From Acidobacteriota bacterium (GTDB lineage Bacteria > Acidobacteriota > Holophagae > Thermotomaculales > Thermotomaculaceae), in contig JAADJC010000039.1 in assembly GCA_013151025.1 (NCBI GenBank), positions 1 to 58,260 on the forward strand: a DNA stretch of 58,260 nt. The letters are read 5' to 3'. Numbering within the stretch: position 1 is the stretch's first letter; each line of letters begins with the position of its first letter. A program made the position numbers and the translations under genes. The notes below the pieces were generated by a model. It did no database searches. It saw only the letters and a list, made by a program, of their open reading frames with translations, and was not told the DNA's origin. Below, in pieces: positions 1 through 58,260 of this stretch.

Positions 1-817
1 GTTCATGGGCGGCATTTGTAACAAACCGCTTTCTCGAACCGAACATCTCCCCCAGCCTGTCTGTCATCAACTGGAAAGAATCCGCCAGTTTTCCGATTTC
101 ATCCTTCCGGTTCCGGATACCGGGTTTCCGGTTAAAATTTCCCTTTTCAATCTCCCGGCACGCCAGCGACAGGCTCCGCAAATCCTTTAAACTTAAACCA
201 ATCAGCCAATGGCCGAGCGAAATTCCCAGAATCAAGACAATCATCACCGCCGCCATCTGCATATAGCCGTACCGGAAAAGAATCTTTCTGATCGTCGAAA
301 GGGGCCGGCTGACCTGAATCACACCCAACACACGGGGGCTGTCCGGTTCCGGACGCAGGGGAATCAGACAGGTCAGGTAAAGAATGCCGTTTTCTTTGTT
401 CCAGTACGTAATTTCATTGTTTCCCGACAGGGCCTTTGCAACAAATTCCGGATCCGGAACCGGAGAATCCGGTTCTTCGCTCAGGCGTTTCCCCCTTGCG
501 ATGACCTTTCCGCTGCGGTTCAGCACAAGGGCCGCGGTGTTTCTGGAAGTCAAATCCCGGGCGAGAACAAGGGCATCCCTTGCGGCAAGGCCTGCCGGGG
601 CCGCATGCCGCAAGCCCACTTCCCGATTTTTCAGCCAATGACTGATAACCGGCTTTGCTTCGGCACGGATATGGCTTGCTTCGTTATTTATAAACAGCTG
701 CCAGATATTCCAGTAAGAATAATAACTGACCGGAACAACGGAAAAAATCAATAAAACCGCGTAAAGCAGGCTTATCTTTGCTCTCAGCCCCAGGCGGTCA
801 AAAATGCGGTTCATCAT
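1..817 (-). CDS. sensor histidine kinase, 3' part cut off by window edge
   Basis: Membrane sensor kinase partnered with the response regulator just upstream. Translating the minus strand from an ATG-ATG pair at 817/814 gives about 272 residues with no stop. Residues ~12-30 form a first membrane segment, followed by a ~150-residue extracytoplasmic sensor loop and a second membrane segment (~185-205). A HAMP-like linker follows, and then the start of the dimerisation helix (RFVTNAAHE), so the window ends at the phospho-accepting His box. The ATP-binding domain lies outside the window. The start overlaps the regulator stop by 4 bases (ATGA), which indicates translational coupling. The ligand cannot be inferred. 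Kinase identity rests on the H-box start, the HAMP-like linker and the partner gene. Confidence 0.88.
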   Translation of the reverse strand, partial: MMNRIFDRLGLRAKISLLYAVLLIFSVVPVSYYSYWNIWQLFINNEASHIRAEAKPVISHWLKNREVGLRHAAPAGLAARDALVLARDLTSRNTAALVLNRSGKVIARGKRLSEEPDSPVPDPEFVAKALSGNNEITYWNKENGILYLTCLIPLRPEPDSPRVLGVIQVSRPLSTIRKILFRYGYMQMAAVMIVLILGISLGHWLIGLSLKDLRSLSLACREIEKGNFNRKPGIRNRKDEIGKLADSFQLMTDRLGEMFGSRKRFVTNAAHE

Positions 818-1521
818 TCTTCCGTATCATCCGCGTAAAACGCGTAGCCCACACCATAAACCGTCCGAATCAAACGGGCCGGAGAATCATTCAGCTTTTT
901 ACGCAGATGGTTAATATGTACATCAATAACATTTGTACCGCCGTCATACTCGTACCCGAGAATCCGGTTCAGCAACACTTCCCTTGTGAAAACCCTCCGG
1001 GGATGCCGCATAAAAAGCTCCAGCAGGGCAAACTCGGTGGGAGTCAAACTGATTCGGACACCGTTTTTCTCAACCTCCCGGGTTTCTGTGTCCAGGGAAA
1101 GGCGTCCCGCCTCCATCCGCTTCCCTTCCGCAAGCTTCCCGCTTCGGCGCAGCAAAGCCCGGATCCTCGCAAGAAGCTCATCAAAATCGAAAGGTTTACT
1201 CAGATAATCGTCCGCGCCGCTGTCTAAACCCCGGACCCGGTCCGAAACCTCATTTTTGACAGTCAGCATCAGAATCGGAACATCATTCCCGCGGGAACGA
1301 ACCCGGCGGCAGACATCGAACCCGTCTATATCGGGAAGCACAATATCAAGAATAATCAAATCAAAAGAAGCGTTTTTAAATAAATTCAACCCCTCTTTTC
1401 CGGAATAACAGGCCGAAATCCGGTACCCTTCATAGCGAAGCCCTGTCTGCAGAAACCCCGCAATAACCGGGTCATCCTCAATTACTAAAATGGCAATCCC
1501 GTCTTCTCTGGCATCTTCCAC
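814..1521 (-). CDS. OmpR/PhoB-family response regulator
   Basis: DNA-binding response regulator of 235 residues. The receiver domain (about 8-122) has the acidic pair E15/D16/D17, the phospho-acceptor D59 in LIILDIVLPD, T87 and K109. A winged-helix C-terminal domain (about 135-230) contains the typical LTPTEFALLELFM and YGVGYAF segments. The start codon is GTG, chosen because AAAGGAG lies about 10 bases before it and no better ATG exists. It is followed directly by its sensor kinase with a 4-base overlap, and a good sigma70-type promoter lies about 70 bases upstream. The regulon is not visible here. Confidence 0.93.
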   Translation of the reverse strand: MEDAREDGIAILVIEDDPVIAGFLQTGLRYEGYRISACYSGKEGLNLFKNASFDLIILDIVLPDIDGFDVCRRVRSRGNDVPILMLTVKNEVSDRVRGLDSGADDYLSKPFDFDELLARIRALLRRSGKLAEGKRMEAGRLSLDTETREVEKNGVRISLTPTEFALLELFMRHPRRVFTREVLLNRILGYEYDGGTNVIDVHINHLRKKLNDSPARLIRTVYGVGYAFYADDTEE

Positions 1522-1587
1522 GGTGGCTTGACTCCTTTACCCCGCCGGACACGGAAAAAACAATTGACATTCGCTGCCGCTCCTTTG

Positions 1588-1616
1588 AAGATAGCACTCT
1601 CCCATCCCCCTGACAA
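1588..1616 (-). promoter_or_regulatory. sigma70-type promoter of the two-component operon
   Basis: Reading the minus strand, TTGTCA (1616-1611) and TATCTT (1593-1588) are separated by 17 bases, about 67 bases before the regulator GTG. Confidence 0.6.
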
Positions 1617-1750
1617 GTTCCGGTCATCCCCGCACTGCCCCTGAAATAAAAACCGAATCAAGGTGGTTACCGGTTCAGAAGGGCTGAATTCAAATGTGCG
1701 AAAAATTCTTGACACTACCCATCTTACATATCGCGTTATGAGCCGTGCGT

Positions 1751-3964
1751 TCAGTTGTGAACGACACGAATCCTTCCAGTACCGGAGGTGAAACGGGCAA
1801 TTTGTGCCGCCGCACGGACACCGGCGGTTTGCAGTGCGTTGACCAGCGCGGTTGCGTCCGATTCCGACACCGCTATCAATAGTCCGCCGGAGGTCTGGGC
1901 GTCACAGAGCAGCAGCCGCTCGGCCATGGGTATGCTTTTGTTCCAGTCGGTGAGTTTTTCCGTGTGGGCAAGGTTGTTTCGGGTGCCGCCGGGAATCACG
2001 TCTGCCATTGCCAGTTCACGGGCACCGGGGAGTACCGGTATCGATTCCGCCTGGATTTCCACGTCCACGGTGCCGTCACCCAGCATTTCCGCAAGGTGCC
2101 CGACAAGGCCAAAGCCGGTAACGTCGGTACAGGCGTGAACCGTGAATTTTGCCATTGTTTCAGCCGCCTTTTGGTTCAGTTCCGCCATTGTTTCCACTGC
2201 CGGGGCGAAGGCGGCGGCATCTATGGCTCCCTGTTTCAGCGCCGTGGCGAGGATTCCGGTTCCGACAGCCTTTGTCAGTATCAACGCGTCCCCCGGCCGG
2301 GCGCCGGTATTGGCCAGGATTCGATCCGGATGCACTGTTCCCACCACTGCCATTCCGAATTTGGGTTCGGTGTCATCCACGGAATGGCCGCCGAGGACAA
2401 AGATTCCCGCTTCCTTTGTTTTACTTCTTGCTCCCGCCAGAATCCGGTCCAGCACATCCACCGGCAGCCGGTCCACCGGAAAGCCGACAATGTTCAGCGC
2501 AAAAAGCGGTTTTGCCCCCATGGCGTAGATGTCGGACAGTGCGTTGGCCGCCGCAATGGCACCGAACTGAAACGCGTCGTCTACCACCGGGGTAAAGAAA
2601 TCCACCGTGGCAACCAGCGCGGTATCTTTGCTGATTTTATATACGGCGGCATCATCCGTTGTATCGGCTCCCACCAGTACGTTGGGGTCATCGGGAACCG
2701 GCAGTTTTTTCAGGATTTCTTCCAGCAGTTGAGGCTGAATTTTGCAGGCGCAGCCCATTCCCCGGGTAAACCGGGTCAATTTCACCGTTTCGCCCGCAAC
2801 GGGATTTGCGGCGACGGAGGCTCCGTCCGGCTGAAGTCGCCGTACCGCTGCCACTATTTCTTTCGCCGCCCGGTCAATTTCGCCTTCGGAGGTCATCCGG
2901 CCGGTGGAAAACCGAACCGTTCCCATGGCGTATTCCACCGGTACTTTCATGGCTTCCAGTACCGACGAAACGTCCACCCGGTCGGTGTGGCAGGCTGCTC
3001 CGGCGGAAGCCGCCACTCCAGTTAATTCCGATAGAAGGGTGTTGGCTTCTACCCCCCGAAAGGAGATGCTTAAGGTATTGGGCAGGCGTTTTTCCGGATG
3101 CCCGTTCACCCGGCAATCCGGGATTTCCCGTTTCAACGCGTGTTCCAGCCTGTCCCGGAGTGCCGCGGAGTGCGCCGTGTCTCTTTCAAGCCGGTTCAGT
3201 GCCAGCTCGCAGGCTTTTCCCAGCCCGGCGATTTCCAGGATGTTTTCGGTTCCGGCACGCCATCCCCGTTCGTGGTCTGCCCCGTGAACCAGTTTTTCCA
3301 GTTTCACGCCGCTTCGGATGTACAAGGCACCGATTCCCTTTGGCCCGTAAAACTTGTGTCCGGCCACGGACAGAAGGTCCACGCCCAAATCACCCACCCG
3401 GACCGGGATTTTCCCCACTGCCTGGGCCGCGTCCGTGTGCGTCAGGATGCCCCGTTTTCGGGCCAGTGCGGCAATTTCGGTAATGGGCTGAATGGTGCCG
3501 ACTTCGTTGTTTGCCGTCATGATTGTGATGAGAATGGTCTGCGGAGTAATGGCGGCTTCCACGTCCGCCACCGAAACCATTCCGTTTTTATCCACCGGCA
3601 GCACCGTTACCCGGAATCCGTTTTTTTCAAGAAATCGGCAGACTTCCAGAACCGCCGGATGTTCCACCGCTGACGTGATGATATGATTTCCCTTTTCCCG
3701 GTACGCGAAAGCCGCCCCTTTGATGGCGTAGTTGTTGGATTCGGAGCCGCCGCTGGTAAACACCACTTCGTCCGGCCGGCACGAAAGGAGGGCAGCCACC
3801 TGATGTCTGGCGCTTTCCACCGCTTTTTTCGCTTCCAGGCCGAAAGAATGGGAACTGGACGGATTTCCGAATACGCTGTCAAGGAAGGGGCGCATGGCTG
3901 CCGCAACCGCCGGGTCAATGGGGGTTGTGGCGTTGTAGTCCAGATAAATCGGGGCTTTTTTCAT
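1751..3964 (-). CDS. cysteine desulfurase / selenide, water dikinase fusion (NifS-SelD)
   Basis: Single 737-residue polypeptide joining two selenium enzymes. Residues 1-380 are a NifS/IscS-type class V aminotransferase: H101, the PLP-binding K204 in AGHKFYGPKG and the catalytic C325 in AGAACH. It can release sulfur or selenium from Cys/Sec. Residues 394-737 are selenide, water dikinase (SelD), which makes selenophosphate from selenide and ATP. Its glycine-rich start has the catalytic pair C405/K408 in GMGCACK, with Cys rather than Sec. NifS-SelD fusions are known in some anaerobes; channelling selenium between the domains is the usual inference. It is the first link of a selenocysteine pathway in this window. 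FMN reductase lies 8 bases upstream on the same strand. No selA, selB or tRNA-Sec is in the window. Confidence 0.95.
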   Translation of the reverse strand: MKKAPIYLDYNATTPIDPAVAAAMRPFLDSVFGNPSSSHSFGLEAKKAVESARHQVAALLSCRPDEVVFTSGGSESNNYAIKGAAFAYREKGNHIITSAVEHPAVLEVCRFLEKNGFRVTVLPVDKNGMVSVADVEAAITPQTILITIMTANNEVGTIQPITEIAALARKRGILTHTDAAQAVGKIPVRVGDLGVDLLSVAGHKFYGPKGIGALYIRSGVKLEKLVHGADHERGWRAGTENILEIAGLGKACELALNRLERDTAHSAALRDRLEHALKREIPDCRVNGHPEKRLPNTLSISFRGVEANTLLSELTGVAASAGAACHTDRVDVSSVLEAMKVPVEYAMGTVRFSTGRMTSEGEIDRAAKEIVAAVRRLQPDGASVAANPVAGETVKLTRFTRGMGCACKIQPQLLEEILKKLPVPDDPNVLVGADTTDDAAVYKISKDTALVATVDFFTPVVDDAFQFGAIAAANALSDIYAMGAKPLFALNIVGFPVDRLPVDVLDRILAGARSKTKEAGIFVLGGHSVDDTEPKFGMAVVGTVHPDRILANTGARPGDALILTKAVGTGILATALKQGAIDAAAFAPAVETMAELNQKAAETMAKFTVHACTDVTGFGLVGHLAEMLGDGTVDVEIQAESIPVLPGARELAMADVIPGGTRNNLAHTEKLTDWNKSIPMAERLLLCDAQTSGGLLIAVSESDATALVNALQTAGVRAAAQIARFTSGTGRIRVVHN

Positions 3965-3972
3965 GTTTTTTC

Positions 3973-4548
3973 CTATCCGCGAATCTTTTCGGCAAACGCG
4001 GTCAGCGCCGCGCCCAATTGTTCCGTTTTTGCGGCGAGGCGGCTGTCGGCCAGCGTTCCGTCCGAAGAAAATACTTTGTGGGCGTGTGGAATTGTCACCT
4101 GTTCCGGAATCACCGTCACCTGCAGGTTGGACAACAGCGTTCTCAGGTGCTGCAGGCCCCGGACACCGCCCAGCCCCCCGGGGGATGCCGACATGACGGC
4201 TGCGACCTTTCCTTTGAACGGAACCGGAGAATCTTCCCCCGCCGTCGGCCTGGACAGCCAGTCAAGGGTATTTTTCAACACCCCGGAAAAAAATCCGTTG
4301 TACTCCGGTGAGGCGATCAGAAATCCGTCCGCACCGGCAAACAGGGCTTTCAGTCGGATTGCGGCTTCCGGAATTCCCTCCGCCGCTTCCAGGTCTCCAT
4401 CGTAGAGGGGCATGGGGAAATAATTCAAATGAAGTTCAATCACGCTGGCACCCCGAAGCGATGCCCCCCGAATGGCATGGGCCAGCAGCATGCGGTTGAA
4501 AGAATCCGCCCTTGTACTTCCGCTGAAAGCTATGAAATTGATTGACAT
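3973..4548 (-). CDS. NADPH-dependent FMN reductase family protein
   Basis: Flavodoxin-like reductase of 191 residues. The N-terminal flavin phosphate loop GSTRADSFNR (about 10-19) and the SPEYNGFFSGVLKNTLDW segment near the middle are hallmarks of the NAD(P)H:FMN/quinone/chromate reductase family. A GAGG ribosome site stands a few bases before the ATG. It precedes the NifS-SelD gene by only 8 bases, so the two are probably cotranscribed. Reduced flavin or thiol chemistry in selenium handling is possible but is only inferred from position; the substrate is unknown. Confidence 0.88.
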   Translation of the reverse strand: MSINFIAFSGSTRADSFNRMLLAHAIRGASLRGASVIELHLNYFPMPLYDGDLEAAEGIPEAAIRLKALFAGADGFLIASPEYNGFFSGVLKNTLDWLSRPTAGEDSPVPFKGKVAAVMSASPGGLGGVRGLQHLRTLLSNLQVTVIPEQVTIPHAHKVFSSDGTLADSRLAAKTEQLGAALTAFAEKIRG

Positions 4549-4581
4549 AAGGCCTCCCTGTGGGTGAATAAAAAAGTCTTA

Positions 4582-5793
4582 TTAATAGATACGGGGTGGT
4601 TTGTAAACAGCTTTCGGATTCACCCCCATCCCATATGAACTATTCCACAGATCGGCAAAGAGTTTGTCCAGTTTATCCGCAATTGCCCGGTTCCGGATTA
4701 CAAGCTCCAGGTTTCGGGACGCATAAAAGTAATCGTAACCCCAGTTGCTGGTCCCCACCCAGCAGACATCATCGTCCACCCGCATCACTTTGGAATGAAT
4801 TACTCTGGCATAGGGGATGAATCCCTCTTTTGAGGGTGGAATCGTCACAAATTTCACGGTGATTCCGGGAACGGCGGCAAGGGATTTCAGATCCTCAATG
4901 GCCGGTTCTCGCTTATTCCAGTCCGATACCATCATTTTGATATCAACGCCCCTTGTGGCGGCGGCTCGAAGGGCGTTGTCAATATCAAGGAAGCGTTTTT
5001 TCTTGTGATGGCGATAGGTGGAGTAGTTGAGTAGTTGGATGGTAATGTGTCGTTTTGCTCCATCAATAAGATGCACCAACTCCGGCAGTGCCGCTTTTAC
5101 ACCCGGCGGATTGAATTTTCCGGGGCTGGCCAGCAGCCGGATGGCAGGGGAGAATTTCAACGGTTTTAATTTCCGCATCTCCCGGTACGCGTTGACATTC
5201 CCCGCTGAAAATGCCCAATCTCCGTTGAATATTTCCAAAATCCCCTTCACCACAGCCGAATCCGTCAGTTTTACACCGGTTTCGTGGATATGTTTCAGGG
5301 ACCGCCAGTCAAAGTTCTGGCTGCCGACATAGGCGGACTTGCCATCCGCCACAAAATATTTGGCGTGGAGTACGCCACCGGTGAGTTTTCCCCAATCAAA
5401 AATTTCAACGGCTATCCCGGCTTTTCGAAACCGGGCAATGAGCGCAGCCGAGTTTTTCCGCATCTTTCTGTCGGTGAGAATCCGAACCCGAACCCCCCGC
5501 TTTTTTGCCCGCAAAACAGCATCGACCACCTTCTTCAAGGGCATTTTGCCGTCGCCGGTGAGGTAAAATTCCCCGAAATCCAGTGTTTTTTCGGCACTGT
5601 CAATCATCTTCACCCATGTTTTCGCTGCAGATGGCGTAACACTCCTGTTCAACGTGGTTTCCACCGGAATTGTGGTCACCACCGTTGCCGCCGGAGTCCC
5701 TGCCCGCAGCACCACGGGAGCGGCAATCCAGAACAGCAGCATGAACAATGTCCGGAAGTTCCGGGTTTTCATGTATAAATCTCTTAACATCAT
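4582..5793 (-). CDS. exported phospholipase D-like protein with two HKD motifs
   Basis: A 403-residue member of the phospholipase D superfamily. The N-terminus has a basic, hydrophobic export signal (about 8-31). Two complete HKD signatures are visible: H143-K145-D150 followed by GSQNFDWRS, and H333-K335-D340 followed by GTSNWGYDYF. Both half-sites needed for the covalent phosphohistidine mechanism are therefore present. Relatives include phosphatidylserine/cardiolipin synthase-like enzymes and eukaryotic PLD3/4-like proteins; activity as a phosphodiesterase is inferred, the substrate is not. The start has GGAGG four bases before tandem ATGs. It stands upstream of the FMN reductase on the same strand with a 33-base gap. 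Confidence 0.9.
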   Translation of the reverse strand: MMLRDLYMKTRNFRTLFMLLFWIAAPVVLRAGTPAATVVTTIPVETTLNRSVTPSAAKTWVKMIDSAEKTLDFGEFYLTGDGKMPLKKVVDAVLRAKKRGVRVRILTDRKMRKNSAALIARFRKAGIAVEIFDWGKLTGGVLHAKYFVADGKSAYVGSQNFDWRSLKHIHETGVKLTDSAVVKGILEIFNGDWAFSAGNVNAYREMRKLKPLKFSPAIRLLASPGKFNPPGVKAALPELVHLIDGAKRHITIQLLNYSTYRHHKKKRFLDIDNALRAAATRGVDIKMMVSDWNKREPAIEDLKSLAAVPGITVKFVTIPPSKEGFIPYARVIHSKVMRVDDDVCWVGTSNWGYDYFYASRNLELVIRNRAIADKLDKLFADLWNSSYGMGVNPKAVYKPPRIY

Positions 5794-5923
5794 TCAGCCT
5801 CCATGATTTCTCTGTATCCACAATTACCATTAAAGCCCCGGCTTGTCAAAACAGCGGAGGGGAAGCGGGGATTTTCGGAAGCGCTTACCGGGGGAATTGT
5901 TACAAACTTTTACGAAACAGCCC

Positions 5924-5952
5924 TTGTTTTGTCTCCGGTGGAATTCTATATT
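5924..5952 (+). promoter_or_regulatory. promoter of the 1400-residue secreted protein
   Basis: TTGTTT (5924-5929), 17-base spacer, TATATT (5947-5952), about 30 bases before the start codon. Confidence 0.55.
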
Positions 5953-5982
5953 TTATACAAATCAATAAAGCGGGAGGAGGCA

Positions 5983-8900
5983 ATGAAACGGCTGACAATT
6001 CTTATTGTCCTTTTTTTCTGGCCCCTGACGGGGATAGCGGAGCAGAGCGCAGACTTTCCCCTTGTTTCACTCTGGAACAAAGAGAACAGCGGGAAATCCG
6101 CCACAATGACAATTCCGAACTCCACAATTGTTCTGTACAACTCAAACGGGGAAAACACGGACTTTGCAGTGGAACTCTATGATTCACAATGGGATAAACT
6201 GGGTTATTCTACCGGAACACTGCCGACGGGGGGCACTGACCGGGTGGATATCCTTTCCCTTTTGAGTGAAGGCGCAGCCACCCCGGCCCATGTCACCGTA
6301 AAGGGAAGCGGCATCCTCTGTCTTCTTGTGGAGGCAGACGACAGCGGAGACAGAATCGCCGCGGTGTGGCCGCCGGATGTGGGCCCCGCCTCCGGCATGT
6401 GGATAAATCATATTGCCCCGGAACGGAATCAGTTTTTCACCGCGTTTTCCATTTTGAGTCAGACAGACAGCGAGCTGAACTGGACCGACAACGAAGGGAC
6501 TATTTCCCTTGCTTCCCTGTCGGCGGGAGAGGTGAAAGATTTTGAACTGGGAGAAATCTATCCCGGAACCGTGCCGGATGATGTGGCGCTGGTTTCCGTT
6601 TCAGGGACAGCGGGAACCGCGATTTCAGGGTTTGAAAGTTTCGGAAACTGGGACAGCAAAAAAACCTTCGCGATTCTCCCCGCCACCTCCTTCACCAACA
6701 CCAGGCTGATTTTCCCCCATATCGCTTACAGTAAAACCCTCTACTGGACCGGCCTGGTGGTGGGCAACCCCAATTCAAAAGAGAACCGGGTCATGCTTCG
6801 ATTTATGGATGAATCGGGGAATGTTCTCCAGACCCAGCACACGAACATTGACCCGTTAAAGCGGGTAGTGCTGCTTTTTGCCGGTGAAAATACCGCGACT
6901 CCGGCATTGCCGGCGCCCATTCCCGACGGTACCGCATGGCTGGACGTATACGGAGACCACCCGCTGACCGGATTTGAGCTCTTCGGCGGAAATGATGTGA
7001 CAAAAGCCGACTACATGGAAGGAATCCGGGCAACGGCGGAACCCTTTGAAACCGGCATTGCCCCCTATCTCCCTGAAGGAAGCAATGAATGGAGCGGAAT
7101 CGCCATCGTCAACGCGCTGTCTCTCCCTGTTACCGTTACCATGAGCCTGCGGGGCCCGGACGGCAGTCAGCTGGAATCGGCGGATTTTACCCTCAACCCC
7201 TTTGAAAAAAAGGTGGATCTTCTCCGCAGCTTTTTCACCCGGGAAAACCTCGCCGCCGGGGGCAGTGTACAGATTCACTCCTCGGAACCGGGGGCAATTG
7301 TAGGAATTATCGTGTTCGGGGATGACAATGTGACGCCAAGACGCCTTCTCGGCGGCTATGAAATCATGCCGCTGAACGCGAAGCGGAAATTCGGACCGGT
7401 GAAGGGAAGATCTTCACTCCCGAAATTCGGCATCAATTTCCCGAAATTCGGTGAAGCTTCCGGCATTCAGATACCGACGCAGGAAGAACTGCAGAATGAA
7501 TTCGCGTGGTGGTCTTCCGGACAGCCCTACCGCATCGCAACCCGGCAAATGCAGAATCGGGACGTCTTTTACAGCGAATGGATTCCTGAAAATGCCACCG
7601 CCCGGGAAAACTTCTTCCGCAACCGTCAGGGCTTTACGGTGATGCCCACATTGATCGGATTCAAAGCGGAATGGAATGGTATCGGTGAACCGTACGATCC
7701 CATTGACATGAGCAATCCGGAACATGTCAGCCGTCTCCAATCCTATGTCCGGGACGTGATTTCCACCTATCCGGACATTGATTATTTTGAAATATTCAAT
7801 GAAACCTTCGGCAAAGATACCCTGGGAACAAATAACTTCGCGGAAATTCTGAACACTGCCCTGGATACCGCAAAAAGCGAGAATCCGGATGTTCTGATTT
7901 CATTCCCCCACCTTCTCGGCACAATCCCAAGCCTTCTGGAAAACGCCCTTGCCAACCTGGTCACCTTCGCAACCAACCATCCGGATGTGCTGAACAAATG
8001 CGACGTGTACGGACTCCACTACTACGGCCCGTGGCAGCAGTTCAGCTCCATTGTAAGCGGTGAACTTCTTGCCCCCATGACAAGCGGCGCACTCCCCGCA
8101 AGACCATGGGTCATCACCGAAACCGGAATCAGCAATTCCACCGCATCCGACACTGTCACTGCGACAAACGGAATTCAGGGCGGGCCGGAAAATCAGGCCG
8201 CCTACATGGTCAAAATGTTCACCTTGTCCTTTTGCGCAGGGGCGGAGCTGTCCATGGTTCACAGCGTTCAAAGCGGAAGCACCGGCGGAGGCTGGGCCGG
8301 CTACGGCCTGATCAACGCGGACGGTACCCGGACACCGGCTTCTTGCACTTTCAGATTCTTCACCGACGCTGTGCGGGATTTCACCGCTGTGGAACCCCTT
8401 TTGGAAGGGAATGACGGTATCTGGCTTTACCGGTATAACCGCGCGAATCGGCTGCTGGGAGATGCATACGTAGCATGGAAAGATGACGGAACCGACCCGG
8501 ACGATACCGAATTGACACTGCAGACACTGGCCGGACAGGGTGTCATAGTCACCTGGCTGGTGCCGGAAAACTGCTCGGGAAAAGCGGGGGATATGGCTGA
8601 ATTTGACCCCGACACACTTTTCACCCGGGAAACCGCGGAAGTGGGGGACGACGGCAGACTCACCCTGCCGCTGGGCCAATACCCGGTGCTGATTCAGGCA
8701 AGGGAAAGAGCCGAATCCTACACCATCAACATTGAGAGCAGCGGTTCCAACGGAACAATCCAAAACCTCTGCGGTGTCATCAGCGGGCCGGTGCCGGTTC
8801 CCGAAACCAACGGAATTGACTTAACCGCACAACTGCAGAGCATCGGAATCACAACAATACGGAACAACGACTACTACGACGACAGCCTGGACATTGAGGG

Positions 8901-10185
8901 GATTTTCCGCTGCCCCGACACAAGTGTGTATCCGTCCTGGGACTGTGACGCCACAGACGACAGCAACTACCACTGGGACGCCAGCGATACCGTCTATTCC
9001 GCAATTGTGGATGACGGATTCGAACCCTTCTTCCGTCTCGGAGGAGAAGTAGAAAACATGTACAACCACCACGACTTTGCCGGGCCGAGAGACGAAACAC
9101 AGGAAAACAACTGGATTATTGCGGCGAAAAAAATGGTGGACCGCTATCGGAACTGGGCAGCGCATCCCAACGCGTTCCAATACCTTGACATCTGGACCGA
9201 ATGGCCCAACAGCGACTTCTGGGACCGTTCCAACCCGGACTTCATTGATTTCTGGGCCAAAGCGTTCCGGGAAATTAAACAGGAATTCCCGGACTACAAA
9301 GTAGGCGGCCCGGGAATCCTGAAACCAACAGTGGATGTAATTGCCGGAACCAGCGACAACAATCTGGCCGTTGTTTTCCTGAACAAGCTTTACACACTGG
9401 GGCTGAAACCGGACTTTATCAGTTTTCACCTGTGGAAAAACGATCCGGAACTATTTTACCGGGCCGCCACTCAATTCCGGGCACTTCTAAATGGAACCGG
9501 TGATTTTCAATCTGTTTCCTGGGCAAATACCGGGTTTTTCAATGACGTGGAACTCATCTGCGGGGCCTACGGCTTCGGCCAGCTGGAAGACAATGAAGCC
9601 GGTGAACCGGTTGAAGTGTCAAAAGAAGAACTCTTTGACATCATGAACCGGAAACGTGGGGCCGCAATCCTCACAGGCCATCTGATCGCCCTGCAGCAGG
9701 GAAACGTGGCCCGGGCATATTACTACCGCGACGGAGACCCCAACTCATCACCGGATGCCGGGCCCCGGGACCATGAACGGGGCTGGACCGGCCTGTTCTA
9801 TGGAGACGCCAACGGCACCGCAAAACCCTCCGCCTACGCCTTCCGGCTCTTTTCCAGGCTGTATAGCAACTTCCCCTTTGTAATTTCAGACAAATTCGTA
9901 TCCATTGGAGATGAAAACGACAAAATTTACTATCTCGCGGCCAGGGGAACAAACGGCATCGCCGTTCTTCTCAGCAACCCGGGGGATCTGGCAGCCTCGG
10001 TACATCTTGTTCTGGACGGCCTGGAAGTAAGCCCGGCATCCTGCCAGATGATTCAGGTATACCAGGTGGACAACGAAAATGACGGCTCCGGTGCAGTCGC
10101 ATGGTCCGGGAATATACTCCACCTGCCGCCCCAATGCGCCCAGCTCATTGTCCTCACCGGCTGTTCCTGGAAAGGCGGCCGCTGA
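5983..10185 (+). CDS. secreted multidomain protein with two glycoside-hydrolase-like barrels
   Basis: A 1400-residue exported protein. The ATG at 5983 is chosen because GGGAGGAGG precedes it and a signal peptide (1-19) follows; reading is open further upstream but without these signs. Residues about 20-470 contain at least three beta-rich repeats, each opening with a W-x-G-[IL]-[AV]-x-x-N signature. Residues about 475-900 resemble a clan GH-A (GH39/42-like) barrel: N606-E607 in EIFNETF is the expected acid/base and E713 in VITETG the nucleophile. Residues about 920-1370 form a second, diverged barrel with E1073 in DIWTEW and E1190 in NDVELIC as the candidate pair. Action on an external polysaccharide is inferred; the sugar is unknown. 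It is flanked by a PLD gene (divergent) and the initiator tRNA. The N-terminal modules recur in the serine hydrolase at 29.3-31.7 kb. Confidence 0.82.
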   Translation: MKRLTILIVLFFWPLTGIAEQSADFPLVSLWNKENSGKSATMTIPNSTIVLYNSNGENTDFAVELYDSQWDKLGYSTGTLPTGGTDRVDILSLLSEGAATPAHVTVKGSGILCLLVEADDSGDRIAAVWPPDVGPASGMWINHIAPERNQFFTAFSILSQTDSELNWTDNEGTISLASLSAGEVKDFELGEIYPGTVPDDVALVSVSGTAGTAISGFESFGNWDSKKTFAILPATSFTNTRLIFPHIAYSKTLYWTGLVVGNPNSKENRVMLRFMDESGNVLQTQHTNIDPLKRVVLLFAGENTATPALPAPIPDGTAWLDVYGDHPLTGFELFGGNDVTKADYMEGIRATAEPFETGIAPYLPEGSNEWSGIAIVNALSLPVTVTMSLRGPDGSQLESADFTLNPFEKKVDLLRSFFTRENLAAGGSVQIHSSEPGAIVGIIVFGDDNVTPRRLLGGYEIMPLNAKRKFGPVKGRSSLPKFGINFPKFGEASGIQIPTQEELQNEFAWWSSGQPYRIATRQMQNRDVFYSEWIPENATARENFFRNRQGFTVMPTLIGFKAEWNGIGEPYDPIDMSNPEHVSRLQSYVRDVISTYPDIDYFEIFNETFGKDTLGTNNFAEILNTALDTAKSENPDVLISFPHLLGTIPSLLENALANLVTFATNHPDVLNKCDVYGLHYYGPWQQFSSIVSGELLAPMTSGALPARPWVITETGISNSTASDTVTATNGIQGGPENQAAYMVKMFTLSFCAGAELSMVHSVQSGSTGGGWAGYGLINADGTRTPASCTFRFFTDAVRDFTAVEPLLEGNDGIWLYRYNRANRLLGDAYVAWKDDGTDPDDTELTLQTLAGQGVIVTWLVPENCSGKAGDMAEFDPDTLFTRETAEVGDDGRLTLPLGQYPVLIQARERAESYTINIESSGSNGTIQNLCGVISGPVPVPETNGIDLTAQLQSIGITTIRNNDYYDDSLDIEGIFRCPDTSVYPSWDCDATDDSNYHWDASDTVYSAIVDDGFEPFFRLGGEVENMYNHHDFAGPRDETQENNWIIAAKKMVDRYRNWAAHPNAFQYLDIWTEWPNSDFWDRSNPDFIDFWAKAFREIKQEFPDYKVGGPGILKPTVDVIAGTSDNNLAVVFLNKLYTLGLKPDFISFHLWKNDPELFYRAATQFRALLNGTGDFQSVSWANTGFFNDVELICGAYGFGQLEDNEAGEPVEVSKEELFDIMNRKRGAAILTGHLIALQQGNVARAYYYRDGDPNSSPDAGPRDHERGWTGLFYGDANGTAKPSAYAFRLFSRLYSNFPFVISDKFVSIGDENDKIYYLAARGTNGIAVLLSNPGDLAASVHLVLDGLEVSPASCQMIQVYQVDNENDGSGAVAWSGNILHLPPQCAQLIVLTGCSWKGGR

Positions 10186-10211
10186 AAGCCAAATTCAAAC
10201 GACTTTTCCTC

Positions 10212-10239
10212 TTGACAGGGGAAGGAAGGTAGCTATAAT
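10212..10239 (+). promoter_or_regulatory. consensus promoter of the initiator tRNA
   Basis: Perfect TTGACA (10212-10217) and TATAAT (10234-10239) with a 16-base spacer, 13 bases before the tRNA. It is among the strongest promoters in the window. Confidence 0.85.
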
Positions 10240-10252
10240 AGGTATCCGGTGA

Positions 10253-10329
10253 CGCGGGGTAGAGCAGTCAGGTAGCTCGTCGGGCTCATAACCCGGAGGC
10301 CGTGGGTTCAAATCCCACCCCCGCTACCA
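10253..10329 (+). tRNA. initiator tRNA-fMet (CAT)
   Basis: A 77-base cloverleaf with anticodon CAT, a D-arm, three G-C pairs (GGG/CCC) in the anticodon stem, the GGTTCAAATCC T-loop and an encoded ACCA end. The acceptor stem is unpaired at its tip (C1 against U72; C1-A72 is the commoner form), which together with the three G-C pairs marks the initiator rather than the elongator. Confidence 0.95.
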
Positions 10330-10344
10330 ATTCCGCTACCAATT
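10321..10344 (+). repeat. 12-base tandem duplication of the tRNA 3' end
   Basis: The last nine bases of the tRNA plus three following bases (10321-10332) are repeated exactly at 10333-10344. This could be replication slippage or a scar of integration at the tRNA end; no integrase is present. Confidence 0.8.
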
Positions 10345-10351
10345 TTCAAAT

Positions 10352-10380
10352 GCACCGCTCCTGAAGAGTGGGGCTTTTTT
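10352..10380 (+). terminator. terminator after tRNA-fMet
   Basis: CCGCTC (10355-10360) pairs with GAGTGG (10366-10371), extended by a GC pair on each outer side, followed by six T residues. Confidence 0.7.
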
Positions 10381-10399
10381 GTCTTATGCGCGGGTTTTC

Positions 10400-10427
10400 T
10401 TGACGTAAAGACAATACCTGTGATACA
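10400..10427 (+). promoter_or_regulatory. possible promoter of the rplU operon
   Basis: TTGACG (10400-10405), 16 bases, then the weak -10 GATACA (10422-10427), preceded by TGT. It lies about 45 bases before the rplU start. Confidence 0.4.
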
Positions 10428-10470
10428 GTCAATCGCTGTGTGATGAGATTTCGAGGGAGGATTTTGGAAC

Positions 10471-10782
10471 ATGTACGCAATAGTGGAAACCCAAGGCAAG
10501 CAGCATAAGGTAATTGAAGGTCAGATTCTCATCGTGGACCGGTTGCTGGCAGATGAAGGCAGCACCATTGATCTGGACAAGGTAAAGCTGCTGGGAAAGG
10601 ACGACAGTGTAGAAGTCGGTACACCGTATGTGGAGGGTGCCAACGTTACAGCCAAAGTCCTGGAACACAAGAAGGGTAAAAAGATTCTGGTGTTCAAAAA
10701 GAAAAGACGGAAACAGTATAAGCGGATGAGAGGTCACCGCCAATTGCTGACAGTTTTGAAAATTGAAGGAATCAAGGGGTAA
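10471..10782 (+). CDS. rplU: 50S ribosomal protein L21
   Basis: L21 of 103 residues, full length, opening with the family's MYAIVETQGKQ and ending in the basic KRRKQYKRMRGHRQ segment that contacts 23S rRNA. GAGGGAGG lies before the ATG. It is the first gene of the canonical rplU-rpmA-obgE order, with rpmA 3 bases downstream. Confidence 0.98.
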   Translation: MYAIVETQGKQHKVIEGQILIVDRLLADEGSTIDLDKVKLLGKDDSVEVGTPYVEGANVTAKVLEHKKGKKILVFKKKRRKQYKRMRGHRQLLTVLKIEGIKG

Positions 10783-10785
10783 ACA

Positions 10786-11046
10786 ATGTCTCATAAAAAA
10801 GGACAGGGAAGTTCCCGCAACGGCAGAGACAGTAACGCTCAACGTCTCGGTGTGAAACGCCAGGACGGTCAACTGATAAATGCCGGAACCATTATTGTTC
10901 GCCAGCGTGGTACCCATTTTAAGCCGGGTGAAAACGTCGGCCGTGGTAAAGATGATACATTATTCGCATTGGCTACGGGTGTTGTCCGGTTCCGTGACCG
11001 GGGTCGCCTCGGCAAATTTGTAACCATAACAGAAGCGCTTCACTAA
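10786..11046 (+). CDS. rpmA: 50S ribosomal protein L27
   Basis: L27 of 86 residues beginning [16 protein letters not shown], so it lacks the cleaved N-terminal extension of Firmicutes L27; this tail reaches the peptidyl-transferase centre. The internal [19 protein letters not shown] block is typical. It is followed by a strong GC hairpin before obgE. Confidence 0.98.
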
Positions 11047-11066
11047 TTCTGTTTTCTTGATCTATT

Positions 11067-11094
11067 GGGGGGCCTTTGGCCCCCCTTTGTTGTT
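11067..11094 (+). terminator. hairpin between rpmA and obgE, probable terminator or attenuator
   Basis: GGGGGGCC (11067-11074), a TTT loop and GGCCCCCC (11078-11085), followed by a T-rich run (TTTGTTGTTT). This 8-bp perfect GC stem probably lowers expression of obgE and downstream genes relative to the ribosomal proteins. Confidence 0.65.
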
Positions 11095-11107
11095 TCAGGT
11101 GGTTTTT

Positions 11108-12178
11108 ATGTTTGTAGATGAAATGAAAATGATTATCCAGGCGGGCAGTGGCGGCAATGGTTGCATGAGCTTCCGTCGGGAAAAGTATGTTCCAAAAGGC
11201 GGCCCGGATGGCGGAGACGGTGGAAAGGGCGGCGATATAATTTTTGAGGGCCATGCCGAAGTGAACAGTCTGACCCGATTGCGCCAGCGCCAGCATTACC
11301 GTGGAGAAAGGGGCGAACACGGCAAGGGCAAGGACATGCATGGACGAAATGGTCTTCCCTGTATCGTTAAGGTTCCCATGGGCACCATTGTTCGGAATGC
11401 TGAAACCGGAGAATTCCTGACGGAAATTCTGGAAAATGGCCAGAGGGTCGTAATTCAGAAAGGCGGCCGGGGTGGAAAGGGAAATGCGCGGTTTTCCACC
11501 GCAACCAACCGGGTGCCCCGATATTCGGAAGATGGCCAAGTGGTTGAACCCATAAGCATTCGGCTGGAATTGAAACTGATTGCAGATGTGGCACTGGTCG
11601 GGTTTCCAAACTCCGGCAAATCCACGCTGATTTCCCGTATTTCAAGTGCCAGTCCCAAGGTGGATGAATATGAATTTACCACCCTTCATCCCAACCTCGG
11701 TGTTGTGACTTATGATGATTTCAAGTCTTTTCTCGTTGCAGACATCCCGGGTCTGATTGAAGGGGCGGCAGAGGGACGGGGCCTGGGCATAAAATTTCTT
11801 CGTCATATTGAACGTACCCGTGTTCTTCTCCATTTGCTGGACGGAGCAACCCCACACGGCTCGCTTGTTCAGGAATTTGAAACCATTCGGGAAGAGGTAA
11901 AGAAATTCAATGCCAACATGCTGGATCGCCATTTTGCCGTGGCGGTAAACAAGATGGATAGCCTGTTTTCTCAGGACGACTTGAAAGAAATCAGCCGATT
12001 TTGCAGGGAAAACCAGATCCCGATTTTCCAGATTTCTGCCGTAACCGGGAAAGGACTGGACACGATGGTGCCGGAACTGGGACACCTGGTTGAAGCTTCC
12101 CGGCCGGCTCCCACAACGATAGAAATAACCCAATCGGAAGAACCGAGCCAAAGAAATCATTTCCTGAATGAGGTATAG
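11108..12178 (+). CDS. obgE: GTPase Obg
   Basis: Essential ribosome-assembly and stress GTPase, 356 residues. The ATG at 11108 is chosen because the Obg-fold N-terminus (MFVDEMKMIIQAGSGGNG) starts here after an AGGTGG site; an in-frame start 17 codons earlier would place the rpmA-obgE hairpin inside the gene. The glycine-rich Obg domain (1-158) precedes the G domain, with G1 GFPNSGKST, G3 DIPGL and G4 NKMD visible. The usual acidic C-terminal extension is short. Its TAG stop is immediately followed by the nadD ATG. Confidence 0.97.
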   Translation: MFVDEMKMIIQAGSGGNGCMSFRREKYVPKGGPDGGDGGKGGDIIFEGHAEVNSLTRLRQRQHYRGERGEHGKGKDMHGRNGLPCIVKVPMGTIVRNAETGEFLTEILENGQRVVIQKGGRGGKGNARFSTATNRVPRYSEDGQVVEPISIRLELKLIADVALVGFPNSGKSTLISRISSASPKVDEYEFTTLHPNLGVVTYDDFKSFLVADIPGLIEGAAEGRGLGIKFLRHIERTRVLLHLLDGATPHGSLVQEFETIREEVKKFNANMLDRHFAVAVNKMDSLFSQDDLKEISRFCRENQIPIFQISAVTGKGLDTMVPELGHLVEASRPAPTTIEITQSEEPSQRNHFLNEV

Positions 12179-12805
12179 ATGATCGGCTACTACGGCGGAA
12201 GCTTTGATCCCGTTCACAATGGTCATGTGGGGATCGCTCGGTTTATTGCCGGTTTTGAAGCTGTCGATTCTGTTTGTTTTGTCCCGGCAGGCACGCATCC
12301 CCTTGGAAAACAAATTTCTTCGGTTCATCACCGTATGGAGATGATACGGCTGGCCATTAATGGAATTCAGGAGTTGAGTGTTTCGGACGTGGACAGCAGT
12401 TGTGAAAGTCCCTCATATACCATTGATCTGTTGACCCGTCTGAGGCAGATAGAGATGCGTCCTTTTTTCTTCATCGCGGGAATGGATAACCTGAATCATC
12501 TCTTTGAATGGAAAGACTGGGAGCAACTGATACGGGTATTTTCCATTGTTTTCACAACCCGGGCGGGGCAATTGCTGGATGAAACGGCGCTTCAGAGAAT
12601 TTTCAGTGTGATTGGTAAAAAAATTACACTGTCAAACCGGTTGGGAAACGATTTTTCCGGTCCAATGCTTCTGAGAGTGCCGGATTATGCAATTTCTTCC
12701 AGCGAAATACGCAAAATGATTTTGAACGGGGAATCACCATCTGGTATGATTAATTTGGATGTATTAAATTACATAGAAACACATGATTTATACAGGAAGG
12801 GGTAA
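12179..12805 (+). CDS. nadD: nicotinate-nucleotide adenylyltransferase
   Basis: A 208-residue NaMN adenylyltransferase of NAD biosynthesis. The nucleotidyltransferase signature GGSFDPVHNGHVG (about 6-18) and the C-terminal ISSSEIRKMI are conserved. The start codon abuts the obgE stop, so the two are translationally linked. The order obgE-nadD-rsfS-rlmH is common in bacteria and supports the call. Confidence 0.96.
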   Translation: MIGYYGGSFDPVHNGHVGIARFIAGFEAVDSVCFVPAGTHPLGKQISSVHHRMEMIRLAINGIQELSVSDVDSSCESPSYTIDLLTRLRQIEMRPFFFIAGMDNLNHLFEWKDWEQLIRVFSIVFTTRAGQLLDETALQRIFSVIGKKITLSNRLGNDFSGPMLLRVPDYAISSSEIRKMILNGESPSGMINLDVLNYIETHDLYRKG

Positions 12806-12807
12806 AT

Positions 12808-13140
12808 ATGGGATTGTTGGATAACATTATCCAGGCAGCAGAAGAAAAAAAGGCAGAGAATATTTCAGTTCTGAAAATTACTGAACTTACAACAATTGCA
12901 GACTTTTTTTTCATAACAAACGGATCATCCGTTACACAGAATCAGGCAATTGCCGATGAGATTCTGAAAAAAGCCGGACAAAAACCTTTAAGTGTAGAGG
13001 GGTATGATCTTGCTGACTGGATTCTGATTGATTTTGGGGATATTATTGTCCATATTTTCACTGGGGAAAAACGGGCAACTTACAATCTGGAAAGCCTGTG
13101 GGCAGATGCCGAAAAGTTGATTCGGCGAAATGAAGATTAG
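12808..13140 (+). CDS. rsfS: ribosomal silencing factor RsfS
   Basis: RsfS/Iojap family protein, 110 residues (normal size). It binds L14 and blocks subunit joining when nutrients are short. The core pattern TTIADFFFITNGSS and the closing YNLESLWADAE are family hallmarks. It follows nadD by two bases and overlaps rlmH by 11 bases. Confidence 0.95.
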   Translation: MGLLDNIIQAAEEKKAENISVLKITELTTIADFFFITNGSSVTQNQAIADEILKKAGQKPLSVEGYDLADWILIDFGDIIVHIFTGEKRATYNLESLWADAEKLIRRNED

Positions 13141-13591
13141 TGTCCTCTGGCCGGGGAAAACCCGGAACCGACACTTAAAGGAACTGGAAGACGATTACCT
13201 GAACCGGGTGAACCGATTCAATCGTGTGGAGCGCGTGGTTTTAACGGAGAGCAGGGAAACCAATACTGAACGCCGCGCTGCGGCGGAAGCGGCTGGCTTT
13301 TTGAATTATTTGTCCACAGGGGACGACCCCATCCTGATGGATGAAGGGGGAAAACGGATGACATCCCGTGAGCTTGCAAAGTTTATTGAAAAAAAGCTGA
13401 CGTACGGCAGCCGTAATCCGGTGTTTCTGGTGGGAGGAGAAAACGGTTTCAGCAGAAAAATAAGGGAAAAGAAATTTGAATCCATCTCCCTTTCTCCCAT
13501 GACCCTGACCCATGAGTGGGCGCGGTGCCTTCTGCTGGAGCAGCTGTATCGGGCTTTTACAATTATCCGGAATATCCGGTACCAGAGGTAA
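13130..13591 (+). CDS. rlmH: 23S rRNA (pseudouridine-1915-N3)-methyltransferase
   Basis: SPOUT methyltransferase of 153 residues. The SAM-binding knot shows FLVGGENGF and LSPMTLTHEWARCLLLEQLYRAF near the C-terminus. The start lies inside rsfS (11-base overlap), implying coupled translation. The family methylates helix 69 of the 50S subunit. The last residues (IRNIRYQR) differ from the usual GHPYHK-type tail. Confidence 0.94.
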   Translation: MKISVLWPGKTRNRHLKELEDDYLNRVNRFNRVERVVLTESRETNTERRAAAEAAGFLNYLSTGDDPILMDEGGKRMTSRELAKFIEKKLTYGSRNPVFLVGGENGFSRKIREKKFESISLSPMTLTHEWARCLLLEQLYRAFTIIRNIRYQR

Positions 13592-13594
13592 GTC

Positions 13595-14872
13595 ATGAAA
13601 ATCCGTACAATTGTCCTGATTTCACTAATTGTGTTGATTCTGATTTTTATCAGCACCGCAATGTACATGAACCATGAACTCTTGAAAACCTCATTTCATC
13701 TACCTGCCGGCCTGGAAGTGGATCTGGACCGGGTTCTGATTCTTTCCTTTTTTGCCGGGACTCTGGGTGCATTTCTCATGTACCGGTCGGTTCGTCCGGC
13801 AGCCAATCTTACCTGGCGTTCCAGTCATCACTTTATCCGCGCTCTGAACCACCTGTATGCAGATCAATATGAGGATGCACTTGAAGACATTGAAAAGGCA
13901 TACAGAAAATCAGGGAACAACTATGACATACTTATGACCATGGGGGTTATCCATAAACGATTGGGACACTTTAAAGGTTCTGTCACCGATTTCAGAAAGG
14001 CCTTTTCCCGAAAAGCTACGGTTCAGGCTTTCCTGAAACTGCTGGATGTACTGCCTGAAGCAAACCTGGAATGGGATCACCGGGAGTTGTTTAAACTGGC
14101 GCAGAAAATACGTAAGGAATCTCGGATCACGGCATATCGGGCTTTGTTGACATATCTGAAACAATCTGGAGACTGGGTCCGGGCAATCAAAGTTTACTGG
14201 AAAGGAAGAAAGGAAGACTCTGAACATTTCCCGGAAAATGAAGGGGCTGAGATTCGCTATGAACTTGGAAAAACACGAGAATCTGAACACATTTTGAAAG
14301 AATTGATTGCCGACTTTCCCGATTTCACACCCGCCTACGTTCGCTATGGCCAGCTACTGCACAAGAAGGGAAAAATCAGCGAAATGCTTGCGGTGATGAA
14401 ACAGGGATTTTCCCGTACCCACATTGTTGTTTTCCTGCAGATGATCGAAGATGTCCTCCTGGAGCAGGGGAATCCGGAAACAGCAGTAGAAGAATTGGGG
14501 CAGATTGTCCTCAATGAAAATCACCATGTCCTGGCACGATTTTACCTTGGAAAATTGTACTATCGACTGGAAATGTTGGAAAAAGCACGGGAGATCTTTG
14601 AAAGCCTCGAAGGAGAGGTGGCATATATCCCGGCTTTGAATTACTATCTGGCCCGAATTTATCATCGGAAAGGCGAATATCACACAGCTGTTCATTACCT
14701 TGAGCAACTGGTCGGGCAGGCTCACCTGCTGGACTTCCATTTCTATTGCAGTCAGTGCGGGACACAGATGAATGAATGGGCGGAACGTTGCCCGCAATGT
14801 GGCTGTATCAATTCAGTTCGTATGATTTTTGAAGAGTTGAAGTCTGATTCCACCCCCATTTTCATGCTGTAG
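13595..14872 (+). CDS. LapB-like membrane-anchored TPR protein with rubredoxin-type zinc ribbon
   Basis: A 425-residue protein with two N-terminal hydrophobic segments (about 5-24 and 48-66), an array of TPR-like helices (about 75-380) and a C-terminal double CxxC knuckle (YCSQCG...CPQCGC). This is the layout of LapB/YciM, the inner-membrane regulator of LPS synthesis that guides FtsH to LpxC; LapB itself has one membrane helix, so the second segment is unusual. It directly follows rlmH (3-base gap), so it is carried in the housekeeping operon. The LPS role is inferred from architecture only; it could be a more general TPR scaffold. Confidence 0.7.
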   Translation: MKIRTIVLISLIVLILIFISTAMYMNHELLKTSFHLPAGLEVDLDRVLILSFFAGTLGAFLMYRSVRPAANLTWRSSHHFIRALNHLYADQYEDALEDIEKAYRKSGNNYDILMTMGVIHKRLGHFKGSVTDFRKAFSRKATVQAFLKLLDVLPEANLEWDHRELFKLAQKIRKESRITAYRALLTYLKQSGDWVRAIKVYWKGRKEDSEHFPENEGAEIRYELGKTRESEHILKELIADFPDFTPAYVRYGQLLHKKGKISEMLAVMKQGFSRTHIVVFLQMIEDVLLEQGNPETAVEELGQIVLNENHHVLARFYLGKLYYRLEMLEKAREIFESLEGEVAYIPALNYYLARIYHRKGEYHTAVHYLEQLVGQAHLLDFHFYCSQCGTQMNEWAERCPQCGCINSVRMIFEELKSDSTPIFML

Positions 14873-14936
14873 ACCCTTTGGACATATGATAAAATCAAGA
14901 TGAATAATGGAATAGTGCCATGAAAATGGAGGGAAT

Positions 14937-15677
14937 ATGTCTGGACACAGTAAATGGGCAAACATCAAGCACAAGAAGGGAAGGGAAGACGTCAAACGCG
15001 GTAAGATATTCACTCGCCTGATTAAAGAAATTACCATTGCAGCCAGGCTGGGGGGGGGAGACGAAAGTGCCAATCCCCGTTTGAGAAGTGCAATTGCAAC
15101 GGGAAAAGCTGCAAACATGCCTGCAGATAACATCAAGCGGGCCATTATGAAGGGTACCGGTGAACTGGAAGGTGTGAGCTACGAAGAGGCTACCTATGAA
15201 GGTTATGGCCCCGGGGGCGTAGCCGTGATTGTGGAATGCCTGACAGACAACCGGAACCGCACCACCCCTGAAATCCGCTTTCTCTTTGGAAAGTATAACG
15301 GCAACCTCGGTGAAAACGGTTCAGTATCCTGGATGTTTAACCGAAAAGGCTACATTACCATTGAGAAAGAAGACATTGATGAAGAAGCCCTGTTTGAAAT
15401 TGCGGTGGACAATGGCGGAGAAGATGTCCTGGACGAAGGAGAAACCTGGGGTGTATACACAGCAATAGAAAATTTCGAAAAGGTCAGAGAAGCACTGGAA
15501 AACGCCGGCATAAAAATGCGGGAAGCTAATTTGTCCATGATTCCAACCACGACTGCCCGGGTTGAAGGGAAAAAACTAAAATCCGCATTGAAACTCCTGG
15601 ATGCTTTTGAAGATCATGATGATGTTCAGAATGTCTGGTCAAACATAGATTTTGACGAGGCCGAACTGGAAGAATAG
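14937..15677 (+). CDS. yebC: YebC/PmpR-family protein
   Basis: A 246-residue TACO1/YebC family protein opening with [22 protein letters not shown] in recognisable form. Family members act as translation factors easing stalls at polyproline and some also bind DNA. GGAGGGAAT stands before the ATG. The stop codon abuts the ruvC start, and the yebC-ruvC pairing is widely conserved. Confidence 0.95.
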
Positions 15678-16154
15678 ATGAGAATTATTGGAATTGATCC
15701 CGGCACAACATGTACCGGCATCGGTATTGTGGATAGTGACCGCAGGGGAGAGTGCTCCCCTGTTTTTTTTATCGCCCTTCGATTCAAATCGAGAGACCTC
15801 TCAATAATTTTACCGGACTTTTTCAATCGGTTGAACGAAATTCTGGATACCTACAAACCAGGTGCCGCCGCAATTGAAGATATCTTCACCGGTGTCAATG
15901 TAAAATCAACTGTAAAACTGGCCCATCTTCGGGGAACCGCAATTGCCGCACTGGGGCTGAAAGAAATCCCGGTGGCTGCCTATGCGCCGCGGTCTGTAAA
16001 AAAAACCATTGCAGGGTATGGACAGGCAGACAAGGAGCAGTTGAGGTTTCTTGTTGAAACTCAGTTGGGAATTAAGTTGGAGAAAGCGCCGCTTGATGTG
16101 TCAGACGCACTGGCAATTGCTCTCTGCCACGCACAGCATCTTGCATTCGGTTAG
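15678..16154 (+). CDS. ruvC: Holliday junction resolvase RuvC
   Basis: RNase H-fold endonuclease of 158 residues that cleaves Holliday junctions. All four acidic catalytic residues are visible: D7 (GIDPGT), E67 (AIEDIF), D140 and D143 (DVSDALAIA). The start ATG abuts the yebC TAG. ruvA and ruvB are not in the window. A long repeat-bearing gap follows. Confidence 0.96.
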   Translation: MRIIGIDPGTTCTGIGIVDSDRRGECSPVFFIALRFKSRDLSIILPDFFNRLNEILDTYKPGAAAIEDIFTGVNVKSTVKLAHLRGTAIAALGLKEIPVAAYAPRSVKKTIAGYGQADKEQLRFLVETQLGIKLEKAPLDVSDALAIALCHAQHLAFG

Positions 16155-16155
16155 G

Positions 16156-16303
16156 AATCGGGGCCTACGGCGCTTTCCGCCGGATGTTAAATGCCAAATT
16201 ATGAATGTTAAATGTAAGAAAGAAACGAAAATCAGAGCTTTTTATCGCCCGTTTCCGGTCTTTTGTCATTCAACACTCAAAATTCAACATTTTCAATTCC
16301 CGG
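16156..16303. repeat. intergenic low-complexity inverted element (family A)
   Basis: A GC-rich cap (ACGGCGCTTTCCGCCGG type) leads into words of the GTTAAATG/GAATGTTAAATG type (16183-16214). On the other side (16267-16303) the reverse-complement words CATTCAACACT and AATTCAACATT lead to CCCGG. The whole forms a loose palindrome about 125 bases long. The same words recur in other gaps of the window. No gene is seen here. Confidence 0.6.
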
Positions 16304-16374
16304 CCCTGTTTGGCACCTAAACACCCAATCCGCACATTCCTTAATTCGTAAACGAGCTGAAAAATCACAGAAAG

Positions 16375-16475
16375 GGAAATGGCATGTTTCCTTATCTCTG
16401 ACTTACCTTTGCAAGTCACAAGTTACTTATCATGAATTACAGCCAAGTGAAATGAAGTTGAGTGCCGAATAAGAA
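16375..16475. repeat. intergenic low-complexity element (CAAGTCACAAGTTAC words)
   Basis: Part of the 405-base gap between ruvC and the EAL gene. It holds CAAGTCACAAGTTAC and TGAAGTTGAGTGCCG words whose reverse complements resemble the gap at 48.2 kb. The rest of the gap (16476-16559) shows no gene. Confidence 0.45.
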
Positions 16476-16559
16476 TAAAGCAAGACAAAATAACTGGAAA
16501 CGACTGATTCTTTTTCTAACATCCACGCCCACACAAAACGCTCACGTCTCTACACAGTG

Positions 16560-18542
16560 CTATTTAGCAATCAAGTCTTCGATAGCGCTCGCCGGGCAGA
16601 AATAGTTTCCCTGTCCCATCTTGACGCCCATTGCCAATAGCCGCTGGGATATACGACGGGTTTCCACATATTCCGGAATGGCTTTCAACCGCAAGGCGTC
16701 AGACATTCGAATGATGGTATTTACTACTTTGTACGTTTCCTGGGAATTTTCCATCTGTCGGACCATTTCTCCGTCCACTTTCAGATAACCCACTGCGCCA
16801 CTTTCAGAAAGAGACGCCACCGTATGCAACGATGAATATCCGGTACCAAAGTCATCAATTGCAAAACGAATTCCATAATTTTCGTTGATAAATCGAATTA
16901 CATCCACATTTTCCAGAACCGCCTGCTCTGTCAGCTCAACTGTCAATGAAAGACCCGCATGCTTCAATTCCCGAACCGTATTTTTCAGAATATTTCTGAA
17001 GCCGGCAGACTTCAGAGAATAGGGGCTTACATTAAGGAATATTTTGTCCGTAATGGTCCGGATTCTGTCCTGGTATTCACAGATTTTCTCAAAGACGAGA
17101 GAATCCAGTTTCAGAATCATTCCCAGGTCATATACGGTCTGGATGAAATCTTTTGCTGAAATTACCGCATCCGGTGTAACAATTCGCGCAAGCGCCTCCA
17201 GATTATATACTTCTCGACTTTCCATCATAACAACCGGCTGAAAATGAAGCTGGATATTCTTCTCATTCAAGGTGCTTTGGACAAATTGTATCTGCTGATA
17301 GTTTCTGATAATCCCGTTGATTACCGCCCGTTTGTCTTCTGCATCCAGGTAATAAAATCCATCTTCTGTCAGGGCAGCCCTTGTTGTCACAAAGGCCAGT
17401 ACTTTCTTAATCAGATCCCTGGAAAGTTTTTCACCTCTCTGAAACCCCACCGTTGCCAGGGAAACCTGAAATCCGATTGTATTTCCCTCAAAAGAAATAC
17501 TCTCTTCTTCAAGACGGGCTTTCAATTTACGGATTTTACCTTCAAGTTTCAATCCAAACCGACCCGTATGGAAGATATAAACTCTGCCCGCCCGGCCCTC
17601 GACAAAAAAGGCGCCGGGGGATGAGATGGCCAGGGTGTTTTCAATGTGGTTTTCAATTTTTTCCAAAATAATATTCTGAACCGTATCTCCCCAGATTCGA
17701 GTTAAAGCATCAAATTTCACAACTGTAAGAACTGTAACATGGGACACCTCCCCACCCGAAACTGCCAGATGGAGGAAATCTACAAGACGCTTTTCCCTGT
17801 TCTGGATAAAAGAAATATAGAGATCACCCAGCGTGTGGAGAAAATAGAGGGTTTTTTTCCCTAATTCCTTCGCCAGGATGAACATCTGCAGGTAATTGCG
17901 GGATCTCATATCCTGAGTCATAGCAAGTGCCAGTTGCTGTATGGCGCGATGTAGGATCTGGACCCACTCTATTTCATCCCCCAGGAGAAGGCGGGTCTCC
18001 GGTTTGGAAAGCCAACCATCCAGTTTGGCCTTAATTGTGGCGTCCGACCCGGTTGTTTCCCGTTTATCATCACGTATGGACTGAATGGTGGCCTGAATCC
18101 ATCTCATATGAGGGCTGATGTCCATTTTATCTTTGAATTCAGACATGAATACATATTCTAATTCATCCAGATCTTTCAGGAGATAGCCTTTCGTTACAAA
18201 ATTTTTCAGATCGTCGAAGAAATCATCTACCTGACTCCAGTATCTGTCTAACATCCCCAGTTCAGACAGTGTGTGGAGAAAGCCCCGGTGAAAAAAATTC
18301 AAAACTGCAATCAAATTGGCAACAGGTGAGCCGGATTGATAGTATCGATAACCCAGTCCCTGGAATTCTCTTTCCCTTCTGTCAGTTGACTGACCAATTG
18401 CTGAAATGGTTGCTTCTTTAAGTTCCGAAACCACTGCCATAGCCCCTGTTTCAGATGATCCATCCACAATGCAACAATCGAGGACTTCGCCGGGCTGGTT
18501 GGACTCCAAGAATTTTTTGAACAGATTTTCCAGTTCTTTCAA
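16560..18542 (-). CDS. EAL-domain protein, probable cyclic-di-GMP phosphodiesterase
   Basis: A soluble 660-residue signalling protein. The N-terminal ~250 residues are helical and unassigned. The middle (~265-400) resembles a GGDEF fold with no GGDEF motif, so it is catalytically dead or regulatory. The C-terminal EAL domain (~415-655) keeps the EAL motif (LEALAR), the Asn of LNVSP, the Glu of VELTE, DDFG, LKVD and GQGNYF. The usual AEGVET is IPEYVET, retaining both Glu residues. Hydrolysis of c-di-GMP is therefore likely. The start is TTG: an in-frame stop lies eight codons upstream, no ATG fits, and GGAAG lies 5 bases before it. It has its own promoter and is the only c-di-GMP gene in the window. 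Confidence 0.88.
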   Translation of the reverse strand: MKELENLFKKFLESNQPGEVLDCCIVDGSSETGAMAVVSELKEATISAIGQSTDRREREFQGLGYRYYQSGSPVANLIAVLNFFHRGFLHTLSELGMLDRYWSQVDDFFDDLKNFVTKGYLLKDLDELEYVFMSEFKDKMDISPHMRWIQATIQSIRDDKRETTGSDATIKAKLDGWLSKPETRLLLGDEIEWVQILHRAIQQLALAMTQDMRSRNYLQMFILAKELGKKTLYFLHTLGDLYISFIQNREKRLVDFLHLAVSGGEVSHVTVLTVVKFDALTRIWGDTVQNIILEKIENHIENTLAISSPGAFFVEGRAGRVYIFHTGRFGLKLEGKIRKLKARLEEESISFEGNTIGFQVSLATVGFQRGEKLSRDLIKKVLAFVTTRAALTEDGFYYLDAEDKRAVINGIIRNYQQIQFVQSTLNEKNIQLHFQPVVMMESREVYNLEALARIVTPDAVISAKDFIQTVYDLGMILKLDSLVFEKICEYQDRIRTITDKIFLNVSPYSLKSAGFRNILKNTVRELKHAGLSLTVELTEQAVLENVDVIRFINENYGIRFAIDDFGTGYSSLHTVASLSESGAVGYLKVDGEMVRQMENSQETYKVVNTIIRMSDALRLKAIPEYVETRRISQRLLAMGVKMGQGNYFCPASAIEDLIAK

Positions 18543-18571
18543 AATGTACTTCCATTCTCATATTTTATAAC

Positions 18572-18599
18572 AGTATAGCAGACTTGCTTACCATGTAAG
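18572..18599 (-). promoter_or_regulatory. extended -10 promoter of the EAL gene
   Basis: Minus strand: CTTACA (18599-18594), 16 bases, then TGC-TATACT (18580-18572), about 30 bases before the TTG start. Confidence 0.6.
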
Positions 18600-18790
18600 A
18601 AGAAAATAATCCATAAGAGATTCAGCTTCTTATCTTCATCTATGCTTGAGCAGAAGCTGAAATGAGTTATTGAAACAATCCCGATATCTTATGGAATGAA
18701 GACGAAGCCTGCTGTGATATGATAAATATGGAAGTTTACAGTGGATTTAACGGCTTGCCTCAAAGGACCGGGTCTGAAAGGAGGATGCTT

Positions 18791-19852
18791 GTGTCGTGGT
18801 TGGTTTTTTACACACTTCTGGCAGTTATTGTGTCATTTGTATGCTCTATCCTTGAGGCTACACTTCTCAGCATCACGCCAGCCTTTGTTGCCATCAGCCG
18901 GCTGGAATCTCCCCGTCTGGCAGAACGGTTGAAACAGCTGAAGAAAGATGTGGAAAAACCATTATCCGCCATCCTCAGCCTTAACACCATTGCCAACACC
19001 ATTGGCGCCGCCGGAGTCGGCGCACAGGCCGCGTTTGTATTTGGCAGCCGTTACGTAGGTGTCACTTCTGCAATCCTGACATTGCTGATACTCTACCTTG
19101 CTGAAATAATCCCCAAGAGCCTGGGGGCCAATTACTGGAGAAAGCTTGCCCCTGTGGCCGCCTATGTGTTGCCGGTACTGATCACCATTCTGGCCCCTCT
19201 GGTATGGTTCGCAATGCTCCTTGCCAGGCGATTGAGAAGGCGGAGTCCTCTCCCGGTCACATCGCGGGAAGAGCTGTCCGCACTGGCGGAAATTGGTGCC
19301 AGCTCCGGTGCAATAGACAACATGGAATCCACACTTCTTCAGAATATGCTCCACTTTTCGTCCTTGAAAGTCAGTGACATTATGACGCCCCGAACCGTGG
19401 TTTTTGCCGTCCAACAGGATCAAACCCTGTCAGATGTAATAGCCCTCCATCCGGATATGCCTTTTTCCCGAATTCCCATCTATGGAGATGACATCGACGA
19501 TACCATCGGATTTGTCCTGAAAAGTGATATTCTCATGGCACTTGTAAATGGAGAAGCCACCCGTTCATTGTCTGAATTCAGCCGTGAAATCCCGACTGTT
19601 CCGGATTTTCTTTCTCTTTTCCCGTTATTTGAGCAATTGACCGGATCCAGAGAACATATCGCACTGGTCGTGGATGAATATGGAGGTGTTGAAGGCATCG
19701 TCACGCTGGAAGACTTGATTGAAACGCTCCTGGGGCTGGAAATTATGGATGAGTTGGATCAGGAAGAAGACATGCAGAAAGTGGCGTTGAAGCTTCGGGA
19801 ACGGCGTCAACAGCGTCTGGAAGCAAACCGCTTCACACCGGAAAGTTCTTAA
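18791..19852 (+). CDS. CNNM/CorC-type membrane protein with CBS pair
   Basis: A 353-residue transporter-like protein. The N-terminal DUF21/CNNM membrane domain (~1-155) has three to four hydrophobic segments and the SILEATLLSITPAF stretch. A CBS pair follows (~185-315), with VSDIMTPRTVVFAV and a second module ending in VDEYGGVEGIVTLEDLIE. The C-terminal CorC/HlyC transporter domain of larger homologues is missing. The family is linked to magnesium, cobalt or sodium extrusion. GTG at 18791 is preferred because AAAGGAGG lies 6 bases before it; earlier in-frame ATGs (18719, 18785) lack spacing or a site. Confidence 0.87.
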   Translation: MSWLVFYTLLAVIVSFVCSILEATLLSITPAFVAISRLESPRLAERLKQLKKDVEKPLSAILSLNTIANTIGAAGVGAQAAFVFGSRYVGVTSAILTLLILYLAEIIPKSLGANYWRKLAPVAAYVLPVLITILAPLVWFAMLLARRLRRRSPLPVTSREELSALAEIGASSGAIDNMESTLLQNMLHFSSLKVSDIMTPRTVVFAVQQDQTLSDVIALHPDMPFSRIPIYGDDIDDTIGFVLKSDILMALVNGEATRSLSEFSREIPTVPDFLSLFPLFEQLTGSREHIALVVDEYGGVEGIVTLEDLIETLLGLEIMDELDQEEDMQKVALKLRERRQQRLEANRFTPESS

Positions 19853-19876
19853 AAAACAGGAAGCGAGGGAAGAATT

Positions 19877-20365
19877 ATGAATGAACTTGATATTGAAATC
19901 GTGCGGAAAAAATTGAAAACATCCGTAATACTCTGGTTTTTCTTCATTGTCAGTATATTGCTCTATGCCGGGATAGTGGAATGGATGCAGCGTAGCGGAG
20001 GGGAAGCCATAAGCCAAAACGGGGAGGTTCACCTGGTTTTCATCATCGCCGCCGCTTTCTTTTTTCTGGCGGCGGGTGTTGCCAAATATCTTCTGTTAAG
20101 AATCCCAGCCCAAAAACCTGAGTGGGATACCCGAACCCTTTCCGGTCGCCTGGTGAACGCGTCACTGATTTCACTGGCCCTGTCGGAAGCTATCTGCCTG
20201 ATGGGATTTGCAGAGTATTTTATCTTGCGCAACTATGATTCATTTTATCTGTTTTTCATTGTGTCAATGCTGGGAATGATCATGCATATGCCCCGCTATC
20301 CGCAATGGAAATCCTACCTGGAACAGATGACTGGGACCATCCTTCCGTCTGGAGGGATAGAGTAG
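19877..20365 (+). CDS. four-helix integral membrane protein, unknown function
   Basis: A 162-residue protein not recognised. Four hydrophobic stretches are visible at about 15-37, 52-75, 97-120 and 122-143. There are no catalytic motifs. A GAGGGAAG site precedes the ATG. It lies 24 bases after the CNNM gene on the same strand, so an association with that transporter is possible but unproven. Confidence 0.7.
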   Translation: MNELDIEIVRKKLKTSVILWFFFIVSILLYAGIVEWMQRSGGEAISQNGEVHLVFIIAAAFFFLAAGVAKYLLLRIPAQKPEWDTRTLSGRLVNASLISLALSEAICLMGFAEYFILRNYDSFYLFFIVSMLGMIMHMPRYPQWKSYLEQMTGTILPSGGIE

Positions 20366-20420
20366 GGGGCAGGCGGCGCGGGGCGCCGGGTGTCAGATGA
20401 AAAAATCAGGGAATGGCAAT
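20366..20420. repeat. short intergenic element with GC cap
   Basis: GGCGGCGCGGGGCGCCGGGTG followed by TCAGATGAAAAAATCAGGG: the same cap-plus-word style as the other gaps. It fills part of the convergent gap between the membrane protein and acnA. No T-rich terminator is seen. Confidence 0.4.
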
Positions 20421-20489
20421 GGACAGTCAATAACGAATTCCATGTCTTTTTCCGGTCAGAGCACAGAACGCTTCTTTTCTTTACTCAAC

Positions 20490-23141
20490 TTAGCTTTGAC
20501 CAGCCATCTGACGCAGAACGTAGGGGAGAATGCCGCCGTGACGGAAGTATTGAAGTTCTACATCGGTGTCCAATCGGACCAGTGCTTCAAAAGTGTGCGT
20601 TCTATTCTCGCCTTTTGACGTAATTGCGATAGTACCGCCCGGTTGAACTTCTTTGAGCCCCCGAATCGTGAATTCTTCTTTTCCGGAAAGGCCATGGGTT
20701 TTGGCGTTTTCCCCTTCTTTAAACTGGAGGGGCAATACACCCATTCCAACCAGGTTGGATCGGTGAATTCGCTCGTAGGACACAGCGAGGACGGCCTTTG
20801 CTCCCAGAAGCTGGGTACCTTTGGCGGCCCAATCCCGGGACGACCCGGTCCCGTATTCCCGTCCGGCCAGAACAATGAGAGGTGTTCCGTTTTTCTGATA
20901 GTCCATTGCGGCGTCAAATACGAAGGCATCTTCACCTCCCGGCATAAACCGGGTGTATCCGCCTTCTTTTGGTGCTGCCAGTTTGTTTTTGATACGCACA
21001 TTGGCAAAAGTGCCCCGCATCATAACTTCATGGTTGCCCCGGCGGGAACCATAGGTATTAAATTGTTGAATGGGTACGCCGTGTTCCTGAAGGTAACGCC
21101 CTGCCGGATAATCAGCCGGAATTGCCCCGGCGGGAGAAATGTGGTCAGTCGTTACTGAATCCCCCAGTGAAAGCAGGCATCGGGCGTTTTCAATGTCATT
21201 GAGCGGTTTCGGTTCCTGTCCCATTCCTTCAAAAAAAGGCGGTTTGCGAATGTAGGAGGAGTTCGGCGCCCATTGGAAGCGATCGCCATCCGGAACGGGA
21301 AGGTCCTGCCATAACCGGTTTCCCTCCATGATTCCGCTGTACTTTTCCCTGAACATTTCGGGCCGGATGATTCTGGAGATAAGCTCTTGGATTTCTTCAT
21401 TGGCCGGCCACAGATCTTTCAGATAAATCGGTTTTTCATGGGAGAAAGCCAGCGGTTTGGTTGTGAGATCCAGATTTACCCGGCCGGCCAGAGCAAAAGC
21501 GATTACAAGGGGTGGGGAGGCGAGGTAGTTTGCCTTGACATATGGATTGATTCGGGCTTCAAAGTTGCGGTTTCCCGAAAGGACGGCGGCTGCAACCAGG
21601 TCATGTTCCACAATCTGTTTTTGTATTTCTTCCGGCAATGGCCCGCTGTTTCCGATGCAGGTGGTGCAGCCGTACCCCACGACGTTGAATCCCAGTTTTT
21701 CCAGATAGGGTAGCAGGCCGGCTTCTTCCAGGTACTCGGTCACAACCCGGGAGCCCGGGGCCAGCGATGTTTTGACGTAAGATGGCATTGTCAATCCGGC
21801 TTCAACCGCTTTTTTCGCCAGAAGGCCGGCTGCAATCATCACCGCAGGATTGGATGTGTTGGTGCAGGACGTGATGGCGGCAATTACCACACTGCCGTCT
21901 TTTAACGTAAGCGACTCATTTTGGATGTTCAGAGTTGTTTCCCTGGTACTTCCGCGTCGAATGATCCGTCGGTTCTTATCAAAACTGTCCGGCAGATCCG
22001 GCAGAATCACCCTGTCCTGGGGACGGGAGGGCCCGGCCACTGCAGGGACAATTTCATTGAGGTTTACTTCTACGACGGAGCTGTAGTCCGGGGTTTCATC
22101 CCCTTGAAAGAAAATGTCCTGGGCCTTCGCATAGGCTTCCACCAGGCGTGCTTCTTTATTCCTGTCTGTCATGCGGAGGTAGGCAAGGGTCTGTTGGTCG
22201 ATGGGGAAAAAACCGCAGGTGGCGCCATATTCCGGTGCCATGTTGGCAATTGTGGCACGATCCGCCAGGGCCAGCTCTTTTACACCGGGGCCGAAATACT
22301 CTACAAACTTTTCAACCACTTCTTCATGCCGCAGCTTTTCAGTGATGGCCAGTACCACGTCGGTTGTTGTAACCCCTTCCCGTACCTTTCCCGTGAGTCG
22401 GACACCGACCACTTCCGGGATAGTCATGTAGTAGGGTTGTCCGAGCATAACGGCTTCGGCTTCAATGCCGCCCACGCCCCAGCCCAGCACGCTGATGCCG
22501 TTGATCATGGTGGTATGGGAATCGGTGCCGATCAGGGTGTCGGGAAAAGCGAGTTGCCGGTTCCCGTCATGGCGGGTTGTAACAACAGAAGCGAGATATT
22601 CCAGATTCACCTGATGGACAATCCCGGAGCCGGGGGGGAATATGCGGAAGTCGTCGAACGCGGATCTTGCCCATTTCAGGAGCTGATACCGTTCGCCGTT
22701 GCGCTGGTATTCCCGTTCCAGGTTCTTTTCATAGGCATCTTTACTGCCAAAAAAATCAACCTGAACCGAATGGTCCACAATAAGGTCCACCGGGACCATG
22801 GGGTTTACTTTTTTCAGGTCTCCTCCCATGTCTTGCAGAGCGTCCCGCATCACAGCGAGGTCTACCACTGCAGGAACGCCGGTGAAGTCCTGCATGACGA
22901 CCCGGGCGGGAAACCAGGCAACTTCCCGCTTTTCGTAATAATGCGGTTGCCAGTTGGCCAGTTCCCGAACATCGGTCTCTGTAATCACTTTCCCGTCCAT
23001 GTTCCGAGCCAGGTTTTCCAGCAGGACGCGGATAGAAAAGGGAAGCCGGGCCATTTTGCCCATACCGGCGGCTTCCATCTCTTTAAGGCTTACGATGGTA
23101 ATTGTTTTACCATCCAGAACCAGTTGTTTTTCAAAATTCAT
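20490..23141 (-). CDS. acnA: aconitate hydratase A
   Basis: Aconitase of 883 residues, full length for the AcnA/IRP1 class. It interconverts citrate and isocitrate with a [4Fe-4S] cluster; the cluster cysteines are seen in TSCTNTSNP and GCTTCIGNSGP. The swivel domain with GREYGTGSSRDWAAKG lies near the C-terminus. The ATG at 23141 is preferred because AAGGAG lies 6 bases before it; an in-frame ATG 22 codons earlier has no site. No other TCA-cycle gene is nearby, so it is a single-gene unit with its own promoter. Confidence 0.97.
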   Translation of the reverse strand: MNFEKQLVLDGKTITIVSLKEMEAAGMGKMARLPFSIRVLLENLARNMDGKVITETDVRELANWQPHYYEKREVAWFPARVVMQDFTGVPAVVDLAVMRDALQDMGGDLKKVNPMVPVDLIVDHSVQVDFFGSKDAYEKNLEREYQRNGERYQLLKWARSAFDDFRIFPPGSGIVHQVNLEYLASVVTTRHDGNRQLAFPDTLIGTDSHTTMINGISVLGWGVGGIEAEAVMLGQPYYMTIPEVVGVRLTGKVREGVTTTDVVLAITEKLRHEEVVEKFVEYFGPGVKELALADRATIANMAPEYGATCGFFPIDQQTLAYLRMTDRNKEARLVEAYAKAQDIFFQGDETPDYSSVVEVNLNEIVPAVAGPSRPQDRVILPDLPDSFDKNRRIIRRGSTRETTLNIQNESLTLKDGSVVIAAITSCTNTSNPAVMIAAGLLAKKAVEAGLTMPSYVKTSLAPGSRVVTEYLEEAGLLPYLEKLGFNVVGYGCTTCIGNSGPLPEEIQKQIVEHDLVAAAVLSGNRNFEARINPYVKANYLASPPLVIAFALAGRVNLDLTTKPLAFSHEKPIYLKDLWPANEEIQELISRIIRPEMFREKYSGIMEGNRLWQDLPVPDGDRFQWAPNSSYIRKPPFFEGMGQEPKPLNDIENARCLLSLGDSVTTDHISPAGAIPADYPAGRYLQEHGVPIQQFNTYGSRRGNHEVMMRGTFANVRIKNKLAAPKEGGYTRFMPGGEDAFVFDAAMDYQKNGTPLIVLAGREYGTGSSRDWAAKGTQLLGAKAVLAVSYERIHRSNLVGMGVLPLQFKEGENAKTHGLSGKEEFTIRGLKEVQPGGTIAITSKGENRTHTFEALVRLDTDVELQYFRHGGILPYVLRQMAGQS

Positions 23142-23173
23142 ATGGGCTCCTTGTTGCTTGTGTTCTGTTTCCA

Positions 23174-23201
23174 TCATTACCTGTAATACCCCTGATGTCA
23201 A
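23174..23201 (-). promoter_or_regulatory. probable acnA promoter
   Basis: Minus strand: perfect TTGACA (23201-23196), 16 bases, weak -10 TAATGA (23179-23174), about 35 bases before the acnA ATG. Confidence 0.45.
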
Positions 23202-23457
23202 GAACAAGGCCTCTTGGAGCCAGGTTTGAGTGAAAGGCAGGGTTGAGTGCCGGATAAGATTCTGAAAAGACAGGGGATTTTACCGCAGAGCACGCAGAGG
23301 GGGAGGAGAGGAGAGCCTGACACAAAGACAAAGTTCAGAAAAGAAGATAAAAGAAGTGACGCGTGACAAAAATAGGGATTTGCCGATGACTGTCTGTGGC
23401 CAATCCTTTGAATTTTCCTTACTCGCACTGCTCCTGATATCTGTTCACAGAAAAAGC
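23202..23457. other. divergent gap between acnA and DUF134 gene
   Basis: The 362-base divergent region contains the two promoters. Between them (23235-23345) are TTGAGTGCCGGATAAG, ACCGCAGAGCACGCAGAG and GGGGGAGGAGAGGAGAG words that look like the other low-complexity intergenic elements. No reading frame with coding features is seen. Confidence 0.4.
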
Positions 23458-23486
23458 TTGCATTATGAACATATGCTCATTATATT
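23458..23486 (+). promoter_or_regulatory. promoter of the DUF134-Mrp cluster
   Basis: TTGCAT (23458-23463), 17 bases, TATATT (23481-23486), 17 bases before the DUF134 start. Confidence 0.7.
23465..23480. promoter_or_regulatory. candidate operator between -35 and -10
   Basis: ATGAACATATGCTCAT matches its own reverse complement at 14 of 16 positions, centred on CATATG. It fills the promoter spacer exactly, so a bound dimer would block RNA polymerase. The first gene downstream encodes an HTH protein, making autoregulation the simplest reading. Confidence 0.55.
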
Positions 23487-23503
23487 AGGTGTGGAGGTGA
23501 GGG

Positions 23504-23881
23504 ATGGCGAGACCGCAGAAACGCAGGTTCGTTGGAATGGAACCGGGATTTCGGGTGTTCAAACCAGTGGGAATCCCAACAGTGGAGATAGAGCAGATAG
23601 TAATGACACTGGATGAGTTTGAAGCGATTCGACTGGTAGATTTTGATGGGATGGACCATGAGGGGGCTGCTATCCTGGTCGGGATTTCCCGACCCACCCT
23701 TTCACGTCTGGTGGAACAGGCACGTCACAAGGTAGCGGATGCTGTTGTGATGGGGAAAGCATTGGTAATTGAAGGCGGAAACGTGGAGATGGTCAGCCGG
23801 GGCCGTTGTGATAATTGTGGCTGGGAAATTCCCCGGGGCAGAGGTGGCGGCCGTCACCATTGCGGCGGGGGAAGAAGATAA
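23504..23881 (+). CDS. DUF134-family helix-turn-helix protein
   Basis: A 125-residue putative transcription regulator. The family core is visible: MARPQKRRFV start, a sigma-4-like helix-turn-helix (LDEFEAIRLVDFDGM... ISRPTLSRLVEQARHKVADA, ~37-83) and a C-terminal Cys/His tail (RCDNCG and HHCGGG) that may bind a metal or iron-sulfur cluster. GGAGGTGA precedes the ATG. DUF134 genes commonly sit with NifX-like and MinD-like iron-sulfur proteins in anaerobes, as here. A near-palindrome in its own promoter suggests autoregulation; the signal may be iron-sulfur or metal status (inference). Confidence 0.87.
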   Translation: MARPQKRRFVGMEPGFRVFKPVGIPTVEIEQIVMTLDEFEAIRLVDFDGMDHEGAAILVGISRPTLSRLVEQARHKVADAVVMGKALVIEGGNVEMVSRGRCDNCGWEIPRGRGGGRHHCGGGRR

Positions 23882-23897
23882 GGAAGGAGAGAGGATT

Positions 23898-24218
23898 ATG
23901 AAAGTTGCAGTGAGTACGCTGGGAAAGACCTTGGAAGATAAAATTGATCCCCGGTTTGGCCGGGCACAGGGTTTTATTTTTTATGATACGGAGTCCGGGA
24001 GTTCTGAATATGCCGGAAATGGTGAGAATATAGCGCTGGCACAGGGTGCCGGCACACAAACCGCTCAATTTATAGCAGACAGAGGCGTGGAAATGGTAAT
24101 TTCCGGTCACTTTGGCCCTAAAGCCGGGTCGGTGCTTCAGACTGCAGGTATTCAGATGAAGGAGGCGGATCCTTCATGGTCGGTAAAGGAAGCAATTGAG
24201 CGGATTGCGGGCCGTTAA
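23898..24218 (+). CDS. NifX/NifB-type dinitrogenase cofactor-binding domain protein
   Basis: A stand-alone 106-residue Fe-Mo cofactor biosynthesis-type domain (RNase H-like fold). The opening MKVAVSTLGKTLEDKIDPRFGRA and the later VISGHFGPKA are family hallmarks. It would bind or carry an iron-sulfur or metallo-cluster. There is no nitrogenase in the window, so a general carrier role is more likely than nitrogen fixation. The ATG at 23898 follows AGGAGAGAGG. Confidence 0.88.
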   Translation: MKVAVSTLGKTLEDKIDPRFGRAQGFIFYDTESGSSEYAGNGENIALAQGAGTQTAQFIADRGVEMVISGHFGPKAGSVLQTAGIQMKEADPSWSVKEAIERIAGR

Positions 24219-24279
24219 ACGATTAAATAACAGGAGTCTCAGCCGTGAAAGCGGTTGTTTCTTGCAACAGGAGGTGTTT

Positions 24280-24513
24280 ATGCCACAGGGAGATCGTACA
24301 GGACCGGAGGGGGAAGGCCCCCGGACTGGAAGAGGATTGGGAAGGTCCGCCGGAAACGACGGTCCAGGTTCTGAACAGCCTGGCCCCGGCAGACAAGGCG
24401 GAAGCCGTGGAGCGGGTCAGGGAGCCGGCACAGGTCGGGGACAGGGAAGTGGACGGGGCACCGGACGCGGAATCGGTCGTGGCCAGGGCCGTGCCGGCGG
24501 AAGAGGGCGGTAA
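24280..24513 (+). CDS. Gly/Arg-rich small protein, DUF5320-like N-terminus
   Basis: A 77-residue protein starting MPQGDRTGPEGEGPRTGRG, which matches the head of the next gene product. The remainder is a low-complexity run of G, R, Q and S with RG/GRG spacing and no hydrophobic core. The other family member continues into a coiled tail, so this one is either truncated or specialised. The ATG at 24280 has AGGAGG 4-5 bases before it; an earlier in-frame ATG inside the NifX gene has no site. Disorder is likely; nucleic-acid or metal binding is only a guess. Confidence 0.7.
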   Translation: MPQGDRTGPEGEGPRTGRGLGRSAGNDGPGSEQPGPGRQGGSRGAGQGAGTGRGQGSGRGTGRGIGRGQGRAGGRGR

Positions 24514-24558
24514 GGTTTACTTTCATTTTTTGAAACATTTGAATAATAGGAGGTGCTT

Positions 24559-24897
24559 ATGCCATATGGAGATAATTCAGGACCGATGGGTTACGGCCCG
24601 AGGACTGGCAGAGGAATGGGGTTTTGTAATGGATATGACTCGCCGGGCGTGGTAAATGGCGGTCGGATGTCCGGCGGCGGTTACGGACGCGGTTATGGCC
24701 GCAGTATGGGTGGAGGTTTCGGTCGGGGATTCGGCTTTAACCGGGGTTATGCGCCGAATTGGGGTGCCCCGATTTCTGCCCCTGTCGCAGATGAGAAACA
24801 GTTTCTTCAGGCGGAAGTAGATGCCCTTTCCCGTCAACTGGATGCTGCGAAAAAACGGCTGGATCAGTTGGCTGACGACAAGAAAAAGGACAAGTAA
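24559..24897 (+). CDS. DUF5320-like Gly/Arg-rich protein with C-terminal coiled coil
   Basis: A 112-residue protein. Residues 1-65 are rich in G, Y, R and F (MPYGDNSGPMGYGPRTGRG, then GGGYGRGYGRSMGGGFGRG). Residues 80-108 form a heptad helix (VDALSRQLDAAKKRLDQLAD) typical of DUF5320 proteins, which cluster with NifX-like and MinD-like genes in anaerobes. The start at 24559 has TAGGAGG 6 bases before it. It lies 45 bases after its paralogue. The biochemical role is unknown. Confidence 0.78.
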   Translation: MPYGDNSGPMGYGPRTGRGMGFCNGYDSPGVVNGGRMSGGGYGRGYGRSMGGGFGRGFGFNRGYAPNWGAPISAPVADEKQFLQAEVDALSRQLDAAKKRLDQLADDKKKDK

Positions 24898-25009
24898 TCG
24901 CGGGGATTGAATCACATGAGGATTGCGGGTGCGGCTTTGACTGCACCCGTTCTTTTGTATGCGGTTGCAGATTTCCTGTGGTAATGTGGATTCCGGGAGG
25001 GTTTTTCGA

Positions 25010-25858
25010 ATGAGAATAGCGGTTGCATCGGGGAAGGGTGGCACAGGCAAGACTTTTGTGGCTACCAATCTGGCAGCATTGCTGACGGATATGGGAGAGG
25101 GGGTAACACTGGCGGATTGCGACGTGGAAGAACCAAACAGTCGGTTGTTTATTAAACCGGAAGTCATGGAAACCTGTCCGGTCACCATTGAGGTGCCGGT
25201 TATTGACAATGATAAATGCAATGGGTGTCGGCTATGTTCGACCCACTGCGAGTTCCATGCACTGATTACGGTGAAGAGTAAGACCTATGTCTTTGAGGAC
25301 ATGTGCCATGGTTGCGGATTCTGCATGCGAATTTGTCCGGAGGGGGCAATCGGCAAGCGGGATAAAGTAATTGGTACATTTATGAAGGGGCAGTTTGGCC
25401 GTGGTCTTTTTATGGAAGCGGAGATGAAGGTGGGCACTGAGCTGGCCACTCCGGTCATCAAGTTTGTCAAGGATCGTCTTCCCTCAAACGGCGTGGTGAT
25501 ACTGGATTCACCGCCGGGGACATCCTGCCCGGTAGTGGAGACAATGCAGGGGTGCGATTATGTAATTCTCGTGACGGAGCCTACTCCATTTGGTATCAAT
25601 GATCTGAAACTGGCGGTGGAGATGTGCCGGGCGTTGGATTTGAAGTTCGGTATAGTGGAAAATCGGGCAATGGAAGGAAACACAATGGTCTCGGATTTTT
25701 GTCGGAGCGAGAATACCCGTCTGTTGGCAAGTATTCCGCTGGAACGGGAAATTGCGGAGTGCTATTCCCATGGGAATCTGGCAATCCGTGAACTTCCCGC
25801 TTATCGTTATCGTTTTGTGGAACTGTTGGACGCTGTGAAAGAGGAGTTGGGGCAATGA
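25010..25858 (+). CDS. MinD-superfamily ATPase with inserted ferredoxin domain (first copy)
   Basis: A 282-residue P-loop ATPase. The deviant Walker A GKGGTGKT is at ~8-15. A 2x[4Fe-4S] ferredoxin insert (~62-115) carries CNGCRLCSTHC and CHGCGFCMRICP, and the Walker B region is VVILDSPPGTSCPV. This is the COG1149-type architecture, thought to act in iron-sulfur cluster carriage or electron-coupled ATP hydrolysis. The start at 25010 is chosen because GGGAGG precedes it and the P-loop strand begins at once. Its stop overlaps the next ATPase start (ATGA). The tandem pair probably forms a heterodimer (inference). Confidence 0.9.
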   Translation: MRIAVASGKGGTGKTFVATNLAALLTDMGEGVTLADCDVEEPNSRLFIKPEVMETCPVTIEVPVIDNDKCNGCRLCSTHCEFHALITVKSKTYVFEDMCHGCGFCMRICPEGAIGKRDKVIGTFMKGQFGRGLFMEAEMKVGTELATPVIKFVKDRLPSNGVVILDSPPGTSCPVVETMQGCDYVILVTEPTPFGINDLKLAVEMCRALDLKFGIVENRAMEGNTMVSDFCRSENTRLLASIPLEREIAECYSHGNLAIRELPAYRYRFVELLDAVKEELGQ

Positions 25859-26727
25859 AGGAAATCGTGATTATCAGCGGAAAAGGCGGAACCGGTAAAA
25901 CAACGGTTGTGCTGGGTTTTGCGTCATTGGCGAAGAACGCGGTTCTGGCAGATTGCGATGTAGATGCCGCTGACATGTTCCTGGTTTTGCACCCTGAAAC
26001 CTATCACACGGAGAGCTTTACCGGCGGAAAGCTGGCAGAGATTCTCCAAGACCCCTGCACCGCTTGCGGAAAATGCCGGGAGGTGTGTGAATTTGACGCC
26101 ATCAGTGAGGATTATGTGGTGGCCCCGCTGGCCTGTGAGGGTTGCGGCGCATGCTATTATTTCTGCCCCCACGAAGCCATTTTGTTTGAGCCACAATACA
26201 CCGGTACGGTATTTCATTCCAATTCCCGACTTGGAGCGTTTTTCCACGCAAGGCTGAACCCGGGTCAGGAAAATTCCGGCAAACTGGTGACACGGGTTCG
26301 AAACGATGCCAGGGCTGCCGCAGTAGAGAAGGGGGAAAGCCTGATTTTAGTGGATGGTTCCCCCGGTGTGGGTTGCCCCGTGGTGGCCTCTGTGACCGGG
26401 GCGGACTACATTGTGGTGGTGACGGAACCCACCTTGTCCGGGTATCATGATCTGGAGCGGGTGTTCGAGCTGATGTCCCATTTCAAACTTTCCGGCGGTG
26501 TTGTCATAAACAAGTTTGACATTCACCTGAAAATGTCCGATAACATAGAAGCTCTGGCAATGGAGGGCGGGTTTGATCGTCTCGGTCGAATCCCCTACCG
26601 TGCTGAAGATGTCATTTCGGCCATGAACAATGGCCAGACTGTGATTGAATCTGACCCCGGTTCACCGGTTGCCATAGCGGTTACAAAAGTCTGGCAGCAG
26701 GTGCTTTCCCGTTTGCCAAAAGACTGA
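25855..26727 (+). CDS. MinD-superfamily ATPase with inserted ferredoxin domain (second copy)
   Basis: A 290-residue paralogue of the preceding ATPase: P-loop SGKGGTGKTT (~8-17), ferredoxin insert with CTACGKCREVC and CEGCGACYYFCP (~78-115), and LVDGSPGVGCPV Walker B-like region. It overlaps the first copy by 4 bases. Two non-identical copies in tandem are the rule for this family. Likely role: cluster or metal delivery together with the NifX domains and Mrp downstream. Confidence 0.9.
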   Translation: MKEIVIISGKGGTGKTTVVLGFASLAKNAVLADCDVDAADMFLVLHPETYHTESFTGGKLAEILQDPCTACGKCREVCEFDAISEDYVVAPLACEGCGACYYFCPHEAILFEPQYTGTVFHSNSRLGAFFHARLNPGQENSGKLVTRVRNDARAAAVEKGESLILVDGSPGVGCPVVASVTGADYIVVVTEPTLSGYHDLERVFELMSHFKLSGGVVINKFDIHLKMSDNIEALAMEGGFDRLGRIPYRAEDVISAMNNGQTVIESDPGSPVAIAVTKVWQQVLSRLPKD

Positions 26728-26758
26728 ATCATCTGAATCATTTGGAGGATATAATAAA

Positions 26759-28015
26759 ATGAGTGAAAATTCCTGTTCGACAGGTTCGTGCGGAATGAAT
26801 CAGAACCCGGAGCAGATTGCCCGGCAGCGCCAGGTGGAAGAGGCTCTCAGCGGGATAAAACATAAAATCGTGGTGCTGTCCGGTAAGGGCGGTGTGGGGA
26901 AAAGTACAGTTGCGGCATCTATTGCCACAAAACTGGCCGTGGAAGGTCACCGGGTAGGTATTCTGGATGTGGACATTCACGGTCCCAGCATTCCCCGTAT
27001 CTTTGGTGTAAAAGAACAGCGCCCCGGGATGACGGAACAAGAGAAGATGATTCCGGTGCCGGTTACAGACAACTTGAAGCTGATGTCTGTGGGATTTTTG
27101 CTGCCCCATGACAAGGAAGCGCTGATCTGGCGTGGTCCATTGAAAATCGGGCTCATTGAGCAGTTCTTTTCCGATGTGGATTGGGGGGAATTGGATTATC
27201 TCGTAGTGGATTGTCCCCCGGGAACCGGTGATGAGCCATTGTCCATTCTGCAGATGATTCCAGACGCAAGGGGCATAATCGTGACTACACCCCAGGGAAT
27301 GGCGGTGGAAGATGTGCAGAAATCCATCACCTTCTGCAAAAAAATGAACATGGACCTGATAGGCATTGTCGAGAACATGAGTACCTTCCAGTGCCCCCAC
27401 TGTGGCGAAGCTATTCAGATTTTCCCGGGAAAGGGTGGAGAACTGATGGCGAAGGATGCCGGTATTCCCTTGCTGGCAAAATTGCCGCTGAACCATAACC
27501 TGCTGGAAGCATCTGACAACGGGAAACTTATGCAGGCCTTCAAGGAAATGTCCCCGTTTGATCCCATTGTGGAAGCGCTGAGCAGTCTGGAAGTGAAACA
27601 GCCGGAGAAGAAGGAAGTTGACACCATGACTGCTGCGGCACCGGCTGCGGCTTCCAGAAAAGACGACCGTATTCAAACAATTGCAATTCCTGTTGATGGA
27701 AACGGGATGCTGGATGCCCACTTTGGCCATGCATCAGCTTTCGCGTTTTTTGTTCTGGACACACAGAAGAAGATCGTGGTGGAATCCAAAACACTGGCAC
27801 CGCCTGCCCATGAGCCCGGTGTGATTCCTACCTGGATTGCTGCTCAGGGAACCCACGTGCTTTTGACCGGAGGTCTGGGGGAAAGTGCCCGGAAAATTAT
27901 GGTGGACAAGGGTGTGGATGTCGTAATCGGTGTGGCAGCGGACAATGCGGAGAAGGTGGCGGAAGACTACATGAATGACACACTGAACATTGCCGGAAAT
28001 CAATGTAATCACTGA
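26759..28015 (+). CDS. Mrp/NBP35 iron-sulfur carrier ATPase fused to a NifX-type domain
   Basis: A 418-residue fusion. An N-terminal Cys pair (CSTGSCGM) precedes the Mrp/ApbC ATPase (~30-270), with P-loop SGKGGVGKST, VVDCPPGTGDEPLS and the cluster-bridging CPHC. An Ala/Lys-rich linker (~280-302) leads to a NifX/NifB-type domain (~305-415) with DAHFGHASAFAFFVLD. The first part carries [4Fe-4S] clusters to apoproteins; the second would bind a cluster or metal. It ends the carrier cluster; a PLP enzyme follows 31 bases later. Confidence 0.93.
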   Translation: MSENSCSTGSCGMNQNPEQIARQRQVEEALSGIKHKIVVLSGKGGVGKSTVAASIATKLAVEGHRVGILDVDIHGPSIPRIFGVKEQRPGMTEQEKMIPVPVTDNLKLMSVGFLLPHDKEALIWRGPLKIGLIEQFFSDVDWGELDYLVVDCPPGTGDEPLSILQMIPDARGIIVTTPQGMAVEDVQKSITFCKKMNMDLIGIVENMSTFQCPHCGEAIQIFPGKGGELMAKDAGIPLLAKLPLNHNLLEASDNGKLMQAFKEMSPFDPIVEALSSLEVKQPEKKEVDTMTAAAPAAASRKDDRIQTIAIPVDGNGMLDAHFGHASAFAFFVLDTQKKIVVESKTLAPPAHEPGVIPTWIAAQGTHVLLTGGLGESARKIMVDKGVDVVIGVAADNAEKVAEDYMNDTLNIAGNQCNH

Positions 28016-28046
28016 GAAAGTAAATAAAGTTAGCGAAGGAGTAACA

Positions 28047-29213
28047 ATGAAACACAAAATGGACACTTTATGCGTGCATGCCGGAACGAGTGAGAATGAA
28101 CACTTTGCGGCGGTATCTCCCATCTACCAGACTTCCACTTTCAAGTTTCGGGATGCCGATCACGGGGCGGCCCTGTTTGCCGGTAAGGAAGAAGGATACA
28201 TCTATTCAAGAATGCTCAACCCCACGGTAAAATCGCTGGAAGACGCAGTGGCGGTATTGGAAAACGGGCACAAAGGACTGGGTACAGCCAGTGGTATGGC
28301 AGCCATCAACACGACTTTCATGGCGTTTGTGAAAGCCGGGGATCATGTGGTGTGCAGTGAATCTGTTTATGGCCCCACATCCACATCTCTTGAAAAAGTG
28401 CTGGTGGAATTTGGCGTTGAACACACATTCGTGGACACTTCCGATCTGAATGCCGTGAAAAACGCGGTTCAGGCCAATACAAAAATGATCTACGTGGAAA
28501 CACCGGGAAACCCGACTCTGGTGGTGTCCGACATAGCAGAAATAGCAAAGATTGCCCATGACGCCGGCACATTACTGGTGGTGGACAACACTTTCTCATC
28601 TCCGGTAGTTCAGTTACCGCTGGATCACGGAGCAGACATTGTCGTTCACAGCATGACCAAATTTCTCAACGGCCACGCGGATGTTGTAGCCGGGATGATT
28701 GTTGTAAAAACCGAAGACCAGTACAAAAAATGCCGGTACATCCTCAATCATCTGGGCGGCATTATCCCTCCGTTTGAAGCGTATCTCGTACTTCGCGGTA
28801 TAAAAACCCTGTCAATCCGGATGAAAAAACACTGCGAGAGCGCTCAGGAAATTGCAGAGTACCTGGAAGCGCATCCTGCCGTGTCCTGGGTGAAATATCC
28901 GGGACTCGCTTCTCATCCTCAGCATGAAATTGCGAAGAAGCAGATGAATGGCTACAGCGGCATTATCAGCTTTGAATTGAAAGGCGGCCTGACTGCCGGG
29001 AAACACATGATGAACAGTGTAAAAATAGCTCAGCTTGCCGTATCTCTCGGTGGTGTGGAATCCCTGATTCAGCACCCGGCCTCCATGACCCATGCCGGCA
29101 TGCCGAAGGAGCTTCGGGAACAGGCCGGTATCACCGATGGCCTGGTTCGGGTTTCAGTGGGCATTGAAGATGTCAATGAACTGATCGCCGACCTGGATCA
29201 GAGCATGGTATAG
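28047..29213 (+). CDS. PLP-dependent trans-sulfuration enzyme (methionine gamma-lyase / cystathionine gamma-lyase type)
   Basis: A 388-residue Cys/Met metabolism PLP enzyme. The Schiff-base Lys is in HSMTKFLNGHADVV. The substrate loop has YGPT where Pseudomonas methionine gamma-lyase has YGCT, so the diagnostic Cys is absent. Cystathionine gamma-lyase, O-acetylhomoserine sulfhydrylase and methionine gamma-lyase all remain possible. The start at 28047 follows GAAGGAG. Its place at the end of the iron-sulfur carrier cluster, with a terminator after it, suggests it may supply sulfur or sulfide (inference). Confidence 0.88.
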   Translation: MKHKMDTLCVHAGTSENEHFAAVSPIYQTSTFKFRDADHGAALFAGKEEGYIYSRMLNPTVKSLEDAVAVLENGHKGLGTASGMAAINTTFMAFVKAGDHVVCSESVYGPTSTSLEKVLVEFGVEHTFVDTSDLNAVKNAVQANTKMIYVETPGNPTLVVSDIAEIAKIAHDAGTLLVVDNTFSSPVVQLPLDHGADIVVHSMTKFLNGHADVVAGMIVVKTEDQYKKCRYILNHLGGIIPPFEAYLVLRGIKTLSIRMKKHCESAQEIAEYLEAHPAVSWVKYPGLASHPQHEIAKKQMNGYSGIISFELKGGLTAGKHMMNSVKIAQLAVSLGGVESLIQHPASMTHAGMPKELREQAGITDGLVRVSVGIEDVNELIADLDQSMV

Positions 29214-29240
29214 CTTTTCAGCATAAAATCAAACGGTAAA

Positions 29241-29310
29241 CGGGGTCCTGCGGCGCAAGGCGCCGAATATTAAGTGTTAAATGATAGATGCTAAATGTTT
29301 GAAAAATCAG
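29241..29310. repeat. intergenic low-complexity element with GC cap (family A)
   Basis: The cap GCGGCGCAAGGCGCCG leads into TAAGTGTTAAATG, GATAGATGCTAAATG and TTTGAAAAATCAGCG words, closely like those at 16.2, 39.9 and 46.8 kb. Confidence 0.55.
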
Positions 29311-29322
29311 CGAAAAGAAGTG

Positions 29323-29346
29323 CGGGGCCATGTGGCCCCGTTTTTT
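29323..29346 (+). terminator. terminator of the Mrp-PLP enzyme cluster
   Basis: CGGGGCCA (29323-29330), 2-base loop, TGGCCCCG (29333-29340), then six T residues. It lies just before the convergent hydrolase stop. Confidence 0.85.
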
Positions 29347-29351
29347 GTCGT

Positions 29352-31730
29352 CTATTCTTTTATTGCGTCAAGAATCAGTTTCAGGAATTCAACTTCATCC
29401 CACTGGTCGGTGGTGGAGTAGAGATCATGTCCAAAGCGGAGTACCAGCAGGTGCTGATCCGGCATGACGAAAATCTGTTGGGTGTATTTGCCCCAGGCAA
29501 TCATTAGATTATCCGGGAGATTCGCATTCTCGTATCCCACCAGTGATGGTGTGAGCCACCACTGGAATCCGTACCAGTCAATGGAGGCTGAAACAGGCTG
29601 TCCGGAAAGAACCACATAATTCTCCGGAACCACCTGATTTTCGTTCCAGTTTCCTCCATTCATGTAGAGATAGCCGAATTTGGCAAACTGGCGTAAGGTC
29701 GTGTAGAGACCCCACGCAGTGGCTGTATTGCCCGCGCCATCGGATTCCCATTCAGCGTATTTGAAGCCAATTTGAGGAAACAGATACTGGTTGGCCAGTT
29801 CCTCGGCACTGAGGCCTGTGGTGTTATGAATTATGCCGGAGAGCAGTGCGGATCCGCCACTGCTGTATTCCCAGTAGGTTCCGGGTTCATGAACCATCGG
29901 CTGAACCAGCATATATGCGAGGTAATCATCACTGGCAATCATCGAAGCGAGGTCATAATCAGGTGCGTCCAGGTTCCACCTGAGGCCGGAGGTCATGGTT
30001 AAAAGGTGGCGGAGTGTGATGCGCTTTTTAATCGCAGGTGTGTCTGGTTGCTGCCATTGGGGGAAAACGGTGTAGATTGGCATGTCCAGGTCCGGAATCC
30101 ATCCCCGGTCCAGAGAAATACCAATAAGACAACTGGAAAAGCTTTTTGCTACAGAGAAACTCTCAAAGATGCTGTTTCTGTCATAGCCCTGAAAATACTG
30201 TTCGGCTACCACGTAGCCTTCCCGGATCACCAGGAGTCCCTGGGTGTTGATTGCCGGGTTGGCGGCGTAATCCCGGGCTTCCCGGAGTTTCGCGCTGTCC
30301 ATTCCTGTTTCCTCCGGCCGGCATGCCCGCCAGCCCCCGGTGGGCCAGTAGCCGGCCAGCGCGGGGCCGTCCTTTGTGAACGTATCCGGTTTTTCCACCG
30401 GAATCCCCGGGAGGAATACATGGCGGTCCTGGGCGTTGTTTCCCGCGATCAGGAGAGGTTCGGAAAGCTGAATGTCGCTTTGCAGCATGAAATAGGCAAC
30501 CGTGGACAGGTCCGGAGCAGTTTCTTCGTCATCTGAGAACCATTGCCAGGCCAGCCCCACCCACTTGCTTCCCGGTGCCACAGTTCGGGTAGCGGTTGCG
30601 ACAGGGCCGTCCGGGCCTACAGCCGTCAGTATAATCTCAATGGGAACCGACAGCGGATTTCCGATGGCAATTCCGTGCCAGTTAAGCCAGTTCTCTTTCG
30701 AGTCCGGGAGAATCCATTCCCGGCTCCATTGGTTGTGGAGAAAAAAACTGCATACCGATGGCGAACCCTTGTAGTGATAATGGAGCAAAGCCACAAGAGG
30801 CTTTCGGGAGTTGACTATCAATGGCCCCGGTTCTCCGGTTTTTCCAAGGTCGAATGTACGGACTTGAAGCGGTGGCAGACTGATGTCTGCCAGGGGACGG
30901 GCACATGGGGTTTTGTACAGGCGATAGAGGGTTGCTTTCCTCGGCAAAGATGAGTCGGGATTGATCATGTCCACCGATGTGTCCCAATTGCTTTCCGCCA
31001 CATGGGGGATGGCCCATCGGGCCTGTGCTTCACTTTCGGGAGAAACCGTCTGGCCGGTGAAGAACAGGTGGCGATCCTGACAGCTATTGCCTGCAATTCC
31101 CACCGGAGCTGGAATCGGCAGGGATGATGTAATCAGAAGCCATTCGGGCCGCAGAAAAGTCATTTCCCGGAAGAAGTGAGCCAGAGTATCCACCAATTTT
31201 TCACCTGTTCCGATGGAAATGGTGGTTTGTTCTATGGAATAGCCATTTTTTATTCCCTCAATGGTGAGGTCAACTGCATTTTCTCCAAAATTGGCTGCCG
31301 CGATCCCATACCAGTCCGAGGGGCCTTCCGCAGGCAGAGGCAACAGCCATTTTGTACCGGTCTTGTCTGCGGCCAGTGTAAACCGGCAAATAGATTTTGT
31401 GTCCCCATAGCGGTAGCTCAATATCACTGCGGGGGACACTTCACCGACACATCTTAACCAGCCCATGCCTCCGGTTCCCATTGTTTCCTCTTTCAATGTT
31501 GTAGAACCACCGGGGGAAAGAACAATCATGGGAGAGTGGTTTTCTGTTCCGTCTGTTTTAATGTGGTGAAACTGAACAAGCAGATTTTCCGGCCCCGGGT
31601 TAACAATCAGCACTTTTGTCTGCCATGGCGTATCCGGAATATGACAAACCCGAAACGTAAATATTTCCCCTTTCAAGGGGAAAGACAACGCAACAAAAAC
31701 AGACAGAAGAACGGCAGTACGTTTAATCAT
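29352..31730 (-). CDS. exported serine hydrolase (beta-lactamase family) with tandem WxG modules
   Basis: A 792-residue secreted protein. A signal peptide (1-21) is followed by about 430 residues of four beta-rich repeats. Two share W-x-G-I-A-x-x-N openings and an A-x-D-R-H-x-F-x-x-G closing segment (NSCQDRHLFFTG and NNAQDRHVFLPG). The C-terminal ~370 residues are a class C beta-lactamase/esterase-like domain with SVAK (SxxK nucleophile) and EYSS (YSx). Its substrate is unknown. Similar modules occur in the glycosidase-like protein at 6-10 kb. ATG at 31730 is used; a TTG three codons earlier is the alternative. The start lies inside the methyltransferase gene (8-base overlap). Confidence 0.85.
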   Translation of the reverse strand: MIKRTAVLLSVFVALSFPLKGEIFTFRVCHIPDTPWQTKVLIVNPGPENLLVQFHHIKTDGTENHSPMIVLSPGGSTTLKEETMGTGGMGWLRCVGEVSPAVILSYRYGDTKSICRFTLAADKTGTKWLLPLPAEGPSDWYGIAAANFGENAVDLTIEGIKNGYSIEQTTISIGTGEKLVDTLAHFFREMTFLRPEWLLITSSLPIPAPVGIAGNSCQDRHLFFTGQTVSPESEAQARWAIPHVAESNWDTSVDMINPDSSLPRKATLYRLYKTPCARPLADISLPPLQVRTFDLGKTGEPGPLIVNSRKPLVALLHYHYKGSPSVCSFFLHNQWSREWILPDSKENWLNWHGIAIGNPLSVPIEIILTAVGPDGPVATATRTVAPGSKWVGLAWQWFSDDEETAPDLSTVAYFMLQSDIQLSEPLLIAGNNAQDRHVFLPGIPVEKPDTFTKDGPALAGYWPTGGWRACRPEETGMDSAKLREARDYAANPAINTQGLLVIREGYVVAEQYFQGYDRNSIFESFSVAKSFSSCLIGISLDRGWIPDLDMPIYTVFPQWQQPDTPAIKKRITLRHLLTMTSGLRWNLDAPDYDLASMIASDDYLAYMLVQPMVHEPGTYWEYSSGGSALLSGIIHNTTGLSAEELANQYLFPQIGFKYAEWESDGAGNTATAWGLYTTLRQFAKFGYLYMNGGNWNENQVVPENYVVLSGQPVSASIDWYGFQWWLTPSLVGYENANLPDNLMIAWGKYTQQIFVMPDQHLLVLRFGHDLYSTTDQWDEVEFLKLILDAIKE

Positions 31731-32733
31731 CGTTTTCAATATTCCGTTTTTTTGCCGTTACCAATGAAGAATTTACTCCGGTGTCCCGATGAGCAATTGC
31801 TGAAAATCCCGTGTTTTTCAACCATCCGTGAACCTCGGGAAAGGTATACGTATCTCCACCATCGGTGTGGACCAGCATGTTCAGGGCAAAGAGCACTGCC
31901 CATGGCGGACCGGTTCGGTCGTCACTCACAATAAAATCGTGGACAACTGCCTGTCCGCCAACTGTCAACGCCTGAAAAGCATGTCCGAACAGGGTCTGAA
32001 CCCCGTCCGGTGTATTGGAATGGATCACATGGGACATAAACACCATGTCGAAGTTCTCTTTCGGCAGGGTGTCCAGAAAATTTCCCTTTGCGTATCGGAC
32101 ATTAGAAACACCGGCCTGTTCCACAAAACGCCGGGTCAGGGGAATAACGTCCGGCAAGTCAAAAATGCAGATGTCCATAGTGGGGAATCGTTTTGCCAAT
32201 TCCACACTGAAGGCGCCGGAGCCACCGCCTACATCGAGAAAGTGTTGAACATTGGAGAAATCAAGCAGTTCAATAACCGTTGGCGCCCGCTGAGAACCAT
32301 ATTGCTGCATGGCGGTGATGAAGGCATCCAGCCAGTTCTCAATCTGTGGTGGGTTGTCCAGTTGGCTGGCCGGTTTGCCTTTCAGAACCACATCGGTCAA
32401 TCGGCTCCAGCTCTGCCACATGTGGGTGGTATGGCCCAACCCCATCCAGTAGCCGGGTTTTCCCGGCACCAGGTGAGCGGATGCAACAGCCGTATTCTGA
32501 AACACCCCGTTTTCTTTTTTCACCAGTTCCAGTACCGTCAGTGCATTCAGCAACCGATCCACAAAACGGGGTTTTACGGCGATGGCATTCGCTACTTTAT
32601 CGGAAGAAACAGGTTTTTCCAGATACGCAAACACATTGAGTTCCGCAGCGCTGAGAATGATTCGGGATGTTTGCCAGCCTCGCACCATTCCTTCCAGTTT
32701 TTCCGCTGTGAGCGTCCCGTTTTTTTCTGCCAT
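31723..32733 (-). CDS. SAM-dependent methyltransferase (acetylserotonin/hydroxyneurosporene O-methyltransferase type)
   Basis: A 336-residue protein with an N-terminal winged-helix dimerisation domain (~15-95) and a Rossmann methyltransferase domain (~140-330); SAM motif I is FLDVGGGSGAFSVEL. The fold matches plant-type O-methyltransferase family 2, which methylates small hydroxylated molecules; the substrate is not evident. ATG at 32733 is chosen because GGAAGGGAG lies before it. Its end overlaps the following exported hydrolase. Confidence 0.87.
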   Translation of the reverse strand: MAEKNGTLTAEKLEGMVRGWQTSRIILSAAELNVFAYLEKPVSSDKVANAIAVKPRFVDRLLNALTVLELVKKENGVFQNTAVASAHLVPGKPGYWMGLGHTTHMWQSWSRLTDVVLKGKPASQLDNPPQIENWLDAFITAMQQYGSQRAPTVIELLDFSNVQHFLDVGGGSGAFSVELAKRFPTMDICIFDLPDVIPLTRRFVEQAGVSNVRYAKGNFLDTLPKENFDMVFMSHVIHSNTPDGVQTLFGHAFQALTVGGQAVVHDFIVSDDRTGPPWAVLFALNMLVHTDGGDTYTFPEVHGWLKNTGFSAIAHRDTGVNSSLVTAKKRNIENDD

Positions 32734-32817
32734 AATGTCTCCCTTCCACCGTGATTCGTTTACAGATGAATTCTGAATGCCATTATACTGCAATACAGTG
32801 AAATTCGGTCACATACC

Positions 32818-32847
32818 TTGACAGAAGGCAAAAACGGAGCTTATACT
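32818..32847 (+). promoter_or_regulatory. strong promoter before the small membrane protein
   Basis: TTGACA (32818-32823), 18 bases, TATACT (32842-32847). On the other strand TATAAT at 32787-32782 may serve the methyltransferase. Confidence 0.65.
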
Positions 32848-32922
32848 CTAATTCAGGAATCCCAAAAATCCAGCAAACGATTTCGGCCAATTGTCACCAG
32901 GCTGAAATGAAGGAGGAGAGAA

Positions 32923-33120
32923 ATGGGATATACGTTTTTTACAATCAGTGCCTATGTTTTTATGCGGGCGTTTGAGGTGATTTTCAAGGGACAGGAAAAA
33001 AAGCCCTGGTACAACGTGTGTGTAAGAGTCATCGGGGTTGGCGTTTTGTACGCCGGACTGTCATCAATGATCTGGCTTTATTTCAACGGTATTCATCTCC
33101 TGGGATTTGATCCGAAGTAG
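32923..33120 (+). CDS. small two-helix membrane protein, unknown
   Basis: A 65-residue protein with hydrophobic segments at about 4-20 and 34-53 separated by a basic loop (KGQEKKPW). GAAGGAGGAGAG lies 4 bases before the ATG and a near-consensus promoter lies about 80 bases upstream, so it is very likely real and well expressed. There is no recognised family. Confidence 0.72.
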   Translation: MGYTFFTISAYVFMRAFEVIFKGQEKKPWYNVCVRVIGVGVLYAGLSSMIWLYFNGIHLLGFDPK

Positions 33121-33215
33121 CATTTCTTTCATTCCAGAGGCAATCACCGCGTTTCAAATGGAGTGCTTTTGCACGAATTTGTCAAACGGCTGTTTTATCT
33201 GTGACGCCTGATTCA

Positions 33216-33245
33216 TTGGAAATTGGCGCCGTAATCTGGGATAAT
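33216..33245 (+). promoter_or_regulatory. promoter of the S9 peptidase operon
   Basis: TTGGAA (33216-33221), 18 bases, GATAAT (33240-33245), 33 bases before the ATG at 33279. Confidence 0.5.
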
Positions 33246-33278
33246 GGGCGGGAACAGGAAAAGATAGAGGAGTTTGTT

Positions 33279-35708
33279 ATGAAACGAATCTGGTTGATCG
33301 GATGTTTTCTTATCTTTGTACTGCCGGTTCGTCCGGCGACACTGGCATTGCACCCGGTGTTGACTGCGAAACTGGCTCCCGGCGTGACCATGCTTACCGG
33401 AATTTCTCCTGAAGTCGGGGATAAATTGACGGAGTTACCCTCAGACGTGGTGTTTCAGAAGTCGGACACGATCACTCTTTCGGGAGAGGGTACGGTAGTG
33501 GCAATCTGCTATCTGAATGTTCCGCGATTTCAGACAGCTTCCTTCAAGGTGGAAAAGGGTGTGCAGGCAAGGCTGTTCCTTGATGACAAGCCGGTGAAGC
33601 CTGATACATCGCTGGTGTTTGAAACCGGGGGGCACATGGTAACCATGCTGTTGAAAGGGAAACCCGCCGCCGAGGGTGCTGAGCCGGTGACAATTGACGG
33701 ACTGGAAGCAAGTATAAAAGTAAGGGCTGAAAGGCCCTTTTCCCATCTGGATTACACCAGAATGGTCAGTCCCGGCTATTTCATTGCCAGCCGGGACGGG
33801 GGATTTGTAGCTGTAATATTATCCAAGCGGGACAAAAAAGGAGAACGGCAGGGTTCCCTGGATGTGATTCGCCTGGATGGCGAACAAATTCAGAGCCATG
33901 AAATTGAAGGCGCACGGCAACCGGTTTTTTCCAGTGACAACAAGCGACTTTACTATGTTATTGGCAAAAAAATTATGGTGCTGGATCTTGATTCCATGGA
34001 TCAATGCCTTGTCCGGTTGATGGAAAAGCCGATTTCCGGGCTGACAGTGTCAAAAGACGGCCGATTCCTCTATTTTATTGTTCGGGATAGGTTCAAACAG
34101 AAAAAGAAGGGAGACTATTCACTCTGGACCCGGATGGAACAGAAGCGGCCGGAGTGGCTGAGCAAGTCTTTTCTTTTCTCGCTCTCTACGGATGGAGTTG
34201 TGCTTCGGAAACTCTATGGCCCGGTCTCCATTTCCGCGTATGATTTACGGAAGAATCATGTTGTGCTGTCACTGAGTGAGGATATTGACCGGTACCCGTG
34301 GTCTTCATTCAGAGTTGTGGATTTGAATCTGGAAACACTGGCAGCTCAGCAGGTCGGCGCCTACAGCCGTAGTTTTGACGAAGTGAAATATCTTGACGAT
34401 AAAACGGTACTGTTTATATCTCAGCGCCGCCCCTACCGGGAAGGCCAACAGACCAATTATTACGATAAAGCGTTGTTTACACTTGACATGGAAAGTGGCG
34501 AAATCCATTGTGTATCTTCAGACGCGATGTTCAGTCCCGGTATTGACATTATCTATACCCGCCAGACCTCCGATACACTCCAGAAGGTGAAAGACGGTGA
34601 AGTGATGTTCATTGCCACCCTGGACGGTAAAGGAGCGGTGTTCCGGTACAAAGACGGTGAGGTTTCGAAAGTGGACATGCCTGGCGGTGTGGTGAATGGA
34701 TTCTGTCCGACAGCCGCCGGGACATTGTTCCAGTCCTCGGCCATTGATCAGTACCCGAGCCTTTATCTTGAAAAGAAGAAAGTTGTAGATTTTCAGGACA
34801 CTTCTCTGGAAAAAGGAGAGTTGGCTCCGTTTAAAGAATTTACATTCAAATCGAAAAACGGGTACAAAATTCACAACAGCCTCGTGTATCCCGCCAACTT
34901 TGAACCGGGAAAGACCTATCCGTTGATTGTCTTTTATTACGGCGGCGTAATTCCCTGCGGCCCGGTATTTCACCCGACTTTTCAGTGGTTGTCCGGGAAT
35001 GGATACTTTGTGTTGCTGACCACACCCCGTGGCGCAATCGGACGGGGCGAGAAATTTGCCGCAGAACACGCCAATGAATGGGGCGAGAAATCTGCAGCGG
35101 ACCTGATTGAGGCGGCGGCATACACGGCAAAACATGAGCCATCGGTGGACGGGGAGCGGATGGGGGCCTATAGCGGCAGTTACGGTGGATTCCTTGCCAT
35201 GTCGCTGGCCACAAAAACCACCTTGTTCAAGGCGCTGATTTCAGAATATGGTATCAGCAATATCACATCTTATTGGGGTGCCGGTTACTGGGGCTATCTC
35301 TACGGCATGACCGCACTGGCGGGTTCTTATCCATGGAATGCCAGGGACGTATTTGTGGATAAATCTCCGCTATTCCATGCAGACAAGATAAAAACACCGC
35401 TTCTTCTGATGCATGGAGACGCAGACACAAATGTACCTGTTGTGGAGTCGGACCAGATGTTCACGGCATTGAAAGTGCTGGGGAAGAAAACAGCCTATGT
35501 GCGTTTCTTTGGAGAGAACCACGGGATGAAAGGGAAATTTTCCAATTGGATTGCTCAGGAGGGATTTGTAATGGCCTGGTTTGACAAGTACTTGAAAAAT
35601 GACCCGGCCCACTGGAATTATCTTGTGAAAGAAATAGAGGTAAAGCCCGAACATAAACCATTCAAGGACTATTTTTTCTATGGAGAGAAAGCCCATGACA
35701 AAAATTAA
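33279..35708 (+). CDS. exported prolyl-oligopeptidase family (S9) peptidase
   Basis: An 809-residue exported serine peptidase. Signal peptide 1-19, then a beta-propeller-like region (~130-500), then an alpha/beta hydrolase domain. The catalytic triad is visible as S634 (GSYGG), D716 (HGDADTNVP) and H748 (ENHGM). S9 enzymes trim short peptides, often after Pro or Ala. The start has GAGGAG ahead and the signal peptide follows. Its last 14 bases overlap the MocA oxidoreductase start. Confidence 0.93.
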   Translation: MKRIWLIGCFLIFVLPVRPATLALHPVLTAKLAPGVTMLTGISPEVGDKLTELPSDVVFQKSDTITLSGEGTVVAICYLNVPRFQTASFKVEKGVQARLFLDDKPVKPDTSLVFETGGHMVTMLLKGKPAAEGAEPVTIDGLEASIKVRAERPFSHLDYTRMVSPGYFIASRDGGFVAVILSKRDKKGERQGSLDVIRLDGEQIQSHEIEGARQPVFSSDNKRLYYVIGKKIMVLDLDSMDQCLVRLMEKPISGLTVSKDGRFLYFIVRDRFKQKKKGDYSLWTRMEQKRPEWLSKSFLFSLSTDGVVLRKLYGPVSISAYDLRKNHVVLSLSEDIDRYPWSSFRVVDLNLETLAAQQVGAYSRSFDEVKYLDDKTVLFISQRRPYREGQQTNYYDKALFTLDMESGEIHCVSSDAMFSPGIDIIYTRQTSDTLQKVKDGEVMFIATLDGKGAVFRYKDGEVSKVDMPGGVVNGFCPTAAGTLFQSSAIDQYPSLYLEKKKVVDFQDTSLEKGELAPFKEFTFKSKNGYKIHNSLVYPANFEPGKTYPLIVFYYGGVIPCGPVFHPTFQWLSGNGYFVLLTTPRGAIGRGEKFAAEHANEWGEKSAADLIEAAAYTAKHEPSVDGERMGAYSGSYGGFLAMSLATKTTLFKALISEYGISNITSYWGAGYWGYLYGMTALAGSYPWNARDVFVDKSPLFHADKIKTPLLLMHGDADTNVPVVESDQMFTALKVLGKKTAYVRFFGENHGMKGKFSNWIAQEGFVMAWFDKYLKNDPAHWNYLVKEIEVKPEHKPFKDYFFYGEKAHDKN

Positions 35709-36636
35709 AACAGCTGTGATCGGTACCGGGCATCTGGGCGGTTTCCACGCCCGGGTACTTAGTGTACTGAAAAATTGCGAATTCGTGTGTGTAGTAGATG
35801 TGGATGAGGAAAGGGGCCGGGAAATTGCAGTAAAGTATAACGTGCCGTATGTCCGGGATTTTCGCCGTGTAGTTGGCGAGGTGGATGCGGTAACCATTGC
35901 GACCCCGACGATGTATCATTTTGACGTCGCTCGATTTTTCATTGAAAACAAGATTCATGTGATGGTGGAAAAGCCCATCACCGCAAATGTAGACGAAGCC
36001 GAACAACTCATTGAAATGGCCAATCATCGCAATGTAAAGCTCCAGGTTGGGCACATAGAACGGTTCAATCGGGCCTTTACTGCGTTAAAAGAGAATGTGA
36101 CCACACCATGGATGATCCGGGCCAACCGGTATGCACCCTTTACCGGGAGAAGTACGGATATTGACGTGGTGCTGGATCTGATGATTCACGACATGGACCT
36201 GGTATTTGCACTGGACGGTTCTCCGGTGAAACGGATTACCGTGAAAGGCACGAAGGTGGTTACAGAAAAAACCGACATTGCCTTCGCAATGGTAGAGCTT
36301 GAATCCGGTTGCATTGCAGAATTAAATGTCAGTCGGGTGGCATCAGAACGGGAGCGGAGCCTCAAGGTCTTTGACGGAGACGTCAACACCTACTACAGTG
36401 CCGACCTGAACAACCGAAAGCTGAAAAAGATGTTTTTCAGGGACAAGCAGATGGTTAGTCATCCGCTTCCTGTGGAAGACCGGGATCAGTTGGAGGCGGA
36501 AATCGCTTCTTTTCTCGACAGCATCATCTCTAACCGTCCGGTTGAAGTTTCCGGGGAAGACGGGCTCAAGGCTCTTCTCTACACAAAAGAAGTTTCCGAT
36601 ATGGCTGCTTCCGGTAAATGCTTCACCGAATTTTAA
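35695..36636 (+). CDS. Gfo/Idh/MocA-family oxidoreductase
   Basis: A 313-residue NAD(P)-dependent dehydrogenase. The Rossmann start TAVIGTGHLGGFHARVL and the EKPITANVDEAEQL block (conserved Lys) are typical, with the HD pair in MIHDMD. Substrates are usually sugars, inositols or, in some Gram-negatives, UDP-linked sugars. In related gene orders a MocA-type gene sits with lipid A genes, but nothing here fixes the substrate. ATG at 35695 (GGAGAG ahead) lies inside the S9 gene. Confidence 0.9.
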   Translation: MTKIKTAVIGTGHLGGFHARVLSVLKNCEFVCVVDVDEERGREIAVKYNVPYVRDFRRVVGEVDAVTIATPTMYHFDVARFFIENKIHVMVEKPITANVDEAEQLIEMANHRNVKLQVGHIERFNRAFTALKENVTTPWMIRANRYAPFTGRSTDIDVVLDLMIHDMDLVFALDGSPVKRITVKGTKVVTEKTDIAFAMVELESGCIAELNVSRVASERERSLKVFDGDVNTYYSADLNNRKLKKMFFRDKQMVSHPLPVEDRDQLEAEIASFLDSIISNRPVEVSGEDGLKALLYTKEVSDMAASGKCFTEF

Positions 36637-37535
36637 GAGAGATCGTCGAAAAATCACTGGCACCCGCTGTGGATTGCCTTGTCAGCCGGGACGGTGAAAT
36701 AGTCTTTCGGGAACGCTTCCCTTGCGATGGGCAACCATTGTTGTTCGATACGGCATCCCTGACCAAGCCCCTTGTAACCTTTCCCCTTGTTCGAAATAGG
36801 CTGGGGGAATTGAATACGCCGATAAACGAGATACTGCCGGAAGCCGGAATCTCGGCGACGCTGGGCGAACTCTTGGGCCACAAGGCCGGGTTGAAACCTT
36901 GGCTTCCCATCTATCTGTTTGAAGAAAACTATTTATCCACCATCCGCCAAAGGGGACTCGAGCCTGCAGGGAAATCTAAAAAAGCTGTGTACTCTTGCCT
37001 GGGGTACATCCTTTTGTCCCGGGCAGTGGCTCGTGTGGTGGGGAATCCGTATGGGGAAATCGTGCGGGATTTTCTGAAAGACTATCCCGGTTGCGAAGTG
37101 AATCCCGGGCCAAGGCCGGATGTCGCACCTACAGAACACGGCAATCAATACGAATTAAAACTGGCAGCGGAATTCGTAGCTGATCCGGATCGTTCCCTTT
37201 TTCGTCTGGACCGGGATATTCACGGGGAAACCCACGACCTCAACGCCTTTCACGATGGAGGAATTTCCGGTAATGCCGGTCTTTTTGCCACCGCAAAGGG
37301 TGCAATGAAATTACTGCAGGCACTATTACACATGGAAGACGTTTTTCTGCCATTGATGGAAGGCCCGGGATATCGGTATCATCTGGGATTTACCGGTACC
37401 GGCATTGCAGTTTCAGAAGATTGCCGGACAGTGGCGGTATTTCTATCCAACCGGGTGCATCCTGAAGTCGGCCCCGGAGATTTCAGCGCCGTACGTCATG
37501 ACGTGTTTTGTGCCGTCATGGAGATGTTTGCATGA
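36618..37535 (+). CDS. beta-lactamase-family serine hydrolase, cytoplasmic
   Basis: A 305-residue penicillin-binding-fold hydrolase with no signal peptide. SxxK is TASLTK (~47-52), the second motif is YSC, and a third region reads HDGGISGNAGLFAT and YHLGFTGTG. These are typical of the esterase/transpeptidase-like class C group, whose substrates vary. The start overlaps the MocA gene by 19 bases with only a weak ribosome site, so it relies on coupling. The stop overlaps the next ATG (ATGA). Confidence 0.88.
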   Translation: MLHRILREIVEKSLAPAVDCLVSRDGEIVFRERFPCDGQPLLFDTASLTKPLVTFPLVRNRLGELNTPINEILPEAGISATLGELLGHKAGLKPWLPIYLFEENYLSTIRQRGLEPAGKSKKAVYSCLGYILLSRAVARVVGNPYGEIVRDFLKDYPGCEVNPGPRPDVAPTEHGNQYELKLAAEFVADPDRSLFRLDRDIHGETHDLNAFHDGGISGNAGLFATAKGAMKLLQALLHMEDVFLPLMEGPGYRYHLGFTGTGIAVSEDCRTVAVFLSNRVHPEVGPGDFSAVRHDVFCAVMEMFA

Positions 37536-38386
37536 AACGGGAAGTTTCCTTGACAGAAGCCTTTTTTATGGCGCTCATCGTATTGTTGATTTTCTTTGTG
37601 ACAGCAGACAAAACCATGTTTCGAGCCATGAGGGTGGAATTTCAGCCCGATATGCAGGCCAATGTGAAAAAAAACAAATCCATTAAATTTACTTTTGTGG
37701 ATCTACCCGATGACAAAGAATCTCCGAATCCCACCGCGAAGCTGTATTCCGACATCAGTCGGAAAGCCGCCGGAGGTATCGGTGCACCATCTCAGAATGC
37801 GTTATCCAAAGGAAATACGTCATCGGTGGTGATACACAAAGGAGCAAAAGTCAATCAACGGGAAATGAAACAGCGGCCGGCACCGGTCTCCCGTGCAAAA
37901 CAGATGGCTGAGAAAAAGGAGCAGGGCAAAACCGGGCTGGAACAGGCGGGGAAATCTGGCAAAGCCAGCAAAGCAAAGCCATTAGTAGATGTAAGCCGCA
38001 TATTTTCCGCAACAAACCCTGAAATATATGACAGCAAAAATGGCGGACAGGTAATACCGGGCAATTTTTCCATTGATACCCAAGGGTTTGATCTTGGCCC
38101 CTATGCGAAAAAGGTACAGCAAATTGTGCGAGCCAACTGGAAGGTACCGGAAGTTGCGCGTAATCTGTACCTTAAAGGGCTAGTTGTCATTGCCTTCGAC
38201 ATCCTGAAAGACGGCGCCATTCGGAATATTGAGCTTCTGAAAAAAACCAGTGTTGACCCGATGGATATGTCGGCGGAGTTTGCCATTAAATACTCGAATC
38301 CATTTCCACCCTTGCCTGATTTCATCAAGCAGGATAAAATCCATGTGAAGTGGTCGTTCTACTACAATGAAAGACCGGAGGATTGA
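37532..38386 (+). CDS. TonB-family energy transducer-like protein
   Basis: A 284-residue protein anchored by one N-terminal membrane helix (~8-27). A long periplasmic linker rich in K, Q and A follows (~55-165), then a C-terminal TonB-like domain (~195-275: YAKKVQQIVRANWKVPEVA then LKGLVVIAFDILKDGAIRNIELLKK). It would link inner-membrane energy to outer-membrane receptors or stabilise the envelope. No ExbB/ExbD genes are adjacent. It overlaps the serine hydrolase by 4 bases. Confidence 0.85.
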   Translation: MKREVSLTEAFFMALIVLLIFFVTADKTMFRAMRVEFQPDMQANVKKNKSIKFTFVDLPDDKESPNPTAKLYSDISRKAAGGIGAPSQNALSKGNTSSVVIHKGAKVNQREMKQRPAPVSRAKQMAEKKEQGKTGLEQAGKSGKASKAKPLVDVSRIFSATNPEIYDSKNGGQVIPGNFSIDTQGFDLGPYAKKVQQIVRANWKVPEVARNLYLKGLVVIAFDILKDGAIRNIELLKKTSVDPMDMSAEFAIKYSNPFPPLPDFIKQDKIHVKWSFYYNERPED

Positions 38387-38391
38387 GCGGA

Positions 38392-39189
38392 ATGAATCAA
38401 CACCTGTTGACAGTATTTAAAAAACTGAGGCACATTTTTAACAACTTCTATAAGAAGAATGTATTTACACTGGCGGCTGCAGTGTCCTACTATGCTTTTC
38501 TTGCCATATTCCCTTTCTTTATCCTCCTGATCTATATCTCTACAATGTTGTTCCAGGAGAGTGTGTCACTTCTGAAACTGGAACAATATCTGAAACTCTT
38601 TCCCCCGGCCATTTCTCAAGTTGTAATCGGCAACGTGGATAGCATCGTCAGCAGTGGCCGGGTATTCTCTGCCATCAGCGCCATTGCCGTATTCTATTTT
38701 GCCTTTCGGGTATTCAGTGTTATGGAACAGGCCCTGAGTATCATATTTGAAACCCATGAAGCCCGAAGCACCTGGAAAGCTACGCTGAAATCCTTTGTAT
38801 TTTTTCTGGTAACCGCCTTTGTGTTGCTCATCCTGTTCTTTTCCGGTTCCACCTTTTTTGTCATCAGCAAGAAACTGGAAACATTGCCCTTTGTCAATGA
38901 ATACACCGTCATCCTGCTGGCCCAGATTTTCCTGGAAACAATTTTTTTCGCCCTTTCTTACAAATACATGAGTCATGTGCATCTTTCGTTCCGGAAAGCA
39001 CTCATTGGCGGATTTGTCGCCACTATACTGTGGGAAATTCTGAAACACATCTTCGGCTTCTATATCGTGTCCATCAAACTCTATTCCCTGGTCTACGGTT
39101 CCATTGGTTCATTGATTCTACTGATTCTGTGGATCTACTACTCCATCCTGATTTACCTCTTTGGCGCCGAAGTCGCAAAGGATATGTAG
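38392..39189 (+). CDS. YihY/BrkB-family inner-membrane protein
   Basis: A 265-residue protein with about six transmembrane helices and the family signature FTLAAAVSYYAFLAIFPFF near residue 25. Historically named RNase BN, it is now regarded as a membrane protein of uncertain function. ATG at 38392 has CGGAGGA about 8 bases before it; a TTG three codons earlier is possible. Its TAG stop is part of the hairpin that follows. Confidence 0.92.
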   Translation: MNQHLLTVFKKLRHIFNNFYKKNVFTLAAAVSYYAFLAIFPFFILLIYISTMLFQESVSLLKLEQYLKLFPPAISQVVIGNVDSIVSSGRVFSAISAIAVFYFAFRVFSVMEQALSIIFETHEARSTWKATLKSFVFFLVTAFVLLILFFSGSTFFVISKKLETLPFVNEYTVILLAQIFLETIFFALSYKYMSHVHLSFRKALIGGFVATILWEILKHIFGFYIVSIKLYSLVYGSIGSLILLILWIYYSILIYLFGAEVAKDM

Positions 39190-39345
39190 TCTGCGCCAAC
39201 GGCGCAGACTACGTGATGGGTGATGAGTGAAGGGTGAAGGGGGAAGGGTTGGGAAAGGACGGAGAAGGGACTATTTCCCGATCTTATTTTCTATTCTGCC
39301 GCCCACGCCCACGCGCAACGCCCACGGAGGAAGGATTGACTGATG
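39187..39345. repeat. hairpin-capped intergenic low-complexity element
   Basis: A perfect 11-bp inverted repeat (TAGTCTGCGCC 39187-39197, GGCGCAGACTA 39201-39211) starts at the yihY stop codon and lacks a T tract. It is followed by GTGATGGGTGATGAGTGAAGGG and GGGAAGGG words, then CGCCCACGCCCACGCGC. Same style as the other gaps. Confidence 0.55.
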
Positions 39346-39373
39346 AATAGTGATAAAGAAAGCGGGAGGAAAT

Positions 39374-39778
39374 ATGACTGAGAATACAGCTGGACCCAAA
39401 GGAAAATTGATACTCCGCACGTTGGCCATGCCGGCGGATACGAACTCCAAAGGGGATATTTTCGGCGGCTGGATCATGTCCCAGATGGACATCGCCGGGG
39501 GCATCATGTCCCAGGAGATTGCCAACTCCAGAATGGTTACAGTGGCGGTGGATTCAATGAAATTTATTCACCCGGTGCTGGTGGGAGATGTCGTCGGCTG
39601 CTATGGCTCAGTTGTTCGAATCGGCAACACATCCATCACCCTTGAGCTGGAGGTATGGGTGCAGTCAGTCGGCCGCCAGGAAGACGGAGAATCCCGAAGC
39701 CTCAAAGTTACCGAAGCCGCCTTCACCTACGTAGCCATCGACAAAAATGGAAAAAAGAAATCCATTTCCAATAAATAG
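39374..39778 (+). CDS. acyl-CoA thioesterase, YciA/hotdog family
   Basis: A 134-residue hotdog-fold thioesterase. The motif PADTNSKGDIFGGWIMSQMDIAGG is conserved through the catalytic Asn/Asp region and the central helix, as in YciA/BACH acyl-CoA hydrolases. It splits acyl-CoA to acid and CoA. ATG at 39374 follows GGGAGGA. It is a single-gene unit between two repeat-bearing gaps and converges on the selenoprotein gene. Confidence 0.93.
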   Translation: MTENTAGPKGKLILRTLAMPADTNSKGDIFGGWIMSQMDIAGGIMSQEIANSRMVTVAVDSMKFIHPVLVGDVVGCYGSVVRIGNTSITLELEVWVQSVGRQEDGESRSLKVTEAAFTYVAIDKNGKKKSISNK

Positions 39779-39880
39779 CGACCTGCCTCTGATATGAATC
39801 ATGGAATTTGTTGATGTTTCGCGAAGTCCCTATCGTTTTCATGTGTTCAGCAAACGACAGTTAGGGAAAGCGGGGTGCAG

Positions 39881-39995
39881 TCAATCGGCTCCGGGCGCCG
39901 GATGTTAAATGAAAAAAAGACGAGGAAGTTACCAGTTTCTGTTTTCCCTTTCTTTTTTCAGCTCAACCTTGCTTTCTACTCAAACTTAAACTTGG
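39881..39995. repeat. intergenic low-complexity element with GC cap (family A)
   Basis: CCGGGCGCCGGATGTTAAATG, then AAAAGACGAGG, then TTTCTGTTTTCCC and GCTCAACCTTGC words. Order and wording parallel the element at 46.8 kb. Confidence 0.55.
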
Positions 39996-40005
39996 CTGCT
40001 CCTTC

Positions 40006-40020
40006 AGCCGCAACGCGGCC
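40006..40020 (-). promoter_or_regulatory. SECIS-like hairpin for the second UGA
   Basis: On the minus-strand transcript, GGCCGC-GUU-GCGGCU forms a 5-bp stem plus a G-U pair with a three-base loop starting with G. The loop begins 18 nucleotides after UGA codon 68 (40035-40033), within the spacing reported for bacterial SECIS elements, and lies beyond the stop codon. Confidence 0.55.
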
Positions 40021-40023
40021 GGG

Positions 40024-40236
40024 TCAGACGCCTCATGTGCCGCCTTCAAAGCCGATGCTTACACGGCCTTCGGTTACGATGACAGGGACCTGGCGGATTC
40101 CGCCGGAGAGCCGCAACATTTCGTTAAGTTTATCCGGGTCTTTTTTTACGTTGTAATAGGTTGCTTCCGGGTACGCCGACCTGGCGCCGTCGGTATGCGG
40201 TCATCCGTGCTTGCCGTAGATAATCCGTTCCGCCAT
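40024..40236 (-). CDS. glutaredoxin-like selenoprotein, Uxx-star family, two in-frame UGA
   Basis: A 70-residue thioredoxin-fold protein visible only if UGA is read as selenocysteine (U). The N-terminus reads MAERIIYGKHG-U12-PHTDGAR: a beta strand followed by a U-P-H-T active site in the place of the glutaredoxin CxxC. The middle has YNVKKDPDKL and a cis-Pro strand (GGIRQVPVIV), as in NrdH/GrxC-type proteins. The end reads GFEGGT-U68-GV-stop, i.e. Sec, two residues, stop, the feature that names this family. GGGAGGG lies 5 bases before the ATG and an extended -10 promoter lies about 35 bases upstream. Coding continues with glutaredoxin-like sequence past both UGAs, which chance would not give. 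Hairpins follow each UGA. SelD is encoded in the same window. The redox partner is unknown. It is convergent with the thioesterase and divergent from the sigma operon. Confidence 0.9.
40176..40193 (-). promoter_or_regulatory. SECIS-like hairpin for the first UGA
   Basis: Transcript CCGAC (40193-40189) pairs with GUCGG (40180-40176) around an 8-base loop starting GG. Outer bases allow partial extension. The loop begins 12 nucleotides after UGA codon 12 (40203-40201), slightly closer than most bacterial SECIS elements. Confidence 0.45.
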
Positions 40237-40268
40237 TTTTCCCTCCCGTACAATATGAATTCCCAAAC

Positions 40269-40277
40269 AGTATAGCA
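40269..40277 (-). promoter_or_regulatory. extended -10 promoter of the selenoprotein gene
   Basis: Minus strand TGC-TATACT (40277-40269), about 33 bases before the ATG; the -35 is weak. The same extended -10 precedes the EAL gene. Confidence 0.5.
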
Positions 40278-40417
40278 CTTCGAAGCAGTGTAAGTGCGAG
40301 TGAACGTGTGGGAGGGAGGCGATTTTGTCCTTGAGGATGGTGGATGATTCAGAAAGGAACAAAAGACAAGAATGGATATTACCTGTTCTTACTCAAACTT
40401 AAATCTGAACTTAGACT

Positions 40418-40460
40418 TGCATCTCCCTTCGGATCTGTTCCAGGTCCGAAGGGAGATGCA
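40418..40460. repeat. perfect 16-bp inverted repeat (hairpin), no T tract
   Basis: TGCATCTCCCTTCGGA (40418-40433) and its exact complement (40445-40460) flank an 11-base loop. It stands in the divergent gap between the selenoprotein and the sigma operon. There is no T run on either side, so it is not an ordinary terminator. The flanks carry ACTCAAACTTAAA words shared with the element at 39.9 kb. Confidence 0.85.
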
Positions 40461-40523
40461 GATTTCTGTCAACCATTTTCGCCGTTGGTTCGTACTATAG
40501 GTGTAGAAGAAGGGAGGGGGAAG

Positions 40524-40940
40524 ATGGGAAGCAAAATTCGAAACACATTTTTAATTCTGATCGCATTGACATTCACCGCATGCCCACAATTGAGTGTAAG
40601 CCATGTGGATGGCTTTCCCCATGAGGCGTTCCAGGGAGCGAAACAGCAGATAGCATCTATTACCAATGCAAATCCGAGGCGAAGCGGCGAGGCAAGTGAA
40701 ATACACCTGCTGGTCTTTGACGGTGCGGACGGAGACCTGGTGCGGATCGTTGTGCCTTTGACTATGGTGGAATGGGGTGTGGATTTTGCGAAAGGATCCG
40801 TGGATTCGGATGACTTTGAAGGCCAGTTGAATCCCCTGGAGCATATGTCTCCACAAGATTTGAGGAAGCTGGGTCCTGGACTACTGGTCCAAGTGGATGA
40901 TGAAAGCGAGGATTCCCACGTATTGATCTGGTTGAGTTAG
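40524..40940 (+). CDS. lipoprotein with the C-terminal module shared in the sigma operon
   Basis: A 138-residue lipoprotein: signal helix with lipobox FTACPQL (Cys ~20). The C-terminal ~75 residues (IHLLVFDG... VRIVVPLTMVEWG ... GPGLLVQVDDES ... HVLIWLS) follow the same strand-helix-strand pattern as the ends of the proteins at 42277 and 43137. AGGGAGGGGGAAG precedes the ATG. It leads the ECF sigma operon (gap 27 bases), so it is probably a target or sensor part of that envelope system (inference). Confidence 0.75.
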   Translation: MGSKIRNTFLILIALTFTACPQLSVSHVDGFPHEAFQGAKQQIASITNANPRRSGEASEIHLLVFDGADGDLVRIVVPLTMVEWGVDFAKGSVDSDDFEGQLNPLEHMSPQDLRKLGPGLLVQVDDESEDSHVLIWLS

Positions 40941-40967
40941 TCCGGGTAGCCGCCGGCGGAGGTGAGG

Positions 40968-41513
40968 TTGAAGAAACACCCGGGCAATCTCTCAATCCTG
41001 GAAGGCCGGGAAGAACGGGAGCGATTTCATAAGTTGTTTGTGGAACATCGGGATGCGGTGTTCAGAATGGCGTACGCCATTCTGAGAAACCGGGAGGAAG
41101 CAATGGACATTGTGCAGGACACTTATCTGAAAGCAATAGAGAAGGGCAGACAGCTCAGGAAGTCATCTTCGGTGAAGGGTTGGCTCTTGAAAGTTGCCCG
41201 AAATCTGTCCATTGACCGGTATCGGCGCCAGAAATCAGTCCCGTTGGAGACGGCGGAATCCATTCAGGCTCTGCAGTTTGCCAGAGAGGGCCAGTCCAGC
41301 GCCATGACCCTGGATCTGAAAGATGTGATCCGGGAGGTTTTCCCTGATCTTCCGCCCCGGGAACAGGAAGTTTTCGCGCTGAGATATTACGAGGATATGA
41401 CATTCCGTGAAATCTCGGTTTCTCTGGGAGTTACGGAAGGGACGGTGAAGACATTGCATCATCGGGTACTCACCCGAATCCGCGCGCTGGTGGCAGGGAA
41501 ATGGGGGAAATGA
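40968..41513 (+). CDS. ECF-type RNA polymerase sigma factor
   Basis: A 181-residue group 4 sigma factor. Region 2 (~20-85: VFRMAYAILRNREEAMDIVQDTYLKA) binds core polymerase and the -10. Region 4 (~125-178: LPPREQEVFALRYYEDMTFREIS...GTVKTLHHRVLTRIR) reads the -35. TTG at 40968 is used because GGAGG lies 5 bases before it; a GTG at 40962 overlaps that site. The anti-sigma gene overlaps its stop. It probably controls envelope-stress genes, including this operon (inference). Confidence 0.92.
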   Translation: MKKHPGNLSILEGREERERFHKLFVEHRDAVFRMAYAILRNREEAMDIVQDTYLKAIEKGRQLRKSSSVKGWLLKVARNLSIDRYRRQKSVPLETAESIQALQFAREGQSSAMTLDLKDVIREVFPDLPPREQEVFALRYYEDMTFREISVSLGVTEGTVKTLHHRVLTRIRALVAGKWGK

Positions 41514-42280
41514 TGAAATCATGCAGTTGGACCAGAAAGCGGCTTTCGGCTTTTGTGGCAGGTGACCTGAATCCGGAAGTTATGCGCACAGTGGAACAGC
41601 ACCTGGATCATTGCCCCGACTGCTGTCTGGAAATGGAGCTGGCATATCGGATTCTCAAGGAAACACGGGCTTTGAAAGCGGAAGGGGAACAGGCCATGAA
41701 GAGTGTCAACTGGGACGCTGTGGAAACCCGAATTCTGACAACTGCCCGTTCACAGCAGGAAAAGAAACAACGTTCACCCCTCTTTTCCGTACTTGTACAA
41801 GGGGCAATGGCGGCATGTGTGCTGATTCCGATCCTGATGCTCATCATTCACACTGTCCCCGGCCCGATGACAGCACCGGAAATCAGGTTGTCCAGCGCTA
41901 CTCTGGAACAGATGGAAACCAATGTGGCTCGCGATGAGGTGCGGCAGGTTTTGTCAAAAAGCCGCCTGGTGCTGTCTGATTTCATGGAACAGTGCCCGGG
42001 GCAGAATGAAGGGCCATTCTCATGGCAGTCGGGACAGGATGTGCGGAAATTGATGGCAAGAAACCGGATTCTGAGAAAGGATCTGGATCGGGCCAGGCTT
42101 CAAAATGCGCGGGGCTTGTGCCGCAAGCTGGACATGGTGTTCAGCGAGATGGTATCAGTCAACACGAAAGACGGGTGCCGGGATGTAACAAGGCTGCAGA
42201 AACTGTTGCGCCGGGAACATATTTTTCTGAAAATCCGGTTGGTGGAAGAAGAACTGAAACGGAGCGGGGGAGAAGCATGA
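41510..42280 (+). CDS. anti-sigma factor with N-terminal zinc finger and one membrane helix
   Basis: A 256-residue single-pass protein. The cytoplasmic N-terminus has the zinc anti-sigma motif HLDHCPDC (~34-41), and a membrane helix lies at ~100-118 (AMAACVLIPILMLII). The periplasmic part (~120-255) is helical with no known domain. It should hold the preceding sigma factor at the membrane. The start is at the ATGATG overlapping the sigma stop; an ATG three codons earlier is an alternative. Confidence 0.85.
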   Translation: MMKSCSWTRKRLSAFVAGDLNPEVMRTVEQHLDHCPDCCLEMELAYRILKETRALKAEGEQAMKSVNWDAVETRILTTARSQQEKKQRSPLFSVLVQGAMAACVLIPILMLIIHTVPGPMTAPEIRLSSATLEQMETNVARDEVRQVLSKSRLVLSDFMEQCPGQNEGPFSWQSGQDVRKLMARNRILRKDLDRARLQNARGLCRKLDMVFSEMVSVNTKDGCRDVTRLQKLLRREHIFLKIRLVEEELKRSGGEA

Positions 42281-43104
42281 AAAAAATAGTGGGAATTGTG
42301 ACGATGTTGTTATTGGCCGGGGCACTGCCGCTGATGGCGGGGAACCGTTCACTGGAACGGGCAAAAGTATTGCTGTTTGACCAGAAGTGGCAGGGTGCGC
42401 TGGAAGAGCTGGATAAGTGTCTGGCATCAAACCCGGAGGGGAAAGACGCGCTTCAGGCGATATTTTACCGGGGTACCTGCCTGAAGGAGCTGGCGAGAAC
42501 TTCAGAGGCTGTGGCGGCGTTCCAGCAATTTCTCGCAGTGTCCGAAAATGCGGCCCTCAGGGAAGAAGCGGAAATCAACATGGTGGATCTCAACGTGGAT
42601 CTGTGGAAGCAGAGGGACAAACTGGCACCGACCCGGTTGAAACAGGCGCTTGCATCCAAAGATAAGTCGGTACGATACTATGCGGCGTTCAAACTCTCTT
42701 ACTTGAAGGATAAATCCCTTGCCAGAGAGGGAATCCCGGTATTGAAAGGAATTGTGAACCGCGAATCCGACAATGAGCTGCGGGAGCGGGCAAAGCTGGC
42801 GCTTTTTCGAATTGATCCCCGGAGCCTGGAAAACGTGAATAAAACGGATCGGACAAGGGGTCGAATGTTGAGAATCCGGGTAGTGGACAAGCATGTCGCA
42901 AAAGGCCGGAACCCGGAAAGGGTTTCCATTTCCATTCCATTATCTCTGGCCACGCTGGCGCTGACCGCACTGCCGGAATCGGAGAAACAGCGTCTCGCGG
43001 CAGAGGGTTACAATCTCGACACCATTATCCAGACCCTTATTAAAACACGGGAAGTGGTGCGCATTGAGGACGAAGACGTAACGATCCGTATCTGGATCGA
43101 CTGA
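42277..43104 (+). CDS. exported TPR/HEAT-repeat protein with shared C-terminal module
   Basis: A 275-residue exported protein: signal peptide 1-21, a TPR-like pair (~24-90: LLFDQKWQGALEELDKCL), HEAT-like repeats (~100-175: SVRYYAAFKLSYLKD), then the shared module (~195-275: MLRIRVVDK, VSISIPLSLATLAL, EVVRIEDEDVTIRIWID). The ATG overlaps the anti-sigma stop (ATGA). Repeats suggest a protein-binding role in the sigma pathway (inference). Confidence 0.78.
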   Translation: MKKIVGIVTMLLLAGALPLMAGNRSLERAKVLLFDQKWQGALEELDKCLASNPEGKDALQAIFYRGTCLKELARTSEAVAAFQQFLAVSENAALREEAEINMVDLNVDLWKQRDKLAPTRLKQALASKDKSVRYYAAFKLSYLKDKSLAREGIPVLKGIVNRESDNELRERAKLALFRIDPRSLENVNKTDRTRGRMLRIRVVDKHVAKGRNPERVSISIPLSLATLALTALPESEKQRLAAEGYNLDTIIQTLIKTREVVRIEDEDVTIRIWID

Positions 43105-43136
43105 ATAACAATCTACCAATTGCAAGGAGGTACAAA

Positions 43137-43511
43137 ATGAAGAAACTGGCACTGGTGCTGGTGGTCATGCTTGGGATTATTCCAGCGGTGATGGGTGCGG
43201 CAGCGGATGACTACAAGGTAATCAAGAAAGTGGTGAAGCCTGGCACAACGGCTGTGAAAACCATGGATGAAGTGAAGTGGTTCAAGGTGGAAGTCACCGA
43301 TATGAAAACCGGCAAGGTCAAGGTTCGGGTCACACTTCCCATTTCCCTGATTGATGTCATTTCCGGATGGTGTCCAAAAGACGGGCTTGTTGTGGACAAC
43401 GGAATGAAGATCAACCTGAAACAGTTGGTGCAGGAGTTGAAAAAGGTTGGACCCCTGGCCATTGTGGAAGCCTATGACAACAACGAAAAAGTTAAAGTCT
43501 GGCTGGAGTAG
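43137..43511 (+). CDS. small exported protein made of the shared sigma-operon module
   Basis: A 124-residue exported protein: signal peptide 1-21, then essentially only the module (FKVEVTDM, VRVTLPISLIDVI, GPLAIVEAYDNNEKVKVWLE). CAAGGAGG lies before the ATG. The module resembles, from memory, the strand-helix-strand region of YvlB/LiaX-type envelope-stress proteins of Firmicutes; this needs a profile search. It is the last gene of the operon, followed by a terminator. Confidence 0.75.
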   Translation: MKKLALVLVVMLGIIPAVMGAAADDYKVIKKVVKPGTTAVKTMDEVKWFKVEVTDMKTGKVKVRVTLPISLIDVISGWCPKDGLVVDNGMKINLKQLVQELKKVGPLAIVEAYDNNEKVKVWLE

Positions 43512-43512
43512 C

Positions 43513-43591
43513 TTCGGCCCGCAGGGCCGAAACAGTAGAGGGTTGGAGTAGGGGTAAGACTTAAGAACAGATACAGAGACAGAAATTATCA
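43513..43591. repeat. hairpin-capped low-complexity element after the sigma operon
   Basis: TTCGGCCC-GCA-GGGCCGAA (43513-43531) without a T run, then GAGGGTTGGAGTAGGGGTAAG. The complementary words (CTACTCCTACCCCCAACTCC) reappear at 43638-43660 beyond the terminator, giving a loose palindrome. Confidence 0.5.
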
Positions 43592-43630
43592 GGGAAGTTT
43601 CACCGGATGGGTGAGGCTTCCCTTCTTTTT
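43592..43630 (+). terminator. terminator of the ECF sigma operon
   Basis: GGGAAG (43592-43597) pairs with CTTCCC (43617-43622), with CACC/GGTG inside, followed by a T-rich run. Confidence 0.7.
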
Positions 43631-43664
43631 CTGCCTCCTACTCCTACCCCCAACTCCCACTCTT

Positions 43665-43967
43665 CTAGTCATCCACTCCCTTCATGATGTCGATGAAGTC
43701 AGACCATTCCATGGCGGGCCAGCTTTCCGCCGTGACCGCGCCATTGGCACGGGTAATCATGGAGACCTTGGTTGCGGTTTCAACGCTGTCTGCTTCATAA
43801 ATATCCATGAAATCATAGGGTCCCAGTAATGCCAGGTGGGAAATCCACTTGACGTCCGGGCAGATGTCGTCCACTTTCTTTTTCCATTCTTTGCCGATAG
43901 CTTCCCGGCGCTTAATGTCGCCACATATTTCCGGTGTCAACTTGGTCATCAAAACGAATAAACCCAT
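43665..43967 (-). CDS. GYD-domain protein
   Basis: A 100-residue ferredoxin-like (dimeric alpha-beta barrel) protein. The segment GPYDFMDIYEADSVETATKVSM with a nearby ESWPAMEW matches the GYD family. Function of the family is unclear. AAAGGAGAG lies 4 bases before the ATG. It is a single-gene unit with its own promoter. Confidence 0.83.
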   Translation of the reverse strand: MGLFVLMTKLTPEICGDIKRREAIGKEWKKKVDDICPDVKWISHLALLGPYDFMDIYEADSVETATKVSMITRANGAVTAESWPAMEWSDFIDIMKGVDD

Positions 43968-44008
43968 TTTGCTCTCCTTTTATTTGTTTGCATGGTTAAT
44001 ACAAAGAA

Positions 44009-44037
44009 AATATAGGTCACTTTATGGCATTTGTCCA
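44009..44037 (-). promoter_or_regulatory. promoter of the GYD gene
   Basis: Minus strand TGGACA (44037-44032), 17 bases, TATATT (44014-44009). Confidence 0.55.
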
Positions 44038-44092
44038 TGAAGTGAAACCGTTTTTTTGTGTTTTCAGGAAAGAAAGTGGGTTTATTATATGT

Positions 44093-45040
44093 TCAATCCT
44101 GATTCTTGCCTGCCATGCATCGTTTAACAACAACAAATGTGATGTCGTCATCCGGCAGGGCGAATGAAAGGAGTTCTTTTTCCAGTATATTTACAATATC
44201 GGCTGGTTTTTCATTTTTGGCTGTCCTGAGCACATCTTCCAGTCGGACATCCTCAAACCGATGCCCGGTTTTATTTTCATGATCCACAAATCCGTCCGTG
44301 AAGAGAAGGAGAATGTCGCCATGGCCCATCAGGGTCAGTTCATTGACGGTATATCCGGCTTTTCGCCCCAATGGGCTGCTGTGCTGACGATAATCCACGT
44401 CGTCCCGGGACGGCATGGTACCAATGGGAGGGAAGGTGATGGTTTTGTAGTTTCCCACCCGTACGATTTTATCGTTTCTATTTGAAAATACAATGGGAAA
44501 GGGGTGGGCGGCACTCAAGAATCGGAATAGGCCGTTTTCTGAAATTTCCCCGTAAATCATGGTGATATATTTACGAAAACTGGAGGTCTGGTAGAAACGT
44601 GTATTAAGGTTTTCAAAAAGCTTTGTGGTAACAGTACCAAAACTGTCCAACTCGTACAGGACGCCAAGTAAAAATGCCTGATGGAGCATGGCGGCCTGGG
44701 CCGCGTCTGTGAGCCGGTGGCCCGCCACATCCGCCACCAGTATTCCTGCGCGGTTCCGGTTCCGTTCCAGTGCCTTTGCCACATCCGTTCGTCCGGACGC
44801 GGCAGCCTGCCGGATTCGGGCGTCCAGATCATACCGTTTTTTGAAATCCAGATAAATCAAATGGTCGCCCCCAACCTTTCCGATTAACGGAATACTTTTT
44901 CCTGCAATTCCAATCCCGTTCAGCTTTGGCACATCTCCGGCTTCCGGTTTGATCCGCATGGCAATATCTTCAAAATTCTCCAGCTCGGATTTCAATTTAT
45001 GTAAATGCCGTTCGATTTGGGACATTGAATCCTTCATCAT
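44093..45040 (-). CDS. SpoIIE/PP2C-type serine phosphatase
   Basis: A 315-residue protein with an N-terminal helix (coiled coil ~5-25) and a PP2C-like SpoIIE phosphatase domain (~45-310). Metal-binding Asp residues appear in LVADVAGHR, LLFTDGFVDHEN and PDDDITFVVV. RsbU-like members dephosphorylate anti-sigma antagonists in partner-switching pathways. No kinase or STAS antagonist lies next to it, so the partner is elsewhere. A link to the nearby ECF operon is not supported. Confidence 0.9.
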   Translation of the reverse strand: MMKDSMSQIERHLHKLKSELENFEDIAMRIKPEAGDVPKLNGIGIAGKSIPLIGKVGGDHLIYLDFKKRYDLDARIRQAAASGRTDVAKALERNRNRAGILVADVAGHRLTDAAQAAMLHQAFLLGVLYELDSFGTVTTKLFENLNTRFYQTSSFRKYITMIYGEISENGLFRFLSAAHPFPIVFSNRNDKIVRVGNYKTITFPPIGTMPSRDDVDYRQHSSPLGRKAGYTVNELTLMGHGDILLLFTDGFVDHENKTGHRFEDVRLEDVLRTAKNEKPADIVNILEKELLSFALPDDDITFVVVKRCMAGKNQD

Positions 45041-45080
45041 TCACCTGTTCGATTTACTCTCCCTTCCGGGGTGCTGTCAA

Positions 45081-45109
45081 ACTTTACTACTGAAACAAAA
45101 AATATTCAA
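45081..45109 (-). promoter_or_regulatory. promoter of the SpoIIE-type phosphatase
   Basis: Minus strand TTGAAT (45109-45104), 17 bases, TAAAGT (45086-45081), about 40 bases before the ATG. A second TATAAT with TG ahead lies at 45183-45178. Confidence 0.45.
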
Positions 45110-45253
45110 TAAAATTCAGTCTTATGATGGCATGCCGTTTTTCTCAATAGCTTGTCAATAAATAATCGTTTCAAACAATTATACCATTCTTTCCTTTTTT
45201 CTGGTTCTGACTCAATTCGGGTTATGGATCGATTTGAGGGACGGTCTACAAAA

Positions 45254-45385
45254 GGCGGGATGTTAGATTATGGATAGAAGGTGTCAGATGAGGGAATAAA
45301 ACGCGATACCAGAAATTCATTTCATCTCAATTCCCTAATTTTTCCACCGAATATCCGATACCTGTTATCTGATTCCCGGTGCGGA
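45254..45385. repeat. intergenic low-complexity inverted element
   Basis: Part of the 353-base gap between the phosphatase and the NSS transporter. It has GGCGGGATGTTAGATTATGG and GGTGTCAGATGAGGG words on one side and TCAATTCCCTAA, ATATCCGATACC and ATCTGATTCCC on the other, i.e. partly complementary. The rest of the gap (45110-45253) holds AT-rich sequence and the phosphatase promoters; no gene is seen. Confidence 0.5.
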
Positions 45386-45393
45386 GTACCGCA

Positions 45394-46740
45394 TTATCCC
45401 AAAGTATTTCCGGTAATCAGGATGTAGAGCAGCATGCCGCCGATGCTTATCGGGCAGATGAGATGAATGGCAATGGCAAACCACCACCGGAAGGAGCGCC
45501 GTTCATGGATGGTTCCGCCGTGGGAGAGTCCTTCCATGAAGTCTTTCAGCCCCCATCGGTACGCCACGAACAGGCACATCAGGAGGCCGCCCAGTGTCAA
45601 TGAGATGTTGCCGAAGAGAAAGTCCATCCGGCTCAAAAATTTCAGTTTTGTGAACCATGCGTTCGCTCCGAGGGAAAGGGCGGAGGGGATGCCCAGTATG
45701 GCGGTGATCATTCCCAGTATGACCGCGGCTTTTTTGCGGTTCATTCCCTTTTCATCAATGAAGTAGGCAGACACAACTTCCAGCAATGACACGGTGGAGG
45801 TCAGGGCCGCAATGATCATCAGAATAAAGAAGACCGTGCCGATGATCTGTCCGAATGGAATTTTCTGAAAAACCTCGACCAGCACAATGAATATCAGAGA
45901 GGGGCCGGATTTTGCGGGGGCGCCGCCGAGAGCGGGGAAAATAATCAGCCCCGCCATGATGGCAATCAAGGTGTCAAAAAAGGTAACGTACAGGGCGGAT
46001 GTGAAAAGGTTGTCCTTTTTCCCGATATAGCTGCCGTAGGTAATCATGGCACCCATCCCGAGGCTCAGGGAGAAGAATGCCTGGCCCATTGCCATCAGAA
46101 CGGTATGGGGCGTAACTTTTGAGAAGTCCGGGTAAAGGTAGAAGTGAAGCCCTTTCATGGCCTGGGGCAGGGTCATGACATAAGCAATGAGGCAGAGCAT
46201 CAGTACAAACAGCACCGGAAGCAGAATTTTGGCTGCCTTTTCAATGCCGTTTTTTACACCCCCCGCCACCACAAATACTGTCAGTGCCATGAAGACGAAG
46301 AGGTAAAAAATCTGAGCTGTTCCGTTGGCTGCGAAGGTTTTGAAAATGATTGCCGGGTGGGTGGTGTGGGCCAGCGCTCCGGTGACGCCCTTGACCAGGT
46401 AGGCAAGTGTCCAGCCTGCAACAACGGTGTAGTAGGACAGAATGGCAAAGCCGGTGAGGACGCCCAATGCGCCCACCAGCATCCAGGGAGAGCGGGGGGA
46501 TGATAACTTTAAGAAGGCGCCCACAGGGTCTTTCCGGGCTGTGCGGCCGATAACCAGTTCGGTTATCATGATGGGGAAAGCCACAATCAACACACTGAGA
46601 ATATACAGGAACACAAATGCACCGCCGCCGTTTGCCCCGGTAATATATGGAAATCGCCAGATATTCCCCAACCCGATCGCTGACCCGGATGCCGCCAGAA
46701 TGAACCCCAGTTTTGAACTCCACTGCCCTCTGTCCTGCAT
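45394..46740 (-). CDS. sodium:neurotransmitter symporter (NSS/SNF) family transporter
   Basis: A 448-residue secondary transporter with about 11-12 membrane helices. The LeuT-type first helix reads GSAIGLGNIWRFPYITGANGGG, with unwound Gly residues at the substrate and sodium sites. Bacterial members import amino acids (Leu, Trp, Tyr, Ala) with sodium. ATG at 46740 is used because GTGGGGGG lies 4 bases before it; the in-frame GTG four codons earlier is part of that site. It stands alone. Confidence 0.94.
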   Translation of the reverse strand: MQDRGQWSSKLGFILAASGSAIGLGNIWRFPYITGANGGGAFVFLYILSVLIVAFPIMITELVIGRTARKDPVGAFLKLSSPRSPWMLVGALGVLTGFAILSYYTVVAGWTLAYLVKGVTGALAHTTHPAIIFKTFAANGTAQIFYLFVFMALTVFVVAGGVKNGIEKAAKILLPVLFVLMLCLIAYVMTLPQAMKGLHFYLYPDFSKVTPHTVLMAMGQAFFSLSLGMGAMITYGSYIGKKDNLFTSALYVTFFDTLIAIMAGLIIFPALGGAPAKSGPSLIFIVLVEVFQKIPFGQIIGTVFFILMIIAALTSTVSLLEVVSAYFIDEKGMNRKKAAVILGMITAILGIPSALSLGANAWFTKLKFLSRMDFLFGNISLTLGGLLMCLFVAYRWGLKDFMEGLSHGGTIHERRSFRWWFAIAIHLICPISIGGMLLYILITGNTLG

Positions 46741-46775
46741 AAAACCCCCCACGAAATTTTGAATCAGTATAACAC

Positions 46776-46890
46776 AGCGGCCGGGACGGCCGAATGGTAA
46801 ATGATGGGTGTTAAATGTTGAATGGAAGACCCGAGCGGATTTGGTTCTGTTTCTTTTTCCGGCTCAACATCAACCTTGTTCCTGCTTGCA
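46776..46890. repeat. intergenic low-complexity element with GC cap (family A)
   Basis: Cap GCGGCCGGGACGGCCG, then GAATGGTAAATGATGG, TGTTAAATGTTGAATGG, and a right part GTTCTGTTTCTTTTTCC with GCTCAACATCAACC. Both halves parallel the element at 39.9 kb. Confidence 0.6.
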
Positions 46891-46898
46891 TTTCCCTG

Positions 46899-46916
46899 AC
46901 GTGTACCTGGACACGT
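46899..46916. promoter_or_regulatory. inverted repeat before the acyl-CoA dehydrogenase gene
   Basis: ACGTGT (46899-46904), 6 bases, ACACGT (46911-46916), immediately upstream of an extended -10-like TGTGATATT (46921-46929). It could be a repressor site for the gene starting at 46962. Confidence 0.4.
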
Positions 46917-46961
46917 TTTCTGTGATATTCTGATTTAAAAATGAGCATGGAGGTGGATATC

Positions 46962-48212
46962 ATGTTTCCATTTATTCTGACGGATGAACAAAAAAAGCTT
47001 CGGGACGAAGCCAGGGCCCTTTCCAACTGGGTTCCGAAAGAGATGATTCTGGACATGGACGCAGAAAAGATCCAGTTTCCGAAGGAATATCTTGTGGAAG
47101 CAGGTAAACGTAACCTGCTGGGAATTCGTTTGCCAAAGAAATATGGCGGACGTGGCCTTGGATGGGTTGAAAATGCCATTGTCGCGGAAGAAGTCGGCGT
47201 ATGCAGTTATTCACTTGCCTGTCTGTGGGGAGTGGGAGCAGACATTGTTTGTGACGCCATTGTGAGCTTCGGTTCAGAAGAGTTGAAGCAGGAAATTGTG
47301 GTCCCCCTTTTGAAAGGGGAGGTATACGCAGCGGAGGGATTGACGGAACCCCGGGGCGGTTCGGATTTTTTCGGTGCCACAACCCGGGCAAAGAAAGACG
47401 GGACTGACTGGATAATCAACGGGCAGAAGCGGTTCATTGTGGGGGCGGAGGGAGCGGACTGGTTCCTTGTCTATGCCGTTACCAACCCGGATGGCCCGGC
47501 TCACCGGCGTCTCACCGCGTTCATGGTTCCCCGCAGTGAGGGGGTGGAAACCCGGTACATTTACGGGCTCATGGGGGTGCGGGGGGGCGGTGCCGGACGC
47601 CTGATTCTCACCGATGTCCGGGTTCCGGACCGTTACATAGTGGGAACGCTGAACAACGGGGTTGAAGTATTTATGCGCATGATGATTCCGGAACGGCTCG
47701 GAACCGCAGCCATGACGGTTGGGGCGGTCCGGCCCGCCATTGAAATTGCCACAAATTACACCGCAAGGCGGAAAGCTTTCGGCCAGTTCATCAACCGCTT
47801 TCAGGCTGTGGGATTCAAGGTTGCCGACAGTGTGATGCGTCTCGACGCTGCACGGGCGCTGGTATATGCCACTTGTCTTGCCATTGACACTGGGAAAGCG
47901 TCACCGGGGCAGGTTCGCAGAATGATTTCCGAAAGCAAGAAGTTTGTAACGGAAACAGCCTGGGACATTGCCAACGACTGTATGCAGGTGATGGGGGGAA
48001 TCGGTTACACAGACATCTACCCTCTGGAGCGGATTGTGAGGGATATCCGGCTCTCTATGATCTGGGTGGGAACAAACGAAGTGATGCAACTGATTATCCA
48101 GACGGAATGGTACAAGGAATTCCTGAAAAAAACAGCAGATGAACCCGAAAGCCGTAATGTGGAAGCGGATGCAAGAAACGCTGACGAAACGGAAGAAAAG
48201 GTGTTTGAGTAA
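46962..48212 (+). CDS. acyl-CoA dehydrogenase family protein
   Basis: A 416-residue FAD flavoenzyme of full family length. The N-terminal helical domain, the middle segment GLTEPRGGSDFFG and the C-terminal RKAFGQFINRFQAVGFKVAD and QVMGGIGYTDIYPLERIVRD regions are typical. The base position of medium-chain enzymes (YEGT, E376 in MCAD) is W-V-G-T here (V369). A Glu is present at E244 (PERL), the helix-G position used as base by isovaleryl-CoA and long-chain enzymes. A branched-chain or unusual acyl substrate is therefore more likely. ATG at 46962 has GGAGGTG ahead. No electron-transfer flavoprotein genes are adjacent. Confidence 0.93.
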   Translation: MFPFILTDEQKKLRDEARALSNWVPKEMILDMDAEKIQFPKEYLVEAGKRNLLGIRLPKKYGGRGLGWVENAIVAEEVGVCSYSLACLWGVGADIVCDAIVSFGSEELKQEIVVPLLKGEVYAAEGLTEPRGGSDFFGATTRAKKDGTDWIINGQKRFIVGAEGADWFLVYAVTNPDGPAHRRLTAFMVPRSEGVETRYIYGLMGVRGGGAGRLILTDVRVPDRYIVGTLNNGVEVFMRMMIPERLGTAAMTVGAVRPAIEIATNYTARRKAFGQFINRFQAVGFKVADSVMRLDAARALVYATCLAIDTGKASPGQVRRMISESKKFVTETAWDIANDCMQVMGGIGYTDIYPLERIVRDIRLSMIWVGTNEVMQLIIQTEWYKEFLKKTADEPESRNVEADARNADETEEKVFE

Positions 48213-48215
48213 AAT

Positions 48216-48294
48216 GGAACGTGATTTGTGACTCGTAACTTGTAAAATCAGTGAGTTGGCAATAAATAGTCCATAGCGAGTACCCTGTCTTCAC
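48216..48294. repeat. intergenic low-complexity element (GTGACTCGTAACTTG words)
   Basis: The short convergent gap has TTGTGACTCGTAACTTGTAA, whose words match the reverse complement of the 16.4 kb element. There is no clear terminator. Confidence 0.45.
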
Positions 48295-49959
48295 TCAACC
48301 TTGTCCCTTTTCCCACTCTTTGATGATGCCGAGAAGCAGGGGAAGGAGCTGTTTTTTGCGGGAGATGATGCCGGTTGCCATGCGGATTCCGGGGCTTGTC
48401 TCAGCGAAGCCGGTTTCGGCAATAATTTCAGCTTCCCCGGCGAAAAGGAGCAGCGAATCGCCTGCAACAATATTTGTGACCAGAAGCGCAGAGAAGAGAT
48501 AGCCATTTGCTTTCCGTATCTGTTCCAGTTGCTTCAGTAAAGCGGTGGATCGTTCCTTGATCTCATTAAATTCCACTACTTCAACCTGACTGATGGAGAA
48601 GCGTATGTCCTTTTCTGTAAATTCTTTCATGTCGGTTCGAATCAGATCGTTATCGCTGAGTCCGGCAACTGCAGATGAGGCTTTGAACATTTCCATGCCG
48701 TATTCTTCCGGGCTTACCCCGGCAATTTGAGCCAGCCAGCCGGCCGTTTCCCGGTCTGTTCCGGTGCAGGTGGGGGAGCGGAAGATGATGGTATCACTGA
48801 GAACGCCGGAGAGAAGAATCAGCGCGGTTTTTTTGTCGGGAGTCTGCCCGGAATCCCGATACAGGCCGGCTACAATGGTACATGTGCTGCCGGTGGGTTT
48901 GCACAGGTATGTGATGGGCGTTTCGGTGGAAAAGCTGCCGATACGGTGATGGTCCAGCACTTCAAGGATTTCGGCTTCATGAAGTCCGGTCACAGACTGA
49001 CCGGCTTCGTTGTGGTCCATGAGGATGACTTTTTTTTGAACATTTTTCAGTAGATCACTACGGGTGACAATACCGATGACCCGGTTTTCTTCATCCACAA
49101 CAGCCAGTCCCCGGTGATGGGAGCCGAGGAGCTTGCGTTTTGCTTCACTTTTCAGCATGGTTTCCGGAATCTGAATGTCTCCGCGTTCCGCCGCAAGGGC
49201 AGCGGGAATGGAAAGTTTTCCGAGGTTCAGGGCCTGGGTGATGTAGAAGTCCGTGGCAATCAGAACCACTCCGGCTTCTTTCGCGGCGGCGATTGCCTCT
49301 TTTCCCGGATCGTTTCCTCCGGTGACAATGATGGCACGAACTCCGGCTTCAATGGCAAGGCGGATGATGTCGTTTCGATCGGCAGTGAAGAGCAGCACTT
49401 CTGCCGGATTGCGCCGTTCAAGGTCTTTGGAGAAGGAAAACGAGCCCATAACCGCCACCATGAAGTCCATTTTCCACGCGGCGCTATCCGGTTTTCCCGC
49501 CAGAATTTTCCCATGCAGGACGCGGATCAGATTTTTCAGTGTAATTACCGCCTGGAGATGCGATTCCGGGGATGTGACATGGAGCAGGTGGTCGCTTAAT
49601 GAGAAAAAGGTGACCATTCCCTGCAGCGTTCCGTCGTTCCGGGTAACGGGAACAATACGGATCCGTTTTTTCTGTATCAGTTCAATGGTTTCCGCCAGCG
49701 GAGCCTGTCCGTCCACTGTCTGAACCTCCCGTGTCATCAGGTCCTGCACCCGGATATGGGTGTCACTTAAGTGGCGTGGCGCCGGCACGCCGGCACGCTC
49801 CAACACCCACCGTGTCTGGGGATTGGGTGCGCCAAGGCGGCAGGGCAGATAGCGGGTTCCTGTTGACAGTCTGTTCTTGAGCTCAGCGTATCCGATTGCG
49901 GAGCAGATGGAGTCTGTGTCCGGGTTCTTGTGGCCGAATATGTAAACGATGTTGTTCAT
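48295..49959 (-). CDS. family II manganese-dependent inorganic pyrophosphatase with CBS and DRTGG domains
   Basis: A 554-residue regulated pyrophosphatase. The DHH-type N-terminal metal motifs (GHKNPDTDSICSAIGY, later DHNEAG and DHHRIGSF) bracket a large insert with two CBS segments (~68-130 and ~255-315) and a DRTGG domain between them. The DHHA2 domain closes the protein. CBS-type enzymes hydrolyse pyrophosphate under adenine-nucleotide control. It is a single-gene unit. Confidence 0.94.
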   Translation of the reverse strand: MNNIVYIFGHKNPDTDSICSAIGYAELKNRLSTGTRYLPCRLGAPNPQTRWVLERAGVPAPRHLSDTHIRVQDLMTREVQTVDGQAPLAETIELIQKKRIRIVPVTRNDGTLQGMVTFFSLSDHLLHVTSPESHLQAVITLKNLIRVLHGKILAGKPDSAAWKMDFMVAVMGSFSFSKDLERRNPAEVLLFTADRNDIIRLAIEAGVRAIIVTGGNDPGKEAIAAAKEAGVVLIATDFYITQALNLGKLSIPAALAAERGDIQIPETMLKSEAKRKLLGSHHRGLAVVDEENRVIGIVTRSDLLKNVQKKVILMDHNEAGQSVTGLHEAEILEVLDHHRIGSFSTETPITYLCKPTGSTCTIVAGLYRDSGQTPDKKTALILLSGVLSDTIIFRSPTCTGTDRETAGWLAQIAGVSPEEYGMEMFKASSAVAGLSDNDLIRTDMKEFTEKDIRFSISQVEVVEFNEIKERSTALLKQLEQIRKANGYLFSALLVTNIVAGDSLLLFAGEAEIIAETGFAETSPGIRMATGIISRKKQLLPLLLGIIKEWEKGQG

Positions 49960-50051
49960 TTTTTCACTCCAATTTCTTTTTTCTTCGGTTCATTGTACCT
50001 AAATTTACCTGTTTGCTGAGGGATGAATTGGAGAAGCAGTTGAATGGCGAC

Positions 50052-50081
50052 AAAAAAAAGCGGGGATTTTGGCCCCGCTTT
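50052..50081 (-). terminator. terminator of the glutamate dehydrogenase gene
   Basis: Minus strand AAGCGGGG (50080-50073), 7-base loop, CCCCGCTT (50065-50058), then a run of T residues. Confidence 0.85.
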
Positions 50082-50110
50082 CCCATTATGATGGATAAGC
50101 CTGGAATCGA

Positions 50111-51366
50111 TTATACCCAGCCCCTGAGCTTCATGGCTTCAGCTACACGTCCCACCGCCACCACGTAGGCGCCGGTACGGTTGTTTACATTATACTTTTC
50201 TGCCGTTTCCAGAACAGCCCAGAATGCCTTTTTCATGATATGGCCCAGGCGCTCGTCCACTTCTTCTGCCGGCCAGTAGAAGTTCATGTTTCCCTGGACC
50301 TGCTCAAAGTAGGAAACCGTCACGCCGCCTGCGTTGCACAGGAAGTCTGGAATGACAAAAATACCCTTCTCGGTGAGGACTTTGTCCGCTGCCGGGGTTG
50401 TGGGGCCATTTGCACATTCTGCGACCATTCTGGCTTTGATGTTGTGGACGTTCTTTTCCGTGATCTGACCTTCCAGTGCGGCTGGAATCAGGATATCTAC
50501 ATCCAGTTCCAGGACTTTTTCTGCCGGGGTCAATTCTTCACAGTCAGATACAGTGTCGAAACCGGCCAGTGTTCCGTTTTCGGCAACGTATTCAATGGCT
50601 TTTGCCACGTCAATGCCGCTTTCACTATGGAAAGCTCCGCCTACGTCGGAAATCCCGACAATCTTGCAGCCGTCTTCCGCCATCAATCGTGCGGCATTGG
50701 AGCCGGCATTGCCGAATCCCTGAACCGCTACAGTTGCGTTTTCCAGTTTGAGGCCCAGATGCTTGGCAGCTTCCCGGATGGTGTAACGGGCGCCTCTTGC
50801 AGTGGCATCGCCCCGGCCTTCGGAACCGCCGATTGCGATGGGTTTGCCGGTAATGACGCCGGGTGCGTAGTAACCGCGAATTTTGGAGAATTCATCCGCC
50901 ATCCACGCCATGATCTGGGGGTTGGTGTACACATCGGGTGCCGGAACATCAATTTCCGGTCCGATATAACGGCCGATAGCCTGCATGTAGCCCCTGCTCA
51001 ACCTTTCCAGCTCCGCTTGCGTCATGTCTTTGGGGTCGCAGATCACGCCACCCTTGCCGCCGCCAAGGGGAATGTTTACGACTGCGCACTTCCATGTCAT
51101 CCAGGCAGACAGAGCGCGAACCGTATCGACTGTTTCACCCGGATGGAAGCGGATACCGCCCTTAGCCGGGCCTCTTGCGTCATTATATTACGGAACCCTT
51201 TGGAAACTTTAAGCGTTCCATTGTCCATTCGCACGGGGATTGATACATGAAATTCCCGCATCGGTTCCCTCAGGATGGCATGAATATCCTCGTCGAGGTT
51301 CATGAGTTCTGCCGCAGTACTTAACTGCGCTTGCGCCATCTTGAAGGGATTCAGGGTTTCAGACAT
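50111..51366 (-). pseudogene. gdhA: glutamate dehydrogenase, broken by a frameshift
   Basis: Two frames together encode a full-length (~420-residue) Glu/Leu/Phe/Val dehydrogenase. Residues from ATG 51366 run normally to KVSKGFR, then the frame drifts to a stop near 51097. The correct frame resumes as [18 protein letters not shown] and continues to the end with PLGGGKGGV and [13 protein letters not shown] intact. Where the family has about six bases for two residues (FR-VQ-YND), only two bases are present (51188-51189), so about four bases are missing. If real, the enzyme is lost or made only by frameshifting. A base-calling or assembly slip is the main alternative, because the rest is free of decay. 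GAGG precedes the ATG and a promoter-like TATAAT lies upstream. Confidence 0.88.
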
Positions 51367-51412
51367 TTGGGAGCCTCCTCGAAAAAAGTGGTGCTGGTTT
51401 TACAGCGCCCCA

Positions 51413-51439
51413 ATTATAGATGAAAAAAAACAAATGCAA
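51413..51439 (-). promoter_or_regulatory. promoter of the glutamate dehydrogenase gene
   Basis: Minus strand TTGCAT (51439-51434), 15 bases, perfect TATAAT (51418-51413), 47 bases before the ATG. Confidence 0.5.
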
Positions 51440-51631
51440 AGGGAAAAATTCAGGAACTTTTACCAGATAATATGGACATCCTGCAATTCATCTTCGAGCT
51501 ATCTTTGGTCGCAGCTCAATCCCAGAATCCTCGACGTAGTGACACTGCGCCTGTGGTTCTGCTCAATCGCCGCAACCAAATCAAACCCAAATCTGAGCGC
51601 AATTTTGCCCATCTTATCTTGTGACAGTCCC

Positions 51632-52213
51632 TTATGAAGCTGCAAAATTCAATTCCACCGGGTCTGTTTCCACCAGAATATCGTCTTTATATTTCAGAAA
51701 AACTTTCACAACACCTGAAAATTCGCCGACAACACGGCCGTTTGCACTGTATTCATAAGCGTGAGCAGGGGCATAGGCGCCTGCCTCACCATCATGATCC
51801 TTGTCCTGGTATTCATCTTCTTTGAAACCGTCGAGATACACGCCCTTGGGCAGAGCATTTAAATAGGCCTGGAAAGTGTCCGCTTCATCCTTTTTGAAGA
51901 AATGAGCCTTGAAATCAAATCCGGCTGATTCAATGTGTTGAACAGATTTGACCTCCATCCCCAGCTTTTCATAAGTGTGTTCAATACCCTTTCCAAGACG
52001 TTTGGAAAACTTTTCTTCAACGCAAAGATGCACGATATTTTCAAACCCCAGCCATTCCTTGAACGCGCCGCTAAGGGTTTCGGTCCGAATACCGGTCCGT
52101 TTGCTGAAGAAGTAGAGAGGTTGTACCTCACTTCCTTCAATCAGCCCCATGAGAAAGCCCTTCACAAGAATGAACGGGGCGCTGATGACCATTTCTACAA
52201 AATTTTTACTCAT
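51632..52213 (-). CDS. unrecognised protein with an acidic DxDxDG-like loop
   Basis: A 193-residue protein I do not recognise. It starts with a hydrophobic stretch (FVEMVISAPFILVKGFLMGL, ~4-23) that could lie at the membrane surface. The middle is mixed helix. A DKDHDGEAG loop (~149-157) resembles a calcium loop, followed by beta-like strands to the end (VVGEFSGVVKVFLKY). ATG at 52213 has GGAGGT 4-5 bases before it. It lies downstream of fabG on the same strand (gap 48), where acpP often stands, but it is not an acyl carrier protein. Confidence 0.65.
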   Translation of the reverse strand: MSKNFVEMVISAPFILVKGFLMGLIEGSEVQPLYFFSKRTGIRTETLSGAFKEWLGFENIVHLCVEEKFSKRLGKGIEHTYEKLGMEVKSVQHIESAGFDFKAHFFKKDEADTFQAYLNALPKGVYLDGFKEDEYQDKDHDGEAGAYAPAHAYEYSANGRVVGEFSGVVKVFLKYKDDILVETDPVELNFAAS

Positions 52214-52261
52214 TCTGACCTCCGAATATGTATTTTCTTTCATTTGAATCCAGAATTTTCA

Positions 52262-52993
52262 TCACATATACATTCCTCCGGTTACATTCATCACTTCCCC
52301 GGTCACGTAAGCGGCCAGATCCGATGCCAGGAACAGCACCGCGTTGGCCACGTCTTCGGTGGAGCCGAATCGGCCAAGGGCGATGGATGCCGCCATTTCT
52401 TTCTGTACGGTTTCGGGAAGCTCTGCCGTCATGTCTGTTTCAATGAATCCCGGCGCAACTACGTTGACGGTGATATTCCGGGAACCCACTTCACGGGCAA
52501 GGGATTTTGTGAATCCGATAATTCCGGCCTTGGAAGCGGCATAATTGCTCTGCCCGGAGTTTCCCATGAGCCCGATAACGGAGCTGATGTTGATAATCCG
52601 GCCCTTTCGCTGCTTCATCATGGGTCTCAGAACATTTTTTGAGGTAAAGAATATGGATTTCAGGTTCACGTCCAGCACTCGCTGAATGTCTTCTTCTTTC
52701 AGCCGCAAAAGCAGGTTGTCCCGGGTAATGCCCGCATTGTTTACCAGAATATCTATTTTCCCTTTTTCCTGAATAATCTTTCTGAATCCGACCTGGACCT
52801 CATCTGCTGATGATACGTCCATGGGCATCACCATTGCGCCACCCATGGCGTTTGAGGTTTCTTTCAGCAAAGCCTGGTTTCGCGCCACCAGTACCACATC
52901 GGCACCGGCACTGTGCAGTTTCTCTGCAATGGCCCGTCCGATTCCACGGGATGCCCCTGTTACAACGGCAACCTGTCCTGTCAAATCAATCAT
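52262..52993 (-). CDS. fabG: 3-oxoacyl-[acyl-carrier-protein] reductase
   Basis: A 243-residue short-chain dehydrogenase of fatty-acid elongation. It has TGASRGIG (NADPH binding, ~12-19), NNAG, the catalytic Ser in INISSVIG and YAASK, and a C-terminal VTGEVMNVTGGMYM. ATG at 52993 sits inside the end of fabD (8-base overlap), so it is translationally coupled. The fabD-fabG order supports FabG over other reductases of the family. Confidence 0.95.
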   Translation of the reverse strand: MIDLTGQVAVVTGASRGIGRAIAEKLHSAGADVVLVARNQALLKETSNAMGGAMVMPMDVSSADEVQVGFRKIIQEKGKIDILVNNAGITRDNLLLRLKEEDIQRVLDVNLKSIFFTSKNVLRPMMKQRKGRIINISSVIGLMGNSGQSNYAASKAGIIGFTKSLAREVGSRNITVNVVAPGFIETDMTAELPETVQKEMAASIALGRFGSTEDVANAVLFLASDLAAYVTGEVMNVTGGMYM

Positions 52994-53951
52994 TTTCTTT
53001 CTCCGTTTCCGAAAGGGACTGCAAAAATGAGGAAAATGTCCCGGAATCTGAAATATTTTGTACCGACACGCTTCGGTCGATCTTTCGTACCAGGCCGGAG
53101 AGCACCCGTCCGGCGCCCACTTCAACAAACCGGGTAATTCCATCGGCAATCATATTGCGAATCAGCTCTTCCCAGCGAACCGGATGGGTCATCTGTTCTT
53201 TTAATTTTTCCTTGATATCTTCCGAATCAGTCAACATGCCCGCTGTTACATTGCTGTAAAACCGCATGGACGGGTCATCAAATTCCGTTGCGTCAATCTC
53301 CGGTGAGAGGCGGTCCCGGGCCGGTTGCATCAGGGCTGAGTGGAAGGGTGCGCTTACTGGCAGCATCACCACCCGTCTGGCGCCTGCATCCTTTAATAAT
53401 GGAAGGACGGAATTCACCGCATCGGCATGGCCGGCAATGACGATTTGTCCCGGACAGTTCAGATTGGCAACCGACAACACCTGGTCATCGGTTCGGGCAT
53501 TTTCCAAAGTTTCTGTTACCGTATTGCTGTCAAGTCCCATAATCGCAGCCATGGCGCCGACACCAACGGGAACCGCATCCTGCATGTACTCACCCCTATG
53601 CCGAACCAGTTTTACCGCAGCTTCAAAGGGAATCACACCTGCCGCCACCAGCGCGCTGTACTCCCCGAGGGAGTGTCCCGCGCAGGCCTCAGGCCGGATT
53701 CCCTCATCCTGCAACAATTCCCATAAAGCCACGCTTAGTGTTAAAAGGGCGGGCTGCGTGTTTGCAGTCAATTTCAGCTCCTCTTCCGAGCCATGAAAAC
53801 AGATACGGGAAAGGGGAAAGTCCAGCGTTTTATCTGTGGTATAGAATATTTCCCGGGCCCTTTCATGCTGGTCACAGATATCCATCCCCATCCCGGTGTA
53901 TTGCGAGCCCTGCCCCGGAAATATGACCGCCGTGTGCTTCAGAACCTTCAT
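52986..53951 (-). CDS. fabD: malonyl-CoA-[acyl-carrier-protein] transacylase
   Basis: A 321-residue transferase that moves malonyl from CoA to ACP. The opening VIFPGQGSQYTGMG, the nucleophile Ser in GHSLGEYSAL and the His in APFHSALM are visible. ATG at 53951 has GGAGGAGAAG directly before it. It starts the short fab operon; fabH, fabF and acpP are not in the window. Confidence 0.96.
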   Translation of the reverse strand: MKVLKHTAVIFPGQGSQYTGMGMDICDQHERAREIFYTTDKTLDFPLSRICFHGSEEELKLTANTQPALLTLSVALWELLQDEGIRPEACAGHSLGEYSALVAAGVIPFEAAVKLVRHRGEYMQDAVPVGVGAMAAIMGLDSNTVTETLENARTDDQVLSVANLNCPGQIVIAGHADAVNSVLPLLKDAGARRVVMLPVSAPFHSALMQPARDRLSPEIDATEFDDPSMRFYSNVTAGMLTDSEDIKEKLKEQMTHPVRWEELIRNMIADGITRFVEVGAGRVLSGLVRKIDRSVSVQNISDSGTFSSFLQSLSETEKEND

Positions 53952-54011
53952 CTTCTCCTCCAGATCATTCTTCTTTGTGTTCTCCAGCGCTGAGTGTCTT
54001 GAACAGTGAGA

Positions 54012-54020
54012 ATTGTAGCA
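54012..54020 (-). promoter_or_regulatory. extended -10 promoter of fabDG
   Basis: Minus strand TGC-TACAAT (54020-54012), about 60 bases before fabD; the -35 is weak. Confidence 0.4.
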
Positions 54021-54064
54021 TGGAGGCAATTCTCCATAAAGGAAAAGATTTTTTAAGGCTTTAC

Positions 54065-54093
54065 TTGCCCATTTGCAAGCTGTGGACTATAAT
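54065..54093 (+). promoter_or_regulatory. promoter of tRNA-Arg
   Basis: TTGCCC (54065-54070), 17 bases, perfect TATAAT (54088-54093), 14 bases before the tRNA. Confidence 0.7.
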
Positions 54094-54107
54094 ATCTTTT
54101 ACTTTGT

Positions 54108-54184
<77 letters not shown>

Positions 54185-54190
54185 TTTTTT

Positions 54191-54225
54191 TTGAGACAAG
54201 TTGAGACAAGTTGAGACAAGTTGAG
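54191..54225 (+). repeat. decamer tandem repeat after tRNA-Arg
   Basis: TTGAGACAAG is repeated three times exactly with a partial fourth copy (TTGAG). It begins seven bases after the tRNA. Confidence 0.9.
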
Positions 54226-54312
54226 GAGTCTTAGCTTGGGTGAAAGATCAGAAACAGAACAGCCCTTTTTAACACCTTCATACTATCATTATTCATATAC
54301 ACAGTTTCTTTC

Positions 54313-54341
54313 TTGAAAAACCGGCCGTTTTCCCTTAGAGT
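54313..54341 (+). promoter_or_regulatory. promoter of the OPT transporter
   Basis: TTGAAA (54313-54318), 17 bases, TAGAGT (54336-54341), about 40 bases before the ATG. Confidence 0.5.
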
Positions 54342-54382
54342 GAGAAGGATTAAATTTTATCCGAGAGGGGAGAATACAGAAC

Positions 54383-56425
54383 ATGGCAGATCAACCGAAA
54401 GGGCTACCAGCCAATGCGTACAAGCCGCTGACTCAGGGAGAAAAGTATATTCCATTTATTCCGGCTGACCAGTCTGTGCCGGAAATCACGGTACGGAGCG
54501 TCGTCACCGGTGTCATTATGGCGGTGCTGTTCACTTTTGCAACCGCTTATTCCGGTCTGAAGGCCGGGCAGGTGTTTGAGGCCGCTATTCCCATTGCCAT
54601 TCTCGCGGTGGGGTTGGGCAAGGTATTTGCGAGAAAGAACACGATCCTGGAAAACGTAATTATCCAATCCATCGGTGCCGCATCCGGTGCTGTTGTGGCC
54701 GGGGCGATTTTTACGCTGCCGGCACTTTACATGTTGAATCTGGACCCGAAGTTCAGCACGATTTTTTTCGCGGCGTTACTGGGTGGTTTCCTGGGGGTTT
54801 TGTTTCTGATTCCCCTTCGTCGCTATTTTGTGGCAGATCAGCACGGTATGTTGCCTTTCCCGGAAGCGACAGCTACAACGGAAATCCTGGTGTCCGGCGA
54901 GTCTGCAGGGAATCAGGCGAAAACGTTGATTACTGGTGTGCTGGTAGGTGGGACGCTGGATTTTATGTCTGATGTCCTTCACATCTGGGGCGTTCATTTC
55001 AATTCCACCATGCTGGGAAGTGCACTTCAGAAATTTACCGTGAAAACCAAGATGATTTTCAAGATGGAAACGACTGCTTTTTTTGTAGGTCTGGGCTACA
55101 TTGTGGGGCTGAAGTATGCTGCCGTGATTGCCGGGGGTTCGTTTCTGGCCTGGTTTGTACTGGTTCCGCTGTTTGCCCATGGCCAGTTGATTGCCGGTAT
55201 GAATATGGCGGGTGTGGACCCGGGGACCATTTTTGCGAATTATGTTCGCCCGGTGGGCATCGGCGCCATTGCCGCCGCAGGTCTCATGGGGATTATCAAG
55301 AACGGGAAGATCATTGTGTCGTCGTTTTCCGTGGGGTTCAGGCAGATTTTCGGTCATCATGAGAGTGCCGGTTCGGAACGTACCGACCGGGACATTTCCA
55401 TGAAATCCGTAATCACCCTTCTGGGTGTTTCCCTTGTATTTACTTTCATCTTTTTTTACATTATCACCGGCACTTTCGGCTACGGATTTCTGACACTGGT
55501 GATTACTTTTGTCATTTCTTTTCTCTTCACAACCGTAGCGGCACGGGCCATTGCCATTGTTGGTACCAACCCGGTTTCCGGCATGACGCTGGTCACGCTG
55601 ATTATCGGTTCCGTTATCCTGGTGAAAGCCGGGCTGTCCGGTGATGCCGGTATGACCATTGCGCTGATTATGGGGTCGGTGGTCTGCACCGCGTTGTCGG
55701 TGGCAGGGGCATTTATTACCGACCTGAAGATTGGTTACTGGATTGGTTCCACCCCCATGTATCAGGAACGGTTCAAGTTTCTGGGCATTCTGGTTGCGGC
55801 CGCTTCCGTGGGGCTGGTAATGTACGTGTTGAATACCGGATTCGGGTTCACCGTTCTGGATGCAGCCGGTAACGCGATACCCAACCCGGCATTGCCGGCA
55901 CCTCAGGCCAATGTCATGAAGACGATTATCATTACCTTGATGGATCCCAAGGCAAATATTCCGTGGATCCTGTACGGAATCGGCTGTATCGTCGCTTTAC
56001 TGATGGATATGCTGGGCGTTCCGGCACTGGCATTTGCACTGGGCATGTATCTGCCTCAGGAACTGAACACGCCGCTTCTCGTGGGTGGCGGCATGGCGGC
56101 TCTTTTGAAAAAGAGTTCTGATGATGAAAAGGTGTCCAACGCGCGGTTCCAGAAAGGCACATTGATTGCGTCCGGCCTGCTGGCAGGCTCTGCCTTGTTC
56201 GGGGTACTTGGCGCTGTGCTGGCAAGTATCGGGACCGGCACTGTGGTGGCCGGGAAACCGGTTTCAGCTCTTGACTGGCTTCGTCAGGCCATGGGACTGG
56301 GTGCCGACCGTCATTACGTTATTATGCAAAGCGTCAGTGGGGCCACCATTGTCGGCCTCATTATCATGGCATTGATCTGTGTCTATCTCTACTTCAGCGC
56401 GAAAAATGCAGATCAGGAAGTATGA
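54383..56425 (+). CDS. OPT-family oligopeptide transporter
   Basis: A 680-residue integral membrane protein with about 15-16 hydrophobic segments. The opening EITVRSVVTGVIMAVLF and GLKAGQVFEAAIP, plus the HGMLPFPEATATTEIL loop, mark the bacterial OPT (COG1297) group. It probably imports di- to oligopeptides with protons. GAGAGGGGAG precedes the ATG. The next gene, an exported peptidase-like lipoprotein, overlaps its end by 4 bases (ATGA), suggesting joint peptide use. Confidence 0.94.
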   Translation: MADQPKGLPANAYKPLTQGEKYIPFIPADQSVPEITVRSVVTGVIMAVLFTFATAYSGLKAGQVFEAAIPIAILAVGLGKVFARKNTILENVIIQSIGAASGAVVAGAIFTLPALYMLNLDPKFSTIFFAALLGGFLGVLFLIPLRRYFVADQHGMLPFPEATATTEILVSGESAGNQAKTLITGVLVGGTLDFMSDVLHIWGVHFNSTMLGSALQKFTVKTKMIFKMETTAFFVGLGYIVGLKYAAVIAGGSFLAWFVLVPLFAHGQLIAGMNMAGVDPGTIFANYVRPVGIGAIAAAGLMGIIKNGKIIVSSFSVGFRQIFGHHESAGSERTDRDISMKSVITLLGVSLVFTFIFFYIITGTFGYGFLTLVITFVISFLFTTVAARAIAIVGTNPVSGMTLVTLIIGSVILVKAGLSGDAGMTIALIMGSVVCTALSVAGAFITDLKIGYWIGSTPMYQERFKFLGILVAAASVGLVMYVLNTGFGFTVLDAAGNAIPNPALPAPQANVMKTIIITLMDPKANIPWILYGIGCIVALLMDMLGVPALAFALGMYLPQELNTPLLVGGGMAALLKKSSDDEKVSNARFQKGTLIASGLLAGSALFGVLGAVLASIGTGTVVAGKPVSALDWLRQAMGLGADRHYVIMQSVSGATIVGLIIMALICVYLYFSAKNADQEV

Positions 56426-58098
56426 TGAAAAAGCTGATAATTGCTGTTCTGGCGTTTTTTCTGCTGGTATCCTGCGGGCAGGGGGAGAAAAAGGAGAAAA
56501 ACATCACTGTGACTGAAAAACAACAGATTGCCGCGCTGCAGGGTGAACTGGACAAATTTGCCCGGGTTTTGCTGGAAATTGATCCGGCGTCCCTGACGGA
56601 AAAACAGAAGATGACATTGCGGAAACTGATAGCAGCTTCAGACGTGATGAACGAGATTTATCTGCGGCAGGTTTATGGAAAGAACCTATCTATCCGTACC
56701 AGGCTTGAAACAAGCGTTGACCCTCTTGATAAGGCAAAACTGGCGCTTTTCAACCTGTACAAAGGGCCGTTTAACCGTCTGGACCATGATCGCCCGTTCA
56801 TTGGGACCATGCAAAAGCCCGCCGGTGCGAATTTTTATCCGAAAGATATGACAAAGAGGGAGTTCGAGTCCTTTGTAAAATCCCATCCAAAACAGGCAAA
56901 GGCATTTGAAAGCCCGGTGACGGTAATTCACAGAAAAGATGGAAAGTTGACCGCCATTCCCTACTCGGTTGAGTATCGGGAGTTGCTGGAAAAAGCAGCC
57001 GGATTTCTCCGGGATGCGGCAGCGTTATCTGAAAACAAGACGGTGAAACTTTACCTGCTGAAACGGGCAGATGCTTTTCTCTCCAATGACTATTTTGACA
57101 GTGACATGGCATGGATGGACATAAAGGACAATACGGTGGAGACTGTAATCGGCCCCTACGAGGTTTACGAGGACGGATTGCTTGGCTGTAAAGCCAGTTT
57201 TGAATCCTTCGTGGCGGTTCGGGACGCTGCAGAGAGCGAAAAACTGAAAATGGTGGCCCATTACCTTGTGGAAATGGAGAAAAATTTGCCCATTCCGGAT
57301 CAGTACAAAAATTTCAGTCGGGGGAGCTCATCCCCAATTGTTGTGGCCAACGAAGTGTACTGCGCGGGAGATGCCGCGTCCGGCGTGCAGACCACCGCGT
57401 TCAATTTGCCCAATGATGAAAGGGTTCGCGAAGCGAAGGGCTCCAAAAAGGTTCTGCTGAAAAACGTGGCACGGGCTAAATACGAAAAATGCTGGATACC
57501 CATCACTAACCGGGTGATGGACCCGGAAACCCTGAAATATGTTTCTTTTGATGCCTACTTCACCCACATCCTTCTCCATGAAATATCCCATGGGCTGGGG
57601 CCGGGAAATATTACAAAAGACGGTAAAAAAACTACTGTAAACCGAGAACTGAAAGAATTCTACTCCACAATAGAAGAGGCCAAGGCCGATGTCCTCGGCG
57701 TGTACAACGGCTACTTCCTTGCCGATAAAGGTGAGTTTCAGAAAGGCTTCGGGGACGAACTTGCCGCTACATTTATCAGCGGAATCTTCCGTTCCGTCCG
57801 CTTCGGAATCAACGAGGCGCACGGTGGCGGCAACGTCATTATTTTCAACTATCTGACAGATATGGGAGTAATTTCCTGCGATAGAAATACTGGCAAGTTT
57901 CGCGTGGAGCTTGGCAAGGCACGGGACGGTATCACCCGGTTGGCCACTGCGCTTCTGACCATGCAGGCCACCGGGGATTATGCCAGAACGAAACAGTTTG
58001 TGCAGACCTACCGGGTCATCCGCCCTGAAATGAAACAGGCGCTGGAATCTCTGAAAGACATTCCTGTGGATATCCGACCGATCTTCCCTGAAATCTAA
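56422..58098 (+). CDS. M49 (dipeptidyl-peptidase III)-like lipoprotein
   Basis: A 558-residue lipoprotein with lipobox LLVSCGQG. The metal site reads H386-E387-x-x-H390 in HEISHGLGP followed by E418-E419 in IEEAKADV. This is the arrangement of M49-related peptidases, but with a five-residue HExxH in place of the hexapeptide HExxGH of classical DPP III. The N-terminal half is helical. Start is the ATG overlapping the OPT stop. Peptide trimming outside the inner membrane, feeding the OPT transporter, is a sensible inference. Confidence 0.85.
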   Translation: MMKKLIIAVLAFFLLVSCGQGEKKEKNITVTEKQQIAALQGELDKFARVLLEIDPASLTEKQKMTLRKLIAASDVMNEIYLRQVYGKNLSIRTRLETSVDPLDKAKLALFNLYKGPFNRLDHDRPFIGTMQKPAGANFYPKDMTKREFESFVKSHPKQAKAFESPVTVIHRKDGKLTAIPYSVEYRELLEKAAGFLRDAAALSENKTVKLYLLKRADAFLSNDYFDSDMAWMDIKDNTVETVIGPYEVYEDGLLGCKASFESFVAVRDAAESEKLKMVAHYLVEMEKNLPIPDQYKNFSRGSSSPIVVANEVYCAGDAASGVQTTAFNLPNDERVREAKGSKKVLLKNVARAKYEKCWIPITNRVMDPETLKYVSFDAYFTHILLHEISHGLGPGNITKDGKKTTVNRELKEFYSTIEEAKADVLGVYNGYFLADKGEFQKGFGDELAATFISGIFRSVRFGINEAHGGGNVIIFNYLTDMGVISCDRNTGKFRVELGKARDGITRLATALLTMQATGDYARTKQFVQTYRVIRPEMKQALESLKDIPVDIRPIFPEI

Positions 58099-58154
58099 GG
58101 CAGAAAGAAGGCAAGATTGAGGTTGGAGATTGCGCACTGAATGATAGATTTGAA

Positions 58155-58197
58155 AACAGAAGGGTCGAGATGATTATGTGACCCTTCTGTTCTTTTT
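58155..58197 (+). terminator. terminator after the OPT-peptidase operon
   Basis: AACAGAAGGGTC (58155-58166) and GACCCTTCTGTT (58180-58191), a perfect 12-bp stem with a 13-base loop, then TCTTTTT. The remaining 63 bases to the window end show no gene. Confidence 0.85.
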
Positions 58198-58260
58198 CCT
58201 CTCAACATGTTTTTTGAATGAGAACTTCCTGTATTTAATGTGTTTATATCCCATCCTGTG

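Follow-up and report, generated by a model that had tools for sequence, protein, structure and literature searches.

The locus and its reading frame

In the window, by which we mean the whole stretch of 58,260 nucleotides of Acidobacteriota DNA analysed here, the minus strand carries a small gene at positions 40024 to 40236. The gene has 70 codons followed by a UGA stop (codon 71, 40024 to 40026), and its ATG lies 4 nt downstream of a ribosome-binding site read from the sequence as GGGAGGG (40241 to 40247, minus strand). Two further UGA codons stand in the same frame on this strand, one at codon 12 (40201 to 40203) and the other at codon 68 (40033 to 40035). When both are read through, the translation is MAERIIYGKHGUPHTDGARSAYPEATYYNVKKDPDKLNEMLRLSGGIRQVPVIVTEGRVSIGFEGGTUGV (M1 to V70). 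This product has the active site U-P-H-T, the cis-Pro segment QVPVIV and the C-terminus G-G-T-U-G-V-stop.

An initial annotation of this DNA had described the frame, the ribosome site, the ATG, the UGA codons and the glutaredoxin-like motifs U-P-H-T, QVPV and U-G-V-stop, all of which prove to be exact. It had also expected standard gene calling to miss the gene, and the gene is indeed missing from the listing of open reading frames (ORFs) under the standard code. A real gene for a 70-residue redox-type protein, with a frame that ordinary gene callers break up, is thereby confirmed.

Family assignment and fold

With Cys placed at the UGA positions, the window protein scores 104.4 bits (E = 2.7e-30, cut-off 72), well outside what chance would give, in a profile search against NCBIfam NF041114, "UXX-star selenoprotein family 1". 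It scores 74.5 bits against NF041212 (Uxx-star, cut-off 66) and is also above the gathering score of Pfam Glutaredoxin. The proposed Uxx-star, glutaredoxin-like assignment is thus borne out by two profiles, both over their curated cut-offs. UXX-star families 2 and 3 (NF041211 and NF047338) have the same overall architecture, but the match to them is weaker (48 and 44 bits) and stays under their cut-offs of 100 and 97. Family 2, moreover, is catalogued with one Sec only, as against the two UGA codons of the window gene.

The family NF041114 is the Distant Grx-like protein 1 of a 2026 review, with the motif UxxT and two Sec (PMC13188914), and the same Distant Grx-like protein is given with UxxT in a 2022 review (PMC9312934). 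The window protein has in common with it the length, the UxxT motif, the two Sec and the C-terminal U-x-x-stop. While the genus of the window differs from the rest of NF041114 in missing four residues after helix 1 and in having GFEGG instead of GFGG, neither is a defining difference. Judged by these profile scores and motifs, the window gene is a genuine further member of the catalogued UXX-star family 1 and is not new in kind. The double Sec is no discovery either, because two Sec are already documented for NF041114 (PMC13188914, Table 1).

The AlphaFold model of the window protein (pLDDT 94.4) has a glutaredoxin-like fold, with Sec12 placed just ahead of helix 1. The closest solved folds found by Foldseek are glutaredoxins (TMq up to 0.78), and the profile search concurs. 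The glutaredoxin cGrx1 (PDB accession codes: 7c10, 7c12) shares the Grx fold, the cis-Pro and an active site where helix 1 begins, with 30% identity over the aligned part only. The chain of the window protein stops just past the conserved GG motif, two residues after Sec68, whereas ordinary glutaredoxins extend into further helices. We know of no C-terminal Sec in cGrx1.

Homologues and conservation of the two UGA codons

Within the window's family the gene occurs in three of nine genomes, all three from the window's genus. Across the phylum, matches over the cut-off occur in 43 of the 396 sampled genomes, with two in-frame TGA codons in nearly all of them. The named relatives come from Acidobacteriota MAGs and from two deltaproteobacterial MAGs, and no phage record of the collection, when searched, encodes the gene. 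The homologue set used here has 42 sequences, the window's own included and loci L027, L073, L089, L092 and L093 left out, and every one of the 42 matches NF041114.

In this set position 12 is UGA in 38 sequences and Cys (TGC or TGT) in the other four, while at position 68 all 42 have UGA and none has UAA or UAG. The initial annotation had read both UGA codons as Sec and had proposed a comparison with homologues at these two positions; the comparison finds both UGA positions conserved, with Cys and Sec alternating at position 12. No Cys takes the place of Sec68 among the 42 family 1 homologues.

The next question is whether UGA68 could simply be the stop, in which case UGA12 alone would be read as Sec and the product would be a single-Sec protein of 67 residues. 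Another stop does follow within three codons, and little protein would be lost either way. The final stop two codons past position 68, however, is TGA in 35 homologues, TAG in 4 and TAA in 3 while position 68 itself stays UGA, and this variation argues that UGA68 is not a stop. The residues between UGA68 and the stop are also conserved (mostly GV), all four of the Cys12 homologues keep UGA68, and a more distant relative that ends in GRGCYI-stop has Cys at the place matching Sec68. Together with the hairpin after UGA68 described below, these points leave a real stop at codon 68 very improbable.

Among more distant Grx-like relatives, those from three genomes (L095, L096 and L097) have the active site CPYC or CPHC and end in G-R-G-UGA-x-V-H-stop, with three codons instead of two between the C-terminal UGA and the next stop. 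Such a UGA may mark a variant that uses Sec, or may simply terminate translation.

The two congeners allow the recent history of the gene to be followed. Third codon positions account for 24 of the 33 differences between the window and congener G008 and for 25 of the 44 between the window and congener G006, and UGA12 and codons 68 to 71 are identical across all three. This pattern indicates purifying selection on the gene since the split from its congeners. Both congeners have synteny with the window, and among the homologues the positions and strands of the neighbouring ORFs vary; because the adjacent ORFs differ in this way, no function can be read from the gene neighbourhood. In the two deltaproteobacterial MAGs (L026 and L027), a same-strand ORF downstream of the UXX-star gene starts with MKDANLDSIIEKAIANEEEANQFYLKL, or nearly so, and its product, judged by eye, has a ferritin-like or rubrerythrin-type resemblance.

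SECIS candidates

The textbook position of a bacterial SECIS is within the coding region. In the bSECIS consensus one of the first two loop bases is a G, with G or U often coming next, and the distance from the UGA is 16-37 nt (PMC13188914). Two putative hairpins in the window fit this loop and distance model, with comparative support that is strong for the second and weaker for the first. Putative SECIS 1 (40163 to 40198, minus strand) lies in the coding region and has the loop AGGUC (40178 to 40182), 18 nt after UGA12. Putative SECIS 2 (40005 to 40021, minus strand) is a 7-bp hairpin with a GUU loop, 18 nt after UGA68, and it falls wholly in the 3' UTR because the stop comes two codons after that UGA. 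Single-sequence folding of the two window regions gives a stability no greater than that of shuffles, and for this reason comparative tests are used.

For the 42 genes, the hairpin after UGA68 has a mean score of 12.8 against 8.0 when shuffled (mean z 2.2), and a strong hairpin is present in 31 of 42 homologues, compared with 1-6 of 42 at six control offsets. The hairpin after UGA12 is barely above shuffles (mean z 0.5). The loop after UGA12 is CGTGA in 27 of the 38 UGA12 genes, and the Arg codon at +7 is CGT in 29 of these 38, versus 13 of the 164 other Arg codons (8%) in the same genes. The p-value for this CGT enrichment, 2e-17, is only indicative because the test was picked after the pattern had been seen and the sequences are related and non-independent. 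None of the four Cys12 genes retains CGTGA, and the window's genus has AGG-TCG at the SECIS 1 site in its place, which yields the loop AGGUC. The synonymous conservation of the Arg codon after UGA12 suggests a SECIS in the coding region. We consider it likely that UXX-star family 1 genes, at about 70 codons, are served by two distinct bacterial SECIS, the second lying wholly past the stop as a natural bacterial 3'-UTR SECIS.

The Sec decoding genes

We turn to the decoding machinery, for which the initial annotation had proposed a genome search for selA, selB and selC. The search succeeds for selB (357 bits in the profile search, intact), and neither selA nor selC (tRNA-Sec) is found in the window's assembly, which is 92% complete. 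A Sec-type SelD frame (G000:C25:3796-4725) is also intact and has a TGA in its active site (GUAGK); the genome therefore has a second Sec gene.

In congener G008, the sequence on one side of selA can be aligned to contig C88 of the window's genome as far as the contig's final bases, stopping about 30 bases before the selA match, and since the alignment runs to the contig end, selA is placed in an assembly gap. The contig that matches the selC flank of the nearest congener extends beyond that place and shows no tRNA-Sec, which leaves selC either elsewhere and unassembled, or absent. The Rfam tRNA-Sec matches in the window's own genome were rejected as Ser, Leu, Tyr, Gly and Arg tRNAs. By contrast, tRNA-Sec, highly conserved in sequence, is present in each of the family's eight other genomes, and selA in six of these eight. 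We read the missing selC as a probable assembly gap.

The same genome also encodes, at 1751 to 3964 on the minus strand of the window, a protein of 737 residues in which a NifS-like cysteine desulfurase (residues 6-377) is fused to a Cys-type SelD (residues 395-703), and which coexists with the separate Sec-type SelD.

The missing selC and selA would fit a gene remnant, or a pseudogene in decay, in a lineage whose Sec decoding has been lost, but with selB and the Sec-type SelD frame intact, the selA-flank alignment cut off by the end of C88, and purifying selection since the split from the congeners, this reading is very improbable.

Proposed model and role

The best explanation, to which we give a probability of about 95%, is that the window gene encodes a two-Sec UXX-star family 1 selenoprotein with a minimal glutaredoxin fold, in which each UGA has its own SECIS. 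According to this model, Sec12 would occupy the active-site position of U-P-H-T and Sec68 would stand three residues from the C-terminus, just past the GG motif. Each UGA would be recoded by SelB and tRNA-Sec through its own bacterial SECIS, the one for UGA12 being predicted inside the coding region and the one for UGA68 wholly in the 3' UTR. We infer that Sec is actually inserted at both UGA sites.

In glutaredoxins the GG motif sits near the active site. Because the GG motif before Sec68 would lie near the active site here as well, it is conceivable by analogy that a diselenide might link Sec12 to Sec68, or that the two might bind a single metal ion. The protein probably acts in redox chemistry, through a selenol/selenenylsulfide or a diselenide, or else binds metal(loid)s. 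Metal binding has been put forward for UXX-star proteins, without proof, in the 2026 review (PMC13188914).

Significance

The finding supplies an Acidobacteriota genome with a gene that had been missed, and it illustrates how small selenoproteins fragmented by standard calling can be picked up with readthrough profiles. Two points of interest are left: the function of the family, and the arrangement of two SECIS, the second of them in the 3' UTR. Since its second signal lies beyond the coding sequence, this compact two-Sec layout offers a good natural test of the way SelB deals with two UGA codons and of how near a stop SelB can work.
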